A stretch of 64,000 bases of DNA from Coriobacteriia bacterium (GTDB lineage Bacteria > Actinomycetota > Coriobacteriia > Anaerosomatales > Anaerosomataceae): NCBI GenBank assembly GCA_030652115.1, contig JAUSBK010000003.1, forward strand, positions 1 through 64,000. The letters are read 5' to 3'. Of the stretch, positions 1 through 64,000 are shown piece by piece. Within the stretch, counting starts at the first letter, position 1. Each line of letters opens with the position of its first letter. Below the pieces are notes generated by a model that saw only the letters and a list, made by a program, of their open reading frames with translations, had not been told where the DNA came from and made no database searches. A program made the position numbers and the translations under genes.

Positions 1-30
1 GAGGCACCCACGCTGGGATCGCGCCCCGGA

Positions 31-52
31 TTTGGTGCCCGATTTGGTGCCC
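31..52. repeat. Tandem TTTGGTGCCC motif at window start
   Basis: The decamer TTTGGTGCCC occurs at 31-40 and again at 43-52. On the minus strand it reads GGGCACCAAA, which resembles the tRNA-like end GGGGGCACCA of the downstream 98-bp repeats in inverted orientation. It may be part of an integrase recombination site whose remainder lies outside the window. No gene is recognisable in bases 1-252. Confidence 0.4.
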
Positions 53-84
53 AAATAGATGGTGACTGTTGGTACTCGTTGGTA

Positions 85-182
85 CCTATTGGGACTCGCC
101 GCAGCTCCGCCGTACCAACGAGTCCCAACGAGTCCCAATAGTCACAAGCACAATCAGGATTCGAATTCCCTTGGGGGCACCA
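85..182 (+). repeat. 98-bp direct repeat, copy 1 (att-like)
   Basis: This 98-bp stretch is repeated at 1527-1624 with a single mismatch (C at 111 versus T). It contains the decamer TTGGGACTCG once and its reverse complement CGAGTCCCAA twice (119-128, 129-138), a layout like arm or core sites of tyrosine recombinases. Its right end (T-loop TTCGAAT, then GGGGGCACCA) resembles the 3' end of a tRNA gene. The two copies flank only the fic gene, so they are best read as attL/attR-like scars; no integrase is visible. Confidence 0.75.
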
Positions 183-252
183 TAGATACGCGGCCCGTCT
201 CTCATCACGGAGGCGGGCTGAACTGCGCGAGGAGACATGCGGTCCACGGCCG

Positions 253-1440
253 TTAGGCTTCGCGCGCCTCGTTGGCCGCATGCAAGCGATTCCCAAGTCC
301 CATGAGAACGGCGTCCCTCTGGGCGACATTGTCCCCCGGCGTGCCGAGCCACCGCTGATCGAGCTCGGCGTGCTGCACCACGAGTTCGTAGAGCGCTGAC
401 GCAGCGACGTAGTGCGTGCTGCGTCCGGCCCCCCTGGCTTCGAGGGCACCGGATGCGACGAGCTTGCCCAAGTCGTGTGAGGCGGTCACCTCAGAGACGT
501 CTGCCATCCCACGGTAGTAGCGGTTGGTGACCTCGCGCGCGAAGAAGGCGTCGTAGAGCGCATGCGTGGCGCGTTCGTTCAGGCCCATGTCGCTCACGGC
601 GGCGTCTTGCAGCACCGTCCACAGGGCGCGTTCGGTGGTGTTGCGCAACGAGAGCGCCTCGACCTGGGCGACCTGCGCTTGCACGTGAGCCTCGAGGAAT
701 GGGGTGACGTCGGTGTCAGGAGCCCACCCCGTTCCGAGACAGTCGAACGCGGAGTAGTAGTCCTCGAGGTGACGACCCCACCACTCCTCAAGGCTGGTGA
801 ATTGAGGCAACCGGAATCCAGCGCGATACATCGAAAGCGATGCGACTATACGCGCAGTGCGGCCGTTGCCATCGGAAAACGGGTGGATGCCCGCCACCGA
901 CACGTGCGCGAGCGCCGATGTCACCGGCCCGGGCTCATCCGTTCCTTGAAGCCACGCCGCCAAGTCGTCCACGAGCGATGGCACCTTCTCGGCGGGAGGG
1001 GGCAGGTAGACCTGTGCGCCGCTCGCCCTGTTCGTGAGCCAGTTCTGGGTCTCCCTGAACCGGCCTGCGCCCTTGGCATACGAACCACCGAGCACGAGGT
1101 GGTGCAGCGAGAGCACAAGCTCGCTCTGCCACTGGAACGCCCCCGCATCGGCGCGAGCGAGCACGAAGCGCATGGCATCGCGGTAGCCGTCGACCAGGTC
1201 GATGTCTTCCACAGAGACGCCGGTCGGCCTGTCGCCTGCCAGGATCCTGCGGGCCTCGTCGACGGTGACCGCCACACCCTCCATGATCGTGGAGGCTGCT
1301 ACGGCTTCGGCCTCAAGGTCGCGCCGAGTCCGACCGAGCCAGATCCGGGGGAGCGGCCCCTGCGCATCCAGGCGGGTTCGGAGCTCTTCGATCCGGCGGA
1401 CGCCTGTGGCGACGGCCTCTGTAGTCTCGTATCGGTACAC
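253..1440 (-). CDS. Fic family protein (probable AMPylase) with C-terminal winged helix
   Basis: Fic enzymes usually transfer AMP from ATP to a target protein hydroxyl. The canonical motif HPFSDGNGRTAR sits at residues 186-197 of 395. An N-terminal STIMEG at 50-55 fits the inhibitory helix consensus (S/T)xxxE(G/N) of self-inhibited Fic proteins. The C-terminal part (roughly 280-345) looks like a winged helix, as in the Fic/DUF4172 or SoFic-like group. The GTG start at 1440 is chosen because AGAAAGG lies 8 nt upstream; a longer reading from 1497 would cross the promoter. The gene stands alone between two 98-bp direct repeats, which suggests a mobile defence or toxin-type cassette. The target is unknown. 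Confidence 0.85.
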   Translation of the reverse strand: MYRYETTEAVATGVRRIEELRTRLDAQGPLPRIWLGRTRRDLEAEAVAASTIMEGVAVTVDEARRILAGDRPTGVSVEDIDLVDGYRDAMRFVLARADAGAFQWQSELVLSLHHLVLGGSYAKGAGRFRETQNWLTNRASGAQVYLPPPAEKVPSLVDDLAAWLQGTDEPGPVTSALAHVSVAGIHPFSDGNGRTARIVASLSMYRAGFRLPQFTSLEEWWGRHLEDYYSAFDCLGTGWAPDTDVTPFLEAHVQAQVAQVEALSLRNTTERALWTVLQDAAVSDMGLNERATHALYDAFFAREVTNRYYRGMADVSEVTASHDLGKLVASGALEARGAGRSTHYVAASALYELVVQHAELDQRWLGTPGDNVAQRDAVLMGLGNRLHAANEAREA

Positions 1441-1480
1441 GGTGAGAACCTTTCTGATTGAAGCGCGAAACACTAACGCG

Positions 1481-1508
1481 ATTATATGATTAATCACAAA
1501 GATGGCAA
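1481..1508 (-). promoter_or_regulatory. fic promoter (TTGCCA-16-TATAAT)
   Basis: On the minus strand a -35 element TTGCCA (1503-1508) is separated by 16 nt from a perfect -10 TATAAT (1481-1486). The spacer carries the palindrome TGATTAATCA, a possible operator. The start codon lies about 40 nt downstream of the -10. Confidence 0.7.
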
Positions 1509-1526
1509 GAGCGGCTCCATTCTCGC

Positions 1527-1624
1527 CCTATTGGGACTCGCCGCAGCTCCGCTGTACCAACGAGTCCCAACGAGTCCCAATAGTCACAAGCACAATCAGG
1601 ATTCGAATTCCCTTGGGGGCACCA
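1527..1624 (+). repeat. 98-bp direct repeat, copy 2 (att-like)
   Basis: Second copy of the 85-182 repeat, 97 of 98 bases identical, in the same orientation. It contains the same inverted decamers and the same tRNA-3'-end-like terminus. The repeat unit (copy plus fic gene) spans 1442 bp. Confidence 0.75.
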
Positions 1625-1727
1625 CGTTTCCTCAGGTCAAAGGCCTGAGCAGCCCGATTTCGAGTGTGAAACCGGGCTACAAGTGCCTTCGGGCTGAGGC
1701 AGGCGTCGGGCAAAGGCGCGTCCTCGT
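1625..1727. other. Non-coding stretch with two tandem hairpins
   Basis: No convincing gene lies between the repeat and the tRNA-like element. Two inverted repeats are visible: CTCAGG/CCTGAG (1631-1636 with 1644-1649) and AGCCCG/CGGGCT (1651-1656 with 1673-1678). They could be a small RNA, a terminator region or remnants of an element; the sequence alone does not decide. Confidence 0.3.
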
Positions 1728-1809
1728 GTGAGCTCGGTAGCAGTCCCTGTTGCTCAAGGCCCTATTTGGGCTTGCCTGGTCGCAGGTTCAAATCCCGTCA
1801 GCTCACACA
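1728..1809 (+). pseudogene. Degenerate tRNA-like sequence
   Basis: The ends GTGAGCT (1728-1734) and AGCTCAC (1800-1806) can pair as an acceptor stem. A T-loop-like TTCAAAT and an anticodon-arm-like AGGCC-CTATTTG-GGCTT lie between them. The T-stem pairs poorly, the D-arm is irregular, the putative anticodon ATT is followed by T rather than a purine, and there is no clean CCA. I read it as a decayed or rearranged tRNA rather than a working one. Confidence 0.35.
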
Positions 1810-1837
1810 TGTGATGTCTCAGGACACGCACACGACG

Positions 1838-1871
1838 AAGGCCCGCTTCCAGACAAGGAGGCGGGCCTTTT
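1838..1871 (+). terminator. Intrinsic terminator after tRNA-like element
   Basis: AAGGCCCGC (1838-1846) pairs with GCGGGCCTT, followed by a short T run (to 1871). The 16 bases just before and into the stem (ACGCACACGACGAAGG) recur after the second tRNA-like element near 10197. Confidence 0.65.
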
Positions 1872-1931
1872 CGCAGCACGCGCACACTCGGAACAGCCGT
1901 GCTTTGCGCCCCCTCGGAGACCTTCTGCAAG

Positions 1932-2090
1932 ATGAAGATGAGCGTGGTACGCGCCGAGGACATGATCGAGTTGCAGGAGCTGCCCATGGGGCATCATCCT
2001 ATCGGCATCACATATATCAACGACTCGCGCCAGGTATGGGTCTGCTGCTACACGGGCAGCCTCCATACTCTCCGGGAACCGATGCGCTGA
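1932..2090 (+). pseudogene. Short reading frame resembling a beta-propeller fragment
   Basis: A 52-residue frame contains the stretch PIGITYINDSRQVWVCCY, which resembles one blade of YVTN/NHL-type beta-propellers (P-GI-x-D-R-x-VWV pattern). There is no good ribosome binding site and no second blade, so this is most likely a gene remnant or chance. It lies in the otherwise gene-free stretch between fic and 2125. Confidence 0.25.
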
Positions 2091-2124
2091 TGAAGGCTCC
2101 CGTGGCCCCAAGAGGAGATCGATG

Positions 2125-2508
2125 ATGGGACTGGACACGTATGCCTCGCGCTCGCCGGACGACGTCGTGCTCACCGAGGATGACGAACGTGCGTTCCTAA
2201 ACGCTGGCATCGAACTCTGTGGCGGGATCTTCAGCGGTGGCGACGCCTCGTTCCGCGGCAAGGTCTACATCGACGTCGTGCTCGAGGTCACCGATGTCTT
2301 CCTCAACACGGAATGGCTGCCGCCCGAGACGGTGCGCGAGATGGCCGCCAAGCTCAATGCCGTCTCGCCCGAAGAGCTGGCCGAGATCAACGACATCGCA
2401 CGCACACGGCCCAAAGACACGCCGACCAACGCCGACGAGATGATGAGCCTGCAGTGCTTCTTCACGATATGTGCCAACCGCGGATTGGGGCTTATCGGCT
2501 GGTTCTGA
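2125..2508 (+). CDS. Conserved hypothetical protein (MGLDTYAS start)
   Basis: A 127-residue soluble, acidic protein beginning MGLDTYAS, an opening I have seen on small uncharacterised bacterial proteins. No signal peptide, membrane segment or catalytic motif is visible. The second of two adjacent ATG codons is preferred because GAGGAG (2113-2118) then lies 6 nt upstream; the first ATG (2122) would leave only 3 nt. The gene converges on the radical SAM operon and the two stop regions overlap by 17 bp. Function unknown. Confidence 0.6.
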   Translation: MGLDTYASRSPDDVVLTEDDERAFLNAGIELCGGIFSGGDASFRGKVYIDVVLEVTDVFLNTEWLPPETVREMAAKLNAVSPEELAEINDIARTRPKDTPTNADEMMSLQCFFTICANRGLGLIGWF

Positions 2509-3796
2509 CGCCGCCGTAGAGACCCCATGCCTCGGCGCACATCGCACCCGAGAACCACGATCCCGACGTCGTAAGGCGCCACGCACCGCCCTCATCTGCT
2601 CGCTCCAGCAAGCCCACCGCTTCGAGTTCCCCGCAAAACGCGAGTGCGGCATCGTCGAGGCGGTCGGACGCGACCTCACCGGCCATCAGGCACGCCACCA
2701 GCGGTCGTGCGCACTCCTCGGCGGGCGTATAGGTGCCCCCGCCGGAAAGCGGCACAGCGCCAGCCGCGTCCCCGTAGTCGTCCAGCTCGAGGTGCCGGTA
2801 GAAGTACGGCCCCACCACGCCGTCTGCCGATGAGCCCACCGCCAGCAGGTCCTCGCCTCGCACCGCATGCCGTGAGTACAGGTTGGCGTCGGCGGGCCGC
2901 GCGAAGTGCGTGACGTGGTTGCGCGGGAAGCCCAGCTCCCCCAGCAGCGCGGCTCCCTCGGCAAGCAGCACGAAATCCTCGCGCAGGTGCGGCTCGTCGC
3001 GCTCCAGCAGCCCGTGCTGCGCCATGAAGCGAGCGTTGTGCGGTCCTGCGTTGAGGTGGTAGAGCGAGACGCCGTGGATGCCCGCGCCGGCCAGCAGCGT
3101 GATGTCCTCGCGAAGCATCGCGGCGCTCTGGCCAGGCAAGCCGTAAAGCAGGTCCGCCGAGACGACCCCGCCGCGCTCCAAACACGCGGCGATGCGCTCC
3201 AGCACCTCGTGCGGCTGCTTGCGGCGGCCGAGGATCCGTCGCAGCTGTGGCTGCAGCGACTGCACGCCCACGTGTATGCGCGTGAAGCCGAGTGTGCCGA
3301 GGAACTCGAGGTTCGCCTCATCGAGCAGTCGCGAGGTGGTCTCCAGCGCCCACTCGGTCTCTCCGTGCGTGCCGAGCGAGTCGCGCAGCGCACTCGTTAT
3401 GCGCTCGAACGCCGCGGCGCCGATGGCGAGCGGCGTGCCGCCCCCGAAGTGCACTGTGGTGACGGGTCGCTCGGCAAGGCCCGGAAGCGCCGCGAAGGCC
3501 GCGATTTCCCCGGTCAGCGTCTGGACGTAGCGATCGACGGTTTCACGCGAACCGCGCGGCGCGATCGTGGCGTGGCAGTCGCAAAACGGGCATCGCGTCT
3601 CGCAAAACGGGATGTGCACGTAGACCGAGATCGCGCCGCTCCTGCGCGCACAGACGCTCGCGATCTCATCCCACGCGCGGTCGGGGCTGTCGGGCAGCCC
3701 ACGGGTCGCCCATCTCGGCAGCGGGAGGTGCGCGTCGGCAGGATAGCGTTCGCTTGCACGCGCCCAGGCGACGAGGGCGCCGGTGGCCGCGCTCAC
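2492..3796 (-). CDS. HemW-like radical SAM protein, last gene of the peptide-maturation operon
   Basis: The protein (434 aa) carries the HemW-family signature YVHIPFCxxxCxFC with Cys 65, 69, 72 and a further Cys 74. A GGGTP loop follows near residue 118. The C-terminal third looks like the HemW-type winged-helix region. HemW relatives are often haem chaperones or methyltransferase-like radical SAM proteins, not coproporphyrinogen oxidases, so the symbol hemN is not warranted. The GTG start overlaps the preceding stop as GTGA, so it is translationally coupled to the TIM-barrel gene upstream. Its position in a radical SAM operon suggests a role in peptide modification or haem/cofactor delivery. 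Confidence 0.8.
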   Translation of the reverse strand: MSAATGALVAWARASERYPADAHLPLPRWATRGLPDSPDRAWDEIASVCARRSGAISVYVHIPFCETRCPFCDCHATIAPRGSRETVDRYVQTLTGEIAAFAALPGLAERPVTTVHFGGGTPLAIGAAAFERITSALRDSLGTHGETEWALETTSRLLDEANLEFLGTLGFTRIHVGVQSLQPQLRRILGRRKQPHEVLERIAACLERGGVVSADLLYGLPGQSAAMLREDITLLAGAGIHGVSLYHLNAGPHNARFMAQHGLLERDEPHLREDFVLLAEGAALLGELGFPRNHVTHFARPADANLYSRHAVRGEDLLAVGSSADGVVGPYFYRHLELDDYGDAAGAVPLSGGGTYTPAEECARPLVACLMAGEVASDRLDDAALAFCGELEAVGLLERADEGGAWRLTTSGSWFSGAMCAEAWGLYGGVRTSR

Positions 3797-4719
3797 GCCT
3801 CGGCCCGCCCGCTACTTGCGAAGTACTCGCGGCAGACCTCGCAGGTCGCGCACGTCTTCGCACAGGTCAGCGTGTGTGCGTAGAAGTCGCGCGTGATCGC
3901 CGGCACGCATGGCGCCGTGGCTGGGCCGCCGCCTATCTCGGCCAGCTCGAGCGGCGTGCGGTTCACGTAGGCGGATAGTACGCGCAGGTAGTGCACAGGG
4001 TCGGCAAGCGTCACGCGTCCGTCCAGTTTCACCTCGTCGTAGAGGCCGTCGAACAGATCGAGATGCTGCGGAAGCACCCACGCGCCGGTGAGCGCCAGCC
4101 ATGGCTCACGTTCCAGCAGTCCGGCGCACAGCGACGCCGGCATCGGATGCGACGAGTTCATCTCGAAGAAGTGCTGCGTGCGATAGACGCAGCCCGGCAG
4201 ACACCCCTCGTTCACCATGAGCCGCAGCGCCCCCGGCCATGCCTCGCGCAGCGCGCGCAGCGCAGGCAGGTCGCGCATCACACCATCGCCCGGCGTGAGC
4301 GAGTCGAAGACGCCTTCCAGGTAGACGACCTGCGCCGGCGTGCGGACGTCGAGCAGCGTGGACGCGGCGAGTCGCAGTCCGGGGAACGCCTCGCGCAGCA
4401 ACCGCGCGAGTCCCGCACTCCCCACGACCGCCTCGGCCACACCGCGCTCCTCGACAAGCCCGCGCAGTCCGGGCTCGATCGCGGCGAACACTTCGGCGAC
4501 CGAACCCACGTGCACGACCGGGTTCAGCAACACCGACTTCCCCACCGCATCGCCGCTGAGAAACGCCTGCAGGTGCTCCGCAGGCTGTGACGGGCGTCCG
4601 GAGCCGATGGGGCTCGCGGGCATCGGGAAGTAGACGCTCGCCATGTTCGGCGACACGAGTTCGGCCACGCGGAACCAGAAGTCCGGAGGCTGGTCGATGT
4701 AGGGCAGCACCCAGCGCAT
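3793..4719 (-). CDS. TIM-barrel-like protein with two Cys clusters (U32-peptidase-like), radical SAM operon
   Basis: This 308-residue protein has no N-terminal CxxxCxxC radical SAM motif. It has NEGCLPGC (Cys 173, 177) followed by R and TQHF, which resembles the Cys pattern of U32-peptidase/UbiU-type barrels. The C-terminus holds Cys 286, 290, 293 and 296 (CxxxCxxCxxC), a plausible iron-sulfur site. The ATG start at 4719 overlaps the previous stop (TGATG), and its own stop overlaps the next GTG, so it is firmly inside the operon. A substrate-carrier, hydroxylase-like or auxiliary Fe-S role in peptide maturation is possible; the family call is tentative. Confidence 0.6.
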   Translation of the reverse strand: MRWVLPYIDQPPDFWFRVAELVSPNMASVYFPMPASPIGSGRPSQPAEHLQAFLSGDAVGKSVLLNPVVHVGSVAEVFAAIEPGLRGLVEERGVAEAVVGSAGLARLLREAFPGLRLAASTLLDVRTPAQVVYLEGVFDSLTPGDGVMRDLPALRALREAWPGALRLMVNEGCLPGCVYRTQHFFEMNSSHPMPASLCAGLLEREPWLALTGAWVLPQHLDLFDGLYDEVKLDGRVTLADPVHYLRVLSAYVNRTPLELAEIGGGPATAPCVPAITRDFYAHTLTCAKTCATCEVCREYFASSGRAEA

Positions 4720-5654
4720 CACGCGTCCCCGGCCATCCGGCGCGCCCGACAACCGCCCGTACAACGCCCGGCAGGGCGAAACGCGCACGTCGCGCACTCC
4801 TCGAAGAGTTCTGGCAGTCCGTCGCCCAGTGCCTCGACGAAGGCGGTGATCAGCTCGTCGCGGGTGGCGCATCGGTCGAGCGGCATCCGCGCGATCGATG
4901 CAAGCGCGTAGCATGCGATCGTGTCGCCCTCGGGCAGCACATCGATGATCGGCCCGCAGCGCGTGCCCACGCTCTTGATGACCTCCGGATGAGTCACCGC
5001 GAACTCATCGGAGAACATGCACGGCGTGATGCCGCAGTCGAAGCCGACGCTGACCCCGCGCGCCTCTGCCTGCGCCACGAACGCCTCGATCGTCACACCC
5101 ACCGCGCGCAGGTCACTCGTCACTACGCTGGTGTTCGCACCGCCTGCGATAGGGTGCGCCACGCCCACTCGCACACTGCGCCGCAAGCCATGTCGGTCGA
5201 CGCGTTCCAGGAGGAAGCCCATATCACTCTCCGCCGAGACAAGCGTCATACCGATCTCGACGCGATCTCGCAACGCATCGCAAACACGCTCCTGCGCAGC
5301 AACGAGCGAGTCACTATCCACGCCCGGCACCGCCGAGTTGAGGTAGAGCGTCAGGTCCCGCGGCGATAGCGACGCTAGATACACAAGCGCATCATCGCTC
5401 ACGAGGCCGCCGGTCATCACCGTGAGCGCGAAGCCGCGCTCACGCGCACGCTCCGCCAGCGCGATGAACGCCGGGTGCAACGTCGGCTCGCCACCGAGAA
5501 GCCGCGCATCGGGAATGTCCGAGCGCTCCAGGAAGTCGAGCGCGCGCTCAAAGGTCTCCGCAGGCATGTCGAGCGGCTTGAGAACACGCTCCTCGGCCGC
5601 AAAACAAAAGCTGCAGTCACGCTCACACCGGCGGGTGATAGAGAGGTTCGCCAC
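4719..5654 (-). CDS. Radical SAM/SPASM-type protein (fourth of operon)
   Basis: A compact 311-residue enzyme with the AdoMet-binding cluster at Cys 10, 14 and 17 (CERDCSFC) right at the N-terminus, followed by LLGGEPTLHP (the GGE AdoMet-contact motif). The C-terminal Cys-rich part (CGPIID..., CATCAF..., CTGGC) matches a SPASM or twitch domain binding auxiliary [4Fe-4S] clusters. It lacks the extra N-terminal domain present in two sister enzymes. The GTG start at 5654 is one base after the upstream stop. Such enzymes install thioether or C-C bonds in ribosomal peptides; the substrate here is presumably the Cys-rich peptide at 9474-9905. Confidence 0.8.
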   Translation of the reverse strand: MANLSITRRCERDCSFCFAAEERVLKPLDMPAETFERALDFLERSDIPDARLLGGEPTLHPAFIALAERARERGFALTVMTGGLVSDDALVYLASLSPRDLTLYLNSAVPGVDSDSLVAAQERVCDALRDRVEIGMTLVSAESDMGFLLERVDRHGLRRSVRVGVAHPIAGGANTSVVTSDLRAVGVTIEAFVAQAEARGVSVGFDCGITPCMFSDEFAVTHPEVIKSVGTRCGPIIDVLPEGDTIACYALASIARMPLDRCATRDELITAFVEALGDGLPELFEECATCAFRPAGRCTGGCRARRMAGDA

Positions 5655-5655
5655 C

Positions 5656-7047
5656 TCACACGACCTTCGCCCACGAGTGCAGCCTGTCGTCGGCGTTGGA
5701 GGCGAGGCCCGCGGCGGCCATCTCGTTCACCAGCAGTGCGGCGGCCTCCTCTGTTGCATCAATGCCCAGCAGCAGCCGACTCGCCGTGATCAGGCGGATC
5801 GCCCGGCATCGCTCGTCGTAAAACCGGCTGCAGCGCGGCGGGGTCTGCTCCACTCGGCAGCCGCCTGCACACGTGTAGCGGCAGAAGCAGCGTTCGCAGC
5901 GCGGCTTCCGCTCCAGCTTCTTGTCGATCTTCGCGATCTGCCGCTCATCGACGTGCACGACGCCCGCCTCATCCACGTTGCCGAACGACAGTTCCAGTCC
6001 ACGCGAACGCCAACGCTCGGGCTCGAGATAGCACCCGGTGATGGCGCCGTCCGGCCACAGCATGAGCGAGCCCGTGCCGAGCGGACACGACGTCGAACGG
6101 GGACCCTCGAGTTCGGACGGCCCGTGTACCACGCGAACGCCGTGCTCGGCACCGATCGACTCGGCCTGCATGAAGTTCAGCGCGAACGCGTACGGGTCAG
6201 GCGCGTAGAGTCCCGCCTCGGCCGAACCGGGTGTCTCGGCCAGCGTCTCGAACGCGAGCACGCTGATGTCGAACTCCGTGCAGAACCGCTCGGCAAGACG
6301 TGGCAATGCCTCAACCGAGTGATCCGTGACGCACATGCGCAGACACAGTTCGCACGGGTAGCGGCTCAGCTGGCGGATCGTCTCGGCGACCTCGGCGTAC
6401 GTCCCACGTCCATCGCGGTGTCGACGCAGGCCGTTGTGGAGCGCCTCGTCGCCGTCCAGGGAAACGACCACGGAGTCTATCTCATCGCCGAGAAACTTCA
6501 CGGCTTCGGGGCTGCAGACGCCGTTCGTGGTGAGCTCGAACCACGGCGTGACGTGCGCCTTCGCGCATGCGCGCCGCGTGTAGGCGACGATCGCCTCGAC
6601 CGAGCGCCGCGCGACAAGCGGCTCGCCCCCGAAGAAGTGGACACGCATGACTGACTCGCGGTCGCGAACCGTGTGGGCCAGTACGCGATCGATCAGTGGA
6701 TAGGCGAGTTGGGGATCGAGTACCGTGAGCGACGCGTCGGGGCAGCCGAAGTCGCAGTGAACGCAACTGATGTTGCAGGCGCGTGTTGGCATGATCACGA
6801 GCTTGCCGACATCCTGTGGGCGGTACCGGGACGCCTGGGCTGGCGCGATCGTCAGCGTCTGCCACAGCTCAAGCGACTCGAGTGATGGCGCAACGTGACC
6901 AGGTTCGCAGCATTGCGCGAGTTCGCCAAGCGCCGTGTGGTTCACCACGGCCACACTCCACGTGGCAGGCGCGAAGACGAGCCAGCGGTCCGCGAGCGGG
7001 AGCACATACATCTCAGTGGGGTCTACATGCGGTGGCCGCACGCTCAT
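5656..7047 (-). CDS. Radical SAM/SPASM peptide maturase with N-terminal domain (third of operon)
   Basis: The 463-residue protein has the radical SAM cluster at Cys 91, 95 and 98 (CNISCVHC) and HFFGGEPL downstream. A C-terminal SPASM domain has several Cys including CERCFCRYTCAGGC. Residues 1-85 form an extra domain (WLVFAP, then VVNHTA) of the kind that precedes the barrel in peptide-modifying SPASM enzymes and may bind the leader peptide. The ATG at 7047 is preferred because it overlaps the preceding stop (ATGA); a longer frame to 7137 exists but has no context support. Part of the seven-gene peptide operon. Confidence 0.85.
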   Translation of the reverse strand: MSVRPPHVDPTEMYVLPLADRWLVFAPATWSVAVVNHTALGELAQCCEPGHVAPSLESLELWQTLTIAPAQASRYRPQDVGKLVIMPTRACNISCVHCDFGCPDASLTVLDPQLAYPLIDRVLAHTVRDRESVMRVHFFGGEPLVARRSVEAIVAYTRRACAKAHVTPWFELTTNGVCSPEAVKFLGDEIDSVVVSLDGDEALHNGLRRHRDGRGTYAEVAETIRQLSRYPCELCLRMCVTDHSVEALPRLAERFCTEFDISVLAFETLAETPGSAEAGLYAPDPYAFALNFMQAESIGAEHGVRVVHGPSELEGPRSTSCPLGTGSLMLWPDGAITGCYLEPERWRSRGLELSFGNVDEAGVVHVDERQIAKIDKKLERKPRCERCFCRYTCAGGCRVEQTPPRCSRFYDERCRAIRLITASRLLLGIDATEEAAALLVNEMAAAGLASNADDRLHSWAKVV

Positions 7048-8126
7048 ACGCTGACCACCTCCATCGCGAGTAGCCGCTGTGCACGGCAGCGGAAGGTGTC
7101 GCGAAGGTGCCGTGCGGCGCCCGTATCCAGTGCGCACACGTCAGGGCATCCGCGCGAGCAGGAGTGTGCGATGGGACATCCCGTGCATTCATCGGGCACG
7201 AGGCCGCACGTTTCGCTCAGAGCCCGGATCCGCTCTGCGTCCAGCACGAAGCGCCCGGACGGGCCGATGCCGCCGACGCGCACGCCGCGCTCGTGCGCGT
7301 CTTGGGCCCTCGACTCCACGAAGCATCCCGTGGCGAAGTCGCCCGGTGCCAGATTGACCACGTGACGAAGTACGTTGCAGTACGGGCCGTGCGGCTCGTC
7401 GGGCCGGAGCATCGACGTCGTCACCACGGTGCCGCGTTCGGTGCCGTAGCGCCTGGCATCAAGAAAGCCCTCCACGAACGCTGGGGCGTCCTCGGCCAGA
7501 AGGCCCGACATCCCTGACGCGTTCTCATAGACGGGCTCGAGGCGTATCTCGGTGGGACCGAGCACGTCGATGGCGTAGTCGATCACTTCCTGTTGCCGCC
7601 GCAGCGTCGCCGCGGTGACCGTTGCGCGCACGTGGAAGCGCGCACCACACTCCCGCAAGATCGACGCACTCCGCTCGACGTCCGTCGAGGTCGCACCGCC
7701 ACCGCGACGCGGGCGTTGCGCGTCCTGGACATCGGGAGGCCCATCACACGACAGGCCGAGAAGATCGAACTCCGCCGCGGCCCATCGCATGGTTGCCTCG
7801 GCCAGTACGCCATTGGTGGCAACGTAAGTGGTGAGTGGCACCCCGGCGCTCTCGGTCTGCACGCGCACGATTCCGAGAACGCGTGCCGCATCATCCGAGT
7901 CAAGCAGTGGCTCACCGCCGCCGTGCAAGACGAGCGTCATGGGCAGGCCGCGCTCGTTGCACGACGCGGCGACGATCCGGGCTGCGTCGGCCACCGCTTC
8001 GTTCGAGAGCACGGGCTCCTGCACCGCCGAAGCCCCCGAATGGCAGTAGCGGCAAGCAAGGTTGCAGCGGTTGTTGAGGAACAGGGTCAGACACTCCGGC
8101 TGGAACGCAACGTCGGCACCCATCAT
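7044..8126 (-). CDS. Radical SAM/SPASM protein (second of operon)
   Basis: This 360-residue protein has Cys 21, 25 and 28 (CNLACRYC) as radical SAM cluster ligands, then LHGGGEPL. The C-terminal SPASM region includes CTGCPIAHSCSRGCPDVC. It lacks the N-terminal accessory domain of its neighbours. Two adjacent ATG codons overlap the upstream stop as ATGA; 8126 is used here. The paralogous enzymes in this operon are clearly diverged from each other in sequence, so they probably perform different steps or act on different residues of the same peptide. Confidence 0.82.
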   Translation of the reverse strand: MMGADVAFQPECLTLFLNNRCNLACRYCHSGASAVQEPVLSNEAVADAARIVAASCNERGLPMTLVLHGGGEPLLDSDDAARVLGIVRVQTESAGVPLTTYVATNGVLAEATMRWAAAEFDLLGLSCDGPPDVQDAQRPRRGGGATSTDVERSASILRECGARFHVRATVTAATLRRQQEVIDYAIDVLGPTEIRLEPVYENASGMSGLLAEDAPAFVEGFLDARRYGTERGTVVTTSMLRPDEPHGPYCNVLRHVVNLAPGDFATGCFVESRAQDAHERGVRVGGIGPSGRFVLDAERIRALSETCGLVPDECTGCPIAHSCSRGCPDVCALDTGAARHLRDTFRCRAQRLLAMEVVSV

Positions 8127-9445
8127 GCGCCGCCAAGTGCAGATTCGAGCATGTCCAGCACGAGCGCACGCGTGATTTCGCAGCGCCCGGAGGTCTCCCC
8201 TGCGACCCTTCCTCCGTCGAACGCCTTGGCCGCACAGTCGCCGGCACATGCGAACACACAGAAACACTCGGCGCAGCCGGCGCGACGCTGCGCGGCGCCA
8301 TCGCGGATAGCAGCGATCCTGGCGCCATCCGTGTGGATAGCCGAGCCGTCCGCATCGACATGACCGTAGAAGAACTCCTTGGACAGCGGGTCATCGGGGT
8401 GCAAGACCTCATAGCAGCATGTGAGGTCGCCGTCGGGCGTGACACCGAATGTCGGATCAGGATAGGAGCAGAATGCGGGGACTACACCGGCAGGCCGCGC
8501 ACCCGAGTAGGTGAGTCGACGGCCGTATCGCTGTGCGACGGTACTAGCTGTCCGAAAGGCCTCGACGAACGCGTGTGGTTCGGGCGCGTCCAGACCCGAG
8601 GCACTCGCGCGGCCCCGCAGATAGAGCGGCTCGGCCCGAATGATGCTCGCCCGCGAGTGCTCGCACAGGAATTCGACACTCTCGGCCAGAAGCGGGAGGG
8701 CCTCGGCGGTCACAGTCATCCTGATCGAGTACGGGAGCCCGTGTTTCTCGAAGATGCGCACCGAACCGAGAACGGTCCCCAATGAGGGCTCTGTGCCAGG
8801 TGTCACCCGGCATCGGTCGTGCACCTCAGGCAAGCCGTCGATCGAGACAGTGGCGCTTCGCATGTGCTGTGCAATGAACGCTGCCTGCGGTTCTGAGTAG
8901 AAGCCGTTCGTGCCGATGTTCATCAGGACATTCACGTTCGCCTCGGCGGCGGTTGCTTCAATGAACTCCACGGCACGCGTGAACAAGGGCCAGCGCGCAC
9001 CGACGTCCCCGCCGTGGAACGCCACAGTGAGATCGCGGCCGAGCCGAACCGCATTGCCCAGGGCGAAACGGACAGACGCCTCGAGCACCGGCCAGTCGAT
9101 GTCGCTTCCCGTGCCGCCCTCGCAGTAGCAGTACGTGCAGCGCAGCGTGCACTTGTGTGTGAGGAAGAGCGTGACGGCCGTGGGCTCGAAGGAATCCGGC
9201 CACGTGGGGTTGAATTTCTTGAGCGCCTTGGGCGACACGGCCGTCAGGCGATCCAACATCATCGGCTCGACACCTATCGCATGCGCCGCGTCGGCGTCCC
9301 CGGCCAATGCTTCACGAAAACACACGGCGTACGCGTCGTTGACCTCCATGATGAGGCCCTGAAGCGGTGCGTACAGCAACGGCAGACCCGAGCCGCGCGC
9401 GATGAGGAAGGTCGTCTCACCGAGCGGCTGCCAGGAGATACTCAT
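8123..9445 (-). CDS. Radical SAM/SPASM peptide maturase (first enzyme of operon)
   Basis: The 440-residue enzyme has Cys 99, 103 and 106 (CTLRCTYC) and FHGGD downstream as the GGE-like motif. A SPASM domain has Cys spread over the last 110 residues (CAECFCVFACAGDC). The N-terminal 85 residues (LLYAPLQG, then EVNDAYA) resemble the extra domain of the enzyme at 5656-7047. The ATG follows GGAGG at good spacing and lies only 28 bp after the peptide gene's stop, so the substrate and the enzymes are likely co-transcribed. Family knowledge points to thioether or other crosslinks on Cys-rich peptides. Confidence 0.85.
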   Translation of the reverse strand: MSISWQPLGETTFLIARGSGLPLLYAPLQGLIMEVNDAYAVCFREALAGDADAAHAIGVEPMMLDRLTAVSPKALKKFNPTWPDSFEPTAVTLFLTHKCTLRCTYCYCEGGTGSDIDWPVLEASVRFALGNAVRLGRDLTVAFHGGDVGARWPLFTRAVEFIEATAAEANVNVLMNIGTNGFYSEPQAAFIAQHMRSATVSIDGLPEVHDRCRVTPGTEPSLGTVLGSVRIFEKHGLPYSIRMTVTAEALPLLAESVEFLCEHSRASIIRAEPLYLRGRASASGLDAPEPHAFVEAFRTASTVAQRYGRRLTYSGARPAGVVPAFCSYPDPTFGVTPDGDLTCCYEVLHPDDPLSKEFFYGHVDADGSAIHTDGARIAAIRDGAAQRRAGCAECFCVFACAGDCAAKAFDGGRVAGETSGRCEITRALVLDMLESALGGA

Positions 9446-9473
9446 GCGGCCTCCGTCGGGCGCGTCTCAATCC

Positions 9474-9905
9474 TCAGCTCGGGTACCAGTAGTGACCGCC
9501 GGGGGTGCTCACCGAGTTGCACGTGCAGTTACCCACGCAGGCGCAACCTTCAGTGTCGCACGTGCAGATGATGCCGATGGTGTCGTCGTCCTCGTCCGGC
9601 TCCTCGGGTTCGTCCTCGTCCGGCTCCTCAGGTTCGTCGGGTTCCTCCGCAGTTGGCCCTTCCTCTTCGACGGGCTCAACTGGCTCGGCCGGCTCGATGG
9701 GCTCCTCTTCGGCCGGTTCGACAGGCTCGTCATCCTTGCACCCGCCGACGATGCTCAGCGCTGCGACAGCCCCCACACTCGCCACAGTCGCCTTGACGAA
9801 CTTGCGCCGGCTCATCTTCGAACCGCCAGGCATGTCGATCTGCGCGATACGAAACACCTTCGGCTCTTCAGAGTCTGCGGCGACGTCCTTGGGATCCCCG
9901 TCCAT
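9474..9905 (-). CDS. Tat/lipoprotein-signal precursor with six Cys as three CxC pairs (putative radical-SAM-modified peptide)
   Basis: The 143-residue product has four zones. Residues 1-30 are a leader (KVFRIAQIDMPGG). Residues 32-38 are a twin-arginine motif SRRKFVK, followed by a hydrophobic stretch and a lipobox ending at Cys 56. Residues 57-108 are almost only Pro, Glu, Asp, Ala and Val. Residues 109-143 hold Cys 114, 116, 121, 123, 127 and 129 (CxC-x4-CxC-x3-CxC) and end GGHYWYPS. The ATG at 9905 is chosen because GGAGG lies 5-6 nt upstream; the ATG at 9920 has no such site. Four radical SAM/SPASM genes follow directly. I infer a lipid-anchored, Tat-exported peptide modified in the cytoplasm before export. 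A direct metal-binding role for the CxC pairs remains possible. Confidence 0.8.
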   Translation of the reverse strand: MDGDPKDVAADSEEPKVFRIAQIDMPGGSKMSRRKFVKATVASVGAVAALSIVGGCKDDEPVEPAEEEPIEPAEPVEPVEEEGPTAEEPDEPEEPDEDEPEEPDEDDDTIGIICTCDTEGCACVGNCTCNSVSTPGGHYWYPS

Positions 9906-9922
9906 GTTCCCTCCACCCATGT

Positions 9923-9972
9923 GTCCGGGTGCTGAAGGGGTCGGTCATCTCGGCGCCCCTCTGCGCCCGGAC
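9923..9972 (-). promoter_or_regulatory. Hairpin in leader of peptide mRNA
   Basis: GTCCGGGTGC (9923-9932) and GCGCCCGGAC (9963-9972) pair at 9 of 10 positions, and AGGGG/CCCCT (9936-9940, 9956-9960) pair inside. The structure lies just upstream of the ribosome binding site of the Cys-peptide gene. It has no T run, so it is more likely an mRNA leader structure than a terminator. Confidence 0.5.
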
Positions 9973-9986
9973 GAATTGATACTGCG

Positions 9987-9995
9987 ACTATACCA
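9987..9995 (-). promoter_or_regulatory. Possible extended -10 promoter of peptide operon
   Basis: On the minus strand TGG-TATAGT forms an extended -10 element; no good -35 is seen 16-18 nt further up. It would give a leader of about 75 nt containing the 9923-9972 hairpin. Confidence 0.35.
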
Positions 9996-10017
9996 CCGCC
10001 GTCGAGCGATTCGCCGC

Positions 10018-10104
10018 GCAGCCAAGGGGCGCGGCGCGCTCGACGAGTGGCGGGCGAAAGCGCTGCTCGCCAGCTACGGGATCGCCGTCCCCGAGGGAGG
10101 CTAG
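10018..10104 (+). pseudogene. Truncated N-terminus of ADP-forming acyl-CoA synthetase (ATP-grasp)
   Basis: The frame reads ALDEWRAKALLASYGIAVPEG and then stops. This matches the start of the ATP-grasp (beta) part of ADP-forming acetyl/acyl-CoA synthetases, where E-x-KxLLxxYGIPVP is typical. Everything after about 25 residues is missing and the sequence runs into a tRNA-like element, so it is a fragment left by a rearrangement. Confidence 0.5.
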
Positions 10105-10195
10105 ACGACACAGAAACAGACGACCGTTCTCGAACTCGAAGACCGCTTAGCGGGTATCCCCCGCTACGCGGGTTCGAATCCCTCCCTCTCCGCCA
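10098..10195 (+). pseudogene. Damaged tRNA-Ser-like sequence
   Basis: The 3' half looks like a class II tRNA: a variable arm AGCGGG/CCCGCT, a T-loop TTCGAAT, and an acceptor end CCTCTCC-G-CCA (10185-10195). The loop CTCGAAC would give anticodon CGA (Ser), but the anticodon stem does not close and the 5' acceptor strand GGAGAGG is missing. The 5' part instead continues from the truncated synthetase fragment. This looks like a tRNA-Ser 3' portion left at a recombination junction. Confidence 0.4.
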
Positions 10196-10211
10196 GACGC
10201 ACACGACGAAG

Positions 10212-10229
10212 GGCCGCCAGCTGGCGGCC
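10212..10229 (+). terminator. Perfect palindrome after tRNA-Ser-like element
   Basis: GGCCGCCAGCTGGCGGCC is a perfect palindrome. It is preceded by ACGCACACGACGAAGG, the same 16 bases found before the terminator stem at 1838. There is no T run. It is probably the 3' flank of a tRNA transcription unit. Confidence 0.4.
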
Positions 10230-10333
10230 GGAGTGCTCGGCGAGGAGCGTCTGAGGCGGACGCTCGCCCGCATGCGCGGGAGAGCGCGCTCTTAAGTCAG
10301 CCCCGCCGGGGCGCGACGGGGTACATACCACGC

Positions 10334-10528
10334 ATGGAGACTCGTTCGGACACCCCCACACGCACAGGCAGGTCGCGCCGCGGCTGCCTCACCGTCGTTC
10401 TCGGCGTCCTCACGGTGCTCGTCGGCATACCGATGCTCATCTGTCCCGGCCCCGGCATGGCGGTCATTGGCGCGGGCATCGGTCTGATCGCCGTCGGTCT
10501 CGGTATCCGGACTGAGAAGAGACTGTGA
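10334..10528 (+). CDS. Small PGPGW-like membrane protein
   Basis: A 64-residue protein with a basic N-terminus (residues 1-16) and two hydrophobic stretches separated by CPGPGMAVIGAG. The PGPG turn between two membrane helices is the hallmark of the PGPGW family of small transmembrane proteins, whose function is not known. Its stop overlaps the start of the SRPBCC gene (TGATG), so the two are probably co-transcribed. Confidence 0.65.
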   Translation: METRSDTPTRTGRSRRGCLTVVLGVLTVLVGIPMLICPGPGMAVIGAGIGLIAVGLGIRTEKRL

Positions 10529-10950
10529 TGCAGGCTCGAGCGAGCGTTCTCGTGGCGTGCTCTCCGGAGACCGCCTTCGCGTTCATCGCCGACACCGCCA
10601 ACGACCATCGCTGGCGCAGCCACCTCGTTTCCTCTCGCGGGCGCGCTACCGCCGTGGGCGACCGCATCGTGCAGACGTACTCTGCCGAGGGCAGGTCGGG
10701 CACGGTCGAGCTCGAGGTGAGCGAATACGCGCCACCCGAGCGGCTCGGCTACGTGATGCACAAGCCGGCGCGCGCTCGTTTCTCGTTTCAGTGCAGGCCG
10801 GAAGGCGACGGCACGCGGGTCAGCATGGCGATCTCCGCGAACCTCACGGGTCCGGCTGCGCTTTTCGAGGGTCGAGCGCAGACCGAAGCCGACCGCGTTC
10901 TCAAGACCGACCTGGGCCAACTGAAGCAGGCGCTCGAAGCCGGGGCGTAA
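10528..10950 (+). CDS. SRPBCC-family protein (polyketide cyclase-like)
   Basis: A 140-residue protein with the pattern of START/SRPBCC lipid- or ligand-binding folds: N-terminal A-S-V-x-SPETAFAFIAD, a central GDRIVQTY-type strand and a C-terminal helix (EADRVLKTDLGQLKQALE). No catalytic residues can be assigned, and the ligand is unknown. The ATG at 10528 overlaps the upstream stop; a GTG three bases earlier is an alternative start. Confidence 0.7.
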   Translation: MQARASVLVACSPETAFAFIADTANDHRWRSHLVSSRGRATAVGDRIVQTYSAEGRSGTVELEVSEYAPPERLGYVMHKPARARFSFQCRPEGDGTRVSMAISANLTGPAALFEGRAQTEADRVLKTDLGQLKQALEAGA

Positions 10951-11071
10951 CCGGCGCCACTTATGCCACTCGGCGAACGTGCCGATTGGTGGCATGATTG
11001 GTGTGTTCTTTCGCATCCGGACTCCATGCGGGGCGTCCGTGCGTGATCGAGCATTTTCGAAGGGATGTGCT

Positions 11072-12088
11072 GTGCGCCCGGTCCGTTGTGGCTCTCCCAG
11101 GTATGTCCTCGCGGTGGCGCTCTGCTGCGCTCTCGTGGCGCCGCTGGCGGCCTGCGAGGACGAGGCGCCGCCGCCCACCGATACCCGCAGCGTCAGGCTT
11201 GGTGTGAGCAAGGAGTCGCTCAACGCGCTCGCCTACATAGCGCGTGACGAGAAGCTGTTCGACGACGTCGGCCTCGAGGTCGAACTCGTCGAGCACGACA
11301 GCGCGCAGGCTGCGTTCGAGGCGATGATGGCTGGCGAGGTCGACGCGGCCCTGTGCGCCGACACGCCCATCGTGACGGCCGCGATCGAGGGCGAGCCGTT
11401 CAACGTGATCGCAACGGTCGCCACCGACAACAACGACCTCAAAGTCGTCGCCAGGGCCAGCGCGGGTATCGCGACGGCGTCGGACCTTCGCGGGAGGCGC
11501 GTGGGCACCCGCCAGGGCACGGCGGCCCACTTCTTCCTCCACGTGCTGCTGACGAAGTACGGCATGAACGACACGGACGTCGACGTGCGCTTCGATTCGT
11601 TCGAGAGCGTCACCGCGGCGCTGATCGAGGGGGACCTCGACGCGGTTTCGCTCCGACAGCCGTTCATCGCGCAGTTGGAGACCGCCCTCGGCGATGACTT
11701 CGTGCTCATCGAAGAAGAAGGCATCTACGGCAAGACGATGAACCTCTGCGTGCTCGCCGATGAGCAAGGCGCCGACGCCGAAGTCCAGCGTCGGCTCGTC
11801 GAAGCATTCATTCTGGCCGAGAAGGCCGGGGTGGCGGACACATCCGGACGCATCGTGGCGAACGTGGCCTCGGACATCGGCATCGAGTCCCACGACATCT
11901 GTTCCTGCATCATCACCCGTGGCGCGGTGGAACTCGAGCAGTCCCTGGTCCTCAACCTGGAAGACCAGGTGCGGTGGGCGATGGAGTCGGGCCTCGCCAC
12001 AGCCGAGACACCACCTGACGTGTTGTCGTTCATCGATCCCGGTCCGCTCGATGCGGTCGCTCCGGAGCGGGTGACTCTCGTTCGATGA
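11072..12088 (+). CDS. Substrate-binding lipoprotein, NMT1/SsuA-like, coupled to a histidine kinase
   Basis: The 338-residue product starts with a signal peptide ending in a lipobox (LAAC) and continues as a type II periplasmic-binding fold: V-R-LGVSKESLNALAYIARDEKLFDDVGLEVE-like opening, then DLRGRRVGTRQGTA. This is typical of NMT1/THI5 and SsuA-type solute receptors for sulfonates, pyrimidine precursors or similar. The GTG at 11072 follows GAAGGG; upstream in-frame starts would spoil the signal peptide. No ABC permease or ATPase is adjacent. Its stop overlaps the start of the histidine kinase (ATGA), so it probably serves as the sensor's extracellular ligand-binding partner. Confidence 0.75.
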   Translation: MRPVRCGSPRYVLAVALCCALVAPLAACEDEAPPPTDTRSVRLGVSKESLNALAYIARDEKLFDDVGLEVELVEHDSAQAAFEAMMAGEVDAALCADTPIVTAAIEGEPFNVIATVATDNNDLKVVARASAGIATASDLRGRRVGTRQGTAAHFFLHVLLTKYGMNDTDVDVRFDSFESVTAALIEGDLDAVSLRQPFIAQLETALGDDFVLIEEEGIYGKTMNLCVLADEQGADAEVQRRLVEAFILAEKAGVADTSGRIVANVASDIGIESHDICSCIITRGAVELEQSLVLNLEDQVRWAMESGLATAETPPDVLSFIDPGPLDAVAPERVTLVR

Positions 12089-13665
12089 GGATCAGCACCC
12101 GGATCAGATTGAGCGCGGTCTTCGCCGTGGTTATCGCCGCCATAGCGGGGGTCGTGCTGCTCGTCGGTCTGCAGTCGGTGAACACCGCGATCGGCCGCGG
12201 CTCGGAGGTGACGGAGTCGCTCAACGACACGTTCGAGCTCTCGATGCTCACCACCGACTACCTCATCAACTACGAGCCGCGTGCAGAACGGCAGTGGCAC
12301 GAGAAGCAGGACAAGCTGAGTTCTGTGCTCGCCGGGCTCGAGGTCACTTCGGACGCTGATGCTGCGCTCGTCGCCTCCATGAACGAAGATCTCGAGCAGG
12401 CCCACGCTGCGTTCGCCGAGATCGCGCTGGCGCACGAGGGCCGCCTGGCGGGCGAGATACCCGCAGACGTTGCGTTCGAGCTGGAGTCGCGACTGACGTC
12501 ACGGCTCCTCGTGCTGATGCAGTCGATCGTCTCCGATGCGGTCGTGCTCGCGGATCACGCGAGCGACTCGGCCCAGTCGGCCGAGCAGCTCACGATCACG
12601 GTCGTGCTGCTCGTCTCCGGCCTCGGCGTGCTGACGATGATCATCATCGGCATCTCGGCGGATCGCGCGATCATCAAACCGCTCGAGGAGCTGCGGAAGG
12701 CCGCGTCGCGGGTGGGCCGAGGGAATCTCGACGTGCGCAGTGGGATCGTCCGCGAGGACGAGGTGGGCGAGTTCGCCGTGGCCTTCGACGGCATGGTGAC
12801 GAGCCTCCAGGAGTCCTACGTCATGCTCCAGAACGAGATCGGCGAGCGCCGCCGTGCCGAGGAGGCGCTCCACGAGTACAAGGACCACCTGGAGCAGACG
12901 GTGCAGGAGCGCACGAGCGAGCTCATCGTGCTGAACGAGGACCTGCAGAGCGCAACCCGAGCCAAGGACGACTTCCTGGCCTCGATGAGTCATGAGTTGC
13001 GAACGCCGCTCAACTCGGTCATCGGGTTCACCGACCTGATGCTCAAAGGCCGCACCGGAGAGCTCAACGACGAGCAGCATCGCCAGATCCACATGGTGAA
13101 CCAGGCCGGCAAGCAGCTACTGTCGCTCGTGAACGACGTCCTCGAGCTCAGCCGCATCGATGCGGGGGCGGCACCGGTCGCCGCGGCGCCGTTCGACCCC
13201 TGCGACGCGGTCCGCCGGCTCGTGGAGATGATGACTCCCGCCGCCGAGGCGAAGAACCTCGGCCTTACCTACGTGAGCGCCGAGGGACTGCCTGCCGAGA
13301 TCGTCTCGGACAGAGGCAAGGTCGATCAGATCATGCTGAACCTCATCGCAAACGCGATTAAGTTCACGCCCGAAGGCAGCGTCACCGTCACCGTGCGACC
13401 GGCCGACCCGGAGACGATCGCGTATGACGTGCGAGACACCGGGATCGGCATACCCGCCGAGGAGACCGAGCGGATCTTCGAGCACTTCCACCAGGTGCAG
13501 GCGGGCCCCCTGAGCGAGGCCGGCACCGGCCTCGGCCTGGCGATCTCGCGTCGACTCGCCGAGGTCCTCGGGGGGCATCTTAACGTTGCGAGCGAGGTGG
13601 GCGAGGGCTCGACATTCACTCTCGAGCTGCCTGTTGGACATGACGGCGCTGAAGCCGGGGAGTGA
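12085..13665 (+). CDS. Membrane sensor histidine kinase
   Basis: A 526-residue kinase with a membrane segment at about 10-30, an extracytoplasmic helical sensor to about 168, a second membrane segment at 169-191, HAMP at 192-244 and a coiled coil. HisKA follows with the phospho-acceptor His 303 in SHELRTPLN. The ATPase domain has an N box (QIMLNLIANAIKFT), G1 (DTGIGIP) and G2 (GTGLGLAIS). No receiver domain or response regulator gene is adjacent, so it is an orphan kinase. Translation is coupled to the substrate-binding lipoprotein upstream. Confidence 0.9.
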   Translation: MRISTRIRLSAVFAVVIAAIAGVVLLVGLQSVNTAIGRGSEVTESLNDTFELSMLTTDYLINYEPRAERQWHEKQDKLSSVLAGLEVTSDADAALVASMNEDLEQAHAAFAEIALAHEGRLAGEIPADVAFELESRLTSRLLVLMQSIVSDAVVLADHASDSAQSAEQLTITVVLLVSGLGVLTMIIIGISADRAIIKPLEELRKAASRVGRGNLDVRSGIVREDEVGEFAVAFDGMVTSLQESYVMLQNEIGERRRAEEALHEYKDHLEQTVQERTSELIVLNEDLQSATRAKDDFLASMSHELRTPLNSVIGFTDLMLKGRTGELNDEQHRQIHMVNQAGKQLLSLVNDVLELSRIDAGAAPVAAAPFDPCDAVRRLVEMMTPAAEAKNLGLTYVSAEGLPAEIVSDRGKVDQIMLNLIANAIKFTPEGSVTVTVRPADPETIAYDVRDTGIGIPAEETERIFEHFHQVQAGPLSEAGTGLGLAISRRLAEVLGGHLNVASEVGEGSTFTLELPVGHDGAEAGE

Positions 13666-13713
13666 GTGCGACCCCGTACGGCGCGCCGCTTGCTAGAATT
13701 GCTGGCACGGTCA

Positions 13714-13745
13714 ACCGGGCGCTAGGGCCCGGCGCCGGTCTTTTT
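13714..13745 (+). terminator. Intrinsic terminator after histidine kinase
   Basis: ACCGGGCGC (13714-13722) pairs with GCGCCGGT (13732-13739), followed by C and TTTTT (13741-13745). It sits between the kinase stop and the subtilisin start. A -10-like TAGAAT at about 13693-13698 lies before it, so attenuation of the protease gene is a possible alternative reading. Confidence 0.65.
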
Positions 13746-13758
13746 CATCGGAGAGCTC

Positions 13759-16203
13759 ATGCAGCGTTTGCGGTACCTGTCACTCGCGCTGGCGGTCTGT
13801 CTGGCCGTGGCGCCCGCCTCCACGGCGGCCGCCGTGGAGGCGGGCGCAGGCGCGCCGAGTGCGGTCAGGGCTTCCGCGTCGCCTGCCGTCTCTGCCACAC
13901 AGGTCGTCATCCGACCGCGCTCGTCTGCGGGGATGAAAGCGCTCGAGACGCGTCTCAAGCGCGATGGCGCAACCGTCCTGGAGCGCTCGAAGGACGGCGA
14001 GAGCCTGCTCGTGGAGGTGCCCGAGGGCCACGGTTCGGCGCAGTACGCGCGTGACATCGCTGCAGCTGTCCCCACCGAAGTCGCCCAGCCGCTCGGCTAC
14101 GTGCATGCCTCGGCAGTGCCGAGCGACCCCGACTACTCGCTGCAGTGGGGTCTGCCGGCGATCGGCGCACCTGCGGCGTGGGACCGCTCCTGGGGCGAAG
14201 CCGACGTGGTGGTTGCCGTGATCGACAGCGGCGTGGACCTGGATCAGCCGGACCTCGTCGACCAGATCGTCGCGGGTGGATGGGACTACGTGGGCGACGA
14301 CGGTGTGCCCGATGACGTGCTTGGTCACGGCACGCACGTGGCTGGAATCGTCGTCGCCGAGGCGAACAACGGGGTGCTCGGCAGCGGGACGGCGCCCGGG
14401 TGCCGCATCCTCCCGATGCGGGTGTTGGACGCCACCGGCAACGGAAACACATTCGACGTCAGCGAAGCGATCTACGACGCCACTGATCTGGGCGTCGACG
14501 TGATCAACATGAGCCTCGGTAGCAGCTCGCAGGACGACTACGTCAGTCTCGCGGTGGCTTACGCGCTCGCACACGATGTGGTCGTGGTCGCTGCGGCGGG
14601 GAACTGCAATCCTACCCGGTTGTCCAACGTCGAGTACCCTGCGCGCGAGCCGGGCGTGATCGCGGTAGGCGCGATCCAGAACACCACCCCGTACACCATC
14701 GCATCCTTCTCACAAGACGGTGCCGATCTCGATGTCGTCGCCCCCGGCGTGTACATCTATTCGACCGTTATGGGGACGGTGGGCCAGTACTGGCAAGGAA
14801 CCTCGATGGCCACACCGTTCGTGGCGGGTACCGCCGCGCTCATGCGTTCCGCGGATCCCACGGCCACGCAGGCGGAGATCGCCGCCGCGCTGACCGCCAC
14901 GGCGACCGATCTGGGGACAGCGGGCCGCGATAACACCTACGGCTACGGGCTCATACAGGCCGATGATGCGATCGAGTACGTCGACGGTATCCCGTTCACC
15001 ACCCTCACCACCGACGTAAGCCCCGCTGCGTCAGGCTGGTACTTGACGGCGCCGCACATCACCCTCACGCCGGACGAGCCCGCTACCACCTACTACGCAT
15101 GGGACGGCGGGGGCGAGTCGGTCTACGGCACGCCACTTACTGCTGCCGAGGGCGAGCACACCCTGAGCTACCGCTCCGTGGATGCCGAGAGTAATGCTGA
15201 GGTTGCCAGGAGCCAGCTGTTCAAGGTCGACACGGCGGACCCGACGGTCCCTGCCGGCCTCACGGCCACGGCCACCTCTTCAAGTGCGGTCAGCCTGTCA
15301 TGGAGCGCCGCCACCGACGCCACGAGTGGGGTGGCACGGTATCGGGTGTATCGCAACGGGACGTGGATCGCTTCCCCGACCTCCCTGACCTACTCGGCCA
15401 CCGGCCTGGCGCCGGAAACCACCTACAGCTTCACTGTCTCGGCCGTGGACGTCGCGGGCAACGAGTCGGCCTCGAGTTCGGCGGAGAACGCCACCACGCT
15501 CAAGGCCGTCCCAGCGATCACCACAACGAGTCTCGCCGCCGGTCTCAAGGGTCGGCCCTATGCGGTCACGCTGGCAGCGACCGGCGGGACGCCGATCACC
15601 TGGACCGTCTCGGCCGGGAGCCTCCCCGCCGACCTCGCGCTCTCTCCGACGGGAGTCATCAGCGGAACGCCGAGCGAGTCCGGGAGCTTCACGTTCACGG
15701 CGAAGGCCGAGAACACGGGCGGGTCGGATACGCAAGTCCTGACGCTCGTAGTCGCGCGCGTCGCGGCGCCGGTCTATCGCTTCTACAACGTCACGAACGG
15801 CACGCACTTCTTCACCGACTCGGCCGCCGAGGCAGACATGGTGGCCGCGACCTGGTCGAACGTCTTCCGCTACGAGGGCGTGGCGTACGCGACCGATCCC
15901 GCCAACAACACGCAACCGCTGTACCGCTTCTACAACCGCGCGAGCGGGAGCCACTTCTACACCGCGTCGCTCGCCGAGGCCAACACCATCCTTGCGCGCT
16001 GGTCCAACGTCTACACGCTCGACGGTCAGACGTACGCGGTGAATCCGGTCCCCGTGGCGGGCAGTGTGCCCGTGTATCGCTTCTACAACCTGCGCAACGG
16101 GAGCCACTTCTACACGGCCTCCGAAGAGGAGCGAAATCTCGTGATCGCGCAGTGGTCGGCGACGTATCAGTACGAGGGCCCGGCGTTCTGGCTGGGGCAG
16201 TAG
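13759..16203 (+). CDS. Secreted subtilisin-family (S8) protease with FN3, Ig-like and DUF5648-type C-terminal repeats
   Basis: The 814-residue protein has a signal peptide (1-24), a propeptide-like region to about 115 and an S8 catalytic domain with Asp 156 (VIDSGVD), His 190 (GHGTHVAG) and Ser 349 (GTSMATP). A chitobiase-like/Ig segment, one FN3 domain (about 500-575) and a putative-Ig segment follow (about 580-665). The tail consists of three repeats with YRFYN, HF(F/Y)T and YEG motifs ending WLGQ, as in DUF5648. The same tail is found on three other secreted proteins in this window, so it is likely a shared surface-attachment or binding module. GGAGAG precedes the ATG. Confidence 0.92.
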   Translation: MQRLRYLSLALAVCLAVAPASTAAAVEAGAGAPSAVRASASPAVSATQVVIRPRSSAGMKALETRLKRDGATVLERSKDGESLLVEVPEGHGSAQYARDIAAAVPTEVAQPLGYVHASAVPSDPDYSLQWGLPAIGAPAAWDRSWGEADVVVAVIDSGVDLDQPDLVDQIVAGGWDYVGDDGVPDDVLGHGTHVAGIVVAEANNGVLGSGTAPGCRILPMRVLDATGNGNTFDVSEAIYDATDLGVDVINMSLGSSSQDDYVSLAVAYALAHDVVVVAAAGNCNPTRLSNVEYPAREPGVIAVGAIQNTTPYTIASFSQDGADLDVVAPGVYIYSTVMGTVGQYWQGTSMATPFVAGTAALMRSADPTATQAEIAAALTATATDLGTAGRDNTYGYGLIQADDAIEYVDGIPFTTLTTDVSPAASGWYLTAPHITLTPDEPATTYYAWDGGGESVYGTPLTAAEGEHTLSYRSVDAESNAEVARSQLFKVDTADPTVPAGLTATATSSSAVSLSWSAATDATSGVARYRVYRNGTWIASPTSLTYSATGLAPETTYSFTVSAVDVAGNESASSSAENATTLKAVPAITTTSLAAGLKGRPYAVTLAATGGTPITWTVSAGSLPADLALSPTGVISGTPSESGSFTFTAKAENTGGSDTQVLTLVVARVAAPVYRFYNVTNGTHFFTDSAAEADMVAATWSNVFRYEGVAYATDPANNTQPLYRFYNRASGSHFYTASLAEANTILARWSNVYTLDGQTYAVNPVPVAGSVPVYRFYNLRNGSHFYTASEEERNLVIAQWSATYQYEGPAFWLGQ

Positions 16204-16309
16204 GCGTTCAGTCGGCCCATTGGCCTTGCTGCTTCGGTGAGGCCAGGGTTGTCCGCGAGGCTCGCGGGTATGTACCACTTGCGATGTCACCTCGGCCGAG
16301 GAGGAACCG

Positions 16310-16543
16310 ATGGCAGGCAAGATCTTCTACCGCGAGCGCCGTGAGGTGGGCGAAGGGGACCAGATCCCCCGATTCAACCTGGTTGCGGTCGCAGGCACCG
16401 ATCTCAAGATCCATGTGACCCATATGCGGAAGGCGGAGCTGGAGCAGATCGCCGCCGCCGTCGGTGCGGAACTGGTCGAGCTCGCCGTGCCGGACAGGGG
16501 CCACAAGGTCCAGGTGGGCGACATGCCCGAGAATCCGGAGTAG
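16310..16543 (+). CDS. Small hypothetical protein upstream of molybdenum-storage-like gene
   Basis: A 77-residue soluble protein starting after a strong ribosome binding site (GAGGAGG). It shows no known motif; a helix (MRKAELEQIAAAVGAELVELAV) is flanked by beta-strand-like segments, suggesting a small alpha-beta fold. It lies 35 bp upstream of the molybdenum-storage-like gene in the same orientation and may be its partner. I do not recognise the family. Confidence 0.6.
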   Translation: MAGKIFYRERREVGEGDQIPRFNLVAVAGTDLKIHVTHMRKAELEQIAAAVGAELVELAVPDRGHKVQVGDMPENPE

Positions 16544-16578
16544 TTGAGATCCAGCGACGCGATCCATGGAGGTAACCC

Positions 16579-17409
16579 ATGCCGCTCATGCGCGAGCGTG
16601 ACAGCAAGCGCCTGCACATCAAGAGCATCCTCATGGGTGAGAGTCTCGTAAGCGAGAGATTCCTCGATTCGCTCGAGGTCGCGCCGCAGCGGCGGCTCTT
16701 CCCCGACGTGAATGTCATCAAGATCGGCGGCCAGTCGATCTGCGACCGCGGCAAGAGGGCGCTTCCCGGTATCGTCGAGGAGATCGTCGCCAACAAGGAC
16801 ACGCACAAGATGCTGCTCCTGACGGGCGGCGGCACCCGCAGCAGGCACATCTACGCGATCGGGCTGGAGCTCGGGATGCCCACGGGCATCATCGCTGCAT
16901 TCGGCAGCTCGGTGTCACGGCAGAATGCACTGCTGCTTGCGACACTGCTGTCGGATCACGGTGGGATCGAGATCGATCAAGACGCGATCATGAAGCTGCC
17001 CAACTACTTCGCGCAGGGCGGGATCCCGGTGACGCAGGGGATGCCGCCGTACGACTTCTTCGCGATACCGCCCGAGAAGGGCCGGATCCCCATCCACCGA
17101 ACCGACGTGGGCACGATCCTCATGGCCGATCTCATCGGGGCGCGCAGCTGCATCTTCGTGAAGGACGAACGCGGTCTGTTCACCAACGACCCGAAGAAGG
17201 ACCCGGACGCCGAGTTCATCCCCAGCATCACCGTGTCGGAACTCCTCGAGCGCAAGCTCGACGATCTCATCCTCGAACGGCCATGTCTCGAGATCCTGCA
17301 GAACAGCCAGGTGCTCGACCAGGTGCAGATCGTGAACGGGCTGGAGCGCGGGAACCTGACTGCAGCACTGGCCGGTGAGCCGGTGGGCACGATCATCACC
17401 AAGGGCTGA
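16579..17409 (+). CDS. Molybdenum storage protein-like (MosA/MosB family, amino-acid-kinase fold)
   Basis: The 276-residue protein matches the pattern of the Azotobacter molybdenum storage protein subunits over its length: VIKIGGQS, LLTGGGTRSRH, GMPPY, HRTDVG, IFVKDE-GL-T-DPKK, and the ending VNGL-x-GNLT-AL-GE-VGTII. MoSto stores polyoxomolybdate or tungstate clusters in an ATP-dependent cage of alpha and beta subunits. Only one subunit-like gene is present here, which could make homomers. UMP kinase is the nearest alternative but lacks this insert pattern. The operon converging from the right is headed by a PBP_like regulator, which suggests molybdate or tungstate physiology. Confidence 0.85.
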   Translation: MPLMRERDSKRLHIKSILMGESLVSERFLDSLEVAPQRRLFPDVNVIKIGGQSICDRGKRALPGIVEEIVANKDTHKMLLLTGGGTRSRHIYAIGLELGMPTGIIAAFGSSVSRQNALLLATLLSDHGGIEIDQDAIMKLPNYFAQGGIPVTQGMPPYDFFAIPPEKGRIPIHRTDVGTILMADLIGARSCIFVKDERGLFTNDPKKDPDAEFIPSITVSELLERKLDDLILERPCLEILQNSQVLDQVQIVNGLERGNLTAALAGEPVGTIITKG

Positions 17410-17463
17410 GGCCAGCGCTCGCGGTCGTCGGGGCCGATGCATGGCCGAGGGCCTGCCGAACCC

Positions 17464-18243
17464 CTACCAGTCGTCTCCGCCGTGACCGGTGCCTCCGCCG
17501 GTGCCCCCACCCGTGCCGCTGCCGGCGTCACGCTGCTTGCCGATGGCCGTCCAGGCGTTCGGTCCGAGCGTCGTGACCGGAGCGACGGGCCGGCCTCCCC
17601 AGAGGCGCGGTCGCAGCCAGTCCTGCGTGTCGAGCGTGTCGGTCGGCTTGGGAACCATCACGTTCCGGTCCACCGCCACCACGGTGATCCCTGCGGCCTC
17701 GACTTCACCCACCGTGGTGATGGCACTGAAGCCGCGCAGCGGGACCTGGTAGTCCACGAACCGTCCGGTCCAGCCGCCTGCGGTCAGCCCGACCCCGGCG
17801 GTGGCACCGATGATGCCGTCATTCGTGCCCCCGTGGCCGGAAAGGTGTACACCCGCCGCCTCGGCGGCAGCACGCGCGTCGTCCTGTGTGACGACCTCGA
17901 TCGCCGCCCGGTTGCCGAACGCGATCAGCGGCGCAAAGTCCGCGGTCTCGGGAGCGACGCAGAGTCCCGGATCGCTGCCGTCCATGAAGTGCTCGGCGAT
18001 GTGTGCCGCTCCGAGCTCGGCAAGGCCGGGCAGGAATGACGCGTCCGGTACGTCGATGACCGCGCAGCCTGAGCTGTTGTGCGACGTGTACGGCACATCG
18101 GGGTGGACGAGCAGCTGCTGGCGCACCACGCCCCACGTGATGCAGCCGCTGGGCAGCCGCTCGGTGAACCAGCGCACCAGCTTTCCGGTGCCACGATCGG
18201 CGCCCAGCACGTCGGTGTCGTCGAAGCAGACGTAGACTCTCAC
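17464..18243 (-). CDS. TiaS-like (tRNA-Ile2 agmatinylcytidine synthetase N-domain-like) protein
   Basis: The 259-residue protein opens with MRVYVCFDDTD and GTGKLVRWF, then YTSHNSSGCAVID, the pattern of bacterial proteins annotated as TiaS-like. In archaea TiaS modifies tRNA-Ile2; these shorter bacterial relatives lack the full enzyme and their role is unknown. The last 20 residues are Gly-rich. Its start overlaps the DUF2149 stop by 4 bp, so it is the last gene of the minus-strand operon. Function here is not assigned. Confidence 0.6.
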   Translation of the reverse strand: MRVYVCFDDTDVLGADRGTGKLVRWFTERLPSGCITWGVVRQQLLVHPDVPYTSHNSSGCAVIDVPDASFLPGLAELGAAHIAEHFMDGSDPGLCVAPETADFAPLIAFGNRAAIEVVTQDDARAAAEAAGVHLSGHGGTNDGIIGATAGVGLTAGGWTGRFVDYQVPLRGFSAITTVGEVEAAGITVVAVDRNVMVPKPTDTLDTQDWLRPRLWGGRPVAPVTTLGPNAWTAIGKQRDAGSGTGGGTGGGTGHGGDDW

Positions 18244-18620
18244 TCGGCAGATCCTCCCTCGGGTACCCAGATGACGCTGCCGTCGTCCAGGCGGAAGACG
18301 GTGCCGATAGCATACCCCCGACCCTCGTCGAGTTCGTCGGTCGTCTGCAGGCGCTCGATCACGCCCTCCTGCTTGGTGATGATCTCCATGTCGGTCGTGC
18401 CGGGGTCCTTCACGATCGTGACGTCCTCGCCCGAGATGAGTTCCTGGAGTCCGAATGCGGAGAGGGAGACGATCAGGAACCCTACACCGATCAGGATGGC
18501 GACGTCGAACAGATTGCCCAGGGACTCCATCGGATCGCCGCCCCGGTCGGGCAGGAGCCGCCGCCGGCGGCGCTGGATCGGGCCGCGGCCTTCACGCGCG
18601 TGAGTATGCGGCTCGAGCAT
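18240..18620 (-). CDS. DUF2149 family membrane protein (ExbD-like partner)
   Basis: A 126-residue protein with a basic N-terminus, one membrane helix (about 38-56, NLFDVAILIGVGFLIVSL) and an outer domain with EDVTIVKDPGTTDMEII and a C-terminal GTVFRLDDGSVIWVPEG. These are features of DUF2149, best known from methanogens, where it lies next to TolQ/ExbB-like channels. By position it would play the ExbD/TolR role. It follows the TolQ-like gene with one base between stop and start. Confidence 0.75.
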   Translation of the reverse strand: MLEPHTHAREGRGPIQRRRRRLLPDRGGDPMESLGNLFDVAILIGVGFLIVSLSAFGLQELISGEDVTIVKDPGTTDMEIITKQEGVIERLQTTDELDEGRGYAIGTVFRLDDGSVIWVPEGGSAE

Positions 18621-18621
18621 C

Positions 18622-19257
18622 TCACACCTCCAGCAGGTCCAGAACGTACTCGATATCGCTCACGTCCTGCGTGTACAGCCGGTCGCGAATCGCGGATACC
18701 GCGTAGGCAACACCGCCGATGAGCAGGCCGACGACTGTGGTGGAGAATGCGATGACCAGGTTGTCTGAGAGCGTTTGCACGTCGCCCTGAGCGAGGCCGA
18801 CGAGTGCCGGAGAGATCGGGATGAGGGTGCCCATCAGGCCGAGCATCGGGCCGATCCGGATGAGCATGCGCGTGCGCTCGAGACGGCGCGCGGCTTCCAA
18901 CTCCACGTCGTTGAGGAGCTTCAGGAACTCGGTGCGGCTAGTCGTGTCAGCGGAGAGCAGGCTGACGAAGCGCCGGCCGTAGCGACCGTGCGCGAGCGCC
19001 GTGCCGAGATGGCCGAGCGCATCTTCCGTCTTACCGTCGGCCAACGCATCGCGCGCGCTCTGCCCGGAGGTTCTGATCGTGCCGAGGGAGCGCTTACGTA
19101 CGCGGCCGAGCGCCTCGACGGTGAAGCGACCCGCTTCGAAGATGACGATCAGAAGAGCGATCACCTCGGCGATCAGCACCGGGTAGAGCAGGGCCGTCGC
19201 TACCTCGTAGATGACGGCGTCAGGGTGGGTGAGGTAGTAGCCGAGGGTGTCGATCAA
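18622..19257 (-). CDS. MotA/TolQ/ExbB proton channel family protein
   Basis: A 211-residue protein with an N-terminal membrane helix (about 15-40) and two C-terminal helices around RIGPMLGLMGTLIPISPALVGLAQGD and LVIAFSTTVVGLLIGGVAYAV, split here as the typical G-x-MGTLIP and T-x-x-GL signatures of TolQ/ExbB. It probably conducts protons to energise a partner, here DUF2149. The TTG at 19257 is chosen because AAGGAGG lies 9 nt upstream; reading further upstream would run into the beta-propeller gene. Confidence 0.8.
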   Translation of the reverse strand: MIDTLGYYLTHPDAVIYEVATALLYPVLIAEVIALLIVIFEAGRFTVEALGRVRKRSLGTIRTSGQSARDALADGKTEDALGHLGTALAHGRYGRRFVSLLSADTTSRTEFLKLLNDVELEAARRLERTRMLIRIGPMLGLMGTLIPISPALVGLAQGDVQTLSDNLVIAFSTTVVGLLIGGVAYAVSAIRDRLYTQDVSDIEYVLDLLEV

Positions 19258-19280
19258 GGCGAGGTGCCTCCTTCGAAGGG

Positions 19281-20948
19281 TCAGGCGGTCTGAGAACGGA
19301 GGAACAGGAGTGCGAGCAGGCGCTGTAGCGGCACTGAGAGTATGCCTGCCGTGTAGATCGTGCCGAGTGCGAGCAGTCCGCCCAGGTTCGGAGCGGGAGA
19401 ACCGCCCCCGCCGAGGTTGCCGAGGCCCCCGACGTCGGGGCCGACCGAGATGCTGACGGAGTCCATCGCCCACCCGCGTTGAACCGAGAGCGGCCCGGCG
19501 ACGACGCTCGCGCCGCCGGAGACCCCGCCGGTGGTGTAGCCGCCGCCGCCCGTCATGGTGCCGCCGGTGCCGATGCCGGTGCCGGTCGTGGTGCTCCTGC
19601 CGGACTTCGTGCCCGACCTGCTGCCGGACCCGCTCCCCGTGCCCGACCCGCCCGCGCTTTCCGGGGCGGGCTCGTAGCCGATGTTCACACCGAGAAGGCG
19701 CGGGGTCTTGTCCCGGCGCGTCGTGGACATCGTGATGCGGTAGCGGATCAGCGTGCCGTAGGTTCCGCCCGGGAGGGTGCTGCCGCCGAGGGTCTGCCAC
19801 GCACCGCCGTCGACCGAGTACTCGACGATCGCGGAGGTGTTCTCCGGCACATCAAGTTCGACCGACATGTTCGTGAACTGTTTCCGGACGCCGGGCAGGC
19901 CGCAGTCGAGTTGCCCGGACTCTGCGGTTCCGCTCAGCGCGTATCCCAGCTCGATGATGCGGTTGTTTGCCTCATCAGCGATGAGGATCGACCCGTTGGT
20001 ACCCGGCAGCGCGCGTCGTGGAGTGTTGAGCCCGCTGTCGTCGAGACCGAGCAGGCTCACGCCCGAGAACGCCCAGAGCACTTCGCCGGCGCTGTTCACG
20101 CGCACTGCCCGACCCACGAGACTGTCGGGGCTTCGCTCCTCCGCGATCAGTGTCGTACCGTCATCGAGCCGGTAGGCCGAGACCGGTTGTCGCAGCACCG
20201 GGACTCCGAGCTGCCAGACGGTGCTCCCGGTGGCGTCGACCTCGACCACGAAGTCCGAGGCCGCGATGAGTGTGTTGCCGTTCGAGAGCCGCTGCGCGGT
20301 CTTCGGCCAGCACGACCCGCCCGGCGCGTACGACCAGACGGTGCTCTCGGATGTGTAGCCGTCGTTCAGCTCTCCCGCGCGGTAGTCCGAGGTGCGCACC
20401 TCCAGGACGAGGCCGCTCTGGTTGTCGCAGATGAGCGTGTTGCCGTTCGGCAGGCGCGAGGCTGAGAAGGGGTCCTGCACGTAGCCCGGGTAGCCGGGGA
20501 CGAGCGTGGCGCTGGCCTCGCGGGAGACGTCCGAGCCTCCGTAGCGCCAGACGATCGTACCCGCCGGCGTGACCTCGAAGACCTCGTCTGCTCGTCGGCT
20601 CACGATGAGGGTGTTGCCGCTCGAGAGGCGCGCCGCGTGCCAGGGGAAGAACGAGGCGTCACCGCGATACTCCCAGGCGATCGTGCCTTGCGGCGTCACC
20701 TCTTCGACGACGCCCATATACCCTCTGGCGATGAGCGTGTTTCCGTTCGGCAGGCGCTCCACTGACCGGGGCTCGTTCGTGGCGTACTGCCAGATGATCG
20801 TCCACGGGAGTTCGAGCCACGCGCCGCTGCCCTTGACCAGCGTTCCCGAGGCGGCAACGTCGCCGGTCGCCGACCACGTTCCCGCCGAGGCGGGCGCAGG
20901 CCAGGCGAACACGACGAGCAGCAGCAGTGCGGCTACGATGCGCCTCAT
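19281..20948 (-). CDS. Secreted beta-propeller protein with membrane-anchor tail (arylsulfotransferase/PQQ-like)
   Basis: The 555-residue protein has a signal peptide (1-23), then repeated motifs of the form RLPNGNTLI at about 40-residue spacing that mark propeller blades as in arylsulfotransferase-like proteins. A beta-sandwich-like region follows, then a long Gly/Ser/Thr linker and a hydrophobic C-terminal helix ending FLRSQTA. The catalytic His of true arylsulfotransferases was not identified. It is likely an outer-facing binding or scaffold protein. The ATG at 20948 overlaps the upstream stop (ATGA). Confidence 0.75.
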   Translation of the reverse strand: MRRIVAALLLLVVFAWPAPASAGTWSATGDVAASGTLVKGSGAWLELPWTIIWQYATNEPRSVERLPNGNTLIARGYMGVVEEVTPQGTIAWEYRGDASFFPWHAARLSSGNTLIVSRRADEVFEVTPAGTIVWRYGGSDVSREASATLVPGYPGYVQDPFSASRLPNGNTLICDNQSGLVLEVRTSDYRAGELNDGYTSESTVWSYAPGGSCWPKTAQRLSNGNTLIAASDFVVEVDATGSTVWQLGVPVLRQPVSAYRLDDGTTLIAEERSPDSLVGRAVRVNSAGEVLWAFSGVSLLGLDDSGLNTPRRALPGTNGSILIADEANNRIIELGYALSGTAESGQLDCGLPGVRKQFTNMSVELDVPENTSAIVEYSVDGGAWQTLGGSTLPGGTYGTLIRYRITMSTTRRDKTPRLLGVNIGYEPAPESAGGSGTGSGSGSRSGTKSGRSTTTGTGIGTGGTMTGGGGYTTGGVSGGASVVAGPLSVQRGWAMDSVSISVGPDVGGLGNLGGGGSPAPNLGGLLALGTIYTAGILSVPLQRLLALLFLRSQTA

Positions 20949-21517
20949 GCCGGCCGTCCGTTGTCCGCGCTGAGGCTCTCGATGGCAGGCACGCGGAGCC
21001 GACGCAGCAGCCTCAGGATGAGCGCGCCGAGCCATCCCCCTATCGCACCGAACACGATGTGGCTGATTGCGGCGAGGCTCAGCCCGACGGCCAGGTAGCC
21101 GGCTGGAATGCCGAGCAGCAGGCTCACGATCAGACTCGCCGTGAGCTTGGCGGCATTCCCAACAGCGCCTACCAGCGTGGCCATGACCGCGGAGTCCAGT
21201 CGCTCGCGGCTGATGGCTGCGCCCAGGTCCATCACCACACCGGGTGCGAAGTACTTCACCCATACCAGCAGTCCCTCCCGGCCGCCCACGATGAGCACCG
21301 CGAGAAGGCCCGAGACCAGGCCGAGCAGCGTCCCGGCTCCACGTCGGCGCACGAGGCCGCGCCCGATGACGAGGTACGCCATCCAGAAGATTCCCGAGTG
21401 GCCCGGCAGCCGCAAGGGAAGGTTGAGCACGATCTTGGTTCCCACGAGCAACGCCGCGATGAGCGCGAGCACCACGAGCTCCCGCGTTGTGAGCCATCGT
21501 CGACGTGGCGCGCTCAC
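20945..21517 (-). CDS. ECF-transporter S-component-like membrane protein
   Basis: A 190-residue protein with five or six membrane helices and small Gly-rich turns, starting RRWLTTRELVVLALIAAL. Size, topology and opening resemble ECF (energy-coupling factor) S components, but the specific ligand class cannot be assigned and no EcfA or EcfT gene is nearby. The GTG at 21517 overlaps the upstream stop (GTGA). In this operon it may act as the membrane substrate-binding part next to the TolQ-DUF2149 pair. Confidence 0.6.
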   Translation of the reverse strand: MSAPRRRWLTTRELVVLALIAALLVGTKIVLNLPLRLPGHSGIFWMAYLVIGRGLVRRRGAGTLLGLVSGLLAVLIVGGREGLLVWVKYFAPGVVMDLGAAISRERLDSAVMATLVGAVGNAAKLTASLIVSLLLGIPAGYLAVGLSLAAISHIVFGAIGGWLGALILRLLRRLRVPAIESLSADNGRPA

Positions 21518-21990
21518 TCGACCACGATCTCCGTGACATCGCGGACACGGTCTTCCCATGCGATGTCGGGCCCGACCACTTTGACCGTCCCGCGGTTGGC
21601 GATGTCGAGGAGCACCTCGTCGGTCACTTCGGCGCGGGTCAGCACGATGCTGCCATCGTCGCGGATCCCCATTCCTCCGATGTGCACGCGCTCGAAGTCG
21701 GTCACCCCGGCGGCCTCCAGAACCGCGAGCAGGGTGGGGCCTTCCTCGATCTTGCCGAGGACCTCGATAGTGGCCATGTCGAAGTCACGTATGTCGTCCA
21801 TGGTGAACTGCTCGAGGACCTCACCATCGCGGATCACGACCACCACGTACTCGGCATCGGACCCTGATGGCCCGGAGGACATCAGGGTCTCGATGCCGAT
21901 CGCTGCCCCCACGAGCAGAACGAGCACTGCAGCAAGAATGACGGCTGCCTTCCACTGCTTCGCGGGAGCTCTGTTCAGTTCCTCGTGCAA
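21514..21990 (-). CDS. Membrane-anchored extracytoplasmic protein
   Basis: A 158-residue protein with one N-terminal membrane helix (15-37) and an outer domain. The pattern G-E-V-x-x-FTMDDI, then GPTLLAVLEAAGV, recalls the molybdopterin-binding (sulfite-oxidase-type) fold in a reduced form, but the cofactor Cys is absent, so only a fold resemblance is suggested. It lies 4 bp after the DUF5648 surface protein gene. Confidence 0.5.
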   Translation of the reverse strand: MHEELNRAPAKQWKAAVILAAVLVLLVGAAIGIETLMSSGPSGSDAEYVVVVIRDGEVLEQFTMDDIRDFDMATIEVLGKIEEGPTLLAVLEAAGVTDFERVHIGGMGIRDDGSIVLTRAEVTDEVLLDIANRGTVKVVGPDIAWEDRVRDVTEIVVE

Positions 21991-21994
21991 GAGC

Positions 21995-23632
21995 CTACTG
22001 TCCGATCCAGAACGCCGGACCCTCGAAGTGGTACACGTTAGGCCACGTGGCGATCACCATGTCCGCCTCTTCGGCAGACGACGTATAGAAGTGAGAGCCA
22101 TTCGTCACGTTATAGAAGCGATAGACCGGCGTGCTGTTCGGCACGGGCGCCGGGTTCACCGAATACACTTGGCCATCGAGGGTGAAGATGTGCGGCCACG
22201 TTGCGATGATGGTGTTCGCCTCATCGAGCGATGCGGTATAGAAGTGACTCTTGCTCACCGTGTTGTAGAAGCGGTAGAGCGGCTGCGTGTTGTTCGCCGG
22301 GTTCATTCCGTACGCGATGCCCTCGTAGCGGAAGACGTTGGGCCACGTCGCGATCACCATGTCCGCCTCTTCGGCAGACGATGTGAAGAAGTGCGTGTTG
22401 TTGGTGAAGTTGTAGAAGCGGTACACCGGAGCCAACACGACCGGCGGCGCGGCCGGGGCGGTCACCGTGACGGTGTTCGACCGCGGGCTGATGTTGGTCG
22501 CAACGTCCTCGACGCGGACCTCGTAGGCGTACTCGACATCGTTCGTGAAGGTCGTGTCACTGTACGAGGTGGCCGCACCGTCCACCATTGCGATGCACTG
22601 CGACACCGGGGTGTAGGGCACCGGGTCAACGCTGGTGGGAACCTCCCAGCGGTAGATACGGTAACCGTCGACACCGGAGCCGCCTGAATCGTCAGTTGCA
22701 GCCGTCCAGGTTAGGTCGATGGACTGTCCATCGACCGCGACGGCGAGGTCATCGACGGCGTCCGGCGGCACGCTCTCGGTGGCGCCGAGGGCCACATCGG
22801 CGTCTGCCACAGTCGTGGTGAAGTCGTCGTAGCGGAGCACCCTGTGGACGTACACGTCGAAGAGGGTCGAGAGCGGGGCTGAGAGACGGTAGTCGCCCAG
22901 ATTCGTGCTCGTCGGGCCGTAGTTCTCGTCGTTGACGATACCGTTGGAGTCATCGTCAACGACATTCTCCTGTGCCTCCCAGAGAGCGTACAGGACCGAG
23001 AGTGCGCCGCTGCTCGGGTCACCGTTGGTGGTGGACGCATCGGACGCACGGATGGCGGCGCGCTTACCGTCAAGCGTGTCATTGTCCACACCGTTGTGGA
23101 CCCACGATCCCTGGGTCTTCGTGTCGAGCACGGTCACCTGCGGTACGACTGTCGGGTTGTAGGTCGTGCCGTCGCCGGTGGCAGAAAGTGCCACGTGGAT
23201 GTAGCGGGTTCCGGAGGCTGTTTCGTCACCGAACTTGGCGTAGACCCACGTGTTGCCGATCGAGCCGTCGGCTGAGACGCTCACGGTCGGGCAGTCGAAC
23301 CAGTCGTCACGTTCCTGCTCCCAATGGTTCGCGACCGGGTCGTAGGTGAACCCGCGATGCAAGCTGGTGTCCCAGGTGGTTCGGGAGTTGGTGTTTGCGA
23401 CGCGGATCTTCACGTAGTACGTGCCCTCCGGAAGACCGCTTCCTGCGGCTGCGGCGAACCGCACGCCGAACGGCGTGTGGTCGTTCAGTATGTACGTCGG
23501 CGACTCAACATAGCTCGGGGTGTAGTTGGCCGCGGCACCATACGCGGGAACCACGCTGAGCCCGCTCAAGATCATGATGGCCACGAGCAACACAGCCGCT
23601 GCCCGCGTCCTCCTGCCCACGTCTCGTCCCAT
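21995..23632 (-). CDS. Secreted surface protein with FN3 domain and DUF5648-type repeats
   Basis: The 545-residue product has a signal peptide (1-33), a beta-rich N-terminal region, one FN3-like domain (about 290-390) and three C-terminal repeats with YRFYN, HF(F/Y)T and ATWPN motifs ending FWIGQ. The tail is near-identical in pattern to that of the subtilisin at 13759 and the propeller at 40279. A strong ribosome binding site (AGGAGGGAG) precedes the ATG. It is the second gene of the regulator-led operon. Confidence 0.85.
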   Translation of the reverse strand: MGRDVGRRTRAAAVLLVAIMILSGLSVVPAYGAAANYTPSYVESPTYILNDHTPFGVRFAAAAGSGLPEGTYYVKIRVANTNSRTTWDTSLHRGFTYDPVANHWEQERDDWFDCPTVSVSADGSIGNTWVYAKFGDETASGTRYIHVALSATGDGTTYNPTVVPQVTVLDTKTQGSWVHNGVDNDTLDGKRAAIRASDASTTNGDPSSGALSVLYALWEAQENVVDDDSNGIVNDENYGPTSTNLGDYRLSAPLSTLFDVYVHRVLRYDDFTTTVADADVALGATESVPPDAVDDLAVAVDGQSIDLTWTAATDDSGGSGVDGYRIYRWEVPTSVDPVPYTPVSQCIAMVDGAATSYSDTTFTNDVEYAYEVRVEDVATNISPRSNTVTVTAPAAPPVVLAPVYRFYNFTNNTHFFTSSAEEADMVIATWPNVFRYEGIAYGMNPANNTQPLYRFYNTVSKSHFYTASLDEANTIIATWPHIFTLDGQVYSVNPAPVPNSTPVYRFYNVTNGSHFYTSSAEEADMVIATWPNVYHFEGPAFWIGQ

Positions 23633-23676
23633 GCCTTTCTCCCTCCTGTCTCGCGGCGCGCACGCCGCGCAAACCC

Positions 23677-24669
23677 CTAGGCGCAGAGCGCCTCTTCCCC
23701 TGTGTGCGACGCGTCGTAGCCGGCGAGCGCTCCAAGCGATCGCTTGAGCCGACGCGATGACAGGCTCTCGAGCAGCACGTTCACGGACTCCTCATCGAGC
23801 CGGTCACGGCGGATGACGAGGTCGTAGCGCTCCATGAACAGCGGCCTGAAGTGCAGGCCGAACCGCTCGGCCGATGCTCGCAGGCCGATACCCGCATCGG
23901 CCTCGCCTGCGGCGATGGCGGCGGCCACCGCCGTGTGTGTGCCGAAGGAGGTGTCGTACCCGGCGATCGCCTCGGCGGCGATGCCCTCGCGGCGCAGTCG
24001 TCCGTCGAGCCACACGCGCGTGCCCGAGCCGGCGTTGCGGTTGGCAAGACGGGCGCCACCCCCGGCGAGGTCGGCAAGCGCCTGCAATCCGCGCGGGTTG
24101 CCCGGCGCCGTTATGAGTCCCTGCTCGCGGTACGCAAGGGTGACTGCCGTGACCGGGATATCCGGGAACAGATGGCGCAAGAACGGTGTGTTGTACTCCT
24201 CGAGCTGATCGTCGAACAGATGGCATCCGGCCACGTCGCACAGGCCCTGCCGGAGCGCGATGAGCCCGTCGAGGCTCCCGATCGGAACGCTCACGAGACC
24301 CACATGTGCGCGTTCGACGTCGCTACCGAGCAGCTCGAGGCCCAGATCGTGGCTCCCCAGCGCAACGAGCGTGTGCGGCTCAGCGGACTCCGGCGTCACC
24401 AGAAGATGCGCCTCGAACGCCCCGAACGTGGCGGCGTAGTACTTCTCGGTGTAGTTGCGGACTGTCCGCTCTTCGACGAGCTCCACCAGCCGTGCCGCGA
24501 GCAGTACCTGCACGTGATGGCGCACCCAGGCAGGATGCTTGTCGATCCGTTCGCCGATCTGGGTCAGTGTCGCCGGGCGCGTCATGAGCATGCGCAGGAT
24601 GCCGAGGCGACGCGGATCCGCGATCGCCGCAAGCTGCTCGTGCCGGTCGAGAGCTTGGACCTGGGTCAT
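23677..24669 (-). CDS. ArsR-type HTH regulator with PBP_like ligand domain (ModE-related)
   Basis: Residues 1-90 form a winged helix of the ArsR type (DPRRLGILRMLMTRPATLTQIGERID-like, split). Residues 180-310 match the PBP_like domain: NRNAGSGTRVWLD, GYDTSFGTHTAVAAAIA, GEADAGIG and ERYDLVI. That domain is found in regulators and MoeA fusions linked to molybdate or tungstate. ATG 24669 is preferred to a GTG at 24678 because the GTG overlaps the ribosome binding site. The gene leads the operon running to 17464, and a tandem operator lies just upstream, so autoregulation is likely. Confidence 0.8.
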   Translation of the reverse strand: MTQVQALDRHEQLAAIADPRRLGILRMLMTRPATLTQIGERIDKHPAWVRHHVQVLLAARLVELVEERTVRNYTEKYYAATFGAFEAHLLVTPESAEPHTLVALGSHDLGLELLGSDVERAHVGLVSVPIGSLDGLIALRQGLCDVAGCHLFDDQLEEYNTPFLRHLFPDIPVTAVTLAYREQGLITAPGNPRGLQALADLAGGGARLANRNAGSGTRVWLDGRLRREGIAAEAIAGYDTSFGTHTAVAAAIAAGEADAGIGLRASAERFGLHFRPLFMERYDLVIRRDRLDEESVNVLLESLSSRRLKRSLGALAGYDASHTGEEALCA

Positions 24670-24679
24670 GGAGGCCACC

Positions 24680-24703
24680 TTAAGGTAGTCCTTAGAGTAG
24701 TCC
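24680..24703. promoter_or_regulatory. Tandem 12-bp operator upstream of PBP_like regulator
   Basis: TTAAGGTAGTCC (24680-24691) is followed directly by TTAGAGTAGTCC (24692-24703), identical at 10 of 12 positions. The pair sits between the predicted -10 and the start codon, as expected for repression by the encoded regulator. Confidence 0.6.
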
Positions 24704-24705
24704 CC

Positions 24706-24734
24706 AGAATAGACAGTCGGCGTGCGCGCGACAA
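24706..24734 (-). promoter_or_regulatory. Promoter of regulator-led operon (TTGTCG-17-TATTCT)
   Basis: On the minus strand TTGTCG (24729-24734) and TATTCT (24706-24711) are 17 nt apart. Transcription would start about at 24699, inside the tandem operator. Confidence 0.5.
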
Positions 24735-24812
24735 GCCGAGGCGCTTTGAGTCCTCCGATGGCGGAGCCGCAGACCCACGGAGCGCGCCGGTGCCTGCATG
24801 CGCTCTGCCTGC

Positions 24813-24818
24813 TAGAAT
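24813..24818 (+). promoter_or_regulatory. -10 element (TAGAAT) of tRNA-Val
   Basis: TAGAAT lies 37 nt before the tRNA-Val gene. A weak -35 (TGCCTG, 24791-24796) is 16 nt upstream. The same -10 hexamer precedes tRNA-Asp. Confidence 0.45.
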
Positions 24819-24855
24819 GTGCTTCGTTGCGCGACCGCAGGCCGCAGCAGCGATC

Positions 24856-24930
24856 GGGCGATTAACTCAGCGGGAGAGTGCCTCCCTTACAAGGAGGAAG
24901 TCGGGGGTTCAAATCCCTCATCGCCCACCA
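24856..24930 (+). tRNA. tRNA-Val (anticodon TAC)
   Basis: The cloverleaf closes: acceptor GGGCGAT/ATCGCCC, D-arm with AGCGGGA loop, anticodon arm CCTCC-CTTACAA-GGAGG giving TAC, T-arm GGGGG-TTCAAAT-CCCTC (one G-T pair), discriminator A and encoded CCA. Confidence 0.95.
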
Positions 24931-24939
24931 ACTACGATC

Positions 24940-24975
24940 GAGCCCCGCCATCCTCACGTCCGGATGACGGGGCTC
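24940..24975. terminator. Hairpin between tRNA-Val and cytochrome gene
   Basis: GAGCCCCG (24940-24947) pairs with CGGGGCTC (24968-24975), with additional ATC/GAT pairing inside. It lies between convergent transcripts and probably ends both; there is no strong T run. Confidence 0.55.
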
Positions 24976-24997
24976 GTGTGTGTCGGGCTTCGCGTCG

Positions 24998-26176
24998 CTA
25001 CTGGCCGGCCTGCTCCTGTACGAAGCGCGCGGCAGCCTGGGCACCGCTCACGTGGCACACCGCGCAGTACTTGGGGTCGTGGCAGTCGAAGCAGGCCTGC
25101 GCTCCGCCGGACTCCACCGCGTCGAAGTGCTGCTCGATCCACGGCCGTTCCGGCGTGCCCTGCGGGTGATGGCAGGCGTTGCAGAAGTTCGTGCCCGCCG
25201 CCTCGGCCTCGCTCCGTGCGTGGCAGTTCGCGCACGCTTCGGGGTTGGCGCGTCCAGCATCGCCATGGTCGGTCACGAACTCGGCCGGGTGTGGGATCTC
25301 AAGGCCGTGGCAGTCGGTGCAGAACTGCTTCGCGTGGCACGTGAAGCAGGTGTTCACCGACTGCTCGTAGCCCATGTCGAGCGTCTCGTTCTCCTCGATC
25401 TCGTGCAAGCCCTCGGCCCACACCACCGCTCCGGCGACCCGCGAGGCTTCATCGGAGGCCGCCGCGGCGTGACCGCCGCTCTCGCCGTACTCCGCATACC
25501 ACCCGACCGCATCGTGGCTCGGTGGCACGAGGTCGAAGTCCGCCGGATGGCATGCGGCGCACGTGCCGGGAGCGAGCGCACCCGCCTCCAGGCTGTGGCA
25601 GCGGAAGCACGCGTCCATGCCCATCCAGTTCTCGTGCTTGCGGTCGCCCTCGAGCACGTACTCGATGTCCTCTTCGGGATGCGCGACCCGGTTGTGGCAC
25701 GACACGCAGGTCACGCCTTCGGCGGCATGCACCTCATGGTCCATGATGATGCCTGCCGAGGGGTTCACCACGCGGTTCTCCATCGTGTGGCACTGCGTGC
25801 ACTGCTCCTCGGGCATCGCGAAGGAGACCGAATGGTTCTCGTTCATCGGCAGATGGAACGTGCCGAGGATCGTGGGGATCAGATCGGGCGCGACCTCGAT
25901 CTTCATCAGGATGAAGGTGAGCGGGCTTCCGTTCACCGGCTCGTGGCACGCGATGCATGAGACCTTCACGTGTGTGCCTGCGTTGTACGTGAGCGTGTTG
26001 TCGTAGTGCACCACGTGGCACGCTTCGGTGCAGAACCACTGGGTTGAGGTGCCCACGACGCTTGCCCCGGTGAGTATCGCCAGCGCGATGAGCGCGACTC
26101 CGGTCCAGACCATCGCCCGGGGCCGCTTCGCGGAATCCGTGAACAGCGCCTTGAGCCTGGAGACCATCTGAGACAC
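24998..26176 (-). CDS. Membrane-anchored dodecahaem cytochrome c, NapC/NirT-type
   Basis: The 392-residue protein has one N-terminal membrane helix (about 22-44). It has eleven CxxCH motifs plus one CxxxCH (CTEACH) immediately after the helix, so twelve covalent haems are expected. The first part resembles the NapC/NrfH quinol-oxidising tetrahaem module (FCTEACH, CIACHEP). The extra C-terminal haems make it much longer than the usual 170-200 residues, like a fused quinol dehydrogenase and electron conduit. No terminal reductase gene is adjacent. It probably passes electrons from menaquinol to an external acceptor. Confidence 0.88.
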   Translation of the reverse strand: MSQMVSRLKALFTDSAKRPRAMVWTGVALIALAILTGASVVGTSTQWFCTEACHVVHYDNTLTYNAGTHVKVSCIACHEPVNGSPLTFILMKIEVAPDLIPTILGTFHLPMNENHSVSFAMPEEQCTQCHTMENRVVNPSAGIIMDHEVHAAEGVTCVSCHNRVAHPEEDIEYVLEGDRKHENWMGMDACFRCHSLEAGALAPGTCAACHPADFDLVPPSHDAVGWYAEYGESGGHAAAASDEASRVAGAVVWAEGLHEIEENETLDMGYEQSVNTCFTCHAKQFCTDCHGLEIPHPAEFVTDHGDAGRANPEACANCHARSEAEAAGTNFCNACHHPQGTPERPWIEQHFDAVESGGAQACFDCHDPKYCAVCHVSGAQAAARFVQEQAGQ

Positions 26177-26293
26177 CGCCTTGCGAGTCGTCGGACACCA
26201 TCAGTGTAGCGAATCGGGCGGCCGGCTCTGCAGGGATGGTGCGAGCGGGGTCGTATTGAGTGTGAGGCCTCCAACTTGCGAAGGGTCGCCCGC

Positions 26294-27001
26294 ATGCTGG
26301 CGCTTGCACTCGGTCTCATCAGTTTCGTCGGCATCGTCCTCCTCACGGCGGCGTGGGACCGGATCGGCCTCGGTCTCCTCTTCTCGTCGAGCGTCGACGG
26401 AGTGGCCGACGCGCGCCTTGCCGAGTCGGCGCTGGGCATCCCGCCGCTGTATGTGGTCGCCTGCGCGGTGGCCGGGGCGGGCACCATCATCGGGCTGGCG
26501 GACTGCGGGACGGCGGCGCGATGGGGGGCCGGGGTCCTGGTCGCATCATTCCTGCTGTTGACCCTCTGGGACATGCGACGGCGGCGCGGAACGCTGGCGG
26601 TCTACATCCGGCTTCGTCGTGCTGAGATCGGTTTCGAGCCGCGGGGCGACGTCATCGAGGTCCCCAAGCTCGTGTTCCTCGTGATGAACCAACCCACACC
26701 GCTCGTTTGGCTGCTCACCGCGGCGGTGCTCGCGGCACTGGGGGCGGCGCTCTTCCCGGTCGAATCCTGGGCGGGGATGCTGCCGCTCATCGTATTGTCG
26801 GCGGCGCTGGTATGGCTGTGGCTGCGCAATCGCCGCAGTCCCTGGGAGCCGCTCGCGCGGCGGCTCCGGTGGCTGAGCCTGCGCAGCGGCGAGCGCCTCG
26901 TCGAGTTGCTTCAGCATGCGCTCGATCTCGATCCCGAGGTGACGCTGCTCCGGGCGGCGGCGGACGCAGCGGTCGCGCGCTTCATGGCGAAGGACCACTA
27001 G
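26294..27001 (+). CDS. Hypothetical multi-pass membrane protein
   Basis: A 235-residue protein with four likely membrane helices (about 1-22, 50-75, 80-98 and 140-185 as a pair) and a basic C-terminal cytoplasmic part. The ATG at 26294 is preferred because AAGGG lies 8 nt upstream; an in-frame TTG at 26276 is the alternative. The gene is divergent from the dodecahaem cytochrome. No family is recognised. Confidence 0.65.
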   Translation: MLALALGLISFVGIVLLTAAWDRIGLGLLFSSSVDGVADARLAESALGIPPLYVVACAVAGAGTIIGLADCGTAARWGAGVLVASFLLLTLWDMRRRRGTLAVYIRLRRAEIGFEPRGDVIEVPKLVFLVMNQPTPLVWLLTAAVLAALGAALFPVESWAGMLPLIVLSAALVWLWLRNRRSPWEPLARRLRWLSLRSGERLVELLQHALDLDPEVTLLRAAADAAVARFMAKDH

Positions 27002-27154
27002 CCGCAGCGAAGTGCGGGCCTTGTGAACGTGACGCCATTCACAAGCTTTCCTCAGGCTTACTCGGGCTTCCTTATTCACGCAGGGACTTCGTGCATGGCA
27101 GCGAATACTGCACTCACAAACCCCGGTAACATTGCACGAATGGGAGCCGTTCCG

Positions 27155-27535
27155 ATGATCAGACGCGCCGTGAACGATGAGACCCTGGGAAGACGCTTGC
27201 ACGAGGTGAATCGCCAGCGTGCGGTGGACCGCGCGATCGAGCGTCTGCGGCATGGCCTGAAGGCCGATTGGCACTACCTCACCCTCGACGACATCGGCAA
27301 CCTGCGCTGGCTGTTCGGCGAGTTGTGGGCCACGCGCGATCGCGAGGAGTGGGAGGGCCTGCACTTCAGCAAGCTCGACCTCGATCGGGCACGACACCTG
27401 GTGAGCGTGGGCGACCGGCTGCGCCGCCATGGCACGAACCGGATGAACGCGCTCGAAAGCGCGGTCGAGATCATCACCACGCCATCACCGGTCGCGTCCA
27501 TGATCGCCTCGGACCTGACCTTCGCGAGGTCCTAA
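27155..27535 (+). CDS. Hypothetical protein, helical, basic
   Basis: A 126-residue soluble, basic, mostly helical protein (MIRRAVNDETLGRRLHEVN start). GGGAGC precedes the ATG at 27155 at good spacing; an in-frame ATG at 27140 is possible. No motif is recognised. The product ends shortly before a strong GC hairpin. Confidence 0.5.
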   Translation: MIRRAVNDETLGRRLHEVNRQRAVDRAIERLRHGLKADWHYLTLDDIGNLRWLFGELWATRDREEWEGLHFSKLDLDRARHLVSVGDRLRRHGTNRMNALESAVEIITTPSPVASMIASDLTFARS

Positions 27536-27564
27536 CCCGAGCACAAAACCGGCTGTTCTACTGC

Positions 27565-27601
27565 CCGGCCCGTCGCTGGTCTGCCGCCGGCGGCGGGCCG
27601 G
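27565..27601. terminator. Bidirectional hairpin between convergent genes
   Basis: CCGGCCCG (27565-27572) pairs with CGGGCCGG (27594-27601), with further GC pairing inside. It separates the hypothetical gene ending at 27535 from the CDF gene ending at 27614. Confidence 0.5.
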
Positions 27602-27613
27602 CGTGCGCTCGCG

Positions 27614-28579
27614 CTATCTCTCTGCAGGTTGCGCATCCGCAGCTGATGCGACCCGCACGACCGGCAGCGACTCTGCCTCGATGTACACGCGGGTGCATTC
27701 GGGGTAGGCGTCCAGGAGGTCGGCCTCGATGCGACGGATGGATTCGTGCATCTCCTCGGCGGTGATTCCCGACTTGAATGCCACACCTAGGTTCACGAGC
27801 AGCTCGTAGGGCCCCATGTACATCGTGAGGATGTCGCCGGCCCGGTCCACTGCCGGATCGGACTCCACGCGACGCTTGATGTCAGCGAGCGTCTTGGCGT
27901 CCACGCCCTCGCCGAGCAGTAGGCCTTTAGTCTCGAACGCCAGGACGAAGGCGACCGACATCAGCAGGAGACCGATCGCGATGGACGCCGCACCGTCGAG
28001 GTACGGATTCTTGAGGAGGTGGCCGAAGAAGACGCCGAGGAACGCGAAGACCAGGCCGAGCATCGCAGCGCTGTCCTCGAGCACGACCGTGTACAGGCTC
28101 GGGTCCTTCGACTCTTTGATGAACTGCCACGAACTGCGCGTGCCTTTGGCCTTCCAGAACTGCCTGATAGCCACCGAGAACGACCAGCCTTCCACGAGCA
28201 GCGCGATGCCGAGGACGATGTAGTTGACGGTGGGGTCCGAGTGAACGGCTGCGGGAGCGACATGGCGGATGTGCGACACACCCTCGTACAGCGACATGCC
28301 GCCGCCGATACCGAAGATGGAGACCGAGACCACGAGCGTCCAGAAATAGAGCGCCTTGCCGTGCCCGAAGGGATGACCCTCGTCGGCAGGGATCTTCGCC
28401 CGCTTCATGCCGAGCAGCAGGAGGCCGCCGTTACCGGTGTCCACGAGCGAGTGGATACCCTCGGAGATCATCGCCGAGGACCCCGTGATGGCGGCCGCCA
28501 CGAACTTGATGATCGCGATGATCAGGTTGGCGAACACCGCCGCGATGACTGCACCCTTGGACTCTCCGTGGCCTGCCAT
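27614..28579 (-). CDS. Cation diffusion facilitator (CDF) family transporter
   Basis: The 321-residue protein has the CDF layout: six membrane helices, a first-helix motif SEGIHSLVDTGNG and GHPFGHGKA, and a second metal site motif EDSAAMLG. A cytoplasmic C-terminal domain of about 90 residues follows. It belongs to the longer group with sequence similar to FieF/ZitB-like exporters of Zn, Fe or Mn. The metal cannot be fixed from the sequence. Metal-proton antiport in the cytoplasmic membrane is expected. Confidence 0.9.
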   Translation of the reverse strand: MAGHGESKGAVIAAVFANLIIAIIKFVAAAITGSSAMISEGIHSLVDTGNGGLLLLGMKRAKIPADEGHPFGHGKALYFWTLVVSVSIFGIGGGMSLYEGVSHIRHVAPAAVHSDPTVNYIVLGIALLVEGWSFSVAIRQFWKAKGTRSSWQFIKESKDPSLYTVVLEDSAAMLGLVFAFLGVFFGHLLKNPYLDGAASIAIGLLLMSVAFVLAFETKGLLLGEGVDAKTLADIKRRVESDPAVDRAGDILTMYMGPYELLVNLGVAFKSGITAEEMHESIRRIEADLLDAYPECTRVYIEAESLPVVRVASAADAQPAER

Positions 28580-28747
28580 GCGTGTCCTCTCGTTCGCGAA
28601 AGTCTGGCGTGCGAGCGATCCTGCCGAGCGCGACTACCGTCGCCAGGGGTGTGTACAGTTCGACCATGATACCGCTCGGCCAGTCGGCGCGCGTGACGTA
28701 CGATGGCAGTGACGATGTCGTCGCTCTCGGGCAGGCAGGTACCTACC

Positions 28748-29167
28748 ATGTACGCGTTCCGCATAGTGTGCGTCCTCGCAGCCACATGCCTCCTCACGGC
28801 TTGTGGCCCCGAGCCCGGGCCGACGGTGTCCCTCAATGGCGTCACCATCGACGTGATAGTGGCCGACGATGCCGAGGAACTCTCGCGCGGCTTGCAGGGC
28901 TACGATCCGCTCGACGAGGGCGAGGGCATGCTCTTCGTGTTCGACGACGTGGCCCCCCGCACCTTCGCGATGAAGGAGGTCTCGTTCCCCATCGACGTGC
29001 TGTTCGTCGCCGAGGACGGAACGGTGAGCGCGATAGAGCCGCTCGATCCGGGCGACATGCGTCTGGTGACGAGCCCGTCGCCGAGTCCCTACGCCGTGGA
29101 GCTACCGCAGGGATGGGCGGCGGAGAACGGCATCGTGATCGGCGACCGCTTCGATTACCGCCCGTAG
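28748..29167 (+). CDS. DUF192 lipoprotein
   Basis: The 139-residue product has a signal peptide ending LLTAC (lipobox) and the DUF192 pattern: LSRGLQGYDPL, EGMLFVFDDVAPRTFAMKEV split by the key F-x-M-K-x(V/T), PIDVLFV and a C-terminal GxxxGD. The family is a small beta-barrel of unknown role; many members are secreted. The ATG at 28748 is chosen because it starts the signal peptide. Confidence 0.85.
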   Translation: MYAFRIVCVLAATCLLTACGPEPGPTVSLNGVTIDVIVADDAEELSRGLQGYDPLDEGEGMLFVFDDVAPRTFAMKEVSFPIDVLFVAEDGTVSAIEPLDPGDMRLVTSPSPSPYAVELPQGWAAENGIVIGDRFDYRP

Positions 29168-29430
29168 CCAGCTACAGCTGCACGTGCGGGTGTGCGCGGA
29201 AGATGCGCTTCGGGGGGCGTAGACGCATCGAGGAGACGGAGCAGACCGCCGGGCGCTGGAGCCAGACGATGCCGTGCCGGCGCGCGCGCAGGATGAGGCG
29301 TCTTGGCTGTGACAGGGGTGAGAAAGGCACCTGGCCGGTGGCGGTTCCGCTGAGCCGGCGGGCCGGGCGGGGATATCGCAACATAGTGTGCCCCATCGGA
29401 ACGCACTATACAGCATCCGGTGGGATTACG
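29168..29430. other. Intergenic stretch without recognisable gene
   Basis: Between the DUF192 stop and the DUF5677-like stop (convergent genes) I see no convincing coding frame. Several basic, low-complexity frames on both strands look like chance. Confidence 0.4.
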
Positions 29431-30177
29431 TCACTCCAGAGAGTCAGGCCGCGCGCCGAGGTGCAGCCCGCATGCTTCGTGTGCCTTACGCTCCGCTTCC
29501 TCGAGGGGTCCGATCTCGACATCCACGCCCAGAGCGTGGACCCTGTCGGCGGTCGTGAGTGCGGCAGTGACCGCGTTGCATGCCGTGATCGCCACCTGGC
29601 TCGGAGAGGGCTGGAACAGCGGTTCGGCCGTCCCGTCGGGGTGGATGTGCACGTACATTCCGCTTGACGACGTATTGCCGTGCGCCCTGTCCGACAGGAT
29701 CGGATACACGTAGCCGAGGTACTCGAGCAGGCCGGGGACGACGGTGTCGGCGCGTTCGGCCATGGCGTTGAAGCTGAGCCGAGTCCACCGCTCGTAGCGT
29801 GGCTTGTCCACGCGCTCCGGGGCCTCTTCACCGGCGAATGCCGCCACGAGTTCGCCGAAGCTCGGCAGGCGCCGATTCTCGAAGCTGAGCCACTTGTGCG
29901 AGAGCGTTTCCGGCTCGGTGGAGATGTAGCTCACGGTGACCATGTCCTCCACCATTGCGCGCAGGATCGTCTGCGCCTCGGGTGCCCAGCCGGCCTCGCA
30001 CAGCGTGATCACGGCGGCGAGATTGCGCGTGCACCGGATGAGGAAGAGCGAGCCGAGGAAGGCCGGAGCCGAATTGTCGAGGGAGAGGCCTGCCTCGAGC
30101 GGCGCACGCAGCGAACCGAGTGCGGCCTGCGCCTCGGCGAGCACCGTCGCGCGAGTGCTCTCGTCGTGGGGTGAGAT
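29431..30177 (-). CDS. DUF5677-like protein with possible ATC start
   Basis: A mainly helical 248-residue protein. The pattern LFLIRCTRNLAAVITLCEAGWAPEAQ, then LRAMVEDMV and a later SDRAHGN, fits DUF5677-type proteins of unknown function. A perfect ribosome binding site AAGGAGG is followed after 6 nt by ATC, not ATG, in the right frame. In-frame TTG (30225) and GTG codons lack such a site. Either ATC is used as a rare start or a base differs here. Confidence 0.65.
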   Translation of the reverse strand: MSPHDESTRATVLAEAQAALGSLRAPLEAGLSLDNSAPAFLGSLFLIRCTRNLAAVITLCEAGWAPEAQTILRAMVEDMVTVSYISTEPETLSHKWLSFENRRLPSFGELVAAFAGEEAPERVDKPRYERWTRLSFNAMAERADTVVPGLLEYLGYVYPILSDRAHGNTSSSGMYVHIHPDGTAEPLFQPSPSQVAITACNAVTAALTTADRVHALGVDVEIGPLEEAERKAHEACGLHLGARPDSLE

Positions 30178-30264
30178 GGTGCGCCTCCTTGTCGGGCGTG
30201 AACGTTGGAGCCATGATACCCTCAACTGCCGTCCGGCAGCCCCCTGTGCGAGGAGCTACACCCC

Positions 30265-31158
30265 GTGCCAGTCCCGCCCTCCGTCACCGTTCGTGACGTC
30301 GATCTGCCCGGTACGCGTCTGCGCTACGCCGAGTGCGGCGACGGCCCGCCGATGATCATCGTCCCGGCGACCGTGTCGCTCATCGATGACTGGACGCCGA
30401 TGATCCAGTTCGTCGGTCAGCACTACCACACCTACTTCTTCGAGATGCCCGGCCACGGTGGCAGCACACCGCTCGAGGAGGGGTATTCGAGCGCACGCCT
30501 GGCACGCGTGATCGGCGATCTTGCCGACCACGTGGGAGCCGAGCGGTTCGCGCTTCTCGGATTCTCGTTCGGCGGCATCCTTGCGCTGCGTGCGCTTCAA
30601 GGGCTCGGAGAGCGCGTGATCAAAGTGGGGCTGCTATCGCCGTGCGTGAGCAACCGCGCGCTCACGCGCCCGCCTCTCGCTCGCGCGTTGGTCTCGGTGG
30701 TCACGGGCGTCTTTGAGCACCGGCTGCCGCGCGCCGCGCTCGCCCGGATGCTCGGCAACGACAAGGCCGTGGGGCTCCTGATCTGGTTCATGTGTGACGT
30801 CGGCGGTTTCGAGACGCCCACCGACCTGCGCGAGCGGCTCATGTCGTATTCGGCGTCTACGATCCAGGTGCTCGCCGCGCAGGTGCGGGAGATCCTCACC
30901 GTGACCGAAGAGGACCTTGCGGGTCCGTACGCGCAGCCGTGCTTCTTCGGCATGTCGGAGTTCGACCCGCTGCTTGAGTACCATCGCACCGAGGAGTTCG
31001 TGCGGGCGAACTTCAGCGACCTGGTGGCGGAGCGTTTCGACTGGCCGTACCATGCGCCGCCTGTGCCGCTCACCTTTGAAGACTACGTGCGCGACTACAC
31101 GCCTCTGCTGGAAGGCGACAGCGCTCGCGTGTCGGGCGCAGCAGCCACGGGTATCTAA
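30265..31158 (+). CDS. Alpha/beta hydrolase
   Basis: The 297-residue protein has the alpha/beta hydrolase pattern: MPGHGGS, the nucleophile elbow GFSFGG (Ser about 95), and an Asp in FDPLLEY as likely acid. The expected late His is probably in the PYHAPP segment. A cap domain lies between about 125 and 200. GAGGAG lies upstream of the GTG start. The substrate is not evident. It is followed 46 bp later by a cytochrome lipoprotein gene. Confidence 0.8.
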   Translation: MPVPPSVTVRDVDLPGTRLRYAECGDGPPMIIVPATVSLIDDWTPMIQFVGQHYHTYFFEMPGHGGSTPLEEGYSSARLARVIGDLADHVGAERFALLGFSFGGILALRALQGLGERVIKVGLLSPCVSNRALTRPPLARALVSVVTGVFEHRLPRAALARMLGNDKAVGLLIWFMCDVGGFETPTDLRERLMSYSASTIQVLAAQVREILTVTEEDLAGPYAQPCFFGMSEFDPLLEYHRTEEFVRANFSDLVAERFDWPYHAPPVPLTFEDYVRDYTPLLEGDSARVSGAAATGI

Positions 31159-31204
31159 CGCTTGTCGGCGCTCTGGCGCCGCACCGCAACGAAAGGAACG
31201 ACAC

Positions 31205-31501
31205 ATGAAGCGATTCGCACTCGTTGCCCTGATGCTCGTGGTGCTCGCGCTGGCCGCGGCGTGCGGCTCTTCCGAGGAGCCGGCCGTCGAGGTGGAGCCC
31301 ACGCCTGGCGAGGCCACCGGTCTCGACGGGGCCACGATCCTGCAAGAGAAGTGCACGGGATGTCACGATCTCGAGCGCGTGAATGCCGAGGATCTCGACG
31401 CAGTCGGCTGGGCGGCCGTGATCGACGACATGATCGCGCGCGGGGCCGACGTCAGCGAGGACGAGGCTGCGGCCCTCGCCGAGTACCTGTCACTGCAGTA
31501 G
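31205..31501 (+). CDS. Mono-haem cytochrome c lipoprotein
   Basis: A 98-residue protein with a signal peptide ending AAAC (lipobox), a Glu/Pro linker and a single haem-binding motif CTGCH followed by DLERV. A distal Met (MIARGADVSEDE region) could be the sixth ligand. It resembles small cytochromes c of the cytochrome c5/c551 type. GAAAGGAACG precedes the ATG. It probably carries single electrons at the outer face of the membrane. Confidence 0.85.
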   Translation: MKRFALVALMLVVLALAAACGSSEEPAVEVEPTPGEATGLDGATILQEKCTGCHDLERVNAEDLDAVGWAAVIDDMIARGADVSEDEAAALAEYLSLQ

Positions 31502-31519
31502 GCCGAAGGGCAGGCACAC

Positions 31520-32470
31520 GTGGGACGGGTGCGGGTGGGCACCTGCTCGTGGGCGGATCGGACCATGATCGAAGCATGGTATCCGTCCGACGTCACCACG
31601 CCCGCATCCCGGCTGCGTTACTATGCCGAGCGCTTCGACACCGTCGAAGCGGACGCTCCTTTCTACGCGATCCCCGATCGTCGCGTGGTCGAGAACTGGG
31701 CGAAGCGCACACCTCCGGGATTCACCTTCCACGTGAAGGCCTTCGGCATGATGACGCAGCATTCGGTCGACGAGCGAGCGCTCCATCCCGAGCTGCGCGA
31801 GTATCCGCATGCGGTGGAGCGCGGTCGTGTGAAGCGGCCGTCTCAGGAGATGGTCGACATCGCGTTCGACCTGTTCCTCGAGTCGCTCGAGCCGCTCGAG
31901 GAAGCGGGCAAGCTCGGCGGCATCCTGATGCAGTTCCCGCCCTTCTTCACCGCCCTCGACGAGGCGCTCCACGACGAGAATCTGGCGTACATCGATTACG
32001 CGCGCGGCAAGCTCGGCAAGCGGCGCATGCTCGTGGAGTTCCGGCACCCGTCGTGGGTGGATGAGGCTCACGCACGCGAGACGCTCGCGTTCCTCGCCGA
32101 CCGCGACATCACCTACGTGGCGGTCGACGCGCCGCAGTTCCCCACGCGCACGACGATGCCGCCGCTTGTGGCCTCCACCAGCAAGATCGGATACGTGCGG
32201 CTTCACGGGCGCAACCGTGATACCTACTTCGCGCGCAACGTCTCCGCGGCCGACCGGTTCGACTACCTCTACAGCCACGACGAGCTCGAGGAGTGGGCGC
32301 CGAAGGTCCGGGAACTTGCCGAGGGGAATGACGTCACCTACGTGATGTTCAACAACTGCAAGTACGACTACGCGCCGCGCAACGCGCGCGAGCTTGCCGA
32401 GATCCTCGGACCGGAGCTGGTCGCGCCGTGGGAGGGCGCGACAGCGGGACAGCTGGGGCTCGGGCTGTAG
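31520..32470 (+). CDS. DUF72 family protein (YecE-like)
   Basis: The 316-residue TIM-barrel protein has the DUF72 landmarks: GTCSWAD, W-YP, FDTVEADAPFYAIP, F-F-VKA, GGILMQFPP, EFRH-SW and YVRLHGRN, then YVMFNNCKYDYA. The family has no agreed function but conserved polar residues suggest an enzyme. It begins 18 bp after the cytochrome gene's stop and may share its transcript. Confidence 0.9.
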   Translation: MGRVRVGTCSWADRTMIEAWYPSDVTTPASRLRYYAERFDTVEADAPFYAIPDRRVVENWAKRTPPGFTFHVKAFGMMTQHSVDERALHPELREYPHAVERGRVKRPSQEMVDIAFDLFLESLEPLEEAGKLGGILMQFPPFFTALDEALHDENLAYIDYARGKLGKRRMLVEFRHPSWVDEAHARETLAFLADRDITYVAVDAPQFPTRTTMPPLVASTSKIGYVRLHGRNRDTYFARNVSAADRFDYLYSHDELEEWAPKVRELAEGNDVTYVMFNNCKYDYAPRNARELAEILGPELVAPWEGATAGQLGLGL

Positions 32471-32588
32471 GTGCGCTTCGCACAGCGCCGCTGCCCGGCC
32501 AGCTGCCAGAGCACTAGTGCGCACCCCTTAGTGTGTGTATGCTTCGCGTAGTCGCATAAACCGCGCTTACGACGTCAGCAGGGGAACG

Positions 32589-33713
32589 ATGACTCGCCGC
32601 GCACTCGCAATCGCCGCACTGCTTGCGTGCGGACTGGTTCTGCTTCTCGCGTCGCCGGCCTTCGGCTACGACGAGCCGGCCAACATGACCGAACAGCACC
32701 AGGGTTCGGTTCTCACCAACTGTATGCCGTGCCACCGGCCTGGGCCGAGCGGCCTGATCTGCACGATGTGCCACCTACCGCACATGGGCATGGACCTCGA
32801 TCCAGTGGCAGGCAAAGGGCCGCATGGCCTCTACACCGCGACCACCGATCGATGCGAGGCCTGCCACGCGGTGCATGACGCTGGCGGCGCGGACCTGCTT
32901 CCTGCCGCCACGGTGTCCGCGTCCTGCGGCACGTGCCACGACGGCACCGGAGGCAGGGGCGTGTACGGCGCCATCGAGGCGCGCACCGGCATCGACCCGA
33001 GTACGGACGGCGGCATGCACGCCATCGATGTCACCGACGTCGTGCCCGGCGGGGATGCGACGACCGGGGGCTCGGCCACCGTCGCGTTTGGAGGCCCGGG
33101 CGCCACGCTATCATGCGATGACTGCCACAGCCCACACGACAACAACACGGTGGCGGCGTTCACGCCCGAGCGCTGGCGCACCACGTACACGCTCACCCTC
33201 GCGAAGCCCACCGCCACATCGCACCTGCTGAAGCAGCGGCCCGGCGTCTCGACGGTGGACGTGGCCGAGTACGGCTCGGACTGGTGCCTCGCGTGTCACG
33301 CGGGTCGGTCATCCGGTGGCGCGGTTCACAACCATCCGGTGGATAGCGGCATCGGGGCCAACGTCTACGATCGCGTCGCGCGTCTCGATAGCGACGATCC
33401 CACCACGGCCACGGTCGTCGGCACCCTCGCGCTCACCAATCGCGGCTACCTGATGCCGTATCCGCGCACCGCCGAACAGGGCACGCACGAGCCGATCTGC
33501 CAGCAGTGTCACGAGGACTCGCGGAGTGTGGGCACCCTCACCGACGACACGGGGGACGCGGAGCCATTCACGGTCACGGCGACCGACGGGCAGGTCGACA
33601 CGGATAACCCGAGGTTCCAGAACTTCCCCCACGAGACGCTCAACGTGAACATGCTCGTGGAGACGTACGACGACCTCTGTATGAACTGTCACCCGACTGC
33701 GCAGCTGCCGTAG
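32589..33713 (+). CDS. Secreted octahaem cytochrome c
   Basis: The 374-residue product has a signal peptide (1-24) and eight CxxCH motifs (CMPCH, CTMCH, CEACH, CGTCH, CDDCH, CLACH, CQQCH, CMNCH), with SPHD-type motifs of the doubled-CXXCH kind. There is no membrane anchor beyond the signal. It is likely an external electron carrier that could work with the dodecahaem protein at 24998. The ATG at 32589 follows AGGGGAACG; upstream frame extension is not supported. Confidence 0.88.
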   Translation: MTRRALAIAALLACGLVLLLASPAFGYDEPANMTEQHQGSVLTNCMPCHRPGPSGLICTMCHLPHMGMDLDPVAGKGPHGLYTATTDRCEACHAVHDAGGADLLPAATVSASCGTCHDGTGGRGVYGAIEARTGIDPSTDGGMHAIDVTDVVPGGDATTGGSATVAFGGPGATLSCDDCHSPHDNNTVAAFTPERWRTTYTLTLAKPTATSHLLKQRPGVSTVDVAEYGSDWCLACHAGRSSGGAVHNHPVDSGIGANVYDRVARLDSDDPTTATVVGTLALTNRGYLMPYPRTAEQGTHEPICQQCHEDSRSVGTLTDDTGDAEPFTVTATDGQVDTDNPRFQNFPHETLNVNMLVETYDDLCMNCHPTAQLP

Positions 33714-33732
33714 GGCTACCGGGCAAGCGCCA

Positions 33733-33790
33733 TGTAGTCGTTCCGTCCTGCACCAGTTCGGCGTCGAGCACCTCGAGGATACGGTCGGTC
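33733..33790 (-). pseudogene. Fragment of an ABC ATPase C-terminus
   Basis: On the minus strand this encodes [17 protein letters not shown], matching [15 protein letters not shown] at the end of the intact ATPase at 36735-37445. Bases 33749-33790 differ from 36772-36813 at only two of 42 positions. No other part of the gene is present. It is a remnant of a duplicated ABC operon end, located between the octahaem cytochrome and the TetR gene. Confidence 0.7.
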
Positions 33791-33808
33791 CGCGCCTCAT
33801 GCGGAATG

Positions 33809-34429
33809 TCACGCGTTGCGCCAGGCGGCGTCCCATCCGTCGGCCAGTGCGTCGACAAGCAGGTGCGAGCGTGCGGATACGACCGCAGGATCTACCGTTC
33901 CCGGGTTCCCGAACATCCTGCCCGAGATGGCGAGAGATGTGAGCCCGTGGATGCCGACCCACATCGTGTCGGCGGCCACAGCGCTATCGACTCCCCGCCG
34001 ATACGAACCCGACTCGATCCCCTGCTCGACGAGAGTCCTGCTACGGCGCCAGCTGGCTCGCCGCGCAAAGACGGCGTCTTCGGTGATATCGCCGAGGTAG
34101 CCCCACTCGAACATCAGGCGATACATGGCAGGGTTCGTGAGGCCCCATTCGAGATACGCGTGCGCGGCTTCGCGGAGCCGTTCGAGGGGAGCCGCTGCGC
34201 GCTGCGCGCGCTCCATGTGGTCCGCGAACCAGTCAAAGGCGCGGTTCACCGTGGCATCGAGCAGCTCCTCTTTGCTCTTGAAGTAGAGGTAGATCGTCGT
34301 GGGGCTGTAGCCGATACGGTCGGCCACCAGTCGCATGGTGAGGCCCTCGGGCCCGCGTTCTTCCACGAGGGAGGCAGTTGCGGCGACGATCTCGTTTCTC
34401 AGGCTTGGATTGGCGGGCCGCGCTGCCAT
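33809..34429 (-). CDS. TetR-family transcriptional regulator
   Basis: The 206-residue protein has the TetR N-terminal HTH (residues about 12-58: IVAATASLVEERGPEGLTMR then IGYSPTTIYLYFKSKEELL). The C-terminal part with WGLTNPAMYRLMF and ADTMWVGIHGL fits the WHG/TetR_C-type ligand domain. It is divergent from the MacB-like operon at 34593, and palindromic sequence lies between, so it probably represses that operon and itself. Confidence 0.9.
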   Translation of the reverse strand: MAARPANPSLRNEIVAATASLVEERGPEGLTMRLVADRIGYSPTTIYLYFKSKEELLDATVNRAFDWFADHMERAQRAAAPLERLREAAHAYLEWGLTNPAMYRLMFEWGYLGDITEDAVFARRASWRRSRTLVEQGIESGSYRRGVDSAVAADTMWVGIHGLTSLAISGRMFGNPGTVDPAVVSARSHLLVDALADGWDAAWRNA

Positions 34430-34456
34430 CTGAGTTCCTTCCTCGGCGACGCCATG

Positions 34457-34485
34457 AACTTAACAGCGTTATCTTACGATGTCAA
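34457..34485 (-). promoter_or_regulatory. TetR gene promoter (TTGACA-17-TAAGTT)
   Basis: On the minus strand a perfect -35 TTGACA (34480-34485) and TAAGTT (34457-34462) are 17 nt apart. It faces away from the ABC operon promoter. Confidence 0.6.
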
Positions 34486-34489
34486 CTCA

Positions 34490-34526
34490 CATACGAGCGC
34501 GAAGTTTGGGTTGACACATTCGTATG
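34490..34526. promoter_or_regulatory. Inverted repeat CATACGA/TCGTATG, likely TetR operator
   Basis: CATACGA (34490-34496) and TCGTATG (34520-34526) are exact reverse complements. The right arm lies within the ABC operon promoter spacer. It could let the TetR protein control both directions. Confidence 0.5.
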
Positions 34527-34539
34527 AACACAATAACTT
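34511..34539 (+). promoter_or_regulatory. ABC operon promoter (TTGACA-17-TAACTT)
   Basis: TTGACA (34511-34516) is followed after 17 nt by TAACTT (34534-34539). The downstream leader to the ATG at 34593 is about 48 nt. Confidence 0.65.
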
Positions 34540-34592
34540 AACTATGGTCACTGAACGGAGTTAGGTCCGCAGCGGTACTCACGGAGGTCCAA

Positions 34593-35756
34593 ATGAGAGT
34601 TCTACGCACTATCTTCAGGAGGAAGCTCAGGGCATTCCTCACGATCTTCGGGATCACCATCGGCGTACTCGCGCTCGTCGTGATGGGCTCGATCGCCGAG
34701 AAGCTGAGCTTGCTCGTCGACGGCGGCAGCACGTACTACGCCGACAAGGTCATCGTCAGCGGCATGAGCGGCATGGCCGGCTTCTCCACCGAGCCGCTCT
34801 CGACCGATCTGCTCGGGCAGATCGAGAAGGTGGACGGCGTAACGCGTACCTCGGGCTCAATCATGATGCTGCTCGAGGAGGACCCCTCAACCGTGAACCT
34901 GGGTATCCCGGCGAACATCAACGCGACGGACTTCCGCGAGATCGGTTACGAGACGTTCGATAGCGAGGTGGTCGAGGGCCGCGCGCTCGAGGCGGATGAT
35001 CGTGGCAAATGCGTGGTGGGTTCTGACCTGGTCACCAAGCTCGATGCTGAGGTGGGCGAGACAATCGAGGTGCGTGGCAAGGAGTTCGAGGTCGTTGGCA
35101 TCCTCGGCAAGACGCTCACCGCTCCGGACAAGGCCGTTCAGATCTCGCTCAAAGACGCGCAGTACCTGCTGGTGGGGACACTCCCGGCTGCCATCCGTGA
35201 TAGCGCCGAGGCCGACACACTCATCACCTCGATCACGGTCTTCCTCGAGCCGGGTGAGGACCCGAACGAGGCGGCCGCACGCATCGAGGACCGCATAGAT
35301 GGCGTCAAAGCGATGGGGCCGAGGGGCTTCGAGGAGTCGGTGACTGAGCCCTTGAAGATCTTCAACCAGATCATCTATGCCATCGCGGTCGTCTCGCTGC
35401 TTGTCGGCGGCCTGTCGGTCATCAACACCATGACGATGTCGGTTTCGGAACGTACCCGCGAGATTGGCGTGCGCAAGGCCATCGGCGCATCGGACGGCGC
35501 CATCATGCGGCAGTTTGTCGCCGAATCCGCTGTGATGGGGCTCATCGGCGGGCTGCTAGGGCTCGGCCTCGGCGCAATGATCGCCGCCGCCGGTAACCAA
35601 GCGGGCGCGGCCTCGGCCACCGAGCTGTTTCTCGTCACGCCGCGGCTAGCCGTCGGTTCTGTCGCCTTCGCGCTTGTGCTTGGTGTCCTCTCCGGTCTCT
35701 ATCCGGCATGGCACGCCGCGCGTCTCGACCCCGTCACCGCGCTCCGTTACGAGTAG
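34593..35756 (+). CDS. ABC transporter permease, MacB/FtsX-like
   Basis: The 387-residue protein has an N-terminal membrane helix (about 15-37), a long extracytoplasmic domain (to about 260) of the MacB-PCD type and three C-terminal helices. The FtsX-type motif SVSERTREIGVRKAIGA lies before the second helix. This architecture fits MacB-type (type VII ABC) mechanotransmission or efflux systems. Its ATPase follows 28 bp downstream. The TetR regulator upstream suggests induction by a substrate such as a toxic compound or peptide. Confidence 0.9.
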   Translation: MRVLRTIFRRKLRAFLTIFGITIGVLALVVMGSIAEKLSLLVDGGSTYYADKVIVSGMSGMAGFSTEPLSTDLLGQIEKVDGVTRTSGSIMMLLEEDPSTVNLGIPANINATDFREIGYETFDSEVVEGRALEADDRGKCVVGSDLVTKLDAEVGETIEVRGKEFEVVGILGKTLTAPDKAVQISLKDAQYLLVGTLPAAIRDSAEADTLITSITVFLEPGEDPNEAAARIEDRIDGVKAMGPRGFEESVTEPLKIFNQIIYAIAVVSLLVGGLSVINTMTMSVSERTREIGVRKAIGASDGAIMRQFVAESAVMGLIGGLLGLGLGAMIAAAGNQAGAASATELFLVTPRLAVGSVAFALVLGVLSGLYPAWHAARLDPVTALRYE

Positions 35757-35784
35757 CCGGTTCACTTCACCGAAAGGACTCACC

Positions 35785-36483
35785 ATGGCATCAATCGTAC
35801 GTGCGACAGGGCTCACCAAGCGCTACCGGCTCGGCAAGAACAACTTCGTTGACGCGCTGCGCGGCGCCACTTTGGAGATCGAAGAGGGGGAGATGGCGGC
35901 TATCGTGGGTCCCTCAGGCTCGGGCAAGTCCACGCTCATGCATATCGCGGGCTGTCTCGACGTCCCCGACTCAGGCGAGGTGTGGCTCAAAGGGGAGCGC
36001 GTTGACGGGCTTCGCGGTCGTGCACTCACGCGCTTGCGCTCCCACGAGATCGGCTTCATCTTCCAGGGTTTCAACCTGATTCCTACGATGAGCGCGCTTG
36101 AGAACGTTGCTCTCGCGGCCGAGTACGCGGGGTCGTCGCGCGCCGAGGCAGCGCGCAAGGCCGCCACGCTGCTCGACCTCCTCGGGCTCGCCGACCGCAT
36201 GAAGCACGTCCCAACAGAACTGTCCGGCGGTCAGCAGCAGCGGGTGGCGATCGCACGGGCGCTCGTGAACGCTCCGGCGATCGTGATGGGCGACGAGCCC
36301 ACCGGTGACCTGGACACTGCCACGTCTACGGAGATCGTAGACGTGATGCGCGAGATCAACCGGAACCGCGGAACGACGTTCGTGATCGTCACGCACAACC
36401 CGGAAGTCGCCGATGCGTGCGACCGCACGATCCGCATGCGGGACGGCATGGTGGAGGGCCAGCGCGTCGCCAATGCAGTCTAG
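35785..36483 (+). CDS. ABC transporter ATP-binding protein, MacB/LolD-like
   Basis: The 232-residue ATPase has Walker A (GPSGSGKST, about 40-48), Q-loop, signature LSGGQQQRVAIARAL, Walker B (IVMGDEPTGDLD) and H-loop (VTHN). It belongs to the MacB/LolD group that pairs with FtsX-like permeases. The ATG at 35785 is preferred over upstream codons inside the permease gene. It likely forms the transporter with the permease at 34593. Confidence 0.92.
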   Translation: MASIVRATGLTKRYRLGKNNFVDALRGATLEIEEGEMAAIVGPSGSGKSTLMHIAGCLDVPDSGEVWLKGERVDGLRGRALTRLRSHEIGFIFQGFNLIPTMSALENVALAAEYAGSSRAEAARKAATLLDLLGLADRMKHVPTELSGGQQQRVAIARALVNAPAIVMGDEPTGDLDTATSTEIVDVMREINRNRGTTFVIVTHNPEVADACDRTIRMRDGMVEGQRVANAV

Positions 36484-36502
36484 TAGGGAAGAGGTGTCTG
36501 CG

Positions 36503-36733
36503 ATGACTGAGCTCGATCAGTCTGATCCCATCGTCTCCGACGATAACGTACGTGCAGCACAGGTCGTCGAGCGTCGTTCGGCTGCGCCGGGCATGGGAGC
36601 GCTCATCGGCATCGGCGCGGGACTCGGGATGACCTTGGGCATCATCCTCGGCGACATGATCCTCGGCATGCTGTGTGGCGCCGGCGTCGGCACGGTGGCT
36701 GGCGCGATCGTCGAGGGGCAGCGGAGGCGGTAG
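36503..36733 (+). CDS. Small glycine-zipper membrane protein
   Basis: A 76-residue protein with a polar N-terminal half and a Gly-rich C-terminal hydrophobic region (GALIGIGAGLGMTLGII, then GAGVGTVAGAI), typical of glycine-zipper packing. GAGGTG precedes the ATG. It is the third gene after the TetR-controlled permease and ATPase, 19 bp from the ATPase stop, and may be an accessory part of that transporter. Confidence 0.6.
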   Translation: MTELDQSDPIVSDDNVRAAQVVERRSAAPGMGALIGIGAGLGMTLGIILGDMILGMLCGAGVGTVAGAIVEGQRRR

Positions 36734-36734
36734 A

Positions 36735-37445
36735 CTACCGCGCCTCGCCCGTGTAATCGTTCCGAACGTCTTGCACCAGTTCGCCGTCGAGCACCTCGAG
36801 GATGCGGTCGGTCTGCTGCGCCACGGCACGGTCGTGCGTGACGATCAGGAATGTGGTTCCGAGCTCCGCGTTGATCCTACGGAAGAGCTCGTAGACCGCG
36901 GCTGTGTTCGCGGTATCCAGATTGCCGGTGGGTTCGTCGGCGAGAATCAGACGCGGCCGGTTCATCAGCGCGCGCCCGATCGCCACGCGCTGTTTCTGCC
37001 CGCCCGAGAGCTGGTTCGCGTTCTTCTGCTCGAGCCCCTCAAGGCCGAGGAGTGCAAGCGTCTCGAGTGCGCGCGACTTCTCCTCGACGGTGATCTTCGT
37101 TCCGGCGATCTGCGCGGGCATCGTGAGGTTCTCCCATACGCTGAACTCCGGCAGCAGGTAGTGGAACTGGAAGACGAAGCCGAGCGAGGTGTTGCGCAAC
37201 TGCGCGCGGCCCTTCCGTCCGAGTGCCGTGGTGTTCTCGCCGCCGAAGAGCACAGAACCGGAACTCGGCGTATCGAGCAGGCCGATCAGGTTGAGTAGCG
37301 TGGATTTGCCCGAGCCCGACTGGCCCACGATCGATGCGAATTCGCCTTCGGCAACCGAGAAGCTCACGCCCTTGAGCGCGCGCGTGGCGCCGTCACCCTC
37401 GCCGTAGGTCTTCTCGAGCGCGTCGGCAACGAGGAGATCAGCCAT
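36735..37445 (-). CDS. ABC transporter ATP-binding protein, LolD/MacB-like
   Basis: The 236-residue ATPase shows Walker A (GQSGSGKST), signature [15 protein letters not shown], Walker B ([12 protein letters not shown]) and VTHD. It ends with [15 protein letters not shown], of which a copy survives as a fragment at 33733. Its start overlaps the stop of the permease gene by 8 bp, so translation is coupled. It converges on the TetR-linked ABC operon, leaving almost no gap. Confidence 0.92.
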
Positions 37446-38562
37446 TCTGGATCACCTCGATCGGGTCGAGACGCGAGGTGGATCGCGCCGGGATGATCGA
37501 GGACAGCAGCGCCACGGTGATGCCGATCGCTGCGGAGATCGCGATGAAGGTCGGCTCGGGCCGGATCGAGAATGGCACCGGCGCGAGGCTGAACAGCGCG
37601 ATGAGCGCGTAGCCGAGCCCGATGCCGCCGAGCGTCCCGCCTGCACCCAGCAGCGCCGCTTGCCACAAGAAGATGCGTCCGGCGGCCGCATCGCCCATGC
37701 CGATGGCCTTGAGGATGCCGATCTGTCGCGTCTTCTGCACCGCGCTGATCGCGAGCGTGGAGGCGATCCCGAGCGCGACCGCCACGAGCACGAAGACCTG
37801 GATCATCGCAGACGAGCCCGACTGCGCCGCAAGACCCGAGAGCAGCTCCTCGTTCTCCTCCTGCCAGTCGACCGCCTCGACCCCGAACGCGTCCGCGAGA
37901 CGCGGTGCCACCTCGGAGGAAGCGAAAGGGTCGGTGAGCTGAATCTGAACAGCCGAACACTCGTTCTCGGTCATTCCAAGTGCATCTGCGGCTGATGCCG
38001 CATCCACGAACACGAAGCGCTCGTTGGCGGTGCCCTGGCCGAGGTCGAAGACGCCACTCACGGTGAAGGTGGCGACTGTGCCGCCGGGCAGCAGCATTTC
38101 GAACTCGTCACCTGCGCCCACTCCGTACTCCTCGGCAAAGCGCGTTCCCACGAGTGCGTCGCCCTCGTCGAGCCGATAGCTGCCCTCGGCTAGCTTGCCG
38201 GAGAGGCCGTAGATGGTATCGAGCTCGGCGGCGTCGCCGCCTGTGACGCTGAGTGGGACGCTCTCGCTCTCGTTGGCGTAGATAGCCGAGAGCGTTCGCA
38301 CCGGTACCGCGGTTGAGATGAGATCCTCGCGGGTGGTAGCGTCGTCGGCGAAGTACGTCGAGATGGTCCCGCCATCCGATAGACGCAGCGTGATGTGCGG
38401 GCTTGAACCCACGGCGGCATCGAGCAGGTCGGCCTGCAGACTGGTGATGAGCGACCCCACGAAGATCTGTGTGGCGATGCCCACGGCGATGCCGGCGATG
38501 ATGAGTGCCGACTGACCGGGCGAGCTCTTGAGGAAGCGGGCGGCGATCTTGAGGCTCAGCAT
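37438..38562 (-). CDS. ABC transporter permease, FtsX/LolE-like
   Basis: A 374-residue protein with an N-terminal membrane helix (about 17-40), a large extracytoplasmic domain and three C-terminal helices with AVQKTRQIGILKAIGMGDA preceding, the FtsX-type coupling motif. It is not closely alike in sequence to the permease at 34593. The gene starts 3 bp after the B12-binding gene's stop and overlaps the ATPase gene, so the three form one unit. Confidence 0.88.
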   Translation of the reverse strand: MLSLKIAARFLKSSPGQSALIIAGIAVGIATQIFVGSLITSLQADLLDAAVGSSPHITLRLSDGGTISTYFADDATTREDLISTAVPVRTLSAIYANESESVPLSVTGGDAAELDTIYGLSGKLAEGSYRLDEGDALVGTRFAEEYGVGAGDEFEMLLPGGTVATFTVSGVFDLGQGTANERFVFVDAASAADALGMTENECSAVQIQLTDPFASSEVAPRLADAFGVEAVDWQEENEELLSGLAAQSGSSAMIQVFVLVAVALGIASTLAISAVQKTRQIGILKAIGMGDAAAGRIFLWQAALLGAGGTLGGIGLGYALIALFSLAPVPFSIRPEPTFIAISAAIGITVALLSSIIPARSTSRLDPIEVIQNG

Positions 38563-38565
38563 CGC

Positions 38566-39201
38566 TCAGCCCACCTGCCCGGCAAGCGCGGGAATGACCG
38601 CGGGATCGAGCACCATCTCGTCCGGCCACCCGTCGTGCTCGCGTGCGAACGCCGCGCCGCCCACCCACACGCGCACCCCGGGGTGCGCAGCGCGCAGCTC
38701 CGCCACGTACGATTTCAGCGCGATGCGATGGAAGTGCGTGTACGCCGAAAGCACGACCGCGCGAGCACCCAGTGCGGACACTGCGGCGATGAGTTCCTCC
38801 ACCGGGACGTTCCCGCCGAGGAGGTGGGCCGTCCAGCCGGCGAGCGTGAAGCGATCGGCGATCATGCGCAGGCCGAGGTCGTGATACTCCTCGGGCGGCG
38901 TTGCGAAGACGACCGACAGCCCGTTCGGCGCCGCGGCCTGCTCGGCGGCGAGCGGATGGCATGCCTCGACGATCGTGCGGACGACCGCAGTGGCGTAGTG
39001 CTCCTGCCACACCTCGGTCTCGCCCGACTGCCAGGAGCTGCCTATGGCGATGAGATGAGCGGCAAGGATGTCGTAGAGCTCCGGGAGGGTGACGCTTCCA
39101 GAGCGGACGGCATCGAGCGCGACCGTCACCGCTCCGGTCCGGTCGCGCGCAGCGATGCGCTCAGAGAGTGCGGCCTGCAGGGCTTCAGCGGTGCTCGACA
39201 T
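38566..39201 (-). CDS. Cobalamin-binding (B12-binding) domain protein
   Basis: The 211-residue protein has an N-terminal helical cap (SGSVTLPELYDILAAH..., IGSSWQSGE) and a Rossmann-like C-terminal part. The EYHDLGL motif fits the E-x-H-x-x-G cobalamin motif, in which His binds cobalt; GGN and GGAAF follow. It resembles methyltransferase corrinoid proteins or CarH-type sensors but lacks an HTH and a methyltransferase partner. The ATG at 39201 follows GGGAG. It lies 3 bp from the permease gene. Confidence 0.8.
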   Translation of the reverse strand: MSSTAEALQAALSERIAARDRTGAVTVALDAVRSGSVTLPELYDILAAHLIAIGSSWQSGETEVWQEHYATAVVRTIVEACHPLAAEQAAAPNGLSVVFATPPEEYHDLGLRMIADRFTLAGWTAHLLGGNVPVEELIAAVSALGARAVVLSAYTHFHRIALKSYVAELRAAHPGVRVWVGGAAFAREHDGWPDEMVLDPAVIPALAGQVG

Positions 39202-39268
39202 CGTTCGGCTCCCTTCGGACGATTCAAGCATAGCGGTATCTCGCTCGGCCGTGTAAGCGGGTACGCAA

Positions 39269-39294
39269 GGGGCCGCCCCGGTTGAGGCGGCCCC
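39269..39294. terminator. GC-rich hairpin
   Basis: GGGGCCGCC (39269-39277) pairs with GGCGGCCCC (39286-39294). It lies 51 bp past the stop of the HAMP membrane protein gene and upstream of the B12-binding gene, and probably ends the former transcript. Confidence 0.55.
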
Positions 39295-39345
39295 ATTCGA
39301 CGCTCTCAGATGTGTGCTGCGGTGCGCGTCAGCCTTGCGGGACGT

Positions 39346-39768
39346 TTACTTGTTCACCGCTTCGATGAACAACAGCCTGAACTGCTCCATGGTCTTCTCG
39401 AGCTCGCCCATCTCATCATCCCGAACCACCACGATGGGAGCGTCGAACTTGCCGCCGATCACGCTCATGGTGTCGTGGACGATCTTCTTGAGGCGCTTGA
39501 AGAGTAGTCCATCCAGTACTACGAGGAGTCCGGCCGACATGACGAGTGCGAGCACCGCGACCATCACGAGCGCGCGGTTGCGATTGCCCGCCATGTCGGC
39601 GAAGAGCTGCTCCTGAACCGCTTCCTGGTCGATGGTCTCACTGGACGCCTGTTTGACCAGCTCGACGTTCTTGTTGTACGCCGCGTTCATCCCCGCCATG
39701 ATCACAGCGCCGCCCAGCATGTTGACAATCACGACGAGCAAGATGATCCGTACCTTGATGGACTTCAC
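39346..39768 (-). CDS. Membrane protein with HAMP domain
   Basis: The 140-residue protein has two membrane helices (about 5-27 and 62-84) around a short outer loop, then a HAMP-like segment (LLFKRLKKIVHDTM, DDEMGELEKTMEQF). No kinase, methyl-accepting or cyclase domain follows, so it is a HAMP-only protein. The GTG at 39768 is chosen because GAAGGAG lies 6 nt upstream. It could be a partner of a separate signalling protein. Confidence 0.65.
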   Translation of the reverse strand: MKSIKVRIILLVVIVNMLGGAVIMAGMNAAYNKNVELVKQASSETIDQEAVQEQLFADMAGNRNRALVMVAVLALVMSAGLLVVLDGLLFKRLKKIVHDTMSVIGGKFDAPIVVVRDDEMGELEKTMEQFRLLFIEAVNK

Positions 39769-39907
39769 GACGCGCTCCTTCCGGCTTGCTGGTAATCGAA
39801 GTTCGATCGCGCTGGCTCCCGGCGCGCCTACCGTGTTCATCGGCTGTTCGGCCCCAAGCTTGAGACATCGAGGCTCGACTGCCCGGCCTCCTGCGGCTGC
39901 CGACAAG

Positions 39908-39936
39908 TAGACAACGCCGGTCTCGCTCGCTAGAAT
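39908..39936 (+). promoter_or_regulatory. tRNA-Asp promoter (TAGACA-17-TAGAAT)
   Basis: TAGACA (39908-39913) and TAGAAT (39931-39936) are 17 nt apart, about 33 nt before the tRNA. The -10 matches that of tRNA-Val. Confidence 0.55.
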
Positions 39937-39969
39937 CCGTTTGCTGTCCGCCGTGCGGACAACCCTCGC

Positions 39970-40047
39970 GGGGGTGTAGCTCAGTTTGGTTAGAGCGCCG
40001 GCCTGTCAAGCCGGAGGTCGCGGGTTCGAGCCCCGTCACTCCCGCCA
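39970..40047 (+). tRNA. tRNA-Asp (anticodon GTC)
   Basis: The cloverleaf closes: acceptor GGGGGTG/CACTCCC (one G-T pair), anticodon arm CCGGC-CTGTCAA-GCCGG giving GTC, T-arm GCGGG-TTCGAGC-CCCGT, discriminator G and encoded CCA. A 231-bp stretch without a clear gene follows. Confidence 0.95.
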
Positions 40048-40278
40048 TAAGAAACGCAGGTAGGCGTGGTCATACGTGACCGCGCCTGCTTCCTTTCTCC
40101 GAACCAGAGCCGAGGGTGAGACGCTCTCGACGCGGCCCGATGCGCCGGTCGTCCCTCTCGGGCGACCACTCGTCGCGTTCGTACAGCGCCCTGCATCGCG
40201 CAGTGCGCGCGGCGGGTATCTTCCTGCTAACCGCGGCGGCGGTCATCAGGGGCATGTCGATCACTTGGGGGTGGCAGG

Positions 40279-43200
40279 ATGTCGCAGTCCGCGGCGCTAC
40301 TTGGTACGCACCGTTCACGGTCGCTTCGGTTGGCGCGCATCGTGCTCGGAGCGGCCGTTCTCATCCAGGGGCTGGTGTTCGCGCCTGCCACGCCGGCCGC
40401 GGCTGTGCCGCCGACAACGGCGGTGCCGAGTCCGAATCACGACACCACGATGTGGGTCACCGCGAACCCTGCGGCCGTAAGCAACACGGTCTACGCGGCG
40501 GAGTACGCGCCGACGACGGACGGGACGCTCTACCTCGGCGGTGACTTCACGTACGTCGGGCCGCCAACGGGCGGGCACGGCGTCATCAGCAACGATGGAA
40601 CCGGGGACGGAATGGCCGACGGGACGATGGAGGGCGCGTACCCGTACGTCGATGGAAACGTGGTCGTCACTGTGGCCGTGGGCGACGGCTCGGGCGACTT
40701 CATCATCGGCGGGGCGTTCACCTCGGTGGGCGGCGTGGCACGCTCCAACCTTGCGCGCATCAACGCCGACGGTACGCTCGACACCGCCTGGACCACCGGC
40801 GCAAACGACACCGTGCGCACGCTCGCCGTGGACGGCAGCTACGTGTACGCGGGTGGCTCGTTCACTTCCATCGGCGGTCTTGCGTATCCGCGCCTGGCGA
40901 AGCTGGCCGTCTCCGATGGCACGGTGGTCGTTGGCTGGGCGCCGAGCCCCGACAACACGGTCCTCGCGATTGCGGTGACCGGAGAGACGGTGTACGTCGG
41001 AGGCACCTTCACCGCGATCGGTGGCGCACCGCGCAACAACCTCGCTGCCTTGGTGAAGACCGGGATCAGCGGTGGCACCGCGACATCATGGAACCCGAGC
41101 CCTAACGACTCGGTGCATGCGCTCGCCACGAACGGCACCTACCTCTATGCGGGCGGCCACTTCACCACGATCGCCTCGACCTCCCTCAGCAGAGTCGCGA
41201 AGTTCACGGTGTCGACCGGTGCGGTCGTGGCCAGCTGGAATCCGGTGGTGAGCGGTCTCGTCCGGACGATCGCGCTCAACCCGAGCACCACGGGTGGGAC
41301 GAACCTCGTGCTCATCGGCGGGGACTTCGCCACCGTGGACGGAAACGTGAATGCCGACAACCTGACGGCGATCGTCGACGTCAACGGCGAGCTGTACGGC
41401 GGCTGGATCTCCAATCCGGCGGGCAACGTGTTCGCCATCACCGTTACGCCGGGCTCCGTGTACGTGGGTGGTGCCTTCTCGGCGATCAGCGGGCAGACCC
41501 ACCAGAAGCGCATCGTGCGGTACTCCAACGATGGCAACTTCATCTACGACAACATCTGGAATCCGGTGCCGCTTGGAGGGTACGTCGCCAGCATCGCGGT
41601 CTCCGGAACGAATGTGTCGGTGGGCGGCGACATCTACTCCGTGGGCGCACATCGGCGCAACGGCATCGCCGCGCTGGACTCCACCGGCAAGCTGAAGTCG
41701 TGGTATCCCACGGGCGGCGCGAACGGTACCGTCATGGCCATCGAGGCCACGGGCAACGGCAAGCTCTACGTCGGCGGCGGCTTCACGACGATCGGCGGTG
41801 CAAGTCGCAACAACCTGGCCGAGCTTAACCCCAGCACCGCGGCTGTGATGTCGTTCAATCCGAGCGCAAACAATGCAGTACTCGATGTGGTCTCCGACGG
41901 CACGACCGTGTGGGTCTGCGGTGACTTCACACTAGTCGGCGGTCAGGCCCGTTTCCGGATTGCTGCCCTCGATTCAGCGGGCGTTGCCACAGCCTGGTAC
42001 GCAGGCACTGGCGCGAACGATACCGTGAGCACGCTTCATCTCAGCGCCATGAACGACATGATCTACGTAGGCGGCGAGTTCACGGGCATCTTCAACGTCG
42101 CCCGAAACCATCTCGCGCGCATCCAGACGGCGAGTCCCGCCGTCGATGTTGGCTGGGATCCGAACATCACGGGTACGACCGTGGACGACATGATCGCTAC
42201 CTCCACGCACCTGTACGTGGGCGGCAACTTCACTAGCGTGGGTGGCAGCGCGCGCAGCAATCTCGCTGCGGTGAGTCTCTCAACAGGCGTGGCCTCCTCG
42301 GCCTGGATCCCCGATCCGAACGGACGGGTTCTGGCGCTCGCCAGGTCCACTGCTGTCGACGCCATCTTCGTCGGCGGAGAGTTCACACAGGTCGGCGGAC
42401 AGTCTCGCCCGTACGCGACCGCGCTCCGGCCAAGCGGCGACGCGACGATGCTCACGTCCTGGGTGCCGAGAACGAACGGTCCCATCCGGACGCTAGCGGC
42501 TAACGGCACCGGCGTGGTGATAGGCGAGGGGTGGACCGAGCTGAGAAGCGGCACGGCCGACCCGATGGACTGGCACGCCCCAGCCCGCTTCGCGTTCGAC
42601 GACGTGGCCCCCTCGGGCACCATCTCGATCAACGGGGGAGCGGCGAGTACCACCGATCCGAACGTCACGGTGACGATCTCGATCGCCGATGACTCGCCGG
42701 TGGTCACGCAGAACTTCTCGTTCAACAACACGTCCTGGCTTCCGCCGCTCAACGCATCGCTGTCCGCGACCAAAGACCTCACGCTGCCGGCGGGAGACGG
42801 CACCAAGACCGTGTACGCGCGCTTCACCGACGAATCGGGCAACACGCGCACGGTGAGCGACACGATCTACCTGGGCACGCCACCACCGGTCGTTCTCGCT
42901 CCCGTCTACCGCTTCTACAACTTCACCAACAACACGCACTTCTTCACACCGTCGCTCGAAGAGGCCAACGGTGTGATCGCCAACTACCCGAAGGTCTTCC
43001 GCTACGAGGGCATCTGCTACTACACCAACCCGGCGAACAACACCCAGCCGCTCTATCGCTTCTACAATCGCAACAGCAGCAGCCACTTCTACACGGCATC
43101 CGCCGATGAGGCGGCGCACATCCTCGCCACCTGGCCCACCATCTTCCAGCTCGACGGGCAGACGTACGCGGTGAACCCGGGGGCCGTCCCAAACTCGGTA

Positions 43201-43335
43201 CCGGTCTACCGGTTCTTCAACAAGACCAACGGCAGCCACTTCTACACCGCTTCGGCCGAAGAGGCAGACATGGTGATCGCCACCTGGCCCACCATCTACA
43301 ACTTCGAGGGTCCGGCGTTCTGGCTCGGGCAGTAG
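40279..43335 (+). CDS. Large secreted beta-propeller protein with DUF5648-type C-terminal repeats
   Basis: The 1018-residue product has a signal peptide (to about 42) and many repeats with the core (V/Y)GGxFTxIGG spaced by about 40-50 residues, as in delta-60/DUF5122-type propeller repeats, over residues about 80-770. An Ig-like segment follows (about 775-870). The end has three DUF5648-type repeats with YRFYN, HF(F/Y)T and ATWPT, finishing FWLGQ. GGCAGG precedes the ATG. It is probably a cell-surface binding protein. The repeats make it prone to length variation. Confidence 0.88.
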   Translation: MSQSAALLGTHRSRSLRLARIVLGAAVLIQGLVFAPATPAAAVPPTTAVPSPNHDTTMWVTANPAAVSNTVYAAEYAPTTDGTLYLGGDFTYVGPPTGGHGVISNDGTGDGMADGTMEGAYPYVDGNVVVTVAVGDGSGDFIIGGAFTSVGGVARSNLARINADGTLDTAWTTGANDTVRTLAVDGSYVYAGGSFTSIGGLAYPRLAKLAVSDGTVVVGWAPSPDNTVLAIAVTGETVYVGGTFTAIGGAPRNNLAALVKTGISGGTATSWNPSPNDSVHALATNGTYLYAGGHFTTIASTSLSRVAKFTVSTGAVVASWNPVVSGLVRTIALNPSTTGGTNLVLIGGDFATVDGNVNADNLTAIVDVNGELYGGWISNPAGNVFAITVTPGSVYVGGAFSAISGQTHQKRIVRYSNDGNFIYDNIWNPVPLGGYVASIAVSGTNVSVGGDIYSVGAHRRNGIAALDSTGKLKSWYPTGGANGTVMAIEATGNGKLYVGGGFTTIGGASRNNLAELNPSTAAVMSFNPSANNAVLDVVSDGTTVWVCGDFTLVGGQARFRIAALDSAGVATAWYAGTGANDTVSTLHLSAMNDMIYVGGEFTGIFNVARNHLARIQTASPAVDVGWDPNITGTTVDDMIATSTHLYVGGNFTSVGGSARSNLAAVSLSTGVASSAWIPDPNGRVLALARSTAVDAIFVGGEFTQVGGQSRPYATALRPSGDATMLTSWVPRTNGPIRTLAANGTGVVIGEGWTELRSGTADPMDWHAPARFAFDDVAPSGTISINGGAASTTDPNVTVTISIADDSPVVTQNFSFNNTSWLPPLNASLSATKDLTLPAGDGTKTVYARFTDESGNTRTVSDTIYLGTPPPVVLAPVYRFYNFTNNTHFFTPSLEEANGVIANYPKVFRYEGICYYTNPANNTQPLYRFYNRNSSSHFYTASADEAAHILATWPTIFQLDGQTYAVNPGAVPNSVPVYRFFNKTNGSHFYTASAEEADMVIATWPTIYNFEGPAFWLGQ

Positions 43336-43360
43336 CGAAGCGATCCTGAGCGATTCGGAC

Positions 43361-43390
43361 AGGGCCCGCCGGCTTCCGCCGGCGGGCCCT
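43361..43390 (+). terminator. Intrinsic-type hairpin after large surface protein
   Basis: AGGGCCCGCCGGC (43361-43373) and GCCGGCGGGCCCT (43378-43390) pair perfectly around a 4-nt loop. No strong T run follows. Confidence 0.65.
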
Positions 43391-43535
43391 CGTCGTGCCC
43401 GCACCCCGGAAACCGTTCGTCGGATACCGAACTTCGGACGTCCTCCTGCGCCGCCCCTTGGCACTGCACGTGCTGCCCCTGATTCATCGCTCTTCGGCCA
43501 CAAGGTCGGGGTTCCTGAGGGCATGGAGGATCGGG

Positions 43536-44078
43536 ATGAGTCGTTTGCGTAGTGTCCTGTCGCCGCTCGCACTGGTGCTGGTGACCGTGCTGGCCGCCGG
43601 ATCGTTCGTGCTGATCGGCAGCGAGAAGGCCGAGGCGTGTAGCGCTGTGTTCCGCTTCTACAACGCGGATGCAGGCACGCACTTCTACACGACGTCCGAC
43701 GAAGAGGCGAACAAGATCATCGCGTCGTACGCCGACGTGTACACCTACGAGGGCATCGCCTACTCGGCGAACGTGGCCACCAACTTCGATCCGCTCTACC
43801 GCTTCTACAACAAGGCGAATGGCAGCCACTTCTATACCGCCTCGGCATCGGAGAAGGCGGCCGTCGAGGCCACCTGGCCGGGCGTGTACACCTACGAGGG
43901 GGTCGGCTTCAACATCTCTACCACCGAGGTGGCGGGCGGCACGACCGTCTACCGCTTCTACAACAAGGCCAACAGCAGTCACTTCTACACCTCCTCCATC
44001 GAGGAGCGGGATGCCGTGCAGGCTCGCTGGTCCGCCACGTACGCCTACGAGGGCGTTGCCTTCTATGTAGCGCCCTAG
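43536..44078 (+). CDS. Secreted protein consisting of DUF5648-type repeats only
   Basis: A 180-residue product with a signal peptide or single N-terminal anchor (about 10-34, ending near AEACS) and then three repeats (FRFYN, YRFYN, YRFYN, each with HFYT and YEG). It is the minimal form of the tail found on three larger proteins in the window. GGAGG lies upstream of the ATG at 43536. It may show that the module works by itself, for example in binding cell wall or carbohydrate. Confidence 0.85.
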   Translation: MSRLRSVLSPLALVLVTVLAAGSFVLIGSEKAEACSAVFRFYNADAGTHFYTTSDEEANKIIASYADVYTYEGIAYSANVATNFDPLYRFYNKANGSHFYTASASEKAAVEATWPGVYTYEGVGFNISTTEVAGGTTVYRFYNKANSSHFYTSSIEERDAVQARWSATYAYEGVAFYVAP

Positions 44079-44103
44079 AGATCTGTGCGTCGATGCGGGG
44101 TGT

Positions 44104-44133
44104 CGGGTCCGTCGGCTGAAGCCGGCGGACCCG
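44104..44133 (+). terminator. Hairpin terminator after DUF5648-only gene
   Basis: CGGGTCCGTCGGC pairs with GCCGGCGGACCCG around a short TGAA-type loop, with one G-T pair. It ends the transcript before the citrate synthase leader. Confidence 0.6.
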
Positions 44134-44317
44134 ATCCGCTTCAGGAGCCGTGTTGCGACGGTTCGGGTAGAATACCGGTTACGAAGCGTGTCGCGGCCTG
44201 TGTGGCCGCACGCCTCGGCGGCTCCTTCGGTGTGAGCGGCCGGCGGCCCGAGCAAAGCAGACGAACCGGACGGTTGCGGGCCGTCCATTGCCACCGGAGC
44301 GGTGGAGAGGAAGCGAT

Positions 44318-45706
44318 ATGGCAGCGGACGAGACCACGAGCGGGACACAGCACACGCGCGAAACGTCCGAGCAGACGCTCGAGCGCTGGAGCACGATGGC
44401 GCGTGACAGCAGCATCGTCGATACGGAGCTTTACACCCGGTACGACGTGAAGCGCGGTCTTCGGCATGTGTCCGGCAAGGGCGTTCTCGCGGGACTTACG
44501 CAAATCGGCGATGTGGTCGGCTCCGCGCCCGACGGGGACCAGTACGTCCCCATCCCTGGCGAGCTCGTGTACCGCGGCATCGAGATCAACGAGCTCGTCA
44601 ACGGCTTCCTGAGCGAGGGTCGCCTCGGCTTCGAGGAGACCGCCTACCTGGTGCTCTTCGGCGAACTGCCGAACGTGCGGGAGCTGCGGCTGTTCGAGGG
44701 CCAGCTCGCGTCGTACCGTGTCCTGCCGAGGCACTTCGTGCACGACGCCATCCTGCGCATGCCGAGCCGCGACGTGATGAACGCGATGGCGCGCGGCGTT
44801 CTCGCGCTGTACACGCGCGACGAGAACCCCGACGACACGTCGATCCCCGGTGTTCTCCGCCAGAGTCTGCAGATCATCGCGCTCGCTCCGCTGCTGGCGG
44901 TCTACGCCTACCAGGCGTACGCCGACCAGTACCTGCGCGACAGCCTCGTCATCCACCGGCCTGAACCGGACCTCGGCACCGCCGAGAACATCCTGCACAT
45001 GCTGCGCGCGAACAGCCGGTATACCGCGCTCGAAGCGCGCGTGCTCGATCTGGCGCTCGTGCTGCATGCCGAGCACGGTGGCGGAAACAACTCATCGTTC
45101 ACGGCGCACGTGGTCTCTTCCACCGGCACCGATACCTACGCGACGATCGCCGCGTCGCTCGGCTCGCTCAAGGGCCCGCGACACGGCGGTGCGAACATCA
45201 AGATGGTGCGGATGTTCGACGACATCAGGGAGAACGTCGACGACTGGGACGACGACGAGGAGATCGGGGCCTACCTTCTGCGCGTGCTGAACAAGGAAGC
45301 ATTCGATCGCTCCGGCCTCATCTACGGCATGGGCCATCCGGTCTACTCGGTCTCCGATCCGCGCACGATCATCCTGCGCGACTATGCGCGCGATCTCGCG
45401 GCTGCCAAGGGTCTTGCCGAGGAGTATGCGTTGCTCACGAAAGTCGAGGAACTCGCGCCCTCGGCGATCGCCAAGCAGCGCACCGTCTACAAAGGCGTGA
45501 GCGCGAACGTGGACTTCTACTCCGGCTACATCTACCGGATGCTCGACATCCCCGAGGAGCTCTACACGCCGCTCTTCGCGTGCTCGCGCGTGGTGGGCTG
45601 GTGCGCGCACCGCATCGAGGAGCTCGCGAACAACGGCAAGATAATCCGCCCGGCGTACAAGAGCGTTGCCGACCGCCGCGAATACGTGAACTTCGAGGAA
45701 CGGTAG
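44318..45706 (+). CDS. Citrate synthase (citrate/methylcitrate synthase family)
   Basis: The 462-residue enzyme condenses acetyl-CoA (or propionyl-CoA) with oxaloacetate. Family landmarks are EETAYLVLFGELP, the first catalytic His region LHAEHGGGNNSSFT, GLIYGMGHPVYS with the second His, and an Asp in VDFYSGYIY. It is longer than the usual 370-430 residues because of an N-terminal extension. The ATG at 44318 follows GAGAGG. The 239 bp before it hold a -10-like TAGAAT (44168-44173) and GC-rich inverted repeats but no gene. Confidence 0.92.
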   Translation: MAADETTSGTQHTRETSEQTLERWSTMARDSSIVDTELYTRYDVKRGLRHVSGKGVLAGLTQIGDVVGSAPDGDQYVPIPGELVYRGIEINELVNGFLSEGRLGFEETAYLVLFGELPNVRELRLFEGQLASYRVLPRHFVHDAILRMPSRDVMNAMARGVLALYTRDENPDDTSIPGVLRQSLQIIALAPLLAVYAYQAYADQYLRDSLVIHRPEPDLGTAENILHMLRANSRYTALEARVLDLALVLHAEHGGGNNSSFTAHVVSSTGTDTYATIAASLGSLKGPRHGGANIKMVRMFDDIRENVDDWDDDEEIGAYLLRVLNKEAFDRSGLIYGMGHPVYSVSDPRTIILRDYARDLAAAKGLAEEYALLTKVEELAPSAIAKQRTVYKGVSANVDFYSGYIYRMLDIPEELYTPLFACSRVVGWCAHRIEELANNGKIIRPAYKSVADRREYVNFEER

Positions 45707-45732
45707 CGGCCGGCTGCGGCCGGCGAGTCGCC

Positions 45733-46200
45733 ATGGCGACGCTCTTCGTGGATGCCGATGCCTGTCCGGTCACGCGCGAGGCTATCGCGACGGGCCGAAG
45801 CCACGGCATGCGCGTGGTGATCGTGGCGAACAGCACGCAGAACCTCGAGCGTTACGCTTCGCGTAGCGGAGTCGAAGCGATCCAGGTAAGCAGCGGCCAC
45901 GATGCCGCCGACTTCGCGGTGATCGAGCGTCTTGAGTCCGGCGACGTGGTCGTGACGCAGGACATCGGGCTGGCCGCGATGGTCCTTGGCCGTGGCGCGG
46001 GCGCAATCTCGCCGCGGGGGCGCATCTTCTACCTTGCCACTATCGACGCTGAGCTCGCGGTGAGACACGCCGAGGCTAAGCTGCGGCGTCAGGGCGGCAG
46101 ACACGGTGGGCCGTCCAAATTCACCGAGGAGGACCGCGAGCACTTCGTCGAGCAGCTCGAGCGGCTGCTCAGGCAGATGGGCGCTCAGGCGAGCCAGTAG
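45733..46200 (+). CDS. YaiI/YqxD family protein (DUF188)
   Basis: A 155-residue protein with the DUF188 signature VDADACPV at residues 6-13, VTQDIGLA, SPRGR and a C-terminal GGRHGGP with a helical tail. The fold is PIN-like and an RNA-related role is suspected but unproven. It follows citrate synthase by 26 bp and its end overlaps the convergent DUF4345 gene by 16 bp. Confidence 0.9.
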   Translation: MATLFVDADACPVTREAIATGRSHGMRVVIVANSTQNLERYASRSGVEAIQVSSGHDAADFAVIERLESGDVVVTQDIGLAAMVLGRGAGAISPRGRIFYLATIDAELAVRHAEAKLRRQGGRHGGPSKFTEEDREHFVEQLERLLRQMGAQASQ

Positions 46201-46541
46201 CCGCTCAGCAGTGCGGCGCCGATTACAGCGCCGATGGAGAGCACCGCGGCCGCCTGACGGGTGGGCACCCGGTCCACGATGACCGAAACCATGCGCACCG
46301 CCACGTCGGTGAGCCATGCCCCGCCGACCACGGCGAAGACGACAGGCTCCCGGGTGACCAGACACGCCACGCCGAGCGCGATGAACATCCCCCCGAACAC
46401 GGAGCGGATCTCGGATGTTCCGAGCGGGGAGTCGGCCGTGACGCCGATCGCCGCGAGCGATGATGGCCGGATGAGCGCGCCCAGCCCGAACAGCGTCATG
46501 ATTCCGGCGGCGATCAGGGCGGGGACGACCTGCCAGTCCAT
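46185..46541 (-). CDS. DUF4345-like membrane protein
   Basis: A 118-residue protein with four predicted membrane helices and the pattern ALIRPSSLAAIGV followed by SEIRSVFGGMFIALG, typical of DUF4345-type small membrane proteins of unknown role. The ATG at 46541 is preferred because AAAGGAG lies upstream; a longer frame to 46622 would cover the divergent promoter. Confidence 0.75.
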   Translation of the reverse strand: MDWQVVPALIAAGIMTLFGLGALIRPSSLAAIGVTADSPLGTSEIRSVFGGMFIALGVACLVTREPVVFAVVGGAWLTDVAVRMVSVIVDRVPTRQAAAVLSIGAVIGAALLSGYWLA

Positions 46542-46611
46542 TCCGACTCCTTTGGCGGGAGGACGTGCGTTCGAGTGGGTACGTACCCGGATACACGCCA
46601 TGGTCGCGCAG

Positions 46612-46651
46612 TTGACATACACTGCCAGCCCGCTATTGTAACGATTGTTAC
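46612..46651 (+). promoter_or_regulatory. SDR gene promoter with overlapping palindromic operator
   Basis: TTGACA (46612-46617) and TATTGT (46634-46639) are 16 nt apart. The palindrome GTAAC-GATT-GTTAC (46638-46651) overlaps the -10 and the expected transcription start, so a repressor, probably of the TetR type, likely controls the gene. No regulator gene is adjacent. Confidence 0.65.
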
Positions 46652-46711
46652 GAATTCGGGCGCGAGGACGAGAACTCGCGCTCGTTCCGGCTCTAAGGGA
46701 AGGGGTGTTCC

Positions 46712-47476
46712 ATGCGACTCGAAGGTAAGGTAGCGGTCATCACCGGTGCGGGTTCCGGCATGGGCCGCGCGATGGCGAATCTCTTCGCCGCCGAGGGCGC
46801 CAAGATCGTGGCCGCCGAGTGGAACGAGGCGACCCTCGCCGAGGTCGTGGATGAGGTCAAGGCCGCCGGCGGCGAGATCGTTGGCGTTCAGGGCAACGTC
46901 GCCGATCAGGCGGACTGCGAGAAGATCATCGACGAGGCCGTCTCTGCCTTCGGCAAGGTAGACGTCCTGTGCAACAACGCCGGCGTCATGGATCTGAACC
47001 AGGGCGCCGCCGAGATGGACAACGCGATTTGGGATCGGGTGCTCGGCATCAACCTGAACGGCCCGATGTATCTCACGCGCAAGGCCATCCCGGTCATGAA
47101 GGACGCGGGTGGCGGTTCGATCATCAACACCGCGTCGGTGGCGGGTGTTGGTGGCGGCGCAGCGGGATGCGCCTACACCGTCTCGAAGCACGGTGTCATC
47201 GGTCTCACGAGGAACACCGCGTTCCGCTACGCGCAGGAGGGTGTGCGCTGCAACGCGATCGTGGCGGGAGCCGTGGAGACCAACATCATGCAGAGCGTCG
47301 ATCCGACCAAGATGGATCCGGCGGCCAGTGCGCGCTGCCAGACATGGTATGCAGCGATTCCCGGGCAGCTCAAGGCCCTGGACATCGCGAACCTCGCGCT
47401 CTTCCTTGCCTCCGATGAGTCCAAGCTGATCAACGGCGCAGCGATCCCGGCGGACGCAGGCTGGACCGCCGCGTAG
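46712..47476 (+). CDS. Short-chain dehydrogenase/reductase (SDR)
   Basis: The 254-residue enzyme has the classical SDR motifs: TGAGSGMG (cofactor, residues 11-18), NNAG (about 87-90), a catalytic Ser in TASVAG, and YTVSK (Tyr about 155, Lys about 159). It is an NAD(P)-dependent oxidoreductase; an acidic or basic residue after strand 2 would set the cofactor, here AAEWN suggests NAD. The substrate is unknown. A good promoter with operator lies directly upstream. Confidence 0.92.
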   Translation: MRLEGKVAVITGAGSGMGRAMANLFAAEGAKIVAAEWNEATLAEVVDEVKAAGGEIVGVQGNVADQADCEKIIDEAVSAFGKVDVLCNNAGVMDLNQGAAEMDNAIWDRVLGINLNGPMYLTRKAIPVMKDAGGGSIINTASVAGVGGGAAGCAYTVSKHGVIGLTRNTAFRYAQEGVRCNAIVAGAVETNIMQSVDPTKMDPAASARCQTWYAAIPGQLKALDIANLALFLASDESKLINGAAIPADAGWTAA

Positions 47477-47500
47477 CACCGCACGCGACCGAGCGAGACC

Positions 47501-47530
47501 AAGAAGGGCCGCCCGCGGGCGGCCCTTCTT
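47501..47530 (+). terminator. Terminator after SDR gene
   Basis: AAGAAGGGCCGCCC (47501-47514) pairs perfectly with GGGCGGCCCTTCTT (47517-47530). The A-rich and T-rich ends allow termination in either direction. Confidence 0.8.
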
Positions 47531-47549
47531 GCGTGCCGGGCGTGTATCG

Positions 47550-47765
47550 TCACACCGACAGCTGACGCTCGAGTTCGTCGATCAGTTCGAACCGCTCCTC
47601 GCCTGAGAGCGCTTCGAGGTACGCCTGGACCTCTTCGCATGGGGCGTCCGAGGCGAGTCCCAGCGTCTGCTTGATAGCCCGGTCGAGCCGGTGCCGGTTG
47701 CCGGCATCGTTCTCAAGATCGAGCACCCTGAACATCCATCCCATGTGGCGCAGGTAGCACGTCAT
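47550..47765 (-). CDS. Small conserved-looking hypothetical protein
   Basis: A 71-residue acidic helical protein. It begins MTCYLRHMGWMFRVLDLEND and later has a coiled pattern EALSGEERFELIDELERQL. No known motif is seen. It lies 18 bp after the stop of the next gene upstream (47784) in the same direction and may share its transcript. Confidence 0.55.
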   Translation of the reverse strand: MTCYLRHMGWMFRVLDLENDAGNRHRLDRAIKQTLGLASDAPCEEVQAYLEALSGEERFELIDELERQLSV

Positions 47766-47783
47766 CGCGCAAACCCCCCGGCG

Positions 47784-48203
47784 CTAGGTCCAACCTCGCT
47801 CTTCGTACAGTTCGTACCCCTTGGCGAGCGCCTGCTTCATCTGCGTTCGAATCTCAGGTGTCAGCTGCCTGATGTAGAAGCACGATTTCCCCTTGAGCGT
47901 GGCGAGCAGCTCGGGGCCGAAGAAGTCGGCGGCAGCCTGTGGATCGGCGTAGATCGGCATGTAGTAGAAGCCCACGTAGCTCTTCTGGATGATGAGACCC
48001 GCGAAGAAGATCTCGTGCCGCTCGCGGCCGTCGATGACCACGTCCCGCTCCGACCACAGATCGTAGTAGTCGGGTTCGTCGCGACGAACAGTGAAGTGGG
48101 CGGCGTACGGCTCAAGGAGCGCGCGTAGCTCGCCGAAGAGAGGCAGCAGGTCCGGGTTCTTCACGGTCACGTGCGTTCCCTTCGGCCGCATCGTCCTGGG
48201 CAC
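47784..48203 (-). CDS. Conserved hypothetical protein, DUF1801-like
   Basis: The 139-residue protein has YYDLWSERDVVIDGRERHEIFFAG split around a strand pattern, then KSYVGFYYMPIYAD and GKSCFYIRQL, a pattern like YdhG/DUF1801-type small proteins. Both the GTG at 48203 (AAGGGG upstream) and a GTG at 48170 (GAAGGG upstream) are plausible starts. Function unknown. Confidence 0.6.
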   Translation of the reverse strand: MPRTMRPKGTHVTVKNPDLLPLFGELRALLEPYAAHFTVRRDEPDYYDLWSERDVVIDGRERHEIFFAGLIIQKSYVGFYYMPIYADPQAAADFFGPELLATLKGKSCFYIRQLTPEIRTQMKQALAKGYELYEERGWT

Positions 48204-48299
48204 TGTGTACCCCTTCGGCGGTACGACGCGCGCCCTTGCGGCTGGCCGGTGCAGCCACTAGGCTCATGCTGAAGGTCGCGTCACACCGAGGGGGAGCGC

Positions 48300-49079
48300 A
48301 TGGACACGAACACCGGCTACCCGCAGCCGCCACAGCCGCCCGTACCGCCGACACCGCCTCCGGGCTACGCACCGGCACCGGAGCCGCAGGCGCCGTATGG
48401 CAACCAGCCCGCACAGGCGGGATACGCGCCGGAGGCCGTCGCACCGCCGAAGAAGAAGCGCAAGGGGTGCCTCATCGCGGCGATCATCGCCGTGGTGCTG
48501 CTGCTCGGCTGTATCGGCACGGTACTCGTGGTGGCGGCCGTCACCACGAACGACGATGCCGTCGCCTACAGCGAGGCCGACTTCGACAGTGCGATCAACA
48601 AGGTCGGTCTGGTGTGGCCGGAGCTTCCGGCAGACGCCGATCCGGCCGCCTACGAGCGTGTCTACACCGGGCAGAAAGCGGTCGACGTCACGCTCACCGA
48701 AGCCGAGCTCTCAGCGCTCATGTCCTTCCACCACGACTCGTCGTACTGGCCGATCAAGAGCATGGACGTCGAGCTTGCCGGCGGTAACACGGCGAGAGCA
48801 TCGATGGTTGTGTCGTATGCCGGACGCGACTGGCCGGTGGAGGTCTCGGGCAGCGGGGAGGCGGCCGGCGGCGGGCTCAACCTGAACCTGAACTCGGCGA
48901 AGGTGATGGGCATGGACATCCCCGCCGAGTACCTCCCAATGGGCTCGGACATACTCGAGAACATCATCAACCCGCGCCTGTTGAGGGCCGGTATCACCAT
49001 CGACATGCTCGTGAGCACCGAGGACGGCGCGCACTTCGTGGGCACGACGTGGGAGAGCGCCGAATACGTGGCTAGGTAG
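48300..49079 (+). CDS. Membrane-anchored extracytoplasmic protein with Pro-rich N-terminus
   Basis: The 259-residue product has a cytoplasmic Pro/Gln-rich segment (1-48), a KKKRKG stop, one membrane helix (57-81) and an outer domain of about 175 residues. The outer part has no Cys and shows an alternating beta-strand pattern (VDVELAGGNTARASMVVSY). No family is recognised. It lies upstream of the CHAD gene with 39 bp between them. Confidence 0.65.
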   Translation: MDTNTGYPQPPQPPVPPTPPPGYAPAPEPQAPYGNQPAQAGYAPEAVAPPKKKRKGCLIAAIIAVVLLLGCIGTVLVVAAVTTNDDAVAYSEADFDSAINKVGLVWPELPADADPAAYERVYTGQKAVDVTLTEAELSALMSFHHDSSYWPIKSMDVELAGGNTARASMVVSYAGRDWPVEVSGSGEAAGGGLNLNLNSAKVMGMDIPAEYLPMGSDILENIINPRLLRAGITIDMLVSTEDGAHFVGTTWESAEYVAR

Positions 49080-49118
49080 CGATGTCCACTTGTCTGCAAC
49101 CGCGGGGAGCACGCACGC

Positions 49119-50219
49119 ATGAACAAGCGCTTCATCATCCCGGGTGTCAGCGCGCGGACGCCGCTTGCCGAAGCGGCGCCGGCGCTGTTGCTCGCCAAGG
49201 CCGAGCCGCTCTTCGCGCTTGAGGAAGCGGCGCGCAGCGGCGCGGACGCCGACGCTGTCCACGACATGCGGGTGGCGTCGCGGCGCCTGCGCGAGGCGAT
49301 GCGGCTGCTCGAGCCGCTGTATCCGCGTCGCGAGTTCAGGGCGTGGTACAGGCGAGTCCGCCGCATCACGCGCGCGCTCGGTCCGGTGCGCGACTCGGAC
49401 GTGTTCATCGAGGACTTCGCGAAGCTCGGCAGCCGGGTGGGCGGCGAGGGTAAGCGCGCGGTGGCGTTCATGATCGGCTACCGGTTCGGCCGGCGCGAAC
49501 ACGAGCTCGCAGCGCTGAATGCCGAGCTGGGGCATCTGGATCTGGAGGGCGGTCGCCGGTCGCTCGAGGCCCTCGCATTCCATCTCGCGGATCCTCGCCG
49601 GGCGAGCGTGCCGTTTGCGGCGTTCGCGTACGGCGCCATCGCCGAGCGCGCGGCCACCGTCTTCGGCGCTCAGCCGGCCGCCCTGAGCGAAGCAAGCGTG
49701 ACGCAGCAACACGAGCTGCGCATCCACTACAAGCGCCTGCGGTATGCGGCGGAGGCGTTCGCGCCCTGCTACGACGACGCATTCGATGCCGTGCATGCCA
49801 CGCTCACCGCGTTCCAGGACACCCTCGGCGACATGCACGACATGCACGTCTTCCTCGAGTTGCTGCGCTCACCCGAGATCGCGCAGGACGCCCGGCAGGC
49901 GGGGGTGCCGGCCGGCGCGCTGGTCGAGCTGGAGAGCGTGATCGAAGCGCAGGCGCATGCTGGCTTCGAGCGGTTCGCAGCGCTTGCGGCGGAGCATCCG
50001 GGTGAGACGCTGCTGCCCCGGCTGCTGCTGCCGCTCACGCGCGCTCCGGAGCCGGAGCAGGCTGTGGTGGCCGCCGAAGAGGCCGACGGCTGGGAGGAAG
50101 CGGGCGTGGTCTCGCCGGTGATCGTTGGCGACGAGCCGTGGTCCGAGGGGTGGGACGAAGGGGAGTCGGTGGTTGAGCCGCTGCCGATCGTCGAGCCAGG
50201 CGGCGAGCCGGGCGCCTAG
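49119..50219 (+). CDS. CHAD-domain protein (polyphosphate-binding)
   Basis: CHAD domains are helical, with many conserved His and basic residues, and bind polyphosphate granules. The 366-residue protein shows VHDMRVASRRLREAM (about 47-61), RDSDVF, ELRIHYKRLRYAAE and LGDMHDMHVF, the typical pairs. The last 55 residues are acidic and low complexity. The neighbouring CYTH, Ppx, Ppk1 and PPK2 genes support a polyphosphate role. Its stop overlaps a convergent coiled-coil gene by 4 bp. Confidence 0.92.
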   Translation: MNKRFIIPGVSARTPLAEAAPALLLAKAEPLFALEEAARSGADADAVHDMRVASRRLREAMRLLEPLYPRREFRAWYRRVRRITRALGPVRDSDVFIEDFAKLGSRVGGEGKRAVAFMIGYRFGRREHELAALNAELGHLDLEGGRRSLEALAFHLADPRRASVPFAAFAYGAIAERAATVFGAQPAALSEASVTQQHELRIHYKRLRYAAEAFAPCYDDAFDAVHATLTAFQDTLGDMHDMHVFLELLRSPEIAQDARQAGVPAGALVELESVIEAQAHAGFERFAALAAEHPGETLLPRLLLPLTRAPEPEQAVVAAEEADGWEEAGVVSPVIVGDEPWSEGWDEGESVVEPLPIVEPGGEPGA

Positions 50220-50590
50220 ATGCGCTTGTGTCGCCCGAGCAGGCGATCGAGCGCGGTCAGCGCCTTCAACTGCTCCACCCGCGTGCGCTGCGCCTCGAGT
50301 TCGGTTGCCAGCTTTTCGGCGCGCTGACGCTCCACCTCGAGCGCCTTCTGCTGCTCCTGGGCGACACCGCGCGCCCAGGCCACCTGGGCCATGAGGTTGG
50401 TGCGGTCCGACTCGAGCTGGCTGATGCGCGCGAGCGAGGTCTCCGGCGCGGCGGCATCCGGTGTCGCCTCGGGCGCAACCTTCGGCTCCTTCACCTGACG
50501 CTTTTTGCTCTCTGGCGCCCTCTTGAGCGAGACGAGTTTGGCGGGCGTCGCCCGCGAGCCCTTCTTCGACTTCTTGCCGCGCTTCGCCAC
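50216..50590 (-). CDS. Small coiled-coil protein with Lys-rich N-terminus
   Basis: The 124-residue product has a very basic N-terminus (AKRGKKSKKGSRATPAK) and a C-terminal coiled coil of about 70 residues (ARISQLESDRTNLMAQVAWA and on). The GTG at 50590 follows AAGGAG. Such basic helical proteins often accompany polyphosphate granules (phasin-like or histone-like), but the assignment is only positional. It is convergent with the CHAD gene and divergent from the CYTH gene. Confidence 0.6.
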   Translation of the reverse strand: MAKRGKKSKKGSRATPAKLVSLKRAPESKKRQVKEPKVAPEATPDAAAPETSLARISQLESDRTNLMAQVAWARGVAQEQQKALEVERQRAEKLATELEAQRTRVEQLKALTALDRLLGRHKRI

Positions 50591-50675
50591 GTCGCCGCTC
50601 CTTCGGATCCGCCGTCCAGCCGAGTGTACCGCATGCGGATGGTCGCTTCGCGACCAGCGTGTAGACTGAAGTCCG

Positions 50676-51182
50676 ATGGCAGAACGCGACCCCCGGAGCG
50701 TCATGGAGATCGAACGGAAGTACCTGGTATCCGATGCGCCCGCCGGGGTTGCGACCGGGCCGTGGACGTCGCTTCGGCAGGGCTACCTCGCTTCGGGACC
50801 GGGGGGCGAGGTGCGCGTGCGGAACGCGGGCGGAGCGCTCACGCTCACCGCGAAGAGCGGCGCCGGACTGGTACGCGAGGAGCGTGAGATCTCCATCACG
50901 CAGGCGCAGTTCGACGATCTGTGGCCGCTCACGGAAGGCCGACGCATCGAGAAGCGCCGTGCGGTCCTGCCGGCGGGCGAGCTTGGCTACGAGCTCGACG
51001 TCTTCGAGGGCACGCTCGCGGGTCTCGTGATCGCCGAGGTGGAGTTCGCGTCGCTCGAGCAGGCCCAGGCGTTCGTCGCGCCCTCCTGGTTCGGCCGCGA
51101 GGTGACCGACGATCCGCGCTACACCAACGCCTCGCTCGCGCTCGCCGGCGTCCCGGCGGTACAAAGCGGCGACATCCAGTGA
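50676..51182 (+). CDS. CYTH-domain protein (triphosphate tunnel enzyme)
   Basis: The 168-residue protein has the CYTH signature EIERKYLV at residues 11-18, then repeated strands with alternating charged residues (EVRVRN, LTLTAKSG, REEREISI, KRRAVLPAG, YELDVFEG, AEVEF). CYTH enzymes hydrolyse tripolyphosphate or make cAMP; the short bacterial form next to CHAD and Ppx points to inorganic triphosphatase activity. Its stop overlaps the ppx-like start (GTGA). Confidence 0.92.
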   Translation: MAERDPRSVMEIERKYLVSDAPAGVATGPWTSLRQGYLASGPGGEVRVRNAGGALTLTAKSGAGLVREEREISITQAQFDDLWPLTEGRRIEKRRAVLPAGELGYELDVFEGTLAGLVIAEVEFASLEQAQAFVAPSWFGREVTDDPRYTNASLALAGVPAVQSGDIQ

Positions 51183-52693
51183 GGATCGCCGCCATCGACA
51201 TAGGCTCGAACTCGATCCGGACCACCGTGGTCGAGGTCCCGGTGGGCGGTCCGCGCGTGGTGCTCGACGAGGAGCGCGCGTTCGCACGGCTCGGTGCGGG
51301 GCTCGCCGAGACGGGGCGGCTGTCGGAGCACGCGATGGACGAGAGCGTACACGCGCTCGACATGATGCTTCGCATCGCGCGCGAGTTCGAAGTCACGCAC
51401 GTCCGCGCGATCGCCACCGAAGCGGTGCGTTCGGCAAGCAACGGCGCTGCGTTCGTGGAGCGCCTGCACGATGAGCTCGGACTGGACGTGGAGGTCATCA
51501 GCGGCGAACAGGAAGGTCGTCTCGCGCTGCTTTCCGCGGTCGAGAGCCTGGCGCTCACGGGCAGCATCGCGATCATCGACATCGGCGGCGGTTCGGTGGA
51601 GCTCGTGCGCGCATCCGGCCGCGACGTGGAGCGGATCGTCTCGCTGCCGCTGGGCGCGGTGGTGCTCTCGGAGCGCTTCCGCACCGCCGACCCAATGTCC
51701 AAGCACAAGTACCGCGACCTCGGCAGGCACGTTCGGACGACGCTCGCCGGGGCGCTGCCCGCAGGCGAGGAGCCGCCGGCCGCCTTCGTGGGTTCGGGCG
51801 GAACCGTCACCACGCTGGCGGCCATCGTCGCCGCCGACCGCAGCCCCGGGCTCGTGAGCATGCACGGCTTCGAGATCGGCCGCGCGGAACTCAAGTCGCT
51901 GCGCGAGCGGCTGGCTCGCACCACCGCCAAGGAGCGCGCAGCGATCAAGGGGATGTCGGACGGGCGCGTGGACCTCATCGTGGCGGGAGCGGTCGTGCTT
52001 GACGAGGCGATGCGCGCGCTCGGCTGCGCGAGCGTGATCGCAAATGCTCGCGGCATGCGGGAGGGCATCATCATCGACACCGTGGAACGCGAGCGCGGTC
52101 CTGCGCCCGAAGTGGACCGCATGCGCTCCGCGCGCGACTTCGGCCGACAGTGCCGACACGACGTTCAGCACGCCGAGCAGGTGTGCCGCCTCTCCCTTGC
52201 CCTGTTCGATGCGCTGCGCTCACCGCTCGCCCTCGACCCGGAGGACCGGCCGCTCCTCGAGGCTGCGGCGCTGCTGCACGATGTGGGCTACCACGTCTCC
52301 TACGAGCAGCATCACAAGCATAGCTACCACCTGATCACACACGCGACGCTTCCGGGTTTCAGCGCGGCCGAGCGTCGCCTCATCGCGGCGATCGCCCGTT
52401 ATCACGCCGGGTCGCTACCGAAGGCGAAGCATGAGGCGCTTGACTCGCTCGGCGAGGCCGAGCGGGGCACGGTCTCGCGACTGGCTGCGCTCCTCAAGAT
52501 CGCCGACGGGCTCGACCGCTCCCACGGCCGAAGGGTGGACGGCATCGTCGCCGAGGTGAGCGAGGGTTGGGTGCGGCTGACGGTGACCGGGCGGCCTCCG
52601 CTCGACATCGAAGTGCAGGCCGCCGCGCGGAAGGCCGCTCTGTTCGAGCTCGTGTGGGGGATGCCGGTCGAGATCGCCGGGGGCGGAGCGTGA
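51179..52693 (+). CDS. ppx: Ppx/GppA phosphatase with C-terminal HD domain
   Basis: The 504-residue protein has the ASKHA fold of exopolyphosphatases: AAIDIGSNSIR at the N-terminus, IDIGGGSVEL and VGSGGTVTTLAA, with a Glu in ISGEQEGRL as likely catalytic residue. After about residue 310 there is an HD domain (LLHDVGYHVSYEQHHKHSYHL). It should remove terminal phosphates from polyphosphate or pppGpp. The GTG start overlaps the CYTH stop. Confidence 0.9.
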   Translation: MRIAAIDIGSNSIRTTVVEVPVGGPRVVLDEERAFARLGAGLAETGRLSEHAMDESVHALDMMLRIAREFEVTHVRAIATEAVRSASNGAAFVERLHDELGLDVEVISGEQEGRLALLSAVESLALTGSIAIIDIGGGSVELVRASGRDVERIVSLPLGAVVLSERFRTADPMSKHKYRDLGRHVRTTLAGALPAGEEPPAAFVGSGGTVTTLAAIVAADRSPGLVSMHGFEIGRAELKSLRERLARTTAKERAAIKGMSDGRVDLIVAGAVVLDEAMRALGCASVIANARGMREGIIIDTVERERGPAPEVDRMRSARDFGRQCRHDVQHAEQVCRLSLALFDALRSPLALDPEDRPLLEAAALLHDVGYHVSYEQHHKHSYHLITHATLPGFSAAERRLIAAIARYHAGSLPKAKHEALDSLGEAERGTVSRLAALLKIADGLDRSHGRRVDGIVAEVSEGWVRLTVTGRPPLDIEVQAAARKAALFELVWGMPVEIAGGGA

Positions 52694-52697
52694 CGCC

Positions 52698-52880
52698 CTA
52701 ACGCGGATCGAAGTGGCCGCAGGGCTTCTCGTCGGCGGAGCGCTTCTTGTCGCGGCGCTTGCAGTAGCCGCCTTTCTTGCGGGCATCGAAGTTGCGGCAG
52801 CTGCCGCAGGTAGCGTGCGCGCTTTTCGCAGAGTCCTTCTTCTTGCCCACGCTGGCTCCCGTCGCGTCGCCGCCTGCCAT
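52698..52880 (-). CDS. Small Cys-rich basic protein (zinc-binding-like)
   Basis: A 60-residue protein with four Cys (CGSCRNF, GYCKRRDKK, KPCGHF) in a Lys/Arg-rich context. The pattern CxxC-x13-C-x13-C suits a small zinc site. It lies in the opposite strand between ppx and ppk. The family is not recognised, and the start ATG at 52880 has no strong ribosome binding site. Confidence 0.5.
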   Translation of the reverse strand: MAGGDATGASVGKKKDSAKSAHATCGSCRNFDARKKGGYCKRRDKKRSADEKPCGHFDPR

Positions 52881-53009
52881 ACGCTGACGCTAGCGCACCC
52901 GGCGCCTCACGCCAATGACCAGTAAGTCACACGGCACACATCCCGCCCGTGCCGCTACACTGAAGGCACGAGGCTCGCACGTGAGCGAGCGGGGAGGGGA
53001 TGGCGCCGA

Positions 53010-55145
53010 ATGGTTGTGCGTAAGGCGGTCAAGCTGACGTCTCCGGAGCTCTATCTGAACCGGGAGACAGCGCTTCTTGAGTTCCAGGATCGCGTGCTTG
53101 CGGAAGCCAACGATCCGCGCAACCCGCTTCTCGAGCGTGCCAAGTACCTCGCCATCTTCAGCTCCAACCTCTCTGAGTTCTACATGGTCCGCGTGGCCGG
53201 TCTCAAGCAGCAGATCGCGGCCGGCGTGGGAGGACTCTCCGACGACGGACTCACGGCGGCCGAGCAGCTGGTGCTCGTGCGCGAGCGTATCCCGCTCATG
53301 CTCGGCGCAGCGCGCGAGAGCTTCAACCGGCTCAAGGGCGAGCTGGCCGCCACAGGGATCAGGCTGCTCGACTACGCCGATCTCGGTGACGCCGAGCGCG
53401 CTATCGCAGACGAGTACTTCGCCTCTGAGGTGTTCCCGGTGCTCACACCGCTGGCGTTCGACCCCGGCCGTCCGTTCCCGCACATCTCGAACCTGAGCAT
53501 GAACATTGCGATCGTAGTCACCGGCCCCGACGGCGAAGAGCGTTTCGCGCGCGTGAAGGTGCCCAAAGCGCTGCCGCGGCTCGTCCCGCTTGTGGCGCCG
53601 GGCGCAGAGTCAGGGCGAGAGCATACGTTCGTCTGGCTCGACCAGCTGGTGATGGCCCACGCGGGCGCGCTGTTCCCCGGCTACGAGGTGGTCGCCGCGC
53701 ATCCGTTCCGCATCACGCGTGACGCGGAGATGGTCATCCAGGAGCTCGAGGCCGACGACTTGCTCGAGACGATCGAGCAGGGCATCCGGCAGCGCCGCTT
53801 CGGCTCGGTCGTGCGCATGACGGTGGAACCGACGATGCCGGAGAACATCCGCGACATCCTCGTCGAGAACCTCAACATGGACCCGACCGACGTGCTTACG
53901 ATCGACCCGCCGCTGGGGATGAGCGACCTGTTCTCGCTTTCGAAGATCGACCGGCCCGACCTCAAGTACGCTCCGTTCGTGCCGGCCCTCACCGTGCAGC
54001 TGGGCGAGGGCGCGGAGAGCGACATCTTCACCGCGATCCGCGAGCGGGACATCCTGCTTCACCACCCGTACGAATCGTTCCAACCGGTCGTCGCGCTCAT
54101 CCGGCAGGCAGCGCACGATCCCGACGTGCTCGCCATCAAGATAACGCTGTACCGGGTGGGTGCCGACTCGCCGATCGTCGAGGCGCTCATGGATGCCGCG
54201 TTTGCCGGCAAGGAGGTGGCGGTCCTCGTCGAGCTCAAGGCGCGCTTCGACGAGGAGAGTAACATCGAGTGGGCGCGCGCGCTTGAGGCGGTGGGGGCGC
54301 ACGTCGTGTACGGCCTTGTCGGCCTCAAGACCCACAGCAAGGTCTCGCTCGTGGTACGCCGCGAGGCGGGCAAGATCCGCCGCTACGTACACGTCGGCAC
54401 GGGCAACTACAACCCGGTAACGGCGATGCTCTATACCGACCTCGGCCTGCTCACCTGCGACGACAAGATGGGCGAAGATGCCTCGGCGCTGTTCAATCTC
54501 GTGACCGGCTATGCTCGGAAGAACGCGTACAGGCGCTTTCTGGTAGCACCCGTGGACCTTCGTGAAGGCCTTGTCGCGCTCATCAGACGCGAGATCGATC
54601 ATGCGGTCGCCGGCCACGGCGGCGCGCTCATCCTCAAGATGAACTCGCTCGTGGATCAGAAGCTGATCGCGCTTCTATACGAGGCGTCCCAGGCAGGCGT
54701 CGAGATCGATCTGCTCGTGCGCGGCGTGTGCTGCCTACGCCCGGGTGTGCCGGGCGTGAGCGAGACGATCCGCGTGAAGAGCCTGGTCGGCCGCTTCCTC
54801 GAGCACAGCCGCATCTACTGGTTCGCCAACAACGGTGAGCCTGATGTATACATCGGCAGCGCCGACCTCATGCCACGTAACCTCGACCGGCGCGTGGAGG
54901 TACTCGCCCCCGTGCGCGATCCCAAGCTCGTCAAGCGGCTGCGCGAAGAGATCCTTCAGATGTACCTCACAGACGACGTGAAGACGCGCATCATGCGCGC
55001 CGATGGCACGTACGAGCATCTCCAGCCTGCCGAGGGCGCGCCCGGGCTGTGCGCGCAGGAGAGCCTGCTCACGATCCGCAAGAGCGTCGTGCCGAAGCGC
55101 AAGCGCAAGGGAACGCCTCAGAAGCGCAAGGGCGGCAAGAGGTAA
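53010..55145 (+). CDS. ppk1: Polyphosphate kinase 1
   Basis: The 711-residue enzyme reversibly builds polyphosphate from ATP. The PPK1 layout is complete: N domain (LYLNRETALLEFQDRVLAEA, split), FSSNLSEFYMVRV, the PLD-like HxK His in KTHSK (about 445), HVGTGNYN, the second His in EHSRIYWF and the C-terminal RNLDRRVEV. GGGGAGGGG-type sequence precedes the ATG. It is the central gene of the polyphosphate island and is followed 9 bp later by PPK2. Confidence 0.96.
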   Translation: MVVRKAVKLTSPELYLNRETALLEFQDRVLAEANDPRNPLLERAKYLAIFSSNLSEFYMVRVAGLKQQIAAGVGGLSDDGLTAAEQLVLVRERIPLMLGAARESFNRLKGELAATGIRLLDYADLGDAERAIADEYFASEVFPVLTPLAFDPGRPFPHISNLSMNIAIVVTGPDGEERFARVKVPKALPRLVPLVAPGAESGREHTFVWLDQLVMAHAGALFPGYEVVAAHPFRITRDAEMVIQELEADDLLETIEQGIRQRRFGSVVRMTVEPTMPENIRDILVENLNMDPTDVLTIDPPLGMSDLFSLSKIDRPDLKYAPFVPALTVQLGEGAESDIFTAIRERDILLHHPYESFQPVVALIRQAAHDPDVLAIKITLYRVGADSPIVEALMDAAFAGKEVAVLVELKARFDEESNIEWARALEAVGAHVVYGLVGLKTHSKVSLVVRREAGKIRRYVHVGTGNYNPVTAMLYTDLGLLTCDDKMGEDASALFNLVTGYARKNAYRRFLVAPVDLREGLVALIRREIDHAVAGHGGALILKMNSLVDQKLIALLYEASQAGVEIDLLVRGVCCLRPGVPGVSETIRVKSLVGRFLEHSRIYWFANNGEPDVYIGSADLMPRNLDRRVEVLAPVRDPKLVKRLREEILQMYLTDDVKTRIMRADGTYEHLQPAEGAPGLCAQESLLTIRKSVVPKRKRKGTPQKRKGGKR

Positions 55146-55154
55146 GGGGTTGCG

Positions 55155-56021
55155 ATGAGCAAGCAGAACGGCAAGAAGCCGCACGACCCGGAGAAGGACG
55201 TGTACCGCGCGTACGTCGATGATCCGAGCGGGCCCAAGCCCAAGAAGATGAGCACCGAAGTCTACCTCAAGGAGCTCGAGAAGCTGCAGATCGAGCTCGT
55301 GAAGCTGCAGGAGTGGGTGAAGCGCGAGGGCCTGCGTGTGGTCGTGGTCTTCGAGGGCCGCGACGCCGCGGGCAAGGGCGGCACCATCAAGCGGATCACC
55401 GACGCGCTCAATCCCCGCATCTGCCGCATCGTGGCACTGCCCGCTCCGACCGAGCGCGAGGACGGCCAGTGGTACTTCCAGCGCTACGTCTCGCAGCTGC
55501 CCGGCGCAGGCGAGATGGTGATGTTCGATCGCTCCTGGTACAACCGCGCGGTCGTTGAGCGCGTGATGGGGTGGACCACCGAGGAGCAGGTCCAGGAGTT
55601 CTTCCGCGACTGCCCGGAGTTCGAGCGCATGCTCAAGCGCAGCGGCATCATCCTCATCAAGTACTGGTTCTCAATCTCGGACGACGAGCAGGACCGTCGC
55701 TTCCAGGAGCGCATCGACGATCCGCTCAAGCGCTGGAAGTTCTCGGACACCGACCTACAGGGTCGGGACCGCTGGGAGGAGTTCTCGCGCGCCAAAGACG
55801 AGATGTTCAAGTACACGGACACCAAGGAGTCGCCGTGGTGGGTCGTGGAGGGTGACGTCAAGAAGCGCGCACGCCTCAACTGCATCCATCATCTGCTCCA
55901 CCAGATCCACTACGAGGACGTTGTGCAGAAGCCGTTCAAGCTGCCGCCACGCAAACAGTCGACCGGCGGCTATGTTCGCCCGCCGATCGACTCGCAGACA
56001 TACGTGCCCGAGGTGTACTGA
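55155..56021 (+). CDS. ppk2: Polyphosphate kinase 2 (PPK2 family)
   Basis: The 288-residue enzyme has Walker A EGRDAAGKGG (67-76), the lid-type PTERE-GQWYFQRY and Walker B DRSWYNR (125-131). This is the single-domain PPK2 class I, which transfers phosphate between polyphosphate and nucleoside diphosphates. Having both PPK1 and PPK2 next to each other suggests balanced synthesis and use of polyphosphate. Confidence 0.95.
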   Translation: MSKQNGKKPHDPEKDVYRAYVDDPSGPKPKKMSTEVYLKELEKLQIELVKLQEWVKREGLRVVVVFEGRDAAGKGGTIKRITDALNPRICRIVALPAPTEREDGQWYFQRYVSQLPGAGEMVMFDRSWYNRAVVERVMGWTTEEQVQEFFRDCPEFERMLKRSGIILIKYWFSISDDEQDRRFQERIDDPLKRWKFSDTDLQGRDRWEEFSRAKDEMFKYTDTKESPWWVVEGDVKKRARLNCIHHLLHQIHYEDVVQKPFKLPPRKQSTGGYVRPPIDSQTYVPEVY

Positions 56022-56061
56022 CGGCTCCGCGCCGGCGCCCGCTCGTGTGCGATACCGGAGT

Positions 56062-56718
56062 TCAGACTCCGGTGACCGCCGTGAACAGCGCGTTGCCTGC
56101 GATGATGCCCACCGCCACACCGACAACCTGCAAGGCGAGGTAGATGCCGCGTGTCGGCCTGCCGGAGATCGTGCTCTGCGGGTTGCCGGCTCGTGCGTCT
56201 TTGAACGCATCGATGGCCCGGCTCACCACGAAACCGACCGGCACAAGTCCCATGATCCAGAACACGATGCCCGAGACGATCCAGCCCCAGGTGCTCGCCA
56301 TGAACTCGGGCGGGTTCAGGCCCAGGCGCAGGAAGTTCCATCCGAGGGGGATGAACAGGCCCATCCATCCGTACAGCAGCGGACTCTCGCCCCAGCCCCG
56401 CTTCGTTGCGAACAGCGCGAGACCGCCGAAGATGAGCATCGTCCATATGGAGACCGGGATCAGCCACACCCAGTCGGGCGCCGGACTCACGATCTCGTAC
56501 GGGCCACCCGACGCAACGAACGCCCCCGAGGTCTCCATGATCGTCCCCATACCCAGGTAGAGCATGGTGATGGACGCGGCGACCCCGGCCGCCGCCAGGA
56601 GCGCCACAATCGACCCCACGGCGCTGACCGGCACGGGTTCGGGTGGCTTCGCCGAGTCGTACGACTCGGAGGTGGCGCCTTGGGCGACTGTGCCTCCCGG
56701 CCGAAAGATGATTGCCAT
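56062..56718 (-). CDS. Hypothetical membrane protein with five helices
   Basis: The 218-residue protein has a Pro-rich N-terminus and about five membrane helices (roughly 33-60, 80-100, 115-135, 145-165 and 195-215). Conserved-looking GWMGLFIPLGWNFLRLGL and SRAIDAFKDARAG lie between. No family is recognised. It follows the zinc-ribbon gene 9 bp downstream, so they may be co-transcribed. Confidence 0.65.
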   Translation of the reverse strand: MAIIFRPGGTVAQGATSESYDSAKPPEPVPVSAVGSIVALLAAAGVAASITMLYLGMGTIMETSGAFVASGGPYEIVSPAPDWVWLIPVSIWTMLIFGGLALFATKRGWGESPLLYGWMGLFIPLGWNFLRLGLNPPEFMASTWGWIVSGIVFWIMGLVPVGFVVSRAIDAFKDARAGNPQSTISGRPTRGIYLALQVVGVAVGIIAGNALFTAVTGV

Positions 56719-56727
56719 GGCACCCTC

Positions 56728-57009
56728 CTAGAGCAGGCCGGGCTTCTTCCCCGGCTGTGGCGGCTTCACGCCCGCGAGCATGCAGCGGACGGCAACCGGA
56801 TCGGTCGCCAGTTCGACGTACCCGCATGCGATGCATGCGTGGGCTGACAGGGCGGTGGAGTCCGGCCAGCCCGCGCTCCGACTGGGGATGTAGCGCGCGT
56901 CGCGCTGCGCGTTCAGGCTGCCGTCATCCATGATGGCTCCGCACTTCGGACACGTGCGCGTGCCGGGTTCGCCGGCAAAGTCGCTGACCTCCGGGATGCC
57001 GTCGATCAT
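56728..57009 (-). CDS. Zinc-ribbon protein
   Basis: A 93-residue protein with two Cys pairs, CPKCG (about 20-24) and CIACGY (about 58-63), forming a likely zinc ribbon of the type seen in DUF6487-like proteins. The ATG at 57009 follows GAGGGGAG. Partner and role unknown. Confidence 0.7.
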   Translation of the reverse strand: MIDGIPEVSDFAGEPGTRTCPKCGAIMDDGSLNAQRDARYIPSRSAGWPDSTALSAHACIACGYVELATDPVAVRCMLAGVKPPQPGKKPGLL

Positions 57010-57135
57010 CGTTCACTCCCCTCGTGCGATGGCTAGAACGCCTATACCCTATCCGATGGCGGGCGGCAGCCGTAACCTGTGTTAAGAGTGGCGCGTTGTC
57101 CTCTATACAGGGCTGAGACCATGTGGGGGTCGGGT

Positions 57136-57618
57136 ATGTCCGTGGGGGTGGCGACAGTCGACGCATGCGGCGCGCACGACGTTCTGTCGCGCGCTGCCCA
57201 CACCGTGGTCGACCAGTTCGCCACCGTGCTCGCAGAGCCGGCAGATGACTTGCACGGATTCTCGCGCGACACATGCCTTCTTGGCTGTAGCTGTTTCCAC
57301 GGCCCGATCGGCGGCATGGTGTCGGTAGTGGCCCCACGGAGGCTCTGTGAGTCGATGCTCTCGCACATGGTCGGCTGTGATGAGCATGCCGAGGAGTTCG
57401 AACAGATCACCGCGAGCGTGCTCGGCGAGCTTGCCAACATGATCGCGAGTCAGGTGGCTCTCTCGCTTGAGCCGGCCGAGACCGTGATGATGACGCCGCC
57501 GACGGTCGAGGAGTCCACCTACGATGACTGGGTCACCCTCGACGGGTCGCGCGACCGCGTGCGACTCAACGTCGGCGGCTGGCCGCTTCTCGCGCTGCTG
57601 TCGCTGAGCGCCGCCTAG
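57136..57618 (+). CDS. CheX/CheC-like protein
   Basis: The 160-residue protein resembles CheX-type CheY-P phosphatases: an N-terminal part with VDQFATVLAEP, a central beta-sheet and ASVLGELANMIASQVA, which fits the E-x-x-N phosphatase helix (E, N). No chemotaxis genes are nearby. The ATG at 57136 follows GGGGGTCGGG. Confidence 0.65.
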   Translation: MSVGVATVDACGAHDVLSRAAHTVVDQFATVLAEPADDLHGFSRDTCLLGCSCFHGPIGGMVSVVAPRRLCESMLSHMVGCDEHAEEFEQITASVLGELANMIASQVALSLEPAETVMMTPPTVEESTYDDWVTLDGSRDRVRLNVGGWPLLALLSLSAA

Positions 57619-57732
57619 GCGCCCGCGCTCGCGACGCCTTCCGGGAACACATCTCTTCGGCGCGTCTGTGTTCCGCTATCATGCTCCCAGTCGTCGCGCT
57701 GCGGCGGCAGGGAGACAGGGGAGGGGCGCCGC

Positions 57733-58311
57733 ATGGCATCCGACAACCGCATCGGCGGGAAGATCACCACGCTCCGCACGTCGCTCGGACTCTCGGTGGA
57801 CGAACTCGCCGAGCGAAGCGGCTGCGATGCCAACACCATCACGCGGCTCGAGAGCGGCGAGGTTGCGCCCTCGCTCACGCCGCTGATCAAGCTCACGCGG
57901 GCGCTCGGCGTGCGACTCGGCACGCTGCTCGACGACGAGACCGAACTCGGCCCCATCGTGACGCGTCACGGTGATGCCGAGGCTGTCTCGCGCCTGCGCG
58001 ACCTCGAGACGGTGAGCGATGCCGGCGTGCTTGGCTTCTTCTCGCTCGCGGCCGGGAAGGTCGCCCGTCACATGGAGCCGTTCCTCATCGACGTCCAGCC
58101 TGCCGCCGAAGGGGCGCACAAGCTCTCCAGTCACGAGGGCGAGGAGTTCCTCTACGTCCTCGAGGGCGCGATCGACGTCGAGTACGGCAAGGAGACCCGC
58201 ACGCTCGCCGCAGGCGACAGCATCTACTACGACTCGATCGTCCCTCACCAGGTGCGGGCAGCCGACGGTGCCTCGGCGAAGATCCTCGCCGTCGTCTACG
58301 CGCCGGCGTAG
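57733..58311 (+). CDS. XRE-family HTH regulator with C-terminal cupin
   Basis: The 192-residue protein has an N-terminal XRE HTH (residues about 8-60: KITTLRTSLGLSVDELAERS, then DANTITRLESG) and a C-terminal cupin (EEFLYVLEGAIDVEYG, LAAGDSIYYDSIVPHQV). This layout is common for regulators that bind a small ligand. It lies 9 bp upstream of the acyl-CoA synthetase and probably controls the following five-gene operon. Confidence 0.9.
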   Translation: MASDNRIGGKITTLRTSLGLSVDELAERSGCDANTITRLESGEVAPSLTPLIKLTRALGVRLGTLLDDETELGPIVTRHGDAEAVSRLRDLETVSDAGVLGFFSLAAGKVARHMEPFLIDVQPAAEGAHKLSSHEGEEFLYVLEGAIDVEYGKETRTLAAGDSIYYDSIVPHQVRAADGASAKILAVVYAPA

Positions 58312-58320
58312 GGGCGCGAG

Positions 58321-60057
58321 ATGGCGACAACACCGGAGAGCGAGCTGCACACCGACCTGCCCATCGGCCAGTACTTCGAGCGTGTCGTTGCCGGGCACGG
58401 CGACAACGACTTCATCGTCTATCCCGACCGCGATCTGCGCTGGACATACTCGCAGTTCGACGCCCGAGTGGACCAGCTCGCGAACGGCCTGCTTGCCATC
58501 GGCATCGGCAAGGGCGACCACGTGGGTGTCTGGGCGCGCAACATCCCCGACTGGCTCACGCTCGCGTTCGCGACCGCGAAGATCGGGGCAGTGCTCGTCA
58601 CGGTGAACCCTGTCTACAAGGCGCATGAGCTCGCGTACGTGATCGAGCAGTCCGACATGAAGGCGCTCGCGATCATCGACACGTTCCGCGATGTCAACTA
58701 CGTGGAGATCGTGCGTGAGCTCGTGCCCGAGGCCGCCACGCAGCAGCGCGGTCATCTGAACTCGGAGCGGTTCCCACGCCTGAAGTCGCTCATCTACATG
58801 GGCCCGGAGAAGCACCGCGGCTTCTACGCGATGCCCGAGCTGCTGATCCTGGGCGAGAACACGCCGGACGACGAGCTTCGCGCGGTCACCGCGTCGCTTT
58901 CGGCCGACGACACCATCAACATGCAGTACACCTCGGGCACCACCGGCTTCCCCAAGGGCGTCATGCTCACGAGCCGCAACATCCTCAACAACGGCTTCTA
59001 CATCGGAGAGCGGCAGGACTTCACGCCGGCCGACCGCGTGTGCCTGCCGGTGCCGTACTTCCACTGCTTCGGCATCGTGCTCGGCGTGCTGGCGGTGCTG
59101 ACGCATGGAGCGACGATCGTCGGCGTGGAACAGTTCGACCCGCTGCTGGTGCTCGCCGCCATACAGAAGGAGCGCGCGACTGCGGTCTACGGTGTGCCGA
59201 CGATGTTCATCGCCGAGCTCGCGCACCCGATGTTCAGCATGTTCGACCTCACGAGTCTACGCACCGGCATCATGGCCGGCTCGCCATGCCCGATCGAGAC
59301 CATGCGCCAGGTGATCGACAAGATGCATGCCTCGGAGATGACGATCTGCTACGGACTCACCGAGACGTCGCCCGTTTTCACGCAGACCACCACCGACGAC
59401 ACGCTCGAGCGCAAGTGCGAGACGGTGGGCCGCAAGCACGACCAGGTCGAGGTGCGCGTGATCGACCCCGAGACGGGCGAGGAGTGTCCTCCGGGTGTTC
59501 CGGGCGAGTTCTGCTGCCGCGGCTACAACGTGATGAAGGGCTACTACAAGATGCCCGAGGCCACGGCGGCCGCGATCGATGCCGACGGCTTCCTGCACTC
59601 CGGTGACATCGGGACCGTCGACGAGCACGGGTACTACCGCATCACCGGACGCATCAAGGACATGATCATCCGCGGCGGCGAGAACATCTACCCGCGCGAG
59701 ATCGAGGAGTTCCTTTACACGATGCCGGGCGTGGAAGATGCTCAGGTCGTGGGCGTGCCGGATGCCAAGTACGGCGAAGTCGTGGGCGCGTTCGTCCGCC
59801 GCAGCGCCGGGAGTGAGATCACCGAAGAGGACGTGCAGGAGTACGCGCGTGCCCGCATGGCGCGCTACAAGGCGCCGAAGTATGTCTTCTTCGTCGAGGC
59901 GTTTCCGATGACGGCCTCGGGCAAGATCCAGAAGTACAAGCTGCGGGAGACGGCCGCCGAAGCACTCGGGCTGACCGATGTGAAGGTGTTCGCGAGCGAG
60001 GCCGACGACGGAGCGGACCCGAACGCCACCGACAACGACTGCGAGGTGCGGCGGTGA
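58321..60057 (+). CDS. AMP-forming acyl-CoA synthetase (long/medium-chain acid-CoA ligase-like)
   Basis: The 578-residue enzyme has the ANL-family core: [13 protein letters not shown] (about 201-213), [33 protein letters not shown] and a catalytic Lys in [13 protein letters not shown]. The substrate acid is not set by sequence; length and pattern resemble FadD3/FadD-like ligases. Its stop overlaps the gamma-subunit GTG start, so it is coupled to the ferredoxin oxidoreductase and may activate acids in the same pathway or run in reverse to conserve energy. Confidence 0.92.
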
Positions 60058-60635
60058 GCAGCGAGCTGATCGAGATCCGCTGGCACGGCCGTGGCGGCCA
60101 GGGGGCGGTCACGTCCTCCAAGATCCTGGCCGATGCGGCGTTCAAGAGCGGCTGGAGTGGCGTTACTGCTGCCCCGTCGTTCGGCGCCGAGCGCCGCGGC
60201 GCGCCGATCACCGCGTCCACGCGTCTCGCCCGCGAGGAGATCCGCATGCTTTCGCAGGTGACCACGCCCGACGTCGCCGTGGTGCTCGACGACTCGCTGC
60301 TGGCCGTCGCGAACGCGACCGCAGGCATGAAGCCGGGCGGCATCGTGCTCGTGAACACCACCCAGCCTGCCGAAGCGCTCGGTCTGTCCGGCGACTTCCG
60401 AGTGGTTGCCTCCGATGTGACCGGCGCCGCTGAGGCCGCTGGAGTCATCGTCGGCGGCCAGCCGATCGTCTCGGCCGCCATCGTGGGCGCGTTTGCGAAG
60501 GCAACCGGACTCGTGACGCTCGAGAGCGTCGAGGCGGCCATTCGCGAAGCGTTCGCGGCTGCACCTGCCGCAAAGAATGTCGAGGCGGCGCGCATCGCCT
60601 TCGAGTGCACGAGCGGCGAGGGGGCGAGCGCATGA
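60054..60635 (+). CDS. 2-oxoacid:ferredoxin oxidoreductase, gamma subunit
   Basis: The 193-residue subunit has the gamma-domain opening [23 protein letters not shown] split by GRGGQG and then SFGAERRG-P. It belongs to the four-subunit type (pyruvate or branched-chain 2-oxoacid). The GTG start overlaps the ligase stop and its end overlaps the delta gene (ATGA). Confidence 0.92.
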
Positions 60636-60943
60636 ACCTCAGGACCATCGACATGTCGCGTCCGAGCGTGGGTGAGGCCGGCCGCACCGGCGACTGGCGC
60701 AGCAGCCGCCCGGTGATGCAGCCCGAGCTATGCCTCGCGGCCAAGGCCGGCAAGATCACCTGCCAGCTGTGCTGGAGCTACTGCCCGGATGCCTGCATCA
60801 CCCAGGGAATGCCGCCGGAGATCGCGCTTGAGTACTGCAAGGGGTGCGGCATCTGCGCCGAGGAGTGCCCGGCGGATGCCATCGAGATGATGCCCGAGCG
60901 CGAGCACGGCACATGCGACCTGCCGGAAGGCGGTGCGAAGTGA
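60632..60943 (+). CDS. 2-oxoacid:ferredoxin oxidoreductase, delta subunit (ferredoxin-like)
   Basis: A 103-residue ferredoxin-type subunit. The second cluster motif is complete (CKGCGICAEECP). The first reads ITCQLCWSYCPDACI, so it carries CxxC-xxx-CP plus another Cys and a preceding Cys in ELCLAAK, which should still bind a [4Fe-4S] cluster. It carries electrons from the TPP centre to ferredoxin. Confidence 0.9.
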   Translation: MNLRTIDMSRPSVGEAGRTGDWRSSRPVMQPELCLAAKAGKITCQLCWSYCPDACITQGMPPEIALEYCKGCGICAEECPADAIEMMPEREHGTCDLPEGGAK

Positions 60944-62157
60944 CCGTCAAAGTGATGACCGGCAACGATGCCGCGGCTACGGCCGTCAAGCTTGCGCGGG
61001 CGCAGGTGATCGCCGCGTACCCCATCACGCCGCAGAGTCCCGTGGTCGAGCAGCTCTCCAAGTGGGTGGAGGAAGGCGAGCTCCCCGCCGAGTTCGTGGC
61101 CGTTGAGTCCGAGCACTCGGCGCTCACCGTGTGTATCGGCGCGTCCACCGTGGGCGCTCGCGCGTTCACGGCTACGAGCGCGAACGGGCTCGCGTACATG
61201 ACCGAGCAGATCTGGTGGGCGGCCGGTGCGCGGCTGCCGATCGTGATGTGCGTGGCCAACCGCGCGATGGCGGCGCCGTGGAACGTGCTGAACGACCAGC
61301 AGGACTCGATGAGCGTGCGCGACGCGGGTTGGGTGCAGCTCTACTGCCGCACTAACCAGGAGATCCTCGATACCACGGCGCAGGCGTTCAAGATCGCCGA
61401 GCGCAGCAACGTGCCGGTGATGGTCTGCTATGACGGCTTCCTGCTGTCCCACACGATGATGCCGGTGGATGTCCCCTCGGCCGAGGTGGTCGACGGCTTC
61501 TTGCCGCCGCGCACGCAGCCGCTCCAGATCGTGGACGTGAACGACCCGCGCAACGTGGGCCCCGTGACGCTTGCTGATCCACGGAAGGACGCCGATGGCG
61601 TGCTCCAGCCCGGCTACATGGAGCTCCGCGCCATGCACAATGCAGCACTTCTCGAGGCGCTTGAGGCGGTGCCCGATACCGACGCCGAGTGGGAGGCCGC
61701 GCTCGGCCGCTCCTGGGGTGGGCTCACGAGCGAGTACCTCCTCGACGACGCCGAGGTCGTGCTCGTGGCCGCCGGGTCGCTCGTTACCCAGCTCACGCTT
61801 GTGGCTGAGACGCTCCGCGCCGAAGGCGTACGCGCCGGCGTACTCGGCATCCGCTGCTACCGGCCGTTCCCGGTTGACGCGCTCCGCGAGCGCCTGACCG
61901 GCCGCTCGCTCGCGCTCGTCTTCGACAAGGCGCTCAGCTACGGCTTCCAGGGTCCGATCGCCGAGGACCTGAAGGCCGCACTCTATGCCGCCGAGGATGC
62001 GCCCGCCGTCTTCGGCGCCATCTGCGGGCTCGGCGGGCGCGATGTGTCGCCCGACCACCTGGCTGCTGCCACGCGTGACGCGCTCGCGGACCTCGAGGCG
62101 GGCGTGCGCGACCGCGAGCCGCAGTGGATCAACCTGGCCGAGGGGAGCATGCGATGA
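60940..62157 (+). CDS. 2-oxoacid:ferredoxin oxidoreductase, alpha subunit
   Basis: The 405-residue subunit opens with MTGNDAAATAVKLA and AAYPITPQSP, followed by VESEHSAL, the typical alpha-subunit landmarks (PITPSTP loop). GTSANGLAYM-like sequence (here TATSANGLAYM) follows. The GTG start at 60940 overlaps the delta stop. The match is to the porA/vorA type; the 2-oxoacid is not decided by sequence. Confidence 0.92.
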   Translation: MTVKVMTGNDAAATAVKLARAQVIAAYPITPQSPVVEQLSKWVEEGELPAEFVAVESEHSALTVCIGASTVGARAFTATSANGLAYMTEQIWWAAGARLPIVMCVANRAMAAPWNVLNDQQDSMSVRDAGWVQLYCRTNQEILDTTAQAFKIAERSNVPVMVCYDGFLLSHTMMPVDVPSAEVVDGFLPPRTQPLQIVDVNDPRNVGPVTLADPRKDADGVLQPGYMELRAMHNAALLEALEAVPDTDAEWEAALGRSWGGLTSEYLLDDAEVVLVAAGSLVTQLTLVAETLRAEGVRAGVLGIRCYRPFPVDALRERLTGRSLALVFDKALSYGFQGPIAEDLKAALYAAEDAPAVFGAICGLGGRDVSPDHLAAATRDALADLEAGVRDREPQWINLAEGSMR

Positions 62158-63056
62158 CGCGCGTGACCGAACTCCCCACCACCGAGCATCTGCTCTCCGG
62201 CAATCGCGCGTGCGCGGGCTGCGGCATCGGCATCGGTCTGCGCGCCATCACCAAGGCGCTCGACGGCCAGATGGTGCTCGTCAATCCCGCGAGCTGCCTC
62301 ACCGTCCTCGGCGGCATGTATCCAATCGCCTCACTCGACATCCCGTGGATCAACGTCGCGTTCCCGAGTACCGCGGCTGCAGCCGCTGGCGTGCGCGCGG
62401 GACTGCGCGCCATGGGTCGCGAGGATGAGATGACCGTGCTCGCCATGGCGGGCGACGGCGGGACGGCCGACATCGGCATCCAGGCGCTCTCGGGCGCGGC
62501 CGAACGCAACGACGACTTCATCTACGTCTGCTACGACAACGAGGCGTACATGAACACCGGCACGCAGCGCTCCGGCTCCACGCCTGCGGGCGCGCGCACC
62601 ACCACCACCTGGGCGGGCAAGCGCGAGAACCCCAAGGACGTGCCCGCGATCATGGAGGCGCACGGTATTGGTTACGTTGCGAGCACGAGCGCCGCGTACC
62701 CCACCGACGTCTATGACAAGGTCCTCAAGGCACGTGGCCGCAGCGGTCTGCGCTACATCCACATGAACACCCCGTGCCCGAGCGGCTGGAACTTCGACCC
62801 AAAGGACACTGTCCGCCTCGGCAAGCTTGCCGTGGACACCGGGCTTGTCGTGCTCTACGAGGTCGAGGATGGCGTCTTCCGCCTCACCGGCAGGAGCGCG
62901 GCACTCGCGAAGTCCGACAAGTCGCGCACGCCCGTGGCCGACTACCTGAAGACGCAGGGCCGCTTTCGGGGCGTCTCCGATGAGACGGTCGCCGAGGTAC
63001 AGGCGTGGGTCGACGAGCGGTGGGCGAGGTACCTCGCCCGACACGCAGGCGAGTAG
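62154..63056 (+). CDS. 2-oxoacid:ferredoxin oxidoreductase, beta subunit (TPP-binding)
   Basis: The 300-residue subunit has CAGCGIGIGLR near the N-terminus and NPASC, three or four Cys ligands of the proximal cluster. The TPP-binding GDGGTADIG (about 99-107) with DNEAYMNTGTQRSGSTP follows, the porB/vorB signature. The ATG start overlaps the alpha stop. With the gamma, delta and alpha genes this makes a complete enzyme that decarboxylates a 2-oxoacid to acyl-CoA and reduces ferredoxin. Confidence 0.93.
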   Translation: MTRVTELPTTEHLLSGNRACAGCGIGIGLRAITKALDGQMVLVNPASCLTVLGGMYPIASLDIPWINVAFPSTAAAAAGVRAGLRAMGREDEMTVLAMAGDGGTADIGIQALSGAAERNDDFIYVCYDNEAYMNTGTQRSGSTPAGARTTTTWAGKRENPKDVPAIMEAHGIGYVASTSAAYPTDVYDKVLKARGRSGLRYIHMNTPCPSGWNFDPKDTVRLGKLAVDTGLVVLYEVEDGVFRLTGRSAALAKSDKSRTPVADYLKTQGRFRGVSDETVAEVQAWVDERWARYLARHAGE

Positions 63057-63057
63057 C

Positions 63058-63450
63058 GTGCCCGCCTCGGAGGACTTCGAGCTCTGCAACGAATGTGGCG
63101 GGCTCTGCTGCGCGCTTTACCTCGCGCACGACGAGAACGGCGAGTATATCGGCGACGGGTGGCTACCCGATTACATCCAGCTGTGGCTGGAGCGGCTGCA
63201 GGAGTCCGGCGCACTTCTCGTGACCGACGCCACGTACGGCGCGGGTCGGGCCGGCGTGGAGCCCCTGCACGACCCGCGGCTCAGCCACCCACCCACGCTC
63301 GAAGGCGAGGCATACCGCGCGTCGCTGCCGGCGTGGGTCGACGTCCGCAAGTGCCAGTTCTGCCATCCGGAAACGGGATGTATGCTGCCGCGGGAGTACC
63401 GTGCCGACATCTGTCGCGAGTGGACCTGCGAGTTGTGGCGGTCTTCCTAG
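63058..63450 (+). CDS. YkgJ-like Cys-cluster protein
   Basis: The 130-residue protein has Cys-rich ends: CNECGGLCCALYL near the N-terminus and CQFC, GCMLPREYRADICREWTCELW at the C-terminus, a pattern of YkgJ-type Fe-S or zinc-binding proteins. The GTG at 63058 is one base after the beta-subunit stop, so it is probably the last gene of that operon and may help Fe-S assembly or be a redox partner. Confidence 0.7.
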   Translation: MPASEDFELCNECGGLCCALYLAHDENGEYIGDGWLPDYIQLWLERLQESGALLVTDATYGAGRAGVEPLHDPRLSHPPTLEGEAYRASLPAWVDVRKCQFCHPETGCMLPREYRADICREWTCELWRSS

Positions 63451-63485
63451 CGGGTCGGTGATTCGCTTTCTGGCGCGGAACCTGT

Positions 63486-63600
63486 CATACTGCGCCCACG
63501 GACCGATGGGGTCCGAAGGATTGCGACGTGACACACCGCATTCTAAGCGGCAGTCACGTCGTTTTGTTTTGCCCCGATGGGGCGAGGAAGAAGGTTAGGA
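63486..63600 (+). promoter_or_regulatory. Structured 5' leader of cold-shock gene
   Basis: A possible -10 (CATACT, 63486-63491) precedes a leader of about 105 nt with several hairpins: GGACC/GGTCC around 63500-63514, GACGTGAC/GTCACGTC (63525-63532 with 63553-63560) followed by TTTTGTTTT (63562-63570), and CCCC/GGGG (63572-63582). Long structured leaders are typical of cold-shock mRNAs. The middle hairpin plus T run could also act as a terminator or attenuator. Confidence 0.5.
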
Positions 63601-63804
63601 ATGGCTGAAGGTACCGTTAAGTGGTTCAACGCGGACAAGGGCTACGGTTTCATCTCGCGTGAGGATGGCGACGATCTGTTCGTCCACTTCTCCGAGATCC
63701 AGACCGAAGGCTTCAAGACCCTCGATGAGGGCCAGAAGGTCTCGTTCGAGGAAGCCACTGGCAACAATGGCAAGAAGCAGGCGACCAACGTCCGCGCGCT
63801 CTAA
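63601..63804 (+). CDS. csp: Cold-shock protein (CspA family)
   Basis: The 67-residue single-domain protein has RNP1 (KGYGFI) and RNP2 (DLFVHF), and begins [11 protein letters not shown]. It binds single-stranded RNA or DNA and acts as an RNA chaperone. The ribosome binding site GAAGAAGG lies upstream of the ATG, after a structured leader. Confidence 0.97.
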
Positions 63805-63831
63805 ACAGCGAGCTCGGCGTTAGATCGTAGC

Positions 63832-63861
63832 CGAAGGGCGGCCCTCACGGGCCGCCCTTCG
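63832..63861 (+). terminator. Terminator after cold-shock gene
   Basis: CGAAGGGCGGCCC (63832-63844) pairs perfectly with GGGCCGCCCTTCG (63849-63861) around a 4-nt loop. The last 140 bases of the window show no gene. Confidence 0.75.
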
Positions 63862-64000
63862 TGCGTTCAAGAGTCCTTGGAATCGGGAATCGTGCATGTC
63901 GAGGAGGGCTGCGGTGGTGAGTTGCTACTGGATGCCGTGTCGAGCGGTTCACCACCGCTGCCCTCTCGCAAGTCGTACGTTGCGAGACCTGGCCGTACCT

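Follow-up and report, generated by a model that had tools for sequence, protein, structure and literature searches.

A candidate family of Tat-exported, lipid-anchored peptides modified by radical SAM enzymes, encoded by a seven-gene operon in a Coriobacteriia bacterium

The window analysed here, a stretch of 64,000 nucleotides from a Coriobacteriia bacterium (contig JAUSBK010000003.1), carries on its minus strand, at positions 2492-9905, an operon of seven genes. The first encodes a precursor, the next four encode radical SAM enzymes that each have a Cys cluster in their C-terminal part, and the last two encode a U32-fold protein and a radical SAM protein of HutW/HemN type (Table 1). The arrangement is that of a RiPP system, in that an encoded precursor with a conserved leader and core lies beside modifying enzymes, and we are confident that the operon represents a RiPP family in which rSAM1 is the maturase of the tail. 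Judged from its sequence, the precursor product is likely to be a Tat-exported lipoprotein. The complete reading, that of a RiPP system of an undescribed family, modified by radical SAM enzymes, exported by Tat and anchored by lipid, is on balance the one that we favour.

Table 1. Features of the operon and of its precursor (positions in the window)
Feature	Position	Strand	Evidence
Precursor lipoprotein, 143 aa	9474..9905	-	ORF; full-length orthologues in four family genomes
Leader segment 5' of the twin arginine, EEP-K-V-F motif, proposed maturase recognition site	9813..9905	-	Residue conservation
Tat signal SRRKFVKATVASVGAVAALSIVGG and lipobox Cys56	9738..9812	-	Alignment, Tat models, TatC in own genome
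CxC tail CTC-DTEG-CAC-VGN-CTC, proposed modified core	9519..9566	-	Conservation, expansion in relatives
C-terminal aromatic motif HYWYPS	9477..9494	-	HYWYP invariant in family alignment
rSAM1, SPASM radical SAM enzyme with N-terminal RRE-like domain, proposed core maturase	8123..9445	-	PF04055, SPASM Cys, AF2 model
rSAM2, radical SAM enzyme with C-terminal Cys cluster	7044..8126	-	PF04055; conserved Cys
rSAM3, SPASM radical SAM enzyme with N-terminal domain	5656..7047	-	PF04055; SPASM Cys
rSAM4, short radical SAM enzyme with C-terminal Cys cluster	4719..5654	-	PF04055; conserved Cys
U32-fold protein, seven invariant Cys, proposed O2-independent oxidase/hydroxylase of the peptide	3793..4719	-	Fold match 5d88; PF01136 below cut-off
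HutW/HemN-type radical SAM protein, CX3CX2CXC, proposed tailoring enzyme	2492..3796	-	TIGR04107 below cut-off; invariant Cys

An earlier, sequence-only reading of this DNA had described a seven-gene radical SAM operon with nearly all junctions overlapping, and the open reading frames, the junction sequences and the PF04055 matches (above threshold for all five radical SAM genes) agree with that description. ATGA overlaps join rSAM1 to rSAM2 and rSAM2 to rSAM3, a 1-nt gap separates rSAM3 from rSAM4, and the rSAM4/U32 and U32/HutW junctions are formed by TGATG and GTGA, respectively. The 28 nt between the precursor and rSAM1 is larger than every other junction in the operon (overlaps or 1 nt), and a Shine-Dalgarno-like GGAGGG (9909-9914) lies just 5' of the precursor ATG. 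Four other genomes of the family carry the full set of seven genes in an identical order (five genomes in total), and the precursor can be aligned over its full length in each of those relatives; the operon is therefore not a chance assembly.

Furthermore, tail and maturase are linked in both directions. A pattern scan for the CxC tail across 84,980 genomes gave 114 matches, 40 of which contain a CTC[DENQ]x[VI] unit; an rSAM1 homologue lies in the same piece (<=8 kb) in 30 of these 40, against two of the other 74, both weak (Fisher 1e-16). Those 74 are mostly low-complexity or out-of-frame, and four of the unit-bearing matches (L061, L097, L118 and L138) also appear spurious. From the side of the enzyme, 398 Coriobacteriia genomes yielded 26 rSAM1 orthologues, and each of the 26 lies no more than 1.5 kb from a CxC-tail precursor. 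The same tail adjoins rSAM1 homologues in Chloroflexota, Desulfobacterota, Bacteroidota, Myxococcota, Clostridia, KSB1 and others, and the enzyme set recurs in the first four of these phyla; many of the relatives are MAGs. This two-way linkage across many phyla supports the earlier proposal of an operon dedicated to the tail. Precursors lacking radical SAM genes would have refuted that proposal, and no such case emerged: the two orphan precursors, L115 and L147, lie apart, but the enzymes are encoded elsewhere in their genomes. The notion that a Cys-rich lipoprotein sits by coincidence upstream of unrelated radical SAM genes is refuted by the linkage and by the conserved operon, and its probability is negligible.

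A precursor profile run over 398 genomes gave matches in 128, among which only five full-length precursors are real members of the family; most of the weak matches are ordinary Tat signals. The stronger Cys-tail matches of this profile revealed a second precursor type. A glucose/sorbosone dehydrogenase (GSDH) gene stands beside the operon in L015, L017 and L018, but 42 of 61 genomes of the order have such a gene, and in the window's genome it is remote from the operon; it was therefore not counted as evidence, and the idea of a redox partner was dropped.

The ORF sequence of the precursor contains the twin arginine (RRKFVK), the lipobox (IVGG-C), the acidic linker and the three CxC pairs (CTC-x4-CAC-x3-CTC) that had been reported for it. 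P15, V17, R33, R34 and F36 are invariant across 15 Tat-type precursors of several phyla. The CxC tail is nearly identical in the window and in L015, whereas the linker varies. The six Cys of the tail are indeed present in the window, but they are the minimum of the family and not its hallmark: relatives L016-L018 have 10-11 CxC units, with a period of six residues (CTC[DE]xV), against three in the window. Despite this change in tail length, the leader, twin arginine, lipobox and HYWYP end are all kept in the family precursors, and similar ends occur in full-set systems of Chloroflexota, Bacteroidota, Desulfobacterota and Myxococcota. Some distant precursors are fused to SH3 or WD40 domains. 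The earlier view that the signal, linker and CxC spacing fit no familiar class is also supported: no NCBIfam precursor model matched the window, related or distant precursors.

Tat export, likewise proposed from the sequence at the outset, is supported by the conserved RR motif, by a TatC gene in the bacterium's own genome (E 1.5e-49) and by a pair of TatC genes inside the locus of a clostridial relative. The Tat model TIGR01409 scores 16.6 bits in the window against a cut-off of 16.7, and 17.5 and 20.0 bits in two relatives. In each of the five precursors of the family, a Cys comes directly behind the hydrophobic stretch, as expected of a lipobox; the lipobox is absent from some Tat-type distant precursors (L087, L105 and L137).

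The four enzymes that had been called radical SAM/SPASM all match PF04055 and have C-terminal Cys clusters, and the full SPASM pattern (CX9-15GX4C - CX2CX5CX3C - C after the radical SAM CX3CX2C) is found in rSAM1 and rSAM3. In rSAM1 the set is invariant across 18 homologues (C326, G339, C344, C391, C394, C400, C404 and C422), and the SPASM Cys of rSAM3 are invariant across 12; rSAM2 and rSAM4 have 13 and 11 conserved Cys (12 and 11 homologues, respectively). The structure closest to the AF2 model of rSAM1 is CteB (5wgg), the maturase of SCIFF, a ranthipeptide. Similarly, the top or near-top models for rSAM1-3 are PapB, the SCIFF maturase and QhpD, all of them thioether makers: NF047865 (PapB) gives 87.5, 71.8, 99.0 and 31.8 bits for rSAM1 to rSAM4 (cut-off 340), TIGR03974 (SCIFF maturase) gives 73.6, 56.2 and 83.1 bits for rSAM1 to rSAM3 (cut-off 425), and TIGR03906 (QhpD) gives 89 bits for rSAM3 and 66.9 for rSAM1 (cut-off 453). 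No operon enzyme reaches the curated cut-off of any characterized maturase, and the chemistry is therefore an extrapolation; Cys thioether formation in the tail seems somewhat more probable than not.

Two further assignments have been revised. The 'Cys-cluster TIM barrel' does have conserved Cys (C173-X3-C177-X20-C198 and C286/290/293/296 are invariant in the alignment), and the protein is now assigned to the U32 fold. A phmmer search against the PDB gave no credible match, and the fold comparison alone provided one: 5d88, with an E of 7.7e-8 and a Z of 17.1, where the second-best structure reaches a Z of 12.4. The other TIM barrels listed are generic matches. PF01136 scores 15.0 bits in the window and 19.0 in the L178 homologue, against a gathering score of 22.4. 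The U32-like gene is absent from about half of the full-set genomes and is thus not essential to the core reaction; as it is missing in many genomes that have the HYWYP end, its role as a general enzyme of that end was also rejected. The 'HemW-like' protein is a radical SAM protein, as claimed, with four Cys invariant in 10 homologues, although its nearest model is HutW/ChuW (TIGR04107, 197 bits against a cut-off of 400).

How might the system work? The leader motif EEPxVFxI, which precedes in N- to C-terminal order the Tat signal, lipobox, spacer, CxC-repeat tail and HYWYP, would recruit the maturases, with rSAM1 binding it through the RRE-like domain. rSAM1 would then form ranthipeptide-like thioethers from the Cys of one unit to a nearby Asp, Glu or Thr, a crosslinking that would likely precede export and take place in the cytoplasm. 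The HutW-like protein, the U32 oxidase and rSAM2-4 would modify the peptide further, with some of these changes linked to the HYWYP end. We propose that the stiff, folded product would be unable to pass Sec and would therefore exit by Tat, with lipidation following on the outer side of the membrane. It would most likely serve at the cell surface as a fixed component, in a redox, metal or structural role, and less likely as a diffusible antibiotic.

The CxC array might instead serve mainly in electron transfer, binding metal or Fe-S through thiolates that stay free, and the radical SAM enzymes would then act on other residues, for example in the spacer or at the HYWYP end. Proteins that carry a cofactor classically leave by Tat, which would be used here because the metal is loaded in the cytoplasm; the many CxC pairs with acidic neighbours are consistent with this, and the aromatic end is also found in systems with many additional radical SAM genes. 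However, rSAM1, which is linked to every CxC tail, resembles Cys-thioether makers and occurs even where the aromatic end is absent, and we consider free thiolates unlikely. A diffusible bacteriocin, with a tail that is cleaved after export and acts on other bacteria as sactipeptides do, is highly improbable. Thioether RiPPs are often antibacterial and the tail is modular and variable in length, but the lipobox and Tat signal, the SH3 or WD40 fusions in relatives and the lack of a dedicated ABC transporter or peptidase among the seven operon genes all argue against a diffusible product.

An anaerobic counterpart of tryptophylquinone biogenesis, in which thioethers fold the tail and the conserved Trp/Tyr of HYWYP is oxidized by the U32 or HutW-like protein to a Tat-exported, protein-derived redox cofactor, can draw on the QhpD-like score of rSAM3, the WD40 propeller fused to some precursors, the QHNDH precedent (PMC7876137) and the ability of U32 oxidases to hydroxylate without O2 (PMC11574389). 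Nevertheless, many aromatic-end genomes lack the U32-like gene, a U32 protein is present in systems without that end, and KSB1 has the end with no rSAM3 found, so we regard it as very unlikely. Quite unlikely, too, is a pathway of an entirely new category in which, independently of O2, the CxC array and the aromatic C-terminus together become a protein-derived redox device or cofactor that Tat exports and the membrane anchors. All five radical SAM enzymes would then share a single substrate, and the U32-fold enzyme would be the first of its kind to have a peptide as its target.

The thioether-crosslinked, lipid-anchored RiPP that we favour belongs to a CxC-tail peptide family that spans at least eight bacterial lineages, is apparently undescribed and has no curated precursor model; our search of open-licence papers found no description of it. 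We know of no example that unites a maturase leader before a Tat signal, a substrate array in which the number of CTC units varies, and a peptide operon that includes a U32 protein, of the anaerobic oxidase type. The family offers a testable system for studying the route by which extensively crosslinked proteins come to the surface of the cell, and it brings together several different radical enzymes that would all work on the same short stretch of sequence.

Among known systems, SCIFF (CteA-CteB) shares the Cys-rich core and a SPASM maturase with an RRE-like N-terminus, and provides the best structural match. However, NCBIfam peptide models do not match the precursor, rSAM1 falls far below the SCIFF-maturase cut-off, and to our knowledge SCIFF has no Tat signal, lipobox, period-6 CxC array, aromatic end or five further enzymes of the kind seen here. 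The freyrasin-type ranthipeptide PapA/PapB has the best NCBIfam model for rSAM1-3 and acidic residues among its cysteines, PapB joining Cys to Asp/Glu (PMC9413430). In contrast, the CX3D/E motifs of PapA are absent from the window tail (CTCDTEGCACVGNCTCNSV), the family repeat is CTC[DE]xV and the product is predicted to be Tat-exported. QhpC/QhpD is similar to the system proposed here in that thioether crosslinks are made in the cytoplasm and the protein is exported later: the QHNDH gamma subunit receives Cys-Asp/Glu thioethers and Trp hydroxylation there before export, QhpD requires the leader, and a separate enzyme, QhpG, hydroxylates (PMC7876137). QhpC, however, exits through an ABC transporter after leader cleavage, and the operon has a U32 protein and no O2-dependent monooxygenase.

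The U32 oxidases (UbiU/UbiV, TrhP and RlhA), which are O2-independent hydroxylases, share the 5d88 fold, conserved Cys of Fe-S type and an anaerobic context with the operon protein, but their typical Fe-S motif is CX6CX15CX3C (PMC11574389), against CX3C-X20-C and a C-terminal CX3CX2CX2C here, and their substrates are quinone or RNA, whereas the operon protein is linked to a peptide. Finally, the HutW/ChuW, HemN and HemW class C proteins share the CX3CX2CXC motif with the last enzyme of the operon; unlike HutW/ChuW, it stands in an operon with no heme genes, and its gene is co-conserved with CxC-tail peptides.

The seven-gene operon proposed from sequence alone at 2492-9905 is borne out by its ORFs and junctions; every junction downstream of rSAM1, the first of four radical SAM genes numbered rSAM1-rSAM4, is touching or overlapping. 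Five of the seven genes exceed the Pfam threshold for radical SAM, as had been expected. The precursor has the layout MDGDPKDVAADSEEPKVFRIAQIDMPGGSKM-SRRKFVKATVASVGAVAALSIVGG-C, then an acidic linker, then CTCDTEGCACVGNCTCNSVSTPGGHYWYPS, and the lipobox-type Cys, linker and Cys-pair (CxC) tail described earlier can all be read in its ORF. Elsewhere in the window, a Fic/DOC gene lies between two 98-bp direct repeats (99% identical) terminating in a tRNA 3'-end-like stretch (GATTCGAATTCC...CACCA), and these flanking repeats suggest an inserted element.

Coordinates of the operon and of associated features (L numbers are DNA pieces from other genomes)
Feature	Piece	Positions	Strand	Type
Precursor	window	9474-9905	minus	ORF
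rSAM1	window	8123-9445	minus	ORF
rSAM2	window	7044-8126	minus	ORF
rSAM3	window	5656-7047	minus	ORF
rSAM4	window	4719-5654	minus	ORF
U32-like	window	3793-4719	minus	ORF
HutW/HemN-type	window	2492-3796	minus	ORF
Fic/DOC	window	253-1497		gene
98-bp repeats	window	85-182; 1527-1624		direct repeats
GSDH beside operon	L015	3474-4736		gene
GSDH beside operon	L017	12660-13922		gene
GSDH beside operon	L018	about 3597-4661		gene
HxsC-like radical SAM	L016	5368-6630		gene
HxsC-like radical SAM	L174	12477-13634		gene
HxsC-like radical SAM	L179	1139-2146		gene
HxsC-like radical SAM	L181	7853-9064		gene
WD40-CxC fusion	L174	6270-11062		
RRE/RRD-F accessory, ~150 aa	L177	5596-6066		
RRE/RRD-F accessory, ~150 aa	L184	8987-9448		
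RRE/RRD-F accessory, ~150 aa	L178	4703-5200		
RRE/RRD-F accessory, ~150 aa	L181	13282-13752		
Clostridial short-system locus (small Tat-signal protein, TatC)	L186	8954-9352; 9402-10124; 10111-10860		
Clostridial short-system locus	L187	7137-7580		
Clostridial short-system locus	L189	8802-9224; 10543-11755		

The predicted linkage of the tail to SPASM genes was found from both directions. A DNA-pattern scan of 84,980 genomes that ignored neighbours, its pattern encoding a pair of CTC[DE]xx units and a Cys, gave at least 114 loci. Among the matches listed, 40 encoded proteins carry C[TS]C[DENQ]x[VI]C[TS]C, and for 30 of these 40 the piece (<=8 kb) also holds an rSAM1 homologue, against 2 of the 74 others, both weak cases (Fisher, 1e-16). 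Four of the ten exceptions in this set do have rSAM1 once the piece is widened (L051, L053, L059, L188), and four look spurious. The remaining two (L115, L147) are orphan precursors whose enzymes lie elsewhere in their genomes, and thus do not represent the partnerless homologues that would have counted against a dedicated pairing. Conversely, of 398 Coriobacteriia genomes, 26, belonging to 12 of 153 genera, carry an rSAM1 orthologue (E <= 1e-90), and none of the 26 lacks a CxC-tail ORF within 1.5 kb. Known members had contributed in part to the profile used, A3, which makes the test less than fully independent; several of the 26 came neither from the earlier profile search nor from the pattern-scan picks. 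Members span Coriobacteriia, Chloroflexi/Anaerolineae, Desulfococcaceae, Bacteroidales, Myxococcales, Clostridia, KSB1, Calditrichaeota and bacterium UASB270. Across 30 precursors, neighbouring CxC pairs are spaced by 6 in 118 of 194 cases, and in 82 of these 118 a Val precedes the following unit; Val lies outside the search pattern, whereas Thr/Ser and Asp/Glu lie partly inside it and are partly preset.

In four relatives from the window's family (L015-L018), the seven genes recur in identical order with enzyme identities of 53-86%. The system was absent from the rest of the window's genus among the relatives searched and the 398 Coriobacteriia genomes. The five family precursors share the leader, RR, lipobox-type Cys and HYWYP, and the window's genome also carries a TatC gene. 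The tails of the window and L015 precursors hold three CxC units, and those of L016-L018 hold 10-11. As the sole part of the precursor that expands, the repeats are marked as its putative functional core. A glucose/sorbosone dehydrogenase (GSDH) lipoprotein gene, of a family common in the order, adjoins the operon in three of the five genomes, on differing sides.

Both the full SPASM Cys pattern of rSAM1 and that of rSAM3 are invariant in homologue alignments. The rSAM1 AlphaFold2 model (pLDDT 86.5) opens with strands and short helices, like a recognition-element domain, and its nearest structure is CteB (5wgg, E 1.7e-19). The sixth product, read earlier as a Cys-cluster TIM-barrel protein, keeps seven invariant Cys in its homologues, but its model (pLDDT 81.9) has by far its best fold match in the U32 protein 5d88 (Z 17.1, next 12.4; E 7.7e-8), while its sequence falls below the Pfam cut-off. 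This U32-like gene is present in four of 98 relatives beyond the window's genome, all in the window's family, plus one fragment. The last gene encodes a radical SAM protein as proposed (CX3CX2CXC), with HutW rather than HemW as nearest model.

Two builds of the system can be distinguished. Full-set systems combine rSAM1 to rSAM4; most of them add a HutW-like gene and about half a U32-like one. They are found in the window's family, six Chloroflexota/UASB270, two Bacteroidales, one Desulfococcaceae and one Myxococcales genome. In all but one genome their precursor leader contains P-x-V-[FY], followed by the twin arginine; in the exception, a Bacteroidales genome (L179, L180), the sole precursor found is non-Tat and on another contig than rSAM2-4. 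A lipobox is frequent in full-set precursors, and some have an SH3 domain or WD40 propeller; next come the CxC tail and, last, an aromatic end (e.g. HYWYPN, TYYYPD). Fusions of CxC tails to Tat-exported WD40 beta-propellers were seen in L174, L115, L175, L176, L178, L147 and L155; a single Anaerolineae genome (G402) encodes four such precursors, of which three form a tandem run and the fourth lies away from the enzymes. Several full-set loci carry an additional radical SAM gene whose nearest model is HxsC, below cut-off; it is absent from the window, and L016 has one beyond the seven genes. Full-set loci from outside Coriobacteriia conserve, near rSAM1/rSAM2, a small accessory protein whose N terminus bears an RRE/RRD-F motif and which shows no obvious hydrophobic stretch; the one searched had no Pfam match.

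Beside rSAM1 and a lipoprotein, short systems (Atopobiaceae and relatives, Clostridia) contain a B12-binding radical SAM gene and a U32 gene of the canonical type, scoring above the PF01136 cut-off. Their precursors have no Tat signal, start NDR...PKPxIxIIVDGNSVFKPGMKTYFVE and end CxCxPVH. In clostridial loci a small Tat-signal protein lies upstream of rSAM1, with a PqqD-like (leader-binding) domain in L186, and TatC genes are present (two in L186, TatC-like in L189). Since the clostridial precursors have no Tat signal, this protein may act as a carrier with which the modified precursor hitchhikes through Tat. In counts uncorrected for ancestry, the aromatic end is present in every full-set genome, and no rSAM3 orthologue turned up in the 18 rSAM1-only genomes tested that lack this end. 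A KSB1 genome breaks the pattern (aromatic end present, rSAM3 not found), and one fragmentary Calditrichaeota genome is uninformative.

We rate the CxC-tail system among the radical SAM RiPPs. No precursor tested matched a curated NCBIfam precursor model, in keeping with the earlier view that no known class fits; no operon enzyme was assigned to an equivalog, and no description of the family was found in the open-access papers searched. It seems rather improbable that the product is a Tat-exported anaerobic protein-derived redox device. In the route we favour, the leader would direct rSAM1 onto the tail, tail Cys would be joined by thioethers to nearby Asp/Glu/Thr, the remaining enzymes would further modify both the tail and the aromatic end, and the folded product would exit via Tat and then be lipid-anchored.

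Among known systems, PapB, SCIFF-maturase, nif11-maturase and QhpD are the top or near-top models for rSAM1-3, always far below curated cut-offs, and the scores do not support membership of the SCIFF, PapB or QhpD families. PapB forms Cys-to-Asp/Glu-type links and tolerates Cys-Xn-Asp with n = 0-6 (PMC9413430). The U32-like Cys spacing differs from the CX6CX15CX3C carried by U32 oxidases (PMC11574389). The nearest logic is that of QHNDH gamma-subunit biogenesis, in which thioether formation and Trp hydroxylation are completed in the cytoplasm before export (PMC7876137); however, that route exports by an ABC transporter and uses O2, whereas the operon's proposed route is Tat.
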